DNA of 26,860 nt from a virus: IMG/VR virus record IMGVR_UViG_3300030419_007436, positions 163,770-190,629 of that record; one strand, 5' to 3'. Under the pieces are notes generated by a model. That model searched no databases. It saw nothing but the letters and a program-made list of their open reading frames with translations, and was not told the origin of the DNA. This document shows positions 1 to 26,860 of this stretch, piece after piece. The first letter of the stretch is position 1. Each line of letters begins with the position of its first letter. Both the position numbers and the translations under genes were made by a program.

Positions 1-238
1 CAGACCACGATCCGCCGGTATTTTTAAATTCTAAAGTGCCATCATTGTCTCTAAACCCATAACCGCTGGTGCCTGCAATAATACCGAAATTCATATATCC
101 CGATCCACTGACAAGAGAATTTCCTTTGACAAGTAAATTTCCCGTGATTTCAGTTCTGTCGGTCGCCTCGTTGCCGAGAGTTGAATTTGTATCGACATCT
201 AGCGTGGGTATATGCGTTCTACTAGGTTGAAATGGCAT
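1..238 (-). CDS. Tail-fibre-like structural protein, N-terminal part (C-terminus cut off by the window edge)
   Basis: The frame opens at an ATG at 238 and stays open to base 1, so only about 79 N-terminal residues are visible. They begin MPFQPSRTHIPTLDVDTNST and continue with Thr/Ser/Gly-rich beta-type sequence. A stretch reading GYGFRDNDGTLEFKNTGGSW is typical of repeat modules in phage fibre and virion-surface proteins. The start is supported by a purine-rich GGAGATAGAGG just upstream and by a TATAAATA late-promoter-like element at 278-285. It is the last gene in the transcription direction here, downstream of bS21 and a small structural protein. The role as fibre or surface protein is inferred from composition and context; no catalytic motif is visible. 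Confidence 0.7.
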   Translation of the reverse strand, partial: MPFQPSRTHIPTLDVDTNSTLGNEATDRTEITGNLLVKGNSLVSGSGYMNFGIIAGTSGYGFRDNDGTLEFKNTGGSWS

Positions 239-277
239 CCTCTATCTCCAAGTGTAACATTTTTTGTATGAGCCTCT

Positions 278-285
278 TATTTATA
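278..285 (-). promoter_or_regulatory. Candidate late promoter (TATAAATA) for the fibre-like gene
   Basis: Read on the minus strand, the gap between the 141-residue protein and the fibre-like gene contains TATAAATA, identical to the T4 late-promoter -10 consensus. It lies about 40 bases upstream of the ATG at 238. A TTGACA also occurs in the last codons of the preceding gene, but only 12-14 bases away, which is too short for a sigma70 promoter. Assignment rests on motif identity and position. Confidence 0.5.
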
Positions 286-291
286 TTCCTG

Positions 292-717
292 TTATTCTGT
301 CAATCCAGAACCTGTTAGGTCATACATTCTACGATCAGGAATATTTGTTAATTCTGCGAAACACTCAAATCCTGTAGTGCTCCCATCTCCGTCTGAGGGG
401 CATGTTACATATACATTTTTACACTTTACGTTGAATGTAACGTTTTCATCATCTCCATCAAGTGTAATATAGTGTCTTCCGCTTATGACATTTCCGGACG
501 ATGTAGAGTTAAAGTGTACTCTAAGCTTTGCAGAACCCGAATTAATGATTGTAACCGATCTAGTTACAAATGGAAAATTAACACCCACCTCTTCGCCAGT
601 GCTAATTGCAGACCCCGTTAAAAATGGTTCACCAGATACTTGGTATGAACCCACATTTCTTAATCCAACTCCATGACCAGGATATGAAACTTGTTTGCTA
701 TCTTCATCTGTCGCCAT
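292..717 (-). CDS. Small virion structural protein (141 residues), function unknown
   Basis: The protein starts MATDEDSKQVSYPGHGVGLR and is acidic and rich in Gly, Thr, Ser and Val. It has alternating hydrophobic patterns expected of an all-beta fold, and no transmembrane segment or enzyme motif. The C-terminal half carries three cysteines (KCKNVYVTCPSD and FECF). The start is supported by AGGAG about 7 bases before the ATG and by a CTATTTATATT element at 741-751. Its position between bS21 and a fibre-like gene suggests a minor virion or head-decoration protein. That is inference; I do not recognise a named family. Confidence 0.65.
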   Translation of the reverse strand: MATDEDSKQVSYPGHGVGLRNVGSYQVSGEPFLTGSAISTGEEVGVNFPFVTRSVTIINSGSAKLRVHFNSTSSGNVISGRHYITLDGDDENVTFNVKCKNVYVTCPSDGDGSTTGFECFAELTNIPDRRMYDLTGSGLTE

Positions 718-740
718 GATAAACTCCTATTATCTTTACC

Positions 741-751
741 AATATAAATAG
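741..751 (-). promoter_or_regulatory. Candidate late-promoter motif CTATTTATATT
   Basis: On the minus strand CTATTTATATT lies 23 bases before the ATG at 717, in the short gap after bS21. The same 11-mer occurs at 9183-9193 and 10953-10963, and a variant at 13393-13407, each time just upstream of a structural or lysis gene. The recurrence in intergenic gaps is the evidence. It contains the T4 late box in reverse complement, so its exact reading is uncertain. Confidence 0.45.
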
Positions 752-755
752 AAAA

Positions 756-977
756 TTAAAAATTCTTTTCTCTCTCGATTCTTAATTTATCCAATAATTT
801 TTTTCTTTTTAAGCGTTCTTTTTTTCTTTTAATTGAAGGCTTCTCGTAATACATCCGTTCTCTATACTTTTCAAGAACCTTCTCTTTCTTTGTTTTTTTT
901 ACAAATCTTCTCACCATTCTTTCGAAACTTTCATTTCTGTCTCGTGGTTTTACTTCAACATTAATTGGTTTTCCCAT
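756..977 (-). CDS. rpsU: Phage-encoded 30S ribosomal protein bS21
   Basis: This 73-residue, very basic protein matches bacterial bS21 along its length. It has the N-terminal strand (KPINVEVKPRDRNESFERMV), the RRF-K core and the diagnostic YYEKPS followed by an RKKERLKRKK tail. Bacterial bS21 is about 70 residues, so it is full length. bS21 sits on the 30S platform near the anti-Shine-Dalgarno end of 16S rRNA and helps initiation. Viral copies are known and are thought to exchange into host ribosomes. The frame extends to a TTG at 989, but the ATG at 977 is preferred because AAGGGG lies upstream of it and homology begins there. It sits 17 bases after the coiled-coil gene, amid capsid genes, so late expression is likely. 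The family call is confident; preferential translation of phage mRNA is inference. Confidence 0.93.
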   Translation of the reverse strand: MGKPINVEVKPRDRNESFERMVRRFVKKTKKEKVLEKYRERMYYEKPSIKRKKERLKRKKLLDKLRIEREKNF

Positions 978-994
978 TTTTAAAAACAAACCCC

Positions 995-1438
995 TTAAAC
1001 TAATTTATTCCATTTGTGACCACCCAAGCTTATTAAACCACTAATATCAACGCCTGGATCTCCCGGTTCGATATTTGATAGTGGGCCAGCACTAGGTGGC
1101 GCATTCAGTGCGCCGCCAGAAGATAAGGGTTCGGTACCTTCGAATATTTCGGTACCAAATCCCGTAGCATCTAACAGTTTTCTTTTTTGTTCTTTGATTG
1201 ATCTCCGCTTTTCTTCTTCAAGCTCTAGTCTTTGTTGTTCTAAAAGTTTTTGTTGCTTTCTTGTAGTTTCAATTTGAAACTGAGGTTCCTTGCGGGTGTT
1301 GGCCTCAACCAAGAGGGGGGTCAAACCCGTCACGACTTCTGTTACAACACTAGACAAAATACCATCCTCTAACAAAGCTTCTTTTAAACATTGCTTTACC
1401 AAAGGTTTTAACATTCTTTTTAGTTCTGTTTTTTTCAT
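995..1438 (-). CDS. Coiled-coil protein next to the prohead protease, possibly core or scaffold related
   Basis: The 147-residue protein has a helical N-terminus (MKKTELKRMLKPLVKQCLKE). A charged coiled-coil segment rich in Glu, Lys and Gln follows at about residues 55-90, then a Gly/Pro/Ser-rich flexible tail. In T4-like phages the genes beside the gp21 protease encode scaffold and core proteins that the protease digests, and the extended helix plus disordered tail would fit such a role. I see no diagnostic motif. AAGGTGGAG just before the ATG supports the start. It begins 12 bases after the protease stop. The scaffold role is inferred only from neighbourhood and composition. Confidence 0.55.
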   Translation of the reverse strand: MKKTELKRMLKPLVKQCLKEALLEDGILSSVVTEVVTGLTPLLVEANTRKEPQFQIETTRKQQKLLEQQRLELEEEKRRSIKEQKRKLLDATGFGTEIFEGTEPLSSGGALNAPPSAGPLSNIEPGDPGVDISGLISLGGHKWNKLV

Positions 1439-1450
1439 TCTCCACCTTTT

Positions 1451-2083
1451 TTAAAAAATATCATTTAAAGCGCGATTAATCCTGTCGCCTTTTGTAAATA
1501 TTTGTGTTAAGTTTTTCTCAACACCCTCATTCATTGGAAGCCCTGCTTGCTTTAATATATAAGCATTTGGGGCAGAAGGCTCAGAAACAGCATCAAAACA
1601 AATCAACTGGAGATCGTCTTGAACTATTTGGGCGCCGGAGCCCCGGGGGCATGGTTGCAGTGAGCCGAGGGCCCGGGATGAAAAACCAAATTTAACTCCA
1701 CTATTATAAAGCCCCTCAAGTATTTGGCCCGCGGGTGTTTTCAGACATTGTATTGTTCCAATGACATCATCGCCATCCCACCACACTCTCTTAACCAAAT
1801 GAGAGGCGTTTTTAAGGTTAACAACACTATCGTCCGGATGATCACACTCGCCTATAGCCCTGCCTTCTGCAACCATTTTCGCGTAGTTCTCTATTTCACG
1901 AGTTAAAATTTCTCTCCCATATATCCTGCCATTACCATTTTGCACATCACATTGCTGCAACTTGGCGGGGAATATTAGAAACCCTTGATTAACAAGCCTC
2001 TTTTCACTTTCCGTCAAAAGATCTTGACATCCTCGGTCATCGCATTTTAACTCAAAAAATTCTCGCAAAAGCACTTTAGACAT
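1451..2083 (-). CDS. 21: Prohead core (maturation) serine protease, T4 gp21-like
   Basis: This 210-residue protein carries the herpesvirus-assemblin-like protease signature of the T4 gp21 family. It has NGNGRIYGREIL at about residues 49-60, ECDHPDD with the catalytic His at 82, GVKFGFSSRALGSL with the nucleophilic Ser at 135/136, and FDAVSEPSAPNA with the likely third residue Asp164. T4 gp21 is of similar size. The enzyme cleaves scaffold, capsid and internal proteins in the prohead before DNA packaging. The ATG at 2083 is fixed by GAGGG six bases upstream and an in-frame TGA just before it. The DNA at about 1630-1680, coding for the residues after the active serine, is much richer in GC than its surroundings. 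The encoded conserved motif stays intact. Confidence 0.93.
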   Translation of the reverse strand: MSKVLLREFFELKCDDRGCQDLLTESEKRLVNQGFLIFPAKLQQCDVQNGNGRIYGREILTREIENYAKMVAEGRAIGECDHPDDSVVNLKNASHLVKRVWWDGDDVIGTIQCLKTPAGQILEGLYNSGVKFGFSSRALGSLQPCPRGSGAQIVQDDLQLICFDAVSEPSAPNAYILKQAGLPMNEGVEKNLTQIFTKGDRINRALNDIF

Positions 2084-2095
2084 TTTTTTCCCTCT

Positions 2096-2165
2096 TCAAA
2101 TGGCGGCCGCCAGCCGCCCGGTACTGGAGCCGCTGCAGCAGCGCCGTACTGGTTGTAATTTCCAT
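2096..2165 (-). other. GC-rich spacer with overlapping mini-ORFs before the protease
   Basis: The 85-base gap between the small membrane-protein gene and the protease contains about 55 bases of very high GC, including the palindrome GGCGGCCGCC, in otherwise AT-rich DNA. An ATG at 2165 opens a 29-codon frame (MEITTSTALLQRLQ...) that ends inside the first codons of the protease. Another frame without an ATG reads YNQYGAAAAAPVPGGWRPP, which looks protein-like. No clear ribosome site precedes the ATG. It could be a leader peptide, a remnant of a small protein or a structured RNA. Confidence 0.3.
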
Positions 2166-2168
2166 TTT

Positions 2169-2498
2169 TTAGTCAACATAACAGTCACCCTCGTTTTTAT
2201 AAGTTATTTTAAAACCAAAATCATTAACCAAAACACTCAATAAATAGGACGTACCAGAACTTAGACACCCAAGTATTAGCGCGTTGGCTAAATTATAATC
2301 ATATGTAAATAGTTCAGTGTAGTCATTAATCCCGAATAAAAATGTGCCCACCCAAAATCCCATGCACATGGGACAGTGAAATAATTTTCCAAAACCATGA
2401 AGCCAATTTTTTCCAGGACGTATTTTATTAAATATTGAACCAAAGATTAAGATTTGTGTTAAGCCATATGCAGTAAGAATAAAATATATTAATTCCAT
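2169..2498 (-). CDS. Small membrane protein with a CPxC motif (DUF1360-like)
   Basis: The 109-residue protein has three hydrophobic segments at about residues 2-23, 46-58 and 70-94. Between the first two lies HCPMCMGFWVG with Cys42 and Cys45. This CPxC-x-GFWVG arrangement resembles the DUF1360-type membrane family found in bacteria and phages, whose function is unknown. The ATG is preceded by AGAGGG and follows the upstream gene by 14 bases. Its place in a capsid-assembly operon is odd for a membrane protein; it might anchor proheads at the membrane or act on the envelope, but nothing in the sequence decides this. The membrane topology is seen; the family likeness is from memory of the motif. 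Confidence 0.7.
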   Translation of the reverse strand: MELIYFILTAYGLTQILIFGSIFNKIRPGKNWLHGFGKLFHCPMCMGFWVGTFLFGINDYTELFTYDYNLANALILGCLSSGTSYLLSVLVNDFGFKITYKNEGDCYVD

Positions 2499-2512
2499 TT
2501 AACCCTCTTTTT

Positions 2513-3112
2513 CTAATATCCAGTCGTACCAAACATTCCGTAACTCCCCATATTTTTGAACTGACTAAGGCTTCCTTTTCGTGGTTCGTGAGGAACTTCA
2601 CCCAATTCGGTTGAGTCTTCTTCATTTGGTTCGAGCAAGTCTTTTTCGACCTCAAGTTCGTACCGTTTGGTTGCCATATAATATGGTTTTTCTTCTAATA
2701 GAAATGATACCACAGAATATAAGGTAGTTTGAAGAGAATCGCTTTTTGCAGGTTCTGCGCTTTCTAACATCAAAGCTTCCAGAGAACCATATACATTCCC
2801 ACCATGCACTGAAGCAGGGTCGACAACGCCATTTTTTACCAAGTGTTCGAACAATCTAGACTGAGTTGCATAAACATGGTCAGCGTATTGATTTTTAGAT
2901 AGCGCCAGCACCTTATTATTTTTAGGAGACAAAACAATATCAATTTCTGGGTGGTCTAATATTAATATATTGCCATCTAATGTTTTACGTGCTTTGAGTT
3001 TAACTTTTGCAGCAATTGGATTCTCAATGGATACCCTAAAAGAAGTTGAAGGGGGGATATCTTTAACATTGGGTGCTGGTGGTGCCTCAACATTTACATT
3101 AAATCTTGCCAT
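2513..3112 (-). CDS. Unknown protein of the capsid-assembly operon (199 residues)
   Basis: The protein starts MARFNVNVEAPPAPNVKDIP and has a proline-rich N-terminus. A mixed central region follows with ILDHPEIDIVLSPKNNKVLA, then helical sequence, an acidic stretch and a Gly/Phe/Tyr-rich C-terminus. No transmembrane helix or catalytic motif is visible. Its start overlaps the stop of the preceding helical protein by one base (TGATG), which indicates translational coupling, and GGAG lies upstream. The steady position between the portal-side genes and the protease suggests a prohead component. I do not recognise the family. Confidence 0.6.
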   Translation of the reverse strand: MARFNVNVEAPPAPNVKDIPPSTSFRVSIENPIAAKVKLKARKTLDGNILILDHPEIDIVLSPKNNKVLALSKNQYADHVYATQSRLFEHLVKNGVVDPASVHGGNVYGSLEALMLESAEPAKSDSLQTTLYSVVSFLLEEKPYYMATKRYELEVEKDLLEPNEEDSTELGEVPHEPRKGSLSQFKNMGSYGMFGTTGY

Positions 3113-3927
3113 CAGCTTTCTATCTCCGCGGCTAACGCCTGAATTTTTAAAAACTGTTGCAAAGATTCTTTATTGATTGGTTCTTTGCTATAATTTTCTA
3201 AAAGTTTTTTTACTTCTTTCATTTTTGAAACCATTTTTTCATCATCTTTAACATCTTTCATTGTAAAAGATTTATTAATGACCTTCTTTAAGTTTTCTAT
3301 CTCTTCATTTAAAAATAATTTAAAATCCACACCGTTGTCAATAAAAGATAATATAAATTTATTAAGTAGCTCTTTTTGATTTTCAAAAAGTTTCTGGCCA
3401 TATTGATTATTAAATCTTTCAACAAATTTATTAACAATTAAATTATTTATTTTGTCCTTGTTTTTAGTTTGAATACCTCTTGATGTGAGAGATCTTAAAA
3501 TAGATTCTTCTAAGATTACTTTTCTCTTGACACTCAAATCTTCCCCAAAGATTTGAGACAGAGTAGCAAGATCTCTATAGCTTGGAACAAAATTTGAAAA
3601 TATATTTTTTGATAATTCTTTATTGATCTTTTTAATTAAAGCGCTCTGCTCCTCAAATATTCTTTCTTTATCTAGATTTTTATATGCCAATTTGGTTTCT
3701 TGAATGAGTTTTTCCGCCATTCTACTTGAAACATTTTTAGTTTCTAAGAGAGTTTTAAAAAGTCTAAGCTCTTTGCCAATTTCTGTCACAGGACTAAAGT
3801 GTTCTTTTAATGTAGCAATGACCCTATCTCTTTCCTCAACATCTTTATTTAAAGCATGTTTGACCACTTCGCGCACTAAAGCTTCATAAAGAAAAGCGGT
3901 GTTTCGTTTTTTGTTATGTCGCAACAT
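3112..3927 (-). CDS. Long alpha-helical protein downstream of portal, possible prohead core protein
   Basis: This 271-residue protein is Lys/Glu/Leu/Asn-rich and predicted mostly helical. It starts MLRHNKKRNTAFLYEALVRE and ends with charged helices resembling coiled coils (KKLLENYSKEPINKESLQQF). There is no enzymatic motif. It begins inside the last codons of the portal gene (14-base overlap) and ends in a TGATG overlap with the next gene, so the three are tightly coupled. T4-like genomes carry small prohead-core genes at this position, which suggests a scaffold or core role; this is inference from synteny. Confidence 0.6.
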   Translation of the reverse strand: MLRHNKKRNTAFLYEALVREVVKHALNKDVEERDRVIATLKEHFSPVTEIGKELRLFKTLLETKNVSSRMAEKLIQETKLAYKNLDKERIFEEQSALIKKINKELSKNIFSNFVPSYRDLATLSQIFGEDLSVKRKVILEESILRSLTSRGIQTKNKDKINNLIVNKFVERFNNQYGQKLFENQKELLNKFILSFIDNGVDFKLFLNEEIENLKKVINKSFTMKDVKDDEKMVSKMKEVKKLLENYSKEPINKESLQQFLKIQALAAEIES

Positions 3928-5938
3928 TATTATCTTTCTGCTCCAATTCTTCTATTAAGTTTCTTACGTTCTGATTTACTTCAAACAGTGAACGCTCCTC
4001 ATCAATATAACTAGTTTCCTTATTCTCATAAACGCCGCTGCCCAAGCCCAACAATTCTCTGGCGCCCGTAGAGAGTCCTAAATTCTTTTGTCTTTTTGAA
4101 GAAGAGGTTGCTGTTTCCTGAGATCCTTTAGATAGTTCGTGACGCTTTCTAGCACCTCGTTTTCTCATATCTGCTGGAACAGGCTTATACCACTTGCCTT
4201 TTGATTTATCGGTCGTGCGCTGTTTTGGTTTTCCGAAAGCATCTTTTTTAACAACGCCCTTGATCCAAACATCTTCATCTCTTTTCCCGGGAGATGCCAG
4301 TAAGGCCGTATCCGCTTCTGCGCCTGGTGGAGTTCCGGCGTCTTCTGCGCCAGCTTCAGGCTCGGGGGCCATTTCTTCTCCGCCGCCTTCAGGGCTGGCC
4401 ATTTCTTCTCCTCCCAAAGCTTCCATTCCGCCCATACCGCCCATGCCGCCGCCTCCGGCAGCGCCTCCGGCCATGGCCTCTTGACCGAGAGCTTCTATAG
4501 ATTGTGCAAAGTGTTTATCATAAAACAATTCACGTTGATTTCGTAAGAATTCCTCTTCCGAAAGGTCAAACAAGTTTCTAGCAATCCAGCGCTTACTAAA
4601 GAAGCCTTCTGTTGCTTGTGCCGCCACGCTAAATTTAGTATTCCAGTGCTCAAGCTCTTGTAGCTCGGATATTTTAGATGGGTTGTTCAACTTAATTTTA
4701 AAAGAAAGAAGATCATCGCCCCGATAACCTAATGTATAAAGATGAATAATTCCAACTTTTTCTAATTCTGAAGTAACAGATCTCTGGAGCCTTTGGATGG
4801 TTCGAGCAAAACGAATATCTTTTTGTGCTAATGTGGCTTTATCTTCATCGCCACCTTCAGCCCGTGACAAATAAGAAGCTGGTACTTTTAACGCAGAAAA
4901 AAGTTTATCTCTCAAATATTTAACATCATCAATGTCTCCCGTATAGGTCCCTCCAGGTAAATTTGTAATCTCAGTACCTACGCCGCCTCGTACTGGAATG
5001 AAATAATCTTCTTCAACAGACATTGGGTTGTAGCGCAAGTCGACGCGTCCCGTGTCCGGATCAACTACTTGATTTCTTTTCATAGAGGTGATGACACGCT
5101 GCATATATTGTTCTACATCTTGAGGGGGAATATTACCTACATCAATTTTAAAAACGCGTCGCTCTGGTGCCCGGACAATACGATATGCCATCATTGCATC
5201 TTCTAAGAGAATGAGTTGACGCCAAATTCTTCTAGCTGAGTCCAAAACAGAAGTACCATATGGAGCAAATTTATCATTTCCCAAAATTCTAAAATGTCCT
5301 ACCTGCCAATTCTCAAACGTAACGCCGCCAGAATTCCACTGGAATTGTACATAGTTAGGATTGGTCTTGTCTTCACCTTCGAGCCTTTCTACTTCCGTTG
5401 TAGGAAGACCGATGACTTGTTTTATTCCTCGCTCTGAGTCAATATCCAAATATAAATAAAAATCTCCATATTTGCACATTGTTCTACACCATCCGAATAA
5501 GTTATATTCAACGTTTAAAACATTATAGTAAAGTGTGTCTAATATTCCTTTTATCTCTTCGTCATGACTATCAATCTGAAGTACTTTTTTAATGCCAGTG
5601 TGTGTTGTCATTTCATCTGCATAAATATCTAGCGCAGAAGCCAACTCTGGCGTGTATTCCATTTGATCAAAGTCTGCATAGCGCTGTATTCTTGATTGAG
5701 ATCCCATCATATAGGACGAGAAATTCTCAAAAGGATTATAGCCTAATCTTTCAAATTTTTGTCCAGCAACGTCTTTAAAGGTTTTTGAATATTTATCAAG
5801 GCGGCGGCGCCGAAGCTGTCGAGTATTCTGTGAGCGGTAGTTAATCAGTGGGCCTGAAAAAAGCCTAGTTAATCTTTTATACAGAGTTGAGTCTGGATTT
5901 CTAGGGTTCTTTGTGTTTTTTACATTTTTTGGGTCCAT
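3914..5938 (-). CDS. 20: Portal vertex protein, T4 gp20-like, with a long low-complexity C-terminal region
   Basis: The portal is the dodecameric ring at one capsid vertex through which terminase pumps DNA. The first ~480 residues show the family pattern: RLFSGPLINYR near the N-terminus, ELASALDIYADEMTTH at about 90-105, GTSVLDSARRIWRQL, AYRIVRAPERRVFKIDVG, and LFSALKVPASYLSRAEGG followed by an EDKATLAQKDIRFAR stretch. T4 gp20 is about 524 residues; this protein has 674. The excess is a Gly/Met/Ala/Glu/Pro-rich linker at about 482-545 followed by a basic segment and an acidic tail. AAAGGA upstream supports the ATG. It lies four bases after the large terminase, the usual packaging pair. The fold assignment is confident; the role of the extra C-terminal region is unknown. 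Confidence 0.92.
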   Translation of the reverse strand: MDPKNVKNTKNPRNPDSTLYKRLTRLFSGPLINYRSQNTRQLRRRRLDKYSKTFKDVAGQKFERLGYNPFENFSSYMMGSQSRIQRYADFDQMEYTPELASALDIYADEMTTHTGIKKVLQIDSHDEEIKGILDTLYYNVLNVEYNLFGWCRTMCKYGDFYLYLDIDSERGIKQVIGLPTTEVERLEGEDKTNPNYVQFQWNSGGVTFENWQVGHFRILGNDKFAPYGTSVLDSARRIWRQLILLEDAMMAYRIVRAPERRVFKIDVGNIPPQDVEQYMQRVITSMKRNQVVDPDTGRVDLRYNPMSVEEDYFIPVRGGVGTEITNLPGGTYTGDIDDVKYLRDKLFSALKVPASYLSRAEGGDEDKATLAQKDIRFARTIQRLQRSVTSELEKVGIIHLYTLGYRGDDLLSFKIKLNNPSKISELQELEHWNTKFSVAAQATEGFFSKRWIARNLFDLSEEEFLRNQRELFYDKHFAQSIEALGQEAMAGGAAGGGGMGGMGGMEALGGEEMASPEGGGEEMAPEPEAGAEDAGTPPGAEADTALLASPGKRDEDVWIKGVVKKDAFGKPKQRTTDKSKGKWYKPVPADMRKRGARKRHELSKGSQETATSSSKRQKNLGLSTGARELLGLGSGVYENKETSYIDEERSLFEVNQNVRNLIEELEQKDNNVAT

Positions 5939-5942
5939 CTAT

Positions 5943-7529
5943 TTATCCTTTCAATAACCAAAGAAATTCTTTCATTTTCTTTTTTTCGTCAATTGCTTTT
6001 TCAAACAACTGATCTTGATGCGGCTTGTGCATTCCAGGTATATTAGTGTTTAATTCAGTTTTATTAGTCATTATACAATTTATGAACGCTTTTTTATACT
6101 CCATATCACGCTGATTTTCAATTAATGCCGTATCTCGTACCCAGCATCCAATCGCACATGCCATAATTAGATCATCATTATAGCCTCTTTGTGCTTCTGG
6201 CTTGCCGTTTCTCCAAATAAAAGTATCCAACTCATTAATTAGCCTTCTAGAATAAATAGTAAGCATTTTATTTCTAATGAATTCTTCAAACTTGGCAATA
6301 ATTAAGGGCCTTGTTTTTAAAGATGTCGTAAAACCAGCAATTGCATTTGATCTCGTCTCTGCCTGATATTGGTCAATATATTCGTGGGAAGATTTGATGG
6401 AATAATATATATTTGGGTAGGCCTTCTCATATAATTTATCCAATACCGCAAACCCCACACTATTATTTTCAACCACAACCATTGCATTTCCATATTCCCG
6501 ACCAGCATTAAAAACAATTTCGGAAAAAAGATCTGGTGTTACTTTTCCTTGATATTCAGCAATGATCTCCATTGTTTCAAGCTTGAAAATATGAAAAACT
6601 GAAAAGTCGGCGCCGTCGCCGCGTGAAACATCTGCAACTAGAAGATAAGTATTTTCCGGTTTGAACTCTTCCCATATCCAATAATTTCTATCAACACCGG
6701 TCCTATACTTTGGTTCTGAAATTGTCTTTTTTAATCTTTGTATGTCGTCGCCATCAATAACTGTTTCACCAGAAGTATTAAAATTACATTCATATTCTTG
6801 GGCAATCTGGCGCTTGCTCATGTTTTTTGTTTCTATATCAAACCACTCTTTATCTCTGTCAGGATGAATATCCCAAAATAATTTCACTGGAAAAAAATCA
6901 TTTTGACCGGCCTCAGACTTTGTATACGTTTCATGAAACCAGTCGCCAACACCATTAGGTGTCGAAAGAGCAATACAGCGACCACCTGTAGAAATGGTAG
7001 GATAAAGTCCTGTCCACAAATCCCCTAAGTTTTCTATGTGGGCCGCCTCATCAATAACCAAAAGAGATAAAGCCTCAGAACGACCGGCATCTCCAGAAGT
7101 GGATGAGGCTTTGACTTGAGAGCCGTTGCTTAGTTCAAATGAATTTTTGTTATCGATATCAATATTGGCGATTCGCAGCCAATCCGGTAGATGTTTGATT
7201 ATGCCTTTAACTTTTCTAACTAAGTTTGCAGCCGTAGTTAGTTTCGTGGCTACCACAAGAACATTTTTGTCTCTATGAAATAATAACAACCAAGAAATAT
7301 AAGCTGCAACTATTGTGGAAATTCCTAACTGTCGAGCTTTTAGTATTATAGAAAACCGATGATCGCTAAAATTTTCCAGAAGTTCATCTTGGTAGTCGTA
7401 TGTTTTAAAAGGAATAAGGCCTAGGCCTGGGTGTGGTATCTTCGCGTAATTTTTAATAAAATATTGAGAATCTTTGCCACATTTTAGGACTTCCTTAAGA
7501 ACCTCTTTTTTGGTGATTTTGTATCCCAT
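5943..7529 (-). CDS. 17: Terminase large subunit (packaging ATPase and headful nuclease), T4 gp17-like
   Basis: The 528-residue protein has both terminase domains. In the ATPase, KARQLGISTI at about 64-73 is the Walker A region, LSLLVIDEAAH at about 155-164 is Walker B with Asp160 and catalytic Glu161, and ALSTPNG at 187-193 is the coupling motif. In the RNase H-like nuclease, LLVADVSRGDGADF (Asp300), VVVENN (Glu354) and YNDDLIMA (Asp452/453) supply the metal ligands. The usual GKT/GKS lysine of Walker A is replaced by GIST, with Lys64 or Arg66 the nearby basic residues. The start overlaps the upstream stop as TAATG. It is followed directly by the portal gene. The enzyme docks on the portal, hydrolyses ATP to translocate DNA and cuts at headful. 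Confidence 0.95.
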   Translation of the reverse strand: MGYKITKKEVLKEVLKCGKDSQYFIKNYAKIPHPGLGLIPFKTYDYQDELLENFSDHRFSIILKARQLGISTIVAAYISWLLLFHRDKNVLVVATKLTTAANLVRKVKGIIKHLPDWLRIANIDIDNKNSFELSNGSQVKASSTSGDAGRSEALSLLVIDEAAHIENLGDLWTGLYPTISTGGRCIALSTPNGVGDWFHETYTKSEAGQNDFFPVKLFWDIHPDRDKEWFDIETKNMSKRQIAQEYECNFNTSGETVIDGDDIQRLKKTISEPKYRTGVDRNYWIWEEFKPENTYLLVADVSRGDGADFSVFHIFKLETMEIIAEYQGKVTPDLFSEIVFNAGREYGNAMVVVENNSVGFAVLDKLYEKAYPNIYYSIKSSHEYIDQYQAETRSNAIAGFTTSLKTRPLIIAKFEEFIRNKMLTIYSRRLINELDTFIWRNGKPEAQRGYNDDLIMACAIGCWVRDTALIENQRDMEYKKAFINCIMTNKTELNTNIPGMHKPHQDQLFEKAIDEKKKMKEFLWLLKG

Positions 7530-8122
7530 TATGCTTTAGCATTTGCTTTTTTAGAACCTTTTGCTACTTTAACATTACTTGGCTTCTTTGCGCCTTTATA
7601 TTTAGGCTTCCCTATTTCAAGCCACTTTTCAACAGCTGTACGTAGTTTTTGTTCTGGATCTCCTAAAGGATTATCGCCAAGAGCGATTGCCTCATTCATG
7701 CCGCCAATTGTATAGATTTTTTTACACTGTACCCATGTGCGAATACGAGACATGTTCTGAAGCAGTATATCACATGGTCCGTCAGCCTTGAGTGTGATGG
7801 AGTTACCAGTTATCGATTTGTATTCTTTCTTTAAAAATTTAACAATGTCAGAATATGTCTGCTCAATTTCGTTGTCAAGCTTGTCGTTATGAAAAGACTT
7901 CATTGGCATTTCCGAATGATAAGTGACAATAAGCTTTGGGCCTGCGATACGAACTTTGAATCCGTCGATTACCCTAGAGTCATGAATGGGGCAGCCCTCT
8001 TCCCTTCTAAGGCCCACGGATTTATCTTCCCCCTTTGTAACAAACCGTTCGTCATGCGAACCATCATAGGCATTTGCTGCCGCTTGGTTAAGTCCTTTTA
8101 TAATTTCGTATACAGTTGCCAT
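7529..8122 (-). CDS. Unknown protein upstream of terminase (197 residues)
   Basis: The protein starts MATVYEIIKGLNQAAANAYD and contains a mixed alpha/beta core with GFKVRIAGPKLIVTYHSEMP and SITLKADGPCDILLQNMSR. It ends in a basic Lys/Ala-rich tail (KPSNVKVAKGSKKANAKA) suited to binding nucleic acid or a charged partner. Both ends are coupled: its ATG overlaps the upstream stop and its stop overlaps the terminase ATG, each as TAATG. GAGGAG precedes the start. Position and basic tail make a packaging accessory or a tail-completion protein possible, but I recognise no family and no small-terminase helix-turn-helix. Confidence 0.65.
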   Translation of the reverse strand: MATVYEIIKGLNQAAANAYDGSHDERFVTKGEDKSVGLRREEGCPIHDSRVIDGFKVRIAGPKLIVTYHSEMPMKSFHNDKLDNEIEQTYSDIVKFLKKEYKSITGNSITLKADGPCDILLQNMSRIRTWVQCKKIYTIGGMNEAIALGDNPLGDPEQKLRTAVEKWLEIGKPKYKGAKKPSNVKVAKGSKKANAKA

Positions 8123-8520
8123 TAATTTTGCTCCTCGTTAATAATGTTTGGTCTCCAGCCGTTCAACCACTTTTCTTCATTGTATTCAACGTATTGCATA
8201 TAGCAGTTATGACAACAATCAAACTTATTCATATACAAGTCGTCTTTCACTTTAAAAGAAAATATCCCACACACAGGACAATTCCTTTTGTTTTCTTTAG
8301 TAATTAGATTCTTTGGAAGGAAAAAGCCGTCTTTCTCAACTTTCTCTTTGAGGTCTTCTTTTCTGCGCTCTTCTTTATAAAACTCTTTAATTTCTTCTAA
8401 ATATTCTTCTTCTTTCTCATCAGTCCAAAAAGACTTTGGATTAACAATGGCCTCGGTACCATATTTTTTAGAGATGGCTTTTTCTATAGCAGCTATTTTG
8501 TTTAAGTTTTTAATCTTCAT
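8122..8520 (-). CDS. Zinc-ribbon protein (132 residues), possible packaging accessory
   Basis: The N-terminal half is a highly charged helix, Glu/Lys-rich from about residue 30 to 65. The C-terminal half has a four-cysteine zinc-ribbon pattern: CPVC at 81-84 and CCHNC at 102-106, followed by YNEEKWLNGWRP. Such small zinc proteins are common near phage terminases, but their role is mostly unassigned. It is coupled to the next gene by TAATG and starts 11 bases after the adhesin-like gene. The metal site is inferred from cysteine spacing. A small-terminase or DNA-binding adaptor role is possible from position only. Confidence 0.65.
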   Translation of the reverse strand: MKIKNLNKIAAIEKAISKKYGTEAIVNPKSFWTDEKEEEYLEEIKEFYKEERRKEDLKEKVEKDGFFLPKNLITKENKRNCPVCGIFSFKVKDDLYMNKFDCCHNCYMQYVEYNEEKWLNGWRPNIINEEQN

Positions 8521-8531
8521 GACTTGAATGT

Positions 8532-9155
8532 TTACTCGCCGTAAATTGTTTGGTAGCCGACATCCGGATTAAAATATATCATGGCGCCAGTGGTGCCAGA
8601 AACAGAACCACAATAGCCTATTCCGCGTTCAATATGATTTTCAGTTTCTGGTGTGCTTGTCGACATGTGCCCAGCGGTGCCAGTGGACATAAAGATAGAG
8701 GCACCCTGAGTCCAATACCAAACCATACCCGGGCCAGCAGATTTCCACCAACCTTTAAGCAACACTCCGTTAGTCGCAGGGTTTGCCCCCATTGCAATTC
8801 CTAAAAGATTTTTGGCGCCCGATGAATTATTGTTTGCCCTCGCCAATGTCCAGGTATCACTAGAATTAAGGTAATAGAGCATCCCAGCAGTTAAACTTCC
8901 TGACCCAAAGAACACAACTTCTCCCCCACCAGTTTTGGCAGACAGATCACGAATGTTCTCAAAAGGCTGATGTACATCTAAAGCAACTTTTGGGGAGCTA
9001 TTCATGACACCTATTGTGTCTTCGGCGCCATCGACATAAAAAGCATGATCAAAATGATCTGTTTCAACTCGAAAGTCTGCAGTACTCTTACTCTGTTCAT
9101 TAAAAACCGCAGTCCCTGAAACTTCTAATGTTCCCGATACGCTCAACTCACCCAT
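8532..9155 (-). CDS. Adhesin-like virion protein, paralogue of the protein at 9225-9866
   Basis: The N-terminus, MGELSVSGTLEVSGTAVFNE and then VDGAEDTIGVMNSSPKVALD, has the repetitive beta pattern of phage fibre attachment regions. The C-terminal ~130 residues share an ordered set of motifs with the neighbouring gene product: AGMLYYL, LLGIAMG, GVLLKG, ASIFMSTGT, GIGYCG and MIYFNPD. The pair therefore arose by duplication. No enzyme motif is seen. AGGAG lies before the ATG, and the candidate late element at 9183-9193 precedes it. A surface or receptor-contact role is inferred from composition and from closeness to the tail-spike gene. Confidence 0.65.
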   Translation of the reverse strand: MGELSVSGTLEVSGTAVFNEQSKSTADFRVETDHFDHAFYVDGAEDTIGVMNSSPKVALDVHQPFENIRDLSAKTGGGEVVFFGSGSLTAGMLYYLNSSDTWTLARANNNSSGAKNLLGIAMGANPATNGVLLKGWWKSAGPGMVWYWTQGASIFMSTGTAGHMSTSTPETENHIERGIGYCGSVSGTTGAMIYFNPDVGYQTIYGE

Positions 9156-9182
9156 GATTTATTTCTCCTATAATATGATCTT

Positions 9183-9193
9183 AATATAAATAG
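9183..9193 (-). promoter_or_regulatory. Candidate late-promoter motif CTATTTATATT
   Basis: On the minus strand the gap before the adhesin-like gene reads AAAACTATTTATATT, followed 27 bases later by the ATG at 9155, with AGGAG in between. It is identical over 11 bases to the elements at 741-751 and 10953-10963. Confidence 0.5.
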
Positions 9194-9224
9194 TTTTATA
9201 ATTTCAGATGTTATATATATTATT

Positions 9225-9866
9225 TTACCATTGTTGGCTACACTTGTCCCAGGAACCAGATTGATAACCATAAGCGGTTGAAACTTTTGCGTAAGAATGA
9301 TCAGGATTAAAATACATTAATATCTTGTTACCAGTACAATCCCCATTAGAATCAATCTCCTCACACCCAATACAATAGCCAAGAATTTTCTTAATGGCAC
9401 CAGCCGTGTTTTGAATGGTGCCTGTATTAAACATTATGTAGCCGTTACCAGAACCTCCCCATACGGGGGCCCCCGGGCGTGGCTTAACACCAAGAGTATA
9501 AGCTGTGGTTATACCGCTTAAAAGCATTCCTACTTGTTCGGGAGTGCCGGTATATTCCCCCGATTTTCCTAGGGCAAATCCCAACAAAAATTGACCCTCT
9601 TGAGTTTGGTTTGTATATACCGAATGTCTAATTCCGGCGCCAAATTCAGTAGTATAATTAGTTTTTGTCCACACAGTACCAGAAAGGTAGTAGAGAAAAC
9701 CGGCCCGAACCTTGCCTCCAGGGCCGTCGCCGGTACCGTATTTTAATATTACACCAGCAGTGTTTCTAGCAGGATCATGATCGAATGTACGATTTATGAT
9801 ACTGGAGTCACCGATATTTTTGTCATACGCCTCTGTATTCGTGGGCCTTCTCTTGCCTTTTCCCAT
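9225..9866 (-). CDS. Adhesin-like virion protein, second copy of the pair
   Basis: This 213-residue protein starts MGKGKRRPTNTEAYDKNIGD. The frame extends upstream to another ATG, but that extension overlaps the signal-peptide gene. The ATG at 9866 forms a TAATG junction with that gene and has GGGGAG upstream, so I chose it. The body shares ordered motifs with its neighbour: AGFLYYL, FLLGFALG, VGMLLSG, GYIMFNTGT, ILGYCIGC and LMYFNPDHSY. Between them lie Gly/Thr/Asn-rich loops that differ between the copies, as expected of a diversifying surface module. The N-terminus is basic, unlike that of the paralogue. The virion-surface role is inferred. Confidence 0.65.
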   Translation of the reverse strand: MGKGKRRPTNTEAYDKNIGDSSIINRTFDHDPARNTAGVILKYGTGDGPGGKVRAGFLYYLSGTVWTKTNYTTEFGAGIRHSVYTNQTQEGQFLLGFALGKSGEYTGTPEQVGMLLSGITTAYTLGVKPRPGAPVWGGSGNGYIMFNTGTIQNTAGAIKKILGYCIGCEEIDSNGDCTGNKILMYFNPDHSYAKVSTAYGYQSGSWDKCSQQW

Positions 9867-10330
9867 TATTTTATCTCCCCGACAGCATATACAACAGCAA
9901 TTGTTAAGCCAATGCCGACTAAGACTCCTCCGGCGCCCCACAAAGCTGAGTAATCATTCTTTGGCTTAAGGGCAAGCTTGGTAAGTCTTTCTATCTCATT
10001 GTCTTTAATTTTAATGACCGCATCATATTTCTTTTGCGAAGCCTCTAAGCTAACTTTTGTGGTATCCAAAAGAAGTTGCATGCGAAGAATTTCTTTTTGT
10101 ACCTCATAATTAATTCTCAGCTCACAGTCTTTTGCAGAATATTCTTTCTCTGCAAATATCTTGGCTGCAGCCGTTGTGTTTAAAAGTACACCATTGTAGG
10201 GAGCTTCTTCTCCCTTTTTTATGCCTGTAACCTTTGCGGTGTTTTCTTCCGCATTTGGCTCTGGCGGGTCAGCAAACAGGTGTGCTGGAAAAATTAAACA
10301 AAAAATTAATATCGGTACAATAATTTTCAC
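9866..10330 (-). CDS. Exported coiled-coil protein with C-terminal membrane segment, spanin-like
   Basis: Residues 1-20 form a signal peptide ending HLFA, followed by an acidic mature N-terminus. A GEEAPYNGVLLNTTAAAKI motif sits at about 40-58 and a helical coiled-coil region at about 60-118. A membrane helix (WGAGGVLVGIGLTIAVVYAV) is at 131-150. The start is a GTG at 10330 that overlaps the upstream stop as TAGTG. An exported coil ending in a membrane segment, beside another membrane-anchored coil and a holin-like protein, suggests a role in envelope disruption, perhaps as a unimolecular or partner spanin. No clear lipobox is visible, so the outer-membrane anchor is unproven. The topology is read from sequence; the lysis role is inference. 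Confidence 0.65.
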   Translation of the reverse strand: MKIIVPILIFCLIFPAHLFADPPEPNAEENTAKVTGIKKGEEAPYNGVLLNTTAAAKIFAEKEYSAKDCELRINYEVQKEILRMQLLLDTTKVSLEASQKKYDAVIKIKDNEIERLTKLALKPKNDYSALWGAGGVLVGIGLTIAVVYAVGEIK

Positions 10331-10746
10331 TATTCTTGATCTTCTTCCGTATATTTAAATCCGAACCTTTTACCAATCATTATTGCCAAAGTGTCAGGAT
10401 CATCATAATATTTTTCAACAATTTCTTTAACAGATTTCTTTTTCTCCTCTGTTAATTCTTTATTATTTTTAGCAAATTCTTCTTCGAGACGCTCTACTGT
10501 TTTATCATATTTCTCCAGTATCTCATCACGCTTTTCAATTTCTTTTTTATGCGCATCATTAATTGCGTCAATTTGATCTTTGTAACTGCGATCCCTAATT
10601 TCCAATACAGCTTGAGCTTCATCTTTTCTCCTCAATATAACCCACAAAAACAGAGTATATAATACAATAAATGGTGCTACCCAATTGTGTTTCAACCACG
10701 CCCATGCTTTTGAAAGTGTTTTCTTTATAGTTAAAAATGTAATCAT
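10330..10746 (-). CDS. Membrane-anchored coiled-coil protein, candidate inner-membrane spanin
   Basis: I use the ATG at 10746, giving 138 residues that start MITFLTIKKTLSKAWAWLKH. The open frame extends further, but this ATG overlaps the stop of the holin-like gene as ATGA and the extension lies inside that gene. One membrane helix (WVAPFIVLYTLFLWVIL) is at about 22-38. It is followed by a long charged coiled coil at about 42-115 and a short C-terminal domain, DPDTLAIMIGKRFGF. N-in, C-out topology with a periplasmic coil is what inner-membrane Rz-type spanins show. No endolysin is adjacent, so the lysis role rests on topology and neighbours. Confidence 0.65.
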   Translation of the reverse strand: MITFLTIKKTLSKAWAWLKHNWVAPFIVLYTLFLWVILRRKDEAQAVLEIRDRSYKDQIDAINDAHKKEIEKRDEILEKYDKTVERLEEEFAKNNKELTEEKKKSVKEIVEKYYDDPDTLAIMIGKRFGFKYTEEDQE

Positions 10747-10934
10747 GACCCGTGCTTCCACCTTGATGCAATATCGGCCAACCCTTCTAAGCCAATGTAT
10801 GCCAGTGAGATTGCTACCCAGTCTGATGAGTTTAAGGGTACCACATCTAAAAACATAAAGCTTGTAGCTGTTAACCAAACCATCAGTTTACGAGATAATA
10901 ATTTATTTAATGTTGTGTCTAATATGTGTCTCAC
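10743..10934 (-). CDS. Small two-helix membrane protein, holin-like
   Basis: The 63-residue protein starts with GTG at 10934, seven bases after a perfect GGAGG. It has a short basic N-terminus (MRHILDTTLNKLLSRK) and two hydrophobic segments at about 17-33 and 38-54. The segments are separated by the short turn PLNSSDWV, and the protein ends in a charged tail, SRWKHGS. Size, two helices and a basic/acidic distribution of ends match class II holins. It heads a coupled cassette with two coiled-coil membrane proteins. Function is inferred from topology and operon position; the sequence is not one I can place in a named holin family. Confidence 0.6.
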   Translation of the reverse strand: MRHILDTTLNKLLSRKLMVWLTATSFMFLDVVPLNSSDWVAISLAYIGLEGLADIASRWKHGS

Positions 10935-10952
10935 AATAATACCTCCAGGAAT

Positions 10953-10963
10953 AATATAAATAG
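10953..10963 (-). promoter_or_regulatory. Candidate late-promoter motif CTATTTATATT
   Basis: The gap between the tail-spike gene and the holin-like gene reads TAAACTATTTATATT on the minus strand, 18 bases before the GTG start and just before GGAGG. It is the third exact copy of the 11-mer in a gap ahead of a late-type gene. Confidence 0.5.
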
Positions 10964-10981
10964 TTTATTTGATTAAAAAAA

Positions 10982-13099
10982 TCAACTAGAACCGGTTATA
11001 ACCAAGGTTGGATTTGACCTAGTAACACCATATGGAGTGGCGCGCCCCCTAATTGTTGGGGCGCCTGGGACAGTAGCCTGTAGGGGTATTTGAATAACTT
11101 TTCTATTCCAGTTTTGTGAAACATTCAAGCCGTGATTAATTACGAACCAGGCGCCGTCAAATTTATTATATGGCTCCCCTGTGGATCCCCCTTGGCAATC
11201 CTTAAGTCCATTATAGTTTTCTAAATATGTCCAGCCGGGACCGCCAGCACCTAATACATACCCGCCGTACGCACCTATAGAAGGAGGATCTTCTCTAGTG
11301 TTTCCATCTATATCATCTTCAACCGTCTGAAACGGACTTAAACTTGTACCAGCTTGGATTGCTGGGTTGGTATAACAATCGGCGGCGAATCCTGAAGATC
11401 TGTGGGTGTTTTGATTGCCATCTCGGTAGAGTTGTTTAATGTGCTCTGGTGATAAAACCTGATCCCAAACACTAAATTCGTCGATGTTTCCGGTAAAGTG
11501 TGCATCATACCATTGTGGATTGCCATTGTGTGTTGCGTCTGGCTTATACATTTTTGCGCCCAAAGTAAAATATGACCCAGTTTGTACTCTTGGGCCCTTC
11601 TCATTACCGTTATTGGGCATTTTTGACATTAAGTAATTACCATCAATGTATTGAGATATAAGTTTTGTTGTATCATTGACAGTGATTACTAAATGGTGCC
11701 AAGCGCTATCATTGAACGCGTTTGAAAAATCGGAAAGGCCCTCCATGGTGCCCATATTATCCCATTGGTTCGTTGACGCATCGCCCGTATAAAAGGTTGG
11801 GCGCCCGTAATTGCCTATAAAGACTTCCAAAACCCGCGTCGGTGGCGTTATTCCAGTATATTCTTTTTGTATTGCGAACATGCAAGAGCCGCCGCCGTCG
11901 AGAGGCGTGCCAGACTTACCGGTTCGAAACCAAAAAGATACTGAAAAATCAGAATCAATAATATCGTCTGCAACACTGTTACAAGATACATAATTATAAG
12001 ACGAAGAAGCAAAGCCCAGAGAATAGCTTCCAACTACTTTATTTGCTTGGTCCCAAGTTGCACTTGGGTCTCCATCAGACTGACTTAGTGATCCGGTTCT
12101 ATTATTACCTGCACTAGAAACATCTGATAAAGAGGTGCCAGAACCATTTTCCATAGAAAAGTAAGCAGTAGGTACGGCGGCCGCGACATATTTTTCAGAA
12201 ACTAAGGTATAATCATTATTCAAGTAGCTTGCTGAACCTAAAATTCCGGCACTCGTAAAATAGGCGGGCGCAGTGGATAAATTACCAGAAAGCACCCGGG
12301 CATATGCATCCGATTTACTTCCTGTAAACATTGGGGCTTGAGCTAAGTTCCAATAGCTCCAAATAGGTACCGTAACAAGGTTTCCAGTCATCTCATATGC
12401 ACTAACGCCTTCGGCGCCGGTCCAGCCTGCATGTCCCGGATTAGAACCGTCTAATCCAGAAGTACCACTTACTATACAATTAGCAACTTTTCCAGCAATT
12501 AACAGTGGTCCTGCTGATTTCTGACCAACAATTGTACAAAAGCTGGCCGTCGTATCATAATTTGACGAGCCAAGAAACATAACTTCTGAGTCGACGTCAT
12601 CATTAACTATCAAGCAATTATTAACCACCATATAATCGCCACCTGCAACTGCTTTGCCCTTCATGTTAAAAATTTTACAACTTTCTAATACCGCACGATA
12701 GTCAGAAGCGCCGTCGATTTCAACGGTGGCGCCACTGTCATTTCCCACATCATACATTATACAGCCGGTCATACTAAACTGACAATTTGTGCTAGGATTT
12801 TGAGGAACGTGGGAATAGCCAGTAAAAGTCAAGTTCTTATAAGTTGGGCGCTTGGCGCTGGATGCTGCAAATGGGTATGCGCTGGTTCCAGCCCAATCTG
12901 AACCACTTATAAGCACTGTTTCCAATTCCCCCTCAGATCCAGTGGCACACTCCACTATAAGATTGCTGTCGGCTATCGTAATATTAGTTTCATTATAGGT
13001 ACCTGCATATATTTGTATAAAATCATTATCGCTTGCAGCTGCGAAAGCTGCGGCGATTGTAGAATAAGTCTTGCCAGAACCAACTGTGCGAATGGCCAT
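10982..13099 (-). CDS. Tail spike or adhesin with beta-helix and LamG (concanavalin-like) domain
   Basis: The 705-residue protein starts MAIRTVGSGKTYSTIAAAFA and continues FIQIYAGTYNETNITI, the classic start of a pectin-lyase-like parallel beta-helix. Repeating rungs (YKNLTFTG, ESCKIFNMKGKAV, NNCLIVNDDV, TASFCTIVGQ, VANCIVSGTS) run to about residue 215. Residues ~310-565 form a LamG/concanavalin-A-like sandwich. Its hallmarks are AYFSMENGSG, DFSVSFWFRTG, WHHLVITVNDTTKLISQYID and IDEFSVWDQVLSPEHIKQLY. A further Gly-rich C-terminal region ends PTLVITGSS. Beta-helix plus LamG suits binding or trimming surface glycans during adsorption. No catalytic acid pair can be assigned by eye. It is coupled by TAATG to the 93-residue protein upstream. 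Confidence 0.8.
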   Translation of the reverse strand: MAIRTVGSGKTYSTIAAAFAAASDNDFIQIYAGTYNETNITIADSNLIVECATGSEGELETVLISGSDWAGTSAYPFAASSAKRPTYKNLTFTGYSHVPQNPSTNCQFSMTGCIMYDVGNDSGATVEIDGASDYRAVLESCKIFNMKGKAVAGGDYMVVNNCLIVNDDVDSEVMFLGSSNYDTTASFCTIVGQKSAGPLLIAGKVANCIVSGTSGLDGSNPGHAGWTGAEGVSAYEMTGNLVTVPIWSYWNLAQAPMFTGSKSDAYARVLSGNLSTAPAYFTSAGILGSASYLNNDYTLVSEKYVAAAVPTAYFSMENGSGTSLSDVSSAGNNRTGSLSQSDGDPSATWDQANKVVGSYSLGFASSSYNYVSCNSVADDIIDSDFSVSFWFRTGKSGTPLDGGGSCMFAIQKEYTGITPPTRVLEVFIGNYGRPTFYTGDASTNQWDNMGTMEGLSDFSNAFNDSAWHHLVITVNDTTKLISQYIDGNYLMSKMPNNGNEKGPRVQTGSYFTLGAKMYKPDATHNGNPQWYDAHFTGNIDEFSVWDQVLSPEHIKQLYRDGNQNTHRSSGFAADCYTNPAIQAGTSLSPFQTVEDDIDGNTREDPPSIGAYGGYVLGAGGPGWTYLENYNGLKDCQGGSTGEPYNKFDGAWFVINHGLNVSQNWNRKVIQIPLQATVPGAPTIRGRATPYGVTRSNPTLVITGSS

Positions 13100-13380
13100 T
13101 AATCACTCTCCGATATATGATATTGTGGCACAACATCAATAAAATCTTTACCATTTTTTTTAATTATTACTAATCTTTTGTCCGGATTTGGGGTTAATTT
13201 TGCTTTTGTAACATTTAGAGTTTTTACACCAAATCTCATTTTGGACTGTTCGGGATCTTTTTTGCCGCGTTCAACTTCTGACCATTCAAAGCCAGGATCT
13301 TTAATAACTATAATCTGCCCTTTTAAATACTTAGGTTCTAGAGCATCAGTTGCAACATAGCACACGTCTTTCTTTGGCAT
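13099..13380 (-). CDS. Small unknown protein ahead of the tail spike (93 residues)
   Basis: The protein starts MPKKDVCYVATDALEPKYLK and is Lys/Asp/Val-rich, with beta-strand-like stretches (QIIVIKDPGFEW, KRLVIIKKNGKDFIDVVP). It has no membrane segment. GGAGG lies nine bases before the ATG, and a CTATTTAT element at 13393-13407 precedes it. Its stop overlaps the tail-spike ATG as TAATG, so the two are probably co-translated. It could be an assembly chaperone or an attachment protein for the spike, which is a common arrangement. I see no recognisable family. Confidence 0.6.
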   Translation of the reverse strand: MPKKDVCYVATDALEPKYLKGQIIVIKDPGFEWSEVERGKKDPEQSKMRFGVKTLNVTKAKLTPNPDKRLVIIKKNGKDFIDVVPQYHISESD

Positions 13381-13392
13381 GTTATTGCCTCC

Positions 13393-13407
13393 AATATCAA
13401 TAAATAG
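13393..13407 (-). promoter_or_regulatory. Candidate late-promoter element (CTATTTAT variant)
   Basis: On the minus strand this 40-base gap reads CAACTATTTATTGATATTGGAGG. It shares AACTATTTAT with the elements at 9183 and 10953 but has four extra bases before ATATT. The ribosome site overlaps its end. It marks the switch from the repair block to the adhesion and lysis block. Confidence 0.4.
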
Positions 13408-13420
13408 TTGTTTTTATAAA

Positions 13421-16400
13421 TTAAGCTTCAACAACTTTTGCATAATGACCAGCTTTATCTATTGTTATTTGCATATCCACACAATCTTTAAGCGAGTCAA
13501 GGTGCGAAATTAAAAGCACGGTTTTAAAATATGATTTCACTAGTTCTAATATTCTGACAAAGCCATCCATATTATCAGCGTCGAGCGCTGTACCGGGCTC
13601 ATCCAATATAAATAGATCTGACTTTGGTAAATTCGACACAGAAAGTAGTGCTAAGCGAATTGCCATGGCAGCAATTGTTTTCTCGGCGCCGCTTCCCATT
13701 TCAATTGGCCTTGGTTCGTGGCTTGGGTGTTTAATTAATATTTTTAAATGTCGACTATCGTTTTCAAAAAATACCTCAAAATTCACAACATTTGCCAAAA
13801 CCTTTGCAATTTCATTATTGATAACAGGAAGTTTTTTCTTGATAATATCGTACGATATACCGTTGCTGTGCATGCAAGTCATAAACAAATCATATGCTGA
13901 AAAATCTTTTCTTAAATTCTCCAACTCTTCTTTTTGCTCTTTCAGAGAATTTAATTTTTGTTCCAGCGAACCGTGCTCTTTATAATATTCCATCAAAGAA
14001 TCTTGACAATCTTTTAAATCTCTCTCTTTGAGTGACAAGTCATCTTTTATTTTTTCCAATTCTTTAATAAATGATTCTTTATTTTCAATAAGTTCTCTAT
14101 TTTCTTCATATTGTTTACTTAAAGATAAGAGGGTATCAATTTCTTTTTCGACAGATTTATTTTGTAATTCAGTTTTCTCTCTCAATACCTCTTTTTTTTC
14201 AATTTCACTCTCTAATTGTGTGCGCTTATTAATTACCTGATCATATTTCTTTATATGATCTTCTATTTTTTCTGGATCTAATGAAACAATTTCACTTTCG
14301 ACTTCCTTGTGATTATTATTTAAAAAATCAATCTTTTTCTTTAAGTCGATCATTTCCGAAGAAGCCTTGTGCGCGTCACATATAAATTTACACTGTGGGT
14401 ATTTATCTCCACAGGGCACCTCTTTCAGTAAGAGCTTTTTATTTTGCTGCCTTTCATAGCTCTCTTCTGTTGAGTTGATCTCACTAACAAACTCATTCAA
14501 AAGTTGCAATTTTTTTGCTGCCAATTCTTTCTTTTCGTGTAACGCCTCAATATCAAACATCTTTACGAAAGAATTAATCTTCTTCACGTGTTCCCTGTTA
14601 AAAGATATGTCTTCAGCAACCTGAATGCTCTCCGAAATTAAATCAGCCGATTGTTTTTTCTTTTCTTTAATTTGTATTAATACATCCTCTATATCGATAA
14701 CATCAATAACCACAGAATTAACAGCTTTTTGAGTCTTTTCCTTATTTTTTCTCAAAGAAGCTATTCGTTTTTTAATTTTTTCACAACGATTGGAGTGCTT
14801 CAACGTCTCCGATTCATTTAATAGAAGCTCTTTTTCTACAGCATAGATGTCATCATCAAATTCCATCCCCTCTAGTCGTTTGAGGGCGCCTCTGAGATCT
14901 GATGCATCATCTTTAGCCAATTTATATTTCTTCTCAAACATTTCAAGATCAAGGAATTTGGCCAATATCTCTTTTCTCTTCGTTGATCCTTCGCTGATAA
15001 ATTGAAGGGATCCCAATTGAGAACTCATAGACGTCATCAAAAAATCTTCTAGGGTTCCGAACTGTTTTCTTATTATTTTGTCTGTTTCCCCTCTTGTGAG
15101 TCCGTTTAAACTCTCAGTAACATCAGTCGCCTGATCATAGACCTCGAAATTCAAATCAGTTTTTGCCTCTAGCGTTTCTTCGCCCTTCAGCTTTTTGACA
15201 TACTTTGTTGAATTGCGTTCAATTGTGTATTTTTTATTACCAACTGAAAGCTTTATTTTGCCTTTCCCATATTCTTTGTTTTGGTTGATAATGTTGAGGT
15301 TTTTTCTTTCATTTTTGGACGTAGTATTAAATAAAGTGTAAAGAACACTGTCGATGATGCTAGACTTGCCAGAGTAATTTTTCCCAAATATACCCACAAT
15401 TCCAGAAAATTTATCGAAATCAATTTTATTCCCCTCCCCAAAGTTAAATAGATTGTCCCATTCTATTTCATTCAGCCTCCAATTGACATTTCGCCCAACC
15501 TCTTCTTTTTCTTCTACAATTTTATTATACCTGGAGTTTAAGCTTAAAACTCTTTCTAACAGCTTGTCATCTGCTTGATAGTCTTTCAAATATTCTTCAA
15601 TGAATTCCTCTTGTACGGCAACATCCCTAAGATTATCGTTAATTAAGCCGTCTGTTAAGTCGTCAACACTTCCCTTTTGATTGGAAGCTCGATTCAAGAA
15701 TGTTATACTCTCTGGCTTAAACTTGTACTTTGCAAGTTCCACCGCCTTTTTCATTGAATCGAGGGGTAAATTGTTGTTTGAGACGAGCCGCAGCCTTGCA
15801 CCATTCGGCACGACTGTCTTCTTGGGCATTCGACCTTTGGGTGTTAACTCAATTGTAATAAAGGGTTTTGGATTTTCCAACACAATGTGTTTAACATCCC
15901 ATTTATTACGGCTTTTTATGTTCCAAACCAAAAATCCTTTATCATTAGTTTCCCCATGATTTTGTTGTACAGTTGAACCCGCATAACGAATTCGACCCTC
16001 ATGATCTAAAACTTGGTTGGTTTTGTGAATATCCCCCAAGAAAGCGAAATCGTGTCCCTTGAAAATTGAAACATTGTCTTCGCCGTGCTCCATGACCCAT
16101 CCAAGATCAGTTTCGCTGTTCGATATAGCCCCATGGTAAAGTGCAATATTAATCCGGCTGGTATCAGAAATATCGGCCCAATTATCGCGATCAAATACAG
16201 ACAATACGTTAATAGTAAACTTATCATTTAAACACACCTCCCCCGAATTCTTCAACAAATGAAGACTCGGATGTCCCAAAGCGTCAACTATAGGAGTTAA
16301 CGCGTCCTGTCTATTAGAGTTCTTAAGATTCCCATCATGATTCCCCAATATTACATATGTAGGAGCAATGTCTGCTAAATTCCTTAAAAAATCTGTGCAT

Positions 16401-16576
16401 AGTTCTACAAATTCTGGGGATAATTGTGTCTTGGTATGTGCTATATCACCGCAATGAATGATATAATCAACTTTTTCTTTCCTTAATTTTTGATAGAGTT
16501 TCTCGAAAACAGTTCGATACTCATAGTGGTATTTAAGATTTTTAATGTGCGTATCAGCAATATGTGCAAATTTCAT
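13421..16576 (-). CDS. Single-chain Mre11-Rad50 (SbcD-SbcC, T4 gp47-gp46) fusion nuclease/ATPase
   Basis: One uninterrupted 1051-residue frame holds both subunits of the DNA-end processing complex. Residues 1-~340 are Mre11/SbcD: ADTH (Asp8, His10), HCGD (Asp44), LGNHD (79-81), LYHG (His148), FKGHD (His175) and GDIHK (His184). Residues ~385-1051 are Rad50/SbcC: Walker A GKNYSGKS at 398-405, two long coiled coils, a cysteine cluster PCGDKYPQCKFIC (Cys722, 729, 733) at the hook, signature MGSGAEKTI at 960-968, Walker B DLFILDEPGTALD with Asp992/Glu993, and H-loop His1025. T4 and bacteria encode the two as separate genes. All catalytic residues appear present. The start overlaps the previous stop as TAATG. 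Expected roles are double-strand-end resection for recombination-dependent replication and degradation of host DNA. Confidence 0.92.
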   Translation of the reverse strand: MKFAHIADTHIKNLKYHYEYRTVFEKLYQKLRKEKVDYIIHCGDIAHTKTQLSPEFVELCTDFLRNLADIAPTYVILGNHDGNLKNSNRQDALTPIVDALGHPSLHLLKNSGEVCLNDKFTINVLSVFDRDNWADISDTSRINIALYHGAISNSETDLGWVMEHGEDNVSIFKGHDFAFLGDIHKTNQVLDHEGRIRYAGSTVQQNHGETNDKGFLVWNIKSRNKWDVKHIVLENPKPFITIELTPKGRMPKKTVVPNGARLRLVSNNNLPLDSMKKAVELAKYKFKPESITFLNRASNQKGSVDDLTDGLINDNLRDVAVQEEFIEEYLKDYQADDKLLERVLSLNSRYNKIVEEKEEVGRNVNWRLNEIEWDNLFNFGEGNKIDFDKFSGIVGIFGKNYSGKSSIIDSVLYTLFNTTSKNERKNLNIINQNKEYGKGKIKLSVGNKKYTIERNSTKYVKKLKGEETLEAKTDLNFEVYDQATDVTESLNGLTRGETDKIIRKQFGTLEDFLMTSMSSQLGSLQFISEGSTKRKEILAKFLDLEMFEKKYKLAKDDASDLRGALKRLEGMEFDDDIYAVEKELLLNESETLKHSNRCEKIKKRIASLRKNKEKTQKAVNSVVIDVIDIEDVLIQIKEKKKQSADLISESIQVAEDISFNREHVKKINSFVKMFDIEALHEKKELAAKKLQLLNEFVSEINSTEESYERQQNKKLLLKEVPCGDKYPQCKFICDAHKASSEMIDLKKKIDFLNNNHKEVESEIVSLDPEKIEDHIKKYDQVINKRTQLESEIEKKEVLREKTELQNKSVEKEIDTLLSLSKQYEENRELIENKESFIKELEKIKDDLSLKERDLKDCQDSLMEYYKEHGSLEQKLNSLKEQKEELENLRKDFSAYDLFMTCMHSNGISYDIIKKKLPVINNEIAKVLANVVNFEVFFENDSRHLKILIKHPSHEPRPIEMGSGAEKTIAAMAIRLALLSVSNLPKSDLFILDEPGTALDADNMDGFVRILELVKSYFKTVLLISHLDSLKDCVDMQITIDKAGHYAKVVEA

Positions 16577-17091
16577 TATATGACCTGATATTCCTTTTCT
16601 CCCCGATATTTAACAAACCAATCGGGTATCTTGTTTTTTGGATAACGAATCCTTGGCTTAGATGCATAAAATCGACGGTATGATTCAACAATATTATTAG
16701 AATGAAACTTATGTGGCATTGCTAATGGTAATCGTGTCGGTGAATGTGAAGGAAATAAAGATTTATCATAAATATCAACACACTTTTCTAAAACATATAA
16801 GCATTTATGTATCTTTCCAAATCGTAATTTGTACTCCTCAATCATTGCCATGGTATGTTCAACAAGATTTTCAAAATTCGCTGATGATTCACTTACCCAT
16901 TTTGTTGATGGATGATTTTTGTGTGTAGAACGATATGGTGTAATTTGTTTTCCATGTATTTCATTGAGAACAGTACAAAGCATTTGGCATGATTCAAGAA
17001 TCATCTTGACAACACGATAATTATCTTGGGATTGGGCTGATTTAACCCAGTCAATATTAGTAGTAGTACCTTCGATTGCAAAAATATTCAT
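16576..17091 (-). CDS. Phage protein of the MNIF...KMILE family, function unassigned
   Basis: The 171-residue protein starts MNIFAIEGTTTNIDWVKSAQ and has RVVKMILESCQMLCTVL at about 26-42, then THKNHPSTKWVSESSANF, KLRFGKIHKC, LPLAMPHKF and a C-terminal YRRFYASKPRIRY with WFVKYRG. I recall phage proteins with this motif order (MNIF, KMILE-Q-L, TH-NHP, W-ES-N, YRRYY), common in T4-like phages of aquatic bacteria and without firm function. Many have CDKHVVKM where this one has QDNYRVVKM; this comparison is from memory. Its ATG is six bases after a near-consensus -10 box, and it is coupled to the Mre11-Rad50 gene by TAATG. Co-expression with a repair nuclease suggests DNA metabolism. Confidence 0.65.
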   Translation of the reverse strand: MNIFAIEGTTTNIDWVKSAQSQDNYRVVKMILESCQMLCTVLNEIHGKQITPYRSTHKNHPSTKWVSESSANFENLVEHTMAMIEEYKLRFGKIHKCLYVLEKCVDIYDKSLFPSHSPTRLPLAMPHKFHSNNIVESYRRFYASKPRIRYPKNKIPDWFVKYRGEKEYQVI

Positions 17092-17097
17092 AGATTT

Positions 17098-17126
17098 ATA
17101 TTATCACGCTGTTTTTTAGATGTCAA
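17098..17126 (-). promoter_or_regulatory. Strong sigma70-type promoter, apparently giving a leaderless mRNA
   Basis: On the minus strand: TTGACA (perfect -35) at 17126-17121, a 17-base spacer ending TGA, and TAATAT at 17103-17098, so an extended -10 (TGATAATAT) is present. The ATG of the 171-residue protein follows after six bases, putting the expected transcription start at or next to the A of ATG. No Shine-Dalgarno sequence precedes the ATG. It overlaps the end of the 60-residue gene upstream. Confidence 0.8.
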
Positions 17127-17298
17127 GATTATTTTTTGATTTAATTAATTGTAGAGTGGTGGTCACTAATTCTTTCATTTGGCCACCGTTGAAACACACC
17201 GATGCAATTTGATATGGAAAGACAACAGTTGGTTCGCTAATCTCAGCGACGATTCCCGTTCCTAGTGTGTTATGTTTTACTAAGTCACCTATATTCAT
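17116..17298 (-). CDS. Small SH3/KOW-like protein (60 residues), unknown function
   Basis: The protein starts MNIGDLVKHNTLGTGIVAEI and continues with beta-type sequence (VVFPYQIASVCFNGGQMKEL). The GDLVKH-x-LGTGIV pattern resembles the small five-strand barrel of CarD/KOW-like or tudor-like domains seen in short phage proteins. That size and pattern fit a compact barrel, but no named family can be fixed. It lies between Hsp20 and the promoter of the next gene. The ribosome site is weak, and a 68-base gap separates it from Hsp20, so readthrough from the Hsp20 promoter is likely. A real gene is favoured by its phage-like motif and minus-strand position. Confidence 0.55.
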   Translation of the reverse strand: MNIGDLVKHNTLGTGIVAEISEPTVVFPYQIASVCFNGGQMKELVTTTLQLIKSKNNLDI

Positions 17299-17362
17299 TG
17301 GAACTAAAACAAGACATCTGTAAGCCCATGCCTTCCTGCGGCCATAGTTAAATTATATATTA

Positions 17363-17384
17363 TCTGTTATTTAATTTTAACAGA
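17363..17384 (-). terminator. AT-rich hairpin across the Hsp20 stop codon
   Basis: A perfect 7-base inverted repeat, TCTGTTA and TAACAGA with an 8-base loop, spans the Hsp20 stop codon, and the transcript continues TAATATATAATTT. The stem has only two G-C pairs and there is no clean U-run, so it is at best a weak terminator or an mRNA 3'-end stabiliser. Confidence 0.25.
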
Positions 17385-17801
17385 AATTGGCTCCGCTTCT
17401 GGTCGAATGGGAACATTGATACAAAGAAGCCCATTCTCAAATTCAGCAGAAACAGACGAAAGGTCTAAATTGTTATCAAAATTTACATAAGTTTTTTCAA
17501 AGCTTCTCCGAGCTATTCTTCGATTCGAATCCTCTTCGGTCGATTTAGATTCTGCACGAACTGTAATGCTGCGCTTTTCCGGCTTCACATCAATTGAAAG
17601 GTCATCTTTTGCAAACCCCGCCAAAGCAAATTCCATTACAGTGTCCCCTTTTTCATTTTGATAAATATCAGAAACGGGATATCCACGAGTAGATTGCTGC
17701 ATTAGCTGGGGAAAGTCACTTAGTACGTGATTAAAAACGTCATCGAAAACGTTGCGGCCCAAAAGACTTGGGCGGTGAAGTGTAATTGCTGTATTTGTCA
17801 T
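17367..17801 (-). CDS. hsp20: Small heat-shock protein of the Hsp20/IbpA (alpha-crystallin) family
   Basis: The 144-residue protein has the family architecture. A variable N-terminus, with FDDVFNHVLSDFPQL at about 19-33, precedes an alpha-crystallin domain at about 42-132. The domain shows VSDIYQNEKGDTVMEFALAG, the GFAKDDLSIDVK strand and the diagnostic FENGLLCINVP at 121-131. A C-terminal I-x-V (ISV, 139-141) replaces the usual I-x-I that ties oligomers together. Such proteins hold unfolding proteins without ATP; Hsp20 genes are known in T4-like cyanophages, where help in virion protein folding or stress during infection is suspected. It has its own promoter (17870-17897) and AAGGAG before the ATG, so it is probably expressed at high level. 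Family assignment is firm; purpose in infection is inference. Confidence 0.93.
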   Translation of the reverse strand: MTNTAITLHRPSLLGRNVFDDVFNHVLSDFPQLMQQSTRGYPVSDIYQNEKGDTVMEFALAGFAKDDLSIDVKPEKRSITVRAESKSTEEDSNRRIARRSFEKTYVNFDNNLDLSSVSAEFENGLLCINVPIRPEAEPISVKIK

Positions 17802-17869
17802 AATATTTTCTCCTTATAAAAGCAAGTAACGTGCCAAACATCCCAAAGGCAATGTTTAACATGAATACA

Positions 17870-17897
17870 AATATAATACAATTAAAAAGTTTGTCAA
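17870..17897 (-). promoter_or_regulatory. Sigma70-type promoter of the hsp20 gene
   Basis: On the minus strand TTGACA (17897-17892) is followed by 16 bases and TATATT (17875-17870). The expected start near 17863 gives a leader of about 60 bases. Within the leader AAACAT and ATGTTT can form a 6-base hairpin with a 10-base loop. It does not cover the AAGGAG, so I see no thermosensor of the ROSE type. Confidence 0.7.
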
Positions 17898-17913
17898 GCC
17901 CCTAATTCAGGTT

Positions 17914-18936
17914 TTAACAAAATTCCCCGTCCTTTTCGCCGTATTCTGGGCTTAGCTTCTGGCCGAGGAACTTAACCTCATCAATTACTTTATCGTTTTT
18001 AAATGCAGGAATGTTTTTGCTGAACCAGCTATTGATTGTATCAACCATTTGAATAATCTTTTTACGTCGTTTGTCAATATGATCAACAGTTCCTTTACGA
18101 CAATGGAAAACAATAGCATTCTTGCCGCTCTTACCCCCCTCATCAAAAATGCGGAAGACAGGTGAAAGCACTTTAACCCAAAAATCTTGTTCGCTAGCCG
18201 TTGATACTGTAATGTTTGTCAAGGGAGATTTAGAAACTCCCCTTGCAGACTCAATTCCAAATTCACGCAAGTATACCTTATCAAGTTCGGGCCAGCTATA
18301 GCGCTTAATCTTTGACTTGCGCACGTGATCACCCTTCTTGTGAATATCAGTAAGCATCTTTTCAACTTCATCCACAGTTAGCCCCTTGCAGTTAGTTTTA
18401 ATCCAATCTTTAAGTGTTTTGTCGACAGTTGGATTATCCCAATCATCAGCAGCTACCAACTCGGAAGCCTCTTTACTCAAATAGCCATCAACCAAAAGCA
18501 TATACGCTGTGTAGACAGAATCATTATATGAATTGCATTTATGTACTTGGCCTGGATGTTCATTTTGCTGATGTTGCCACTGTAGCCAATCGTTTGTAGC
18601 ATGAGTGCCGGAATGGTTATTATATACAGTGCACTCAATCATATTATATTTATTACTATTTTTATGTTTAGTTTTGAGGCTTCGATATGCTAAGAGCCGA
18701 TGGTTGCCGTCACGAAGCATATACGTTGATTTACTGTCATCTTCTGAGTCAAGATTTATAACTTCGACACTAATTGGCTTAAACAAACCGTTTGTCTCGA
18801 TATCAGCTTCAATGTTTTTTAAATTTTCCGGATCATAATCGCCAACGCGGGATTGTGATGGAATTGCCTCATTCTGAATATTATCTAAATTAATTAATTT
18901 TGTACTGTATAGTACCGTTGGTTTGAAGTTTTTCAT
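17914..18936 (-). CDS. ParB/sulfiredoxin-fold protein (340 residues)
   Basis: The N-terminal ~90 residues follow the ParB/Srx pattern. SQSRVGDYDPENLKNIEADI and ETNGLFKPISVEVINL precede MLRDGNHRLLAYRSL at about 73-87, whose DGNHR is the nucleotide or phosphate-binding signature of the fold. The remaining 250 residues are lineage-specific, with WLQWQHQQNEHPGQVHKC, KIKRYSWPELDKVYLREFGI and a basic DKRRKKIIQMVDTI segment. Proteins of this fold include ParB CTPase clamps, nickases and other nucleases, so the activity cannot be fixed. No helix-turn-helix of classical ParB is evident. It follows the primase gene and is preceded by a structured leader RNA. A DNA-processing or regulatory role is likely by context. 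Confidence 0.75.
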   Translation of the reverse strand: MKNFKPTVLYSTKLINLDNIQNEAIPSQSRVGDYDPENLKNIEADIETNGLFKPISVEVINLDSEDDSKSTYMLRDGNHRLLAYRSLKTKHKNSNKYNMIECTVYNNHSGTHATNDWLQWQHQQNEHPGQVHKCNSYNDSVYTAYMLLVDGYLSKEASELVAADDWDNPTVDKTLKDWIKTNCKGLTVDEVEKMLTDIHKKGDHVRKSKIKRYSWPELDKVYLREFGIESARGVSKSPLTNITVSTASEQDFWVKVLSPVFRIFDEGGKSGKNAIVFHCRKGTVDHIDKRRKKIIQMVDTINSWFSKNIPAFKNDKVIDEVKFLGQKLSPEYGEKDGEFC

Positions 18937-18950
18937 TTTTATCTCTTTTT

Positions 18951-19031
18951 CGCCCTATTTACAGGGTCTTGTTTATACGCTCATTTACGAGCCACACCAA
19001 TATCGTATCACGTCTTTGGCACCCTGTAAAG
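18951..19031 (-). promoter_or_regulatory. Structured leader between primase and ParB-like genes
   Basis: The whole gap can fold in the transcript. A perfect 10-base inverted repeat (TTTACAGGGT at 18958-18967 on the plus strand, ACCCTGTAAA at 19021-19030) closes a 53-base loop. Inside, GCTC-GTAAAT-GAGC makes a hairpin (18979-18992). A second hairpin, CCCT-GTAAAT-AGGG (18953-18966), has the identical GTAAAT loop and competes with the long stem. The second hairpin ends about 16 bases before the ATG. A weak TTGGTG-17-TATAAA promoter-like pair lies within. Switching or protein-bound translational control is plausible but unproven. Confidence 0.5.
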
Positions 19032-19964
19032 TTAAATTTGTAATATTTTTTGAATTAAAAGGGATGACTCATCAAGTAGTGTTGCATTGTTCTTTCTGTC
19101 TTCAAACTCTTCTTTTGTCATGACACCCACATCTTCATAGTCAGACGTGTCAATTTTGTGTACTTCGACACCGTGTGAAAGAAGCGCGTTAATGATGCTT
19201 AAAGCCTTCTTTTCTGCATCTTGGTCTAGAGCCACGTAGACTCGTTTAGAACGCTCTAGAATGGCCTTAAAAAGCCTAGAATAGGTACTCAACGTTGAAC
19301 CCAACATTGGCACCGAATTTTCAGCAGTAATCGCATCAAAAACACCTTCAACTAAAGTAATTGGTTTATCCCAATCGATCATTAATTCATTAAAAACTAC
19401 ATTTTTAGAAGCTGGAGGATTCTTATACTTTAGCCAATCATCTTTGTATGTTCTCGCAACAAAATAATCACAGTATCCATCTAAATTAAACGATGGAATA
19501 ATGATTCTATTTCTGTATTCTCCGCTGTCACAATAACCTACCTTCCAGAATAGGATGTCGGCCTTTGTGATTCCCCTTTGCTTAAGATATTTGAGAGGTA
19601 CAGCTGCAGTAGATGGCAAATTTTTGTTTGCTAGCGAAATAAATTCATTTGGCAGCTTTACTCGCTGTAGTATCTCTTCTTCTTGTTTTTCTTCAAACAG
19701 ATTATCAAAATCTGTGATGTCTACAACTTCCTCAAAACTTCTCCAAGTTTGTCGATGGCGATAGTTACCAAACCTTTTTATGAGATAGTATATGTTTCTA
19801 CCTCGGCTGTCACAGACCCAACACTTATAGTTGTTTTTAGATATATTTATAGAAAGTTTTCGTTTGTGGTGTTTGCAGAAAGGGCAGAAGAATAAAATCT
19901 CGTCGTTTGAGGAGTAAAATGTACCTAAAATTTCTTCAAGTATTTCAAGTTTTTCAGAATCCAT
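19032..19964 (-). CDS. 61: DNA primase of DnaG/T4 gp61 type
   Basis: The 310-residue protein has a four-cysteine zinc-binding domain (CPFC at 27-30, CWVC at 48-51). It also has a TOPRIM catalytic domain: LVEGVFDAI with Glu205 and Asp209, then VALDQDAEKKA with Asp246 and Asp248. The linking region with GITKADILFWKVGY and NRIIIPSFNLDG is the typical RNA-polymerase-domain prelude. The length is close to T4 gp61 (342 residues). It makes RNA primers for the lagging strand with a replicative helicase that is not in this window. The only plausible start is the ATG at 19964, six bases downstream of a -10 box and without a ribosome site, so initiation seems leaderless. All zinc and metal residues are present. 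Confidence 0.9.
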   Translation of the reverse strand: MDSEKLEILEEILGTFYSSNDEILFFCPFCKHHKRKLSINISKNNYKCWVCDSRGRNIYYLIKRFGNYRHRQTWRSFEEVVDITDFDNLFEEKQEEEILQRVKLPNEFISLANKNLPSTAAVPLKYLKQRGITKADILFWKVGYCDSGEYRNRIIIPSFNLDGYCDYFVARTYKDDWLKYKNPPASKNVVFNELMIDWDKPITLVEGVFDAITAENSVPMLGSTLSTYSRLFKAILERSKRVYVALDQDAEKKALSIINALLSHGVEVHKIDTSDYEDVGVMTKEEFEDRKNNATLLDESSLLIQKILQI

Positions 19965-19970
19965 ATGTGA

Positions 19971-19999
19971 ATATTATCAGATGTGTCTTATAAAGTCAA
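19971..19999 (-). promoter_or_regulatory. Sigma70-type promoter for primase, apparently leaderless
   Basis: On the minus strand TTGACT (19999-19994), a 17-base spacer ending CTGA and TAATAT (19976-19971) form an extended -10 promoter (TGATAATAT). The primase ATG begins six bases later, the same geometry as the promoter at 17098-17126. The predicted start coincides with the initiation codon. Confidence 0.75.
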
Positions 20000-20006
20000 A
20001 TTATTT

Positions 20007-20414
20007 TTAGCAACCAGGGATGCTAACTAGTTTAAATTTTACTTTAACGTTTCGTTGGGGTACGCAGTGTTTTTTATTGCAAACAAGAAAATTAAGCTTT
20101 CCTCTAATAATTTCATCTTTCATAGATTTAATTTTAAAAGGAATCTTAACAACTGCGCCTTTGCCTTTAGACAAAAAGTCTTTATTTTTTGAAGAAAAGT
20201 GTGTTTTCTTTAATATTAAATTGGGATTGTTCTCTAATTTTAATTTAGCGTTGTATTCAGTTCCCCATTTGTATCCACTCTGCGGCGTGATTGTTAGTTC
20301 AATAAAACCAGCGTTGAGGACTTTATCAGACTCAACCCTATCAAAGCTAAGATCATATAATTGTGGGGGTGATGTCTGTAAGAGAACTAAACTAACTAAA
20401 ACAACATTAAACAT
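20007..20414 (-). CDS. Exported DsbD N-terminal-domain-like (PF11412-type) protein
   Basis: The 135-residue protein begins with a short hydrophobic signal-like segment (MFNVVLVSLVLLQTSPPQ). It continues as an immunoglobulin-like beta domain: GFIELTITPQSGYKWGTEYN, then KGKGAVVKIPFKIKS. It ends with GKLNFLVCNKKHCVPQRNVK, whose C-x4-C-x-P (Cys112, Cys117) matches the redox-cysteine strand of the DsbD N-terminal family. In bacteria that domain passes electrons to periplasmic thiol proteins; here there is no transmembrane or thioredoxin part, so it would act alone in the periplasm or with host DsbD. An extra Cys135 is the last residue. It has its own promoter and AAGGAG. It may be host-derived. 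The fold is my recognition by pattern; the biological role is unknown. Confidence 0.6.
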   Translation of the reverse strand: MFNVVLVSLVLLQTSPPQLYDLSFDRVESDKVLNAGFIELTITPQSGYKWGTEYNAKLKLENNPNLILKKTHFSSKNKDFLSKGKGAVVKIPFKIKSMKDEIIRGKLNFLVCNKKHCVPQRNVKVKFKLVSIPGC

Positions 20415-20437
20415 GTTTTATCTCCTTTGTTATAACC

Positions 20438-20465
20438 AGTATACTACATATAAATTAAAAGTCAA
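20438..20465 (-). promoter_or_regulatory. Sigma70-type promoter of the DsbD-like gene
   Basis: On the minus strand TTGACT (20465-20460) is followed by 16 bases and TATACT (20443-20438). The predicted start near 20431 leaves a leader of about 17 bases that includes AAGGAG, so it is a compact promoter with a normal ribosome site. Confidence 0.7.
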
Positions 20466-20468
20466 ATA

Positions 20469-20900
20469 CTATTTTTTAAGAGATTCAGTAAATTCAGTAG
20501 GAGTATAATATGCGCGGGTTTTGGCACTTTTTGGATCCAACTTTCGGCCAAATGCCGCGGTGTTCGGCGTTTTAAGTTGCTGTGCTTGTTTTTCGAAGTA
20601 GGCTGTGTCTTTTTCTGTAGGCTCAAGTCTTCCTTGATTTATTGCAACTTCCCTGCTTGTTTCTGGGTGTATGTTTTTCATAAGCTCTACGCCGTTGCCA
20701 AGATCCATGGAACGCTTGCCGCGCATAATTTCACCGACAACATAGTTGAACTCTTCATCGTCTAACTCCGGATGATATTTTTCGAGGTAATCTTTAAAAA
20801 TATCTTCTACTTTTTCAGGATCAGAAATTTCTTGGGCGCGTTCATGAAATGTAAGTTCTTCTTTTATTAATTGTACTAATATTGTTTTTGTTAACTTCAT
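20469..20900 (-). CDS. Unknown protein with an MKLTK-LIKEEL N-terminus (143 residues)
   Basis: The first 16 residues, MKLTKTILVQLIKEEL, form an amphipathic helix of a kind often found at the start of small proteins of T4-like aquatic phages. The rest is charged and helical (DPEKVEDIFKDYLEKYHPEL, then FNYVVGEIMRGKRSMD), with a disordered C-terminal half rich in Lys, Thr and Ala. There is no catalytic motif or membrane segment. AAGGA lies before the ATG, and it starts eight bases after the RuvC-like gene, so the two form one operon. Function is not recognised; the shared helix may be a docking or targeting tag. Confidence 0.6.
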   Translation of the reverse strand: MKLTKTILVQLIKEELTFHERAQEISDPEKVEDIFKDYLEKYHPELDDEEFNYVVGEIMRGKRSMDLGNGVELMKNIHPETSREVAINQGRLEPTEKDTAYFEKQAQQLKTPNTAAFGRKLDPKSAKTRAYYTPTEFTESLKK

Positions 20901-20908
20901 AAAAAAAA

Positions 20909-21436
20909 TTATTCCTTTGTAAGTATATAGTTGGCAGCTTTTGCAATTACCAGCGAGTCAGCCATATCATAATATTTTGGTTTAGGGTTCTTTTTGTGTG
21001 TGTATTCCACTTTAAAGTCTGGTTCATTGTTAAGCAACCATTCCATAACAACCTTTTTTGCTTTTTGTCCTCTTGGTACTTTTATTCCACAAAGTTTTCT
21101 TGCTTCGCCTGCAGTTAAATATTTTGGTGTGATATTAAATATATCATAGCAAAGCCACGAAACAACCCCATTAAATTTTTGAAGGGATGCCATTGTTCTT
21201 GCGGAAGAACCACCAGAATTAAAAAACATAAATGGCTGTTCAATATATATATGCTGTACAGGTAGCTGAGCTTTTATTAAACATAAGCCGTCTTTTATAA
21301 AATTTGCTTTATCAAAATGGTTTTTATATTTATTTTTATTACGGATGTCCCACACATCACAACGTATAATTTTACCTTCATGATCCATTATCGTGTGGCC
21401 CGTAATGTTTGTTGAAACATCTAGTCCTAATATCAT
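20909..21436 (-). CDS. ruvC: RuvC-like Holliday-junction resolvase (RNase H fold)
   Basis: The 175-residue protein matches RuvC in size and active-site layout. MILGLDVSTNITG supplies Asp6, HIYIEQPF supplies Glu66, and YYDMADSLVIA supplies Asp157 and Asp160, the four metal ligands of the fold (E. coli Asp7, Glu66, Asp138, Asp141). The basic stretch GIKVPRGQKAKKVV fits DNA contact. RuvC-type enzymes cut four-way junctions; in phages they resolve recombination intermediates and branches before packaging, a job T4 gives to the unrelated gp49. It is the first gene of the replication block, behind a promoter buried in the end of the preceding structural gene. Orthology to host RuvC is not claimed, only the family and fold. 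Confidence 0.85.
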   Translation of the reverse strand: MILGLDVSTNITGHTIMDHEGKIIRCDVWDIRNKNKYKNHFDKANFIKDGLCLIKAQLPVQHIYIEQPFMFFNSGGSSARTMASLQKFNGVVSWLCYDIFNITPKYLTAGEARKLCGIKVPRGQKAKKVVMEWLLNNEPDFKVEYTHKKNPKPKYYDMADSLVIAKAANYILTKE

Positions 21437-21452
21437 TTGTTTTGGTCTCTTT

Positions 21453-22661
21453 TTATATATCTAATTTTAATTTAAACGTCAAAGCCCGATCTTCTGTTTT
21501 TTTGACGGGAGTTGCTAAATTTGCAACAGCAATTAATTTCCTTTGATCATCGAATATTCCTATTTTACTAATAAATGTTTGTTTTTTAAAGGAAGCAGAA
21601 TAGTCACAAAAAGAACTACTAATTGTATTTTTAATTGGTACCTCTAAATCCTCTTGGTAGAAAGAACTACTAAACGTGCTACTTGGAGGAGGAGAGCCAC
21701 TAGTATATAGTTTATAAGTAGGATTACTGGAATGATTTAAAAGTCCCTTTGGAGCAATTGCGTGCATCTCTAGAGTAGAAACTTCGTTTGTGCCCTGAAA
21801 TTCCATTCTAAAACTAGCACTTGGAGTTAAATCTGAATCTGAAGTGTCGTTTGCTCCGGCCGCGAAATCAATCCATTTAGCTTGTCGAGTTGTATATGAA
21901 AAATTATACGATGCCGGTGTTAGACTCCAACTTCCTGTTAATAATACAAAGCCCTCATTATATAATACAACACCTGCTACAGAGTTGGACCCGTTTGTTT
22001 GAGCATGTGCATTTCCATCAGTTTGGATAAGTTCTCCATTTTTATTTTTGTCTGTTAACTGTGCAACGAAAGTACCAGATATATAAAATTTTAAATCCAC
22101 AGTTCCAGGTTTAATGCCACTGTCGAAAAAGATAGATGGAATACTAACTAAATTAATTTCTTGAGAGTTTTTTTGACCATAAGAAGAAGAGAACGAGTAA
22201 TGTTCACTTAAATATGAATAATGGTCCAAAACATTTCTTAGTGCAGTGACGTGAGGCCTTGTGGCACCAACCGCAAACCTCTCTCTACTAATACTAGCAG
22301 ACAAAGGATAAGATCCTGTAATTGTATCTCCATATTGGTACGAAGTATTAAATGTAGCATCAGTGACGGTGCCCATAGAATTTAGGCCACCGTCTTTAGT
22401 TGTAAAAGGATATATGAGGGCTTTAACACCCCCGCCAACTTCTGGGTCATATGTGTGGGCGCTTTGGTCTCGATCTATATTTAACTCATATAAACTAAGA
22501 CTTCCTGTCGAAACCATAGTAGCATTATCTACATAGGCTCCTGTTATGGCCGTCATTGAATTTAAATATATATTTCTATTTATGATATCAAAAACATATG
22601 TAGGGTGTGTTTTTACTGTGTTTCTGAGAATGTTCTTTTCTTGAAAATCATAATACGGCAT
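21453..22661 (-). CDS. Virion structural protein, paralogue of the protein at 22666-23859
   Basis: The 402-residue protein is Ser/Thr/Gly-rich and beta-like, starting MPYYDFQEKNILRNTVKTHP. Its C-terminal two thirds align in order with the neighbouring gene product: IFFDSGIKPGTVDLKFYISG, then AGVVLYNEGFVLLTGSW, SSNPTYKLYTSG and finally KIGIFDDQRKLIAVANLATP with VKKTEDRALTFKLKLDI. A baseplate or tail-associated role is inferred from the company it keeps. The ATG lies four bases after the stop of its paralogue. The last codons double as the -35 and -10 region of a promoter for the RuvC-like gene, so this end is under two constraints. Confidence 0.7.
   Translation of the reverse strand: MPYYDFQEKNILRNTVKTHPTYVFDIINRNIYLNSMTAITGAYVDNATMVSTGSLSLYELNIDRDQSAHTYDPEVGGGVKALIYPFTTKDGGLNSMGTVTDATFNTSYQYGDTITGSYPLSASISRERFAVGATRPHVTALRNVLDHYSYLSEHYSFSSSYGQKNSQEINLVSIPSIFFDSGIKPGTVDLKFYISGTFVAQLTDKNKNGELIQTDGNAHAQTNGSNSVAGVVLYNEGFVLLTGSWSLTPASYNFSYTTRQAKWIDFAAGANDTSDSDLTPSASFRMEFQGTNEVSTLEMHAIAPKGLLNHSSNPTYKLYTSGSPPPSSTFSSSFYQEDLEVPIKNTISSSFCDYSASFKKQTFISKIGIFDDQRKLIAVANLATPVKKTEDRALTFKLKLDI
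21454..21482 (-). promoter_or_regulatory. Sigma70-type promoter at the head of the replication block
   Basis: On the minus strand TTGACG (21482-21477), a 17-base spacer and TATATA (21459-21454) lie within the last codons and stop of the structural gene. The predicted start near 21447 is about 11 bases before the ATG of the RuvC-like gene. It sits exactly at the border between structural and replication genes. Confidence 0.65.
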
Positions 22662-22665
22662 AGCA

Positions 22666-23859
22666 TTAGTAGTCTAATCTCACACGCAAAGTCAACTCAT
22701 TACTAGGAGTCTTTTTTAATGGTTCAGAAAGTTTCGCAACTGCTAGTAATTCATTGTTTGGTGAGTACAGACCAATTGTTGTCATATAGCTCACTGGTTG
22801 TGCAAATGGATTATCTCCCTTTACAACGATTTTACTGCTACTTAGGTAGGTCGGATTTGAAGAATAGTTAAAATCGCCCGTGTTTGCTCTACAGAAATAA
22901 ATCGTTGAATTAAGCTCTGTTGTGTTATTAAATTCAATATTGACAATCCTGTTTCTAAGGCCATCCGAGAAATCCTCAATTGTGCCACTAATCAAAACAG
23001 CTTGATAACTTCCAGAGTTGTATCCAGTGGCGCCAGATGGCAATATGCCCGAATCATCGCATTTTTGTGGGGGCCCGAACATACACCTGCTGAATGAATC
23101 ATAACCAGTTGACAGGTTTCCAAGCATTCCATCATAACCAGGGCTTAACCAATCAGAACTGAAAATACTAGCAGTTAGAACTGCGATGCCCGCCTGATAA
23201 TAAATATGTCCAACAGCACTTTCAGTACCTAAATCGGCAGATCCAGTATAAAGAAGACCATATTCGCCTGTTGGAGAATTAACCTTGAAGCTTGAGGCAG
23301 CGCCATGGTCTTGAATCGTCATTAGACCTTCTCGACCATCGGGCATTGTGCCAGTAACAAAGCCACCGGTCATAAACGAGATAGAAAAAGTGCCTTTTTT
23401 AATCTCATCTTTAGTTAAAAGGCGCGCAAAATTAATAAATATAGCCTCGTGAAATTTATAATCAGTAGTACTACCGACTTCATTAAGATTTCCATTTTGA
23501 TCGAACGGTCTAATATTTCCTGATATATCGTATGGAACTAAAACTTGAGCCATTTGATCATAAACATTTCTCTTCTTACTAAATTGATTAACTGCATATT
23601 CATTAACAGAAGAAGAAAAATAACTAGCTGAACTAATACCTACAGTGAGGTCAAAAACATGGTTTGCAGAAGAACTCAAGTACGGATAATCATACACCGA
23701 TTGAAACATGCCATGGGCATAGTTTTTAATATTGTATTCGGTTCCTTCAAGCTGATATGTACCAGAAACAATCGTCCCCGTCATGGGGATAGCTTCGTGA
23801 AGCAACGTTCTTGTAGTAGCAATATCGTTGTTTAAAAATGTTTTATAAGTAGTAGCCAT
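22666..23859 (-). CDS. Virion structural protein, second member of the paralogous pair
   Basis: The 397-residue protein starts MATTYKTFLNNDIATTRTLL. It shares with its neighbour the segments AIFINFARLLTKDEIKKGTF with SISFMTGG, AVGHIYYQAGIAVLTASIF, YSSNPTYLSSSK and the C-terminal TIGLYSPNNELLAVAKLSEP with LKKTPSNELTLRVRLDY. The protein is rich in Ser, Tyr, Gly and Asn and contains no enzyme motif. A purine-rich GAAGGAAGG precedes the ATG. As a duplicate next to other large structural genes it is probably a baseplate or tail-tip component forming a hetero-oligomer with its partner; that is inference. Confidence 0.7.
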   Translation of the reverse strand: MATTYKTFLNNDIATTRTLLHEAIPMTGTIVSGTYQLEGTEYNIKNYAHGMFQSVYDYPYLSSSANHVFDLTVGISSASYFSSSVNEYAVNQFSKKRNVYDQMAQVLVPYDISGNIRPFDQNGNLNEVGSTTDYKFHEAIFINFARLLTKDEIKKGTFSISFMTGGFVTGTMPDGREGLMTIQDHGAASSFKVNSPTGEYGLLYTGSADLGTESAVGHIYYQAGIAVLTASIFSSDWLSPGYDGMLGNLSTGYDSFSRCMFGPPQKCDDSGILPSGATGYNSGSYQAVLISGTIEDFSDGLRNRIVNIEFNNTTELNSTIYFCRANTGDFNYSSNPTYLSSSKIVVKGDNPFAQPVSYMTTIGLYSPNNELLAVAKLSEPLKKTPSNELTLRVRLDY

Positions 23860-23887
23860 GTTTTATTACCTTCCTTCGATACATCGT

Positions 23888-24892
23888 TTAAGATGATTTA
23901 TATTTTACGAATCTTACAGGGATATCTATTTTATATCCAGTGGTTGCACCTGTTACGCGAACAATTGTATCAATAAAATAATATTGACCTCCCGTCCCAT
24001 CACCAACTTCAGAGGCGAAAGTAGAACCAAGCCTCTCGAACAAATAGGTGCTTGTTCTTAAGTTCGTAGATGCCCTTAGCCTAAACGCAAGGTGGGTACC
24101 CCGTGGGCCCTCAATTGCTTGATTAATAGTCTCATCTTGTTGGTTGTTTGAACTCTCATCAACAGGCTTTACCGGTGTTTGCTTAACGAAGTCTGCAGAC
24201 GATAAATAATAGCTAGCAATGTTATCGTCGTCTATAAAAGAAAAAGAAACAGCATTGCCAGGGGTTGTCGATGACCCTCCCTTCGGATCTAGTGCATCCG
24301 AACTCGGCGTAACAATGCTGGCAAACCGATTGTCAATTTCAACAATATATTGATTTTCCTGAAGTTCTGCGTCAATCTTGTAAGCGGCGGATATTTCTCC
24401 AGTGTCTAGTCCCTGATCAATTCTAACATCGCGAGAATCGTTGTTTCCCGGATTGTCGCCAGAAATATAAAAGCCAAGAGGAAACTCTTCATTGCCTTGT
24501 TTTTTAAATTTTGATGTTGTGGTTTGATCACAAGTCACAATAAAAGACCCTGATCCAACATCGCTATTCATTTTAACCCTATCAACCATTTGATTTAATT
24601 TCATGACGGGCAAATAAAGAATATTATTGTTGGTGAGGGTGATTAATTTTGATTTCATATTTGCAATATTGTTGGTGAAAGCTTCTAAAACCGGGGTTTG
24701 CAAAATTTCTAGATCATAATATGCCGAACCGCTTGAGTTGTTGGGGTTATAATTGCTATAATTTATTTCATCATCCCCAAAAGCATATTTTGCTATTCTA
24801 AAAGAGCCATCGCCCTCTGCCAATCTTTTTCTACCGGCGTCTGTCAACACCGCATCCAATATAATATCACCACTATTATCCAAAAAAGCCAT
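23888..24892 (-). CDS. Virion structural protein (334 residues), baseplate or tail associated
   Basis: The protein starts MAFLDNSGDIILDAVLTDAG and continues RKRLAEGDGSFRIAKYAFGD, an N-terminus I have seen in structural proteins of aquatic T4-like phages. The remainder is Ser/Asn/Gly/Asp-rich, with beta-type segments such as KSKLITLTNNNILYLP and a C-terminal VTGATTGYKIDIPVRFVKY. No transmembrane or catalytic pattern is present. AAAGGAG lies before the ATG. It sits between the large baseplate-like protein and the paralogous pair, in one run of structural genes. The exact place in the virion is not known from sequence. Confidence 0.7.
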   Translation of the reverse strand: MAFLDNSGDIILDAVLTDAGRKRLAEGDGSFRIAKYAFGDDEINYSNYNPNNSSGSAYYDLEILQTPVLEAFTNNIANMKSKLITLTNNNILYLPVMKLNQMVDRVKMNSDVGSGSFIVTCDQTTTSKFKKQGNEEFPLGFYISGDNPGNNDSRDVRIDQGLDTGEISAAYKIDAELQENQYIVEIDNRFASIVTPSSDALDPKGGSSTTPGNAVSFSFIDDDNIASYYLSSADFVKQTPVKPVDESSNNQQDETINQAIEGPRGTHLAFRLRASTNLRTSTYLFERLGSTFASEVGDGTGGQYYFIDTIVRVTGATTGYKIDIPVRFVKYKSS

Positions 24893-24920
24893 AATAATAC
24901 TCCTTTACCTTAATTAATTA

Positions 24921-24956
24921 GTTAGTTTTTACCGTTTTTTCAATTCTTTAACTAAC
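24921..24956 (-). repeat. AT-rich inverted repeat after the large structural gene
   Basis: GTTAGTT at 24921-24927 and AACTAAC at 24950-24956 form a perfect 7-base inverted repeat around a 22-base A+T-rich loop, spanning the stop codon of the upstream gene. With only two G-C pairs it is a weak hairpin and no convincing terminator; it may slow or stabilise the transcript between the two genes. Confidence 0.25.
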
Positions 24957-26860
24957 ATTTTCCTAAACTATATTTATCCGGTTCTCCGCTCGTGACCGCA
25001 TTTTGTACTTCAAGGGCCTTCACGTCCTTAACTGTTAAATTTAAATCAAATTTACGACCAGTTTTTTTACTAGTAAATCTAAACCTAAATTTTTGACCAA
25101 ACACGTTTTGCTTAAGATCCGAATTTCCCACCAAGCTATTAAGCATCTCTTTGTTATTTGCGACAATTTCTCCTGATTCTATGTTTTCTATATCTGGTTC
25201 GCTTATATAGCGCTGACCTAAAGCCGGTTTTATTTTTATGTATTTCATAAATTCTAAAAGCGATTTTGGTTTATCCTTTTTCAGTTCATCAATAAAAAAC
25301 ATTTTAAAAATAGTATAGGGTGCTTCACCTTCCCTAGCAACTACTCTAACATAATATATAGGCGAAGGATTAGAGAGATTTCCGTGTATATCTCTTTCTC
25401 TAACTACATAATAATAATCTTTGTTTGGGATAATTTTATCATCAATAAACCCAAGGTTAGATTTTCCTTCCCCAGCAGTAGCAATCAATGTATCAGACAC
25501 AGGAGAAAAGTCTCTATAAGACGTTGGCTTTTTATCAATTCTTAAAATTTCTATTTGACCACAAAAAGCCTCATTTTTATAAGTTATTGGGCCAGTTAGT
25601 TTCTTTTGATTCATACGAGCTTTATAAATGGGCGATCCAAAAAGTTCCTCTTGTTCGTCAATAGTAACAGGCTCCAAATCATATTCACCCACATTGAAAT
25701 TAACATTTACCAGCACTTTATCTTTCTCTCCGTAAAGAGGAAGGAAAACCGCATCTGGAAAAATTGGCGGATGGTCCCACATCAACGTAGTTTCTAACTT
25801 AGAAAGATCATATTTTCCAGACTTGTTGTCTGGTGTTGCTGTTTGATTGACAACTGCAGGCTTCGTTGCCCCATTTGCAGTAGCCAACGTGTTATAATAG
25901 GGCACTCTCATTAAGTAAACGCTGGGTTTGTAACTGTATTTAAAATTATGTTTTTCTCCTTCATAACCATGATGGTAGTGCATATAACTGCCCTGTTTGC
26001 AATCGTATTGAGTGCCAACGACAAAAGTGTGAGCATAAACTTGATAATAATATCCTTTATCAAATTTTATTTGTGTATCGATATATTTTAATGTATCCAT
26101 CCCTGGTATATTTGGAATAAAAACATTTTGTATAAAAGACTGCTTACTAGTTGGTAATGTCGGGCCACCGCCGTGGCCAAGCGCTGGGGCGCCTTCTCCT
26201 TTCGATTGATCGGAGTTGTTGTTTTCATCCTTAGTTGTTGCCCATTTGAGCTTTTCCGCTAAACCATACTCAGATTCAGCGTCATAATCCGTTTGATTCA
26301 CAGCGCTTGGGCTAGCAATACCATTGCCAGATGCTTTAAATTTCACTATTTCATAAAACAGTACTTCTGAGTATGCTTCGTGACCATCATATACCTCTTT
26401 TACTGATCTGCATCTTTCATTAATAAAGTCCACTATCTTTATTTTAGCTCCGAGCCATTTAAGTGCCGACATAATATTTTTCGCCTGCGGCGGCTCCTTT
26501 CCAAAAATAACTGGTTTTAGTATTCGTAATTTTTCGTCGCTTTCTGTTAAACCAATGGTTTTAGGAAGACCTCGGATTCGGCCAACTTGTTTGATATGCG
26601 AGCTTGCATATTCACTACATATCCAATCCCAGTATTGAGTTGGAACACCCTTGAAAAAATAGTCATGAACAACGTCTTCATCTACCATACCCTGATATGT
26701 AAAGCCAGATTCCATAGTATATGGGCCCGCAGAAGCGGCGTCCAAGTCTAAAAGTGGTGACGGGTATTCAAAAAACATATTTAGCCAAAGCTTAACCAAG
26801 GTTTCAGAAAATAAAGAATGTTCCCACGCACTAATGTCGCCAACTTTATCGTTTTTAAAA
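24952..26860 (-). CDS. Large virion structural protein, baseplate-like (N-terminus beyond the window)
   Basis: The frame remains open to the right edge. Upstream of the first internal ATG it continues as KVGDISAWEHSLFSETLVKL, so at least 635 residues are visible and the true start lies outside. Visible regions include KLWLNMFFEYPSPLLDLDAA and a segment with YKARMNQKKLTGPITY. A fibronectin-III-like stretch, IIPNKDYYYVVRERDIHGNL followed by SNPSPIYYVRVV, comes before a C-terminal lysine-rich domain, FRFRFTSKKTGRKFDLNLTV. The Fn3-like pattern is common in large phage baseplate or fibre-base proteins. No enzymatic motif is seen. It is the first gene of the structural run in the transcription direction. 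The partial status is read directly; the baseplate role is inferred. Confidence 0.75.
   Translation of the reverse strand, partial: FKNDKVGDISAWEHSLFSETLVKLWLNMFFEYPSPLLDLDAASAGPYTMESGFTYQGMVDEDVVHDYFFKGVPTQYWDWICSEYASSHIKQVGRIRGLPKTIGLTESDEKLRILKPVIFGKEPPQAKNIMSALKWLGAKIKIVDFINERCRSVKEVYDGHEAYSEVLFYEIVKFKASGNGIASPSAVNQTDYDAESEYGLAEKLKWATTKDENNNSDQSKGEGAPALGHGGGPTLPTSKQSFIQNVFIPNIPGMDTLKYIDTQIKFDKGYYYQVYAHTFVVGTQYDCKQGSYMHYHHGYEGEKHNFKYSYKPSVYLMRVPYYNTLATANGATKPAVVNQTATPDNKSGKYDLSKLETTLMWDHPPIFPDAVFLPLYGEKDKVLVNVNFNVGEYDLEPVTIDEQEELFGSPIYKARMNQKKLTGPITYKNEAFCGQIEILRIDKKPTSYRDFSPVSDTLIATAGEGKSNLGFIDDKIIPNKDYYYVVRERDIHGNLSNPSPIYYVRVVAREGEAPYTIFKMFFIDELKKDKPKSLLEFMKYIKIKPALGQRYISEPDIENIESGEIVANNKEMLNSLVGNSDLKQNVFGQKFRFRFTSKKTGRKFDLNLTVKDVKALEVQNAVTSGEPDKYSLGKC

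Follow-up and report, generated by a model that had tools for sequence, protein, structure and literature searches.

A predicted single-chain Mre11-Rad50 protein of a tailed phage and the variable cysteine hook of its family

The gene at positions 13421 to 16576 of the window (the whole stretch of viral DNA that was analyzed, 26,860 bases) was confirmed to encode a genuine one-chain protein in which an Mre11/SbcD phosphoesterase is followed by a Rad50/SbcC ATPase. This protein is very probably the DNA-end-processing nuclease of an approximately 190-kb tailed phage and belongs to the type described for Mimivirus R555. In the mechanism that we propose, each chain would contribute a single Mre11 nuclease together with a complete Rad50 ATPase, and two chains would dimerize via the Mre11 part. 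ATP would close both Rad50 heads over DNA, and the Mre11 helix-loop-helix (HLH) would dock in cis on the coil base of its own chain via a conserved 7-residue joint. The coil tips would be joined by a metal hook, probably binding zinc, with two cysteines per chain in a geometry other than CXXC. The predicted nuclease would then resect or clip DNA ends, allowing UvsX to start recombination-dependent replication, as for T4 gp46/47. A fixed 1:1 stoichiometry of Mre11 to Rad50 is a prediction that follows from the fusion.

A preliminary description of this DNA had recognized one 1051-codon frame containing Mre11 and Rad50 parts, without naming a strand. The frame was confirmed by Pfam, by PHROGs, and by the relatives; its coordinates were exactly as proposed, and it was found to lie on the minus strand, with an ATG start and no internal stop codons. 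Pfam detected Metallophos (PF00149) in residues 1 to 156 (E = 1.2e-13) and AAA_23 (PF13476) in residues 374 to 612 (E = 8.3e-10), while PHROGs assigned residues 1 to 465 to an SbcD-like family (E = 5.7e-32) and residues 181 to 1050 to an SbcC-like family (E = 1.5e-50). The matched profiles are 989 (SbcD-like) and 967 (SbcC-like) positions long, and these lengths suggest that the PHROGs collection may already include fused Mre11-Rad50 members. The start codon overlaps the stop codon of the upstream gene as TAATG and is preceded by an AGGA-rich stretch; the overlap suggests that the upstream glycosylase-like gene and the fusion may be translationally coupled. The features of the gene and its neighbors, with the evidence for each, were as follows.

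13421 to 16576, minus strand: coding sequence of single-chain Mre11-Rad50 (SbcD-SbcC), 1051 aa (Pfam, PHROGs, single open reading frame [ORF] in 179 of 183 related loci).
15881 to 16576, minus strand: Mre11 phosphoesterase domain, residues 1 to 232 (Pfam PF00149, motif comparison, conservation).
15677 to 15862, minus strand: predicted Mre11 capping domain, residues about 239 to 300 (AlphaFold2 secondary structure; fold match to SbcD nuclease and cap, 7dog).
15506 to 15622, minus strand: predicted Mre11 HLH (Rad50-binding element), helices 319 to 333 and 337 to 357 (AlphaFold2 model).
15485 to 15505, minus strand: fusion junction, residues 358 to 364 (EVGRNVN), 7 residues with Rad50 beta-1 directly after (model and alignment).
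14954 to 15484, minus strand: Rad50 N-terminal ATPase lobe, residues 365 to 541, with Walker A GKNYSGKS and Q-loop Q520 (Pfam PF13476, motifs, model).
14420 to 14944, minus strand: ascending arm of the coiled coil, residues 545 to 719, holding C598 (model; co-occurrence of C598 and C857).
14390 to 14419, minus strand: hook loop, residues 720 to 729 (VPCGDKYPQC), C722 and C729, PC-x6-C (sequence, model, family comparison).
13871 to 14389, minus strand: descending arm of the coiled coil, residues 730 to 902, with C857 opposite C598 (model).
13421 to 13870, minus strand: Rad50 C-terminal ATPase lobe, residues 903 to 1051 plus stop, with signature GSGAEK, Walker B LFILDEP, D-loop TALD, and H-loop H1025 (motifs, model).
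16576 to 17091, minus strand: pyrimidine-dimer glycosylase-like gene (Pfam Pyr_excise), directly upstream of the fusion (Pfam; stop overlaps the fusion start).
19032 to 19964, minus strand: DNA primase (PHROGs; a homologue precedes the fusion in 110 of 112 relatives).
20909 to 21436, minus strand: RuvC-like Holliday junction resolvase (PHROGs; a homologue precedes the fusion in 105 of 112 relatives).

The fold of the single chain was predicted with AlphaFold2 from an alignment of 79 relatives. The model had a mean pLDDT of 83.6, so that the individual domains are reliable, but its pTM of 0.51 indicates that the position of Mre11 with respect to Rad50 is not. Along the chain, the model contained a phosphoesterase (residues 1 to 232), a cap (239 to 300), an HLH (319 to 357), a joint (358 to 364), and Rad50 beta-1 from residue 365, together with both ATPase lobes and a long coiled coil, so that the fold was compatible with an assembled Mre11-Rad50 head, as had been anticipated. 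Helices 319 to 357 are predicted to be the Mre11 HLH because of where they lie in the chain and by comparison with known structures of Mre11 (PMC3175470). In the Rad50 half, the Walker A, Q-loop, signature, Walker B, D-loop, and H-loop motifs of a bipartite Rad50/SbcC ABC ATPase were all found. Matches of the model in the PDB were to Mre11, Rad50, and SbcCD structures. The best viral fold matches were led by Tupanvirus and included Harvfovirus, Yasminevirus, and other giant-virus repair proteins of approximately 1000 to 1400 aa, as well as Tenacibaculum phages pT24 and PTm1.

The junction was considerably shorter than the linker of about 45 residues (approximately 340 to 385) first suggested, since residues 337 to 357 form the second HLH helix and residue 365 starts Rad50 beta-1. 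The joint was 7 residues long in 155 of 158 relatives, and R362, N363, and W366 were invariant in 79 sequences. A joint this short and of fixed length speaks for Mre11 having a defined position on Rad50 rather than being loosely tethered to it.

The Mre11 half has the phosphoesterase fold and five metal motifs, followed by the predicted cap and C-terminal HLH. The site residues are D8, H10, D44, H47, N79, H80, H148, D182, and H184, and motif comparison indicated that DTH, GD, GNHD, H148, and H184 are kept. The motifs had been described as complete, but two of them deviate from the canonical forms: motif II is GDIAH (canonical, GDxxD), and motif V is GDIH(K) (canonical, GHxH), in which D182 replaces the first histidine. 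H47, D182, and H184 were invariant across the 79 aligned relatives, and this His-to-Asp change in a metal ligand was the only exception among the aligned metal-ligand positions. The change could alter or weaken the predicted nuclease activity. A stronger reading is that the Mre11 half is catalytically dead and that the fusion is only a DNA-tethering ATPase, as the substituted histidine is a metal ligand in canonical Mre11 and is an aspartate throughout the family and in Mimivirus R555. We consider this unlikely: every other metal ligand is invariant over the 79 sequences, where drift would be expected of an inactive site; aspartate is able to ligate metal; and GD(L/I)H is also present in the split SbcD-like proteins of Vibrio phage D239 and of T5 (D12, annotated as a probable exonuclease subunit).

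The window forms the last 26,860 bases of a record of 190,629 bases that encodes tailed-phage proteins (tail sheath, major head protein, terminase, portal, and prohead protease) along with a DnaB-like helicase, a 1144-aa DNA polymerase, ribonucleotide reductase, GroEL, and a UvsX-like recombinase. The fusion gave a single match, with no second copy detected, in this linear record, which may be incomplete. Synteny was examined in the 112 relatives whose contigs extend 4 kb upstream of the fusion. The primase homologue mostly lay a few tens of bases from the fusion, and the RuvC-like gene preceded the primase; in the window itself, ParB-like, Hsp20, and pyrimidine-dimer glycosylase-like genes are located between primase and fusion. 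This RuvC-primase-fusion order fits the phage primases found on scaffolds with R555 homologues (PMC3175470). The virus is a tailed phage of approximately 190 kb whose primase, RuvC, and UvsX would fit recombination-dependent replication. The most likely function of the fusion, by analogy to its family (PMC3175470), would be to make recombinogenic ends for UvsX, as gp46/47 does in T4.

An SMC-kind nuclease-ATPase acting against the host or in defence, rather than a replication and recombination enzyme, was also considered, because bacterial SMC-like nuclease systems (Wadjet/JetABCD) were among the weaker fold matches and because the breakdown of host DNA by T4 likewise needs gp46/47 (T4 record annotation). 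With a primase and a RuvC resolvase in the gene order, UvsX in the same genome, an Mre11-specific cap and HLH in the model, and SbcC and SbcD as the best sequence families, such a role appears very improbable.

An initial search with the fusion protein itself detected 25 related viral loci. Two alignment-based scans of IMG/VR then each listed more than 570 stretches that matched, and 183 related IMG/VR loci were collected among the matches listed, some contigs being fetched twice. De-duplication at 95% identity resulted in 158 distinct near-complete proteins, with the window protein and loci from the hook search counted in. Judged from these sequence matches, Mre11-Rad50 fusions of this family are very common among marine phages. 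A search for the same junction in other phage genomes had been suggested; Mre11, Rad50-N, and Rad50-C were inside one intact ORF in 179 of the 183 loci, and in the remaining four the ORF was cut by contig ends. No stop or start codon was seen at the fusion junction among the 183 loci. In L027, where the gene is interrupted, Rfam detected no intron.

There is practically no chance that errors in sequencing or assembly (a lost stop codon, a frameshift, or a joining of adjacent genes) produced the fused frame: although the contig is of metagenomic origin and sbcD and sbcC are neighbors in many phages, with an overlap of a few bases in some, so that a small error could fuse them, the uninterrupted frame of approximately 1050 codons and the 7-residue joint recur in 158 distinct proteins (<95% identity) from many metagenomes and in Microcystis phage Mel-JY01, an isolate whose genome is annotated, and the intact state of 179 of 183 relatives led us to reject an artifact or frameshift.

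The tip of the coiled coil differed from expectation. The Rad50 hook is given in reviews as a conserved CXXC motif (PMC9569753), and the preliminary description had listed hook cysteines as part of a complete Rad50. The cysteines C722 and C729, within PCGDKYPQCKFI, instead form a Cx6C pair (PCGDKYPQC), and the hook region VPCGDKYPQCKFI holds this pair at a spacing other than that of a CXXC zinc hook. In the AlphaFold2 model, two long helices are connected by a loop at residues 720 to 729, where the local confidence is low. C733, just downstream, was variable across the family. Pfam Rad50_zn_hook was not found in the window protein, but this model is weak, missing CXXC relatives and detecting T4 gp46 only below the cut-off. 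Comparison of the hook peptide with phage records gave weak chance matches only, and in open-licence papers we found no description of a non-CXXC or alternative Rad50 hook spacing.

Two cysteines were present at the coil tip in all 158 distinct fused proteins. The spacing was Cx6C in 124, CxxC in 19, Cx7C in 11, CxC in 3, and Cx3C in 1; among the 110 proteins that had not been found by the hook pattern, the corresponding numbers were 78, 17, 11, 3, and 1. The hook class changed unusually often, at least 20 times on the head-domain tree. Changes between CxxC and the rest numbered at least 12 on supported branches; when the two longest rows were left out, a second tree gave 10. For example, L311 (CxxC) and L211 (Cx6C) were about 87 to 100% identical along the heads and 24 to 34% identical at the tip. 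At equal arm identity, pairs with hooks of different classes had less similar tips than pairs of the same class, a comparison that is partly circular as the hook itself lies inside the tip. Single contigs with a switched hook may be metagenomic chimeras, but a switched hook is also common to clades of several contigs.

A second pair of cysteines, C598 and C857, is located on opposite arms at roughly equal distances from the hook. Both were present in 107 of the 158 proteins, neither in 39, and one in 12. In phylogenetically independent pairs, the two cysteines varied together in 5 to 7 instances and separately in 0 (median p, 0.016).

One tentative explanation, which we regard as doubtful, is that the hook is an exchangeable recognition cassette. 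A metal-binding cysteine pair would always be kept while its spacing and the tip around it are repeatedly swapped between close relatives, so that each protein would pair with others of its type rather than with Rad50 from the host or from co-infecting phages; the covarying C598/C857 pair, located half-way along the arms, would brace the coil. With at least five cysteine spacings inside one family, the requirement of CXXC for the joining of Rad50 tips, a textbook assumption, becomes testable. The plasticity of the hook is the new part of these results and is worth following, the fusion itself having already been published.

Fusions of Mre11 and Rad50 were described in 2011 by Yoshida, Claverie, and Ogata for Mimivirus R555 and twelve others from eukaryotes, bacteria, plasmids, and one phage, including plasmid fusions from C. 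kluyveri and Deferribacter (PMC3175470). The fusion is thus neither novel nor a unique trait, as the giant-virus proteins, Mel-JY01, and XacN1 also demonstrate, and the structural argument made for it in the preliminary description had likewise been published: the Mre11 C terminus is near the Rad50 N terminus, and hence a short linker is enough (PMC3175470). "Lineage-defining" was too strong a term because fusions occur in those other viruses; as a trait of the whole lineage (179 of 183 loci), the proposal stood. The window protein had no match in a plasmid collection. The 2011 study argued that abundant marine R555-like sequences were viral, perhaps from phages, with phage primases on the same scaffolds; this origin was inferred from short metagenome reads, few environmental sequences were long enough to confirm the fusion, and longer ones were requested (PMC3175470). 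The present relatives supply such sequences, with more than 570 IMG/VR stretches, 158 distinct near-complete proteins, phage contigs, and a conserved RuvC-primase-fusion order. Abundance, the fixed joint, and gene order are useful additions to the published fusion. For structural studies of the relative motion of Mre11 and Rad50, a natural single chain of approximately 1050 residues, joined by 7 residues of constant number, is a convenient target.

Among known systems, Mimivirus R555 resembles the window protein in its viral origin, marine abundance, primase on neighboring scaffolds, and domain order, with an N-terminal Mre11 and a C-terminal Rad50 in one chain. It also has both motif deviations, GDxxD to GDxxH and an aspartate for the first histidine of motif V (PMC3175470), which correspond to H47 and D182, invariant in the 79 sequences. 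R555, which was compared by description only, differs in being from a giant eukaryotic virus rather than a tailed phage and in its length (1351 versus 1051 aa). A Tupanvirus protein matched with 23% identity over 1316 columns, and Megavirus, a Mimivirus relative, was also matched. The shared motifs and the giant-virus fold matches place the window fusion among the R555-type viral fusions and, with the Tupanvirus and Megavirus matches, may point to a common ancestry with R555. Mel-JY01 WWT39521 ("AAA domain containing protein") is a single fused ORF that aligns with 99% of the window protein at 30% identity. It has the motifs GDIH and GDIVH and a primase-like gene just upstream, but its hook is of the CXXC type (CKHC). 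Both motif deviations were present in a 484-kb uncultured phage and GDIH only in a 735-kb phage.

The T4 gp47/gp46 pair and its cyanophage homologues have the same two activities in the same 5' to 3' order, Mre11 and then Rad50. Unlike the window protein, they are encoded by two genes, as had been noted for T4, where two small genes lie between them, and have a canonical GHFH and a CPTC hook. The hooks of T4, T5, and the Herelleviridae are CxxC. The split SbcC proteins of Moorella phage MTATph1, Leptospira phage LE1, and a Paraburkholderia plasmid have a VPC...C(P/L)LL hook and share with the window protein two widely spaced hook cysteines that begin with VPC, and a PC-x6-C hook unique to fusions was therefore rejected; these otherwise distant proteins differ in having a separate Mre11 gene and Cx7C, Cx13C, and Cx8C spacings. 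The Xanthomonas phage XacN1 "recombination endonuclease subunit" (1099 aa) is also a single-chain phage fusion but has GHFH and CPYC. In a tree of Mre11 and Rad50 heads, which is small and thinly sampled with some long branches, the window family and the Mel-JY01, 484-kb, and 735-kb phage proteins were separated from all sampled split proteins with 100% bootstrap support, and XacN1 grouped with the split proteins of T4 and cyanophages, also with 100% support. A single fusion event for all phages is thus unsupported; the tree is moderate evidence and suggests at least two events, the fusion of XacN1 probably being independent of that in the window family.

The cysteines of the Rad50 coiled coil were compared between the fused Mre11-Rad50 protein of the window and its relatives, 158 distinct proteins at <95% identity. 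Two features of the window protein are concerned:

14390-14419, minus strand: hook loop, residues 720 to 729
14783-14785 and 14006-14008, minus strand: arm cysteine pair, residues 598 and 857

The hook cysteine pair was invariably retained in these 158 proteins, the window protein included, with five kinds of spacing, and supported tree branches indicated that the spacing had changed at least 10 to 12 times. Cysteines 598 and 857 covaried; each arm of the coiled coil carries one of them, at about equal distances from the hook, and the two could possibly form a disulfide or a second metal site.

An interrupted fusion gene was present in a 484-kb uncultured phage (LR756508.1):

3944-8169 of locus L027: interrupted fused Mre11-Rad50 gene

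The break falls exactly at Mre11 motif V, directly past GDIHKRQ, and the intervening stretch of ∼0.9 kb encodes a 305-amino-acid ORF with a TnsA-like endonuclease domain. This stretch looks like a homing endonuclease insertion, whether as an intron, an intein or a splitting of the gene; an Rfam search of the interrupted gene detected no group I intron.

Some relatives were filed under bacterial genomes. Complete fused copies were present in a Flavobacteriales MAG (L112) and an Acidiferrobacteraceae MAG (L113), on short contigs of 7.8 and 24 kb in bacterial bins. As the L113 contig equals an IMG/VR viral contig (L078) in length and range, both are probably phage contigs misplaced among bacterial bins. 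A further relative (62% identity), at 4995-7052 of a locus in a candidate division WOR-3 MAG chromosome (CP070664.1), ends at 685 amino acids, and the Rad50 C-lobe was absent from that locus; this copy may be truncated, left over from a provirus or wrongly binned.

The primase gene of nearly all relatives lies upstream of the fusion gene, mostly almost adjoining it. Within the window, the two are separated by ParB-like, Hsp20 and pyrimidine-dimer glycosylase-like genes (16576-19000), a local gene insertion. Immediately downstream of the replication block is a protein possibly involved in host binding or virion decoration:

10982-13099: 705-amino-acid protein with a laminin-G/concanavalin-A-like lectin domain

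Elsewhere in the same phage genome (G000) is a structural gene:

152194-155376 of G000 (12194-15376 of stretch L244): tail sheath protein, 1,060 amino acids

Matches to sheath families were confined to its C-terminal third (residues 711 to 1058), indicating that this protein has a large additional N-terminal part.
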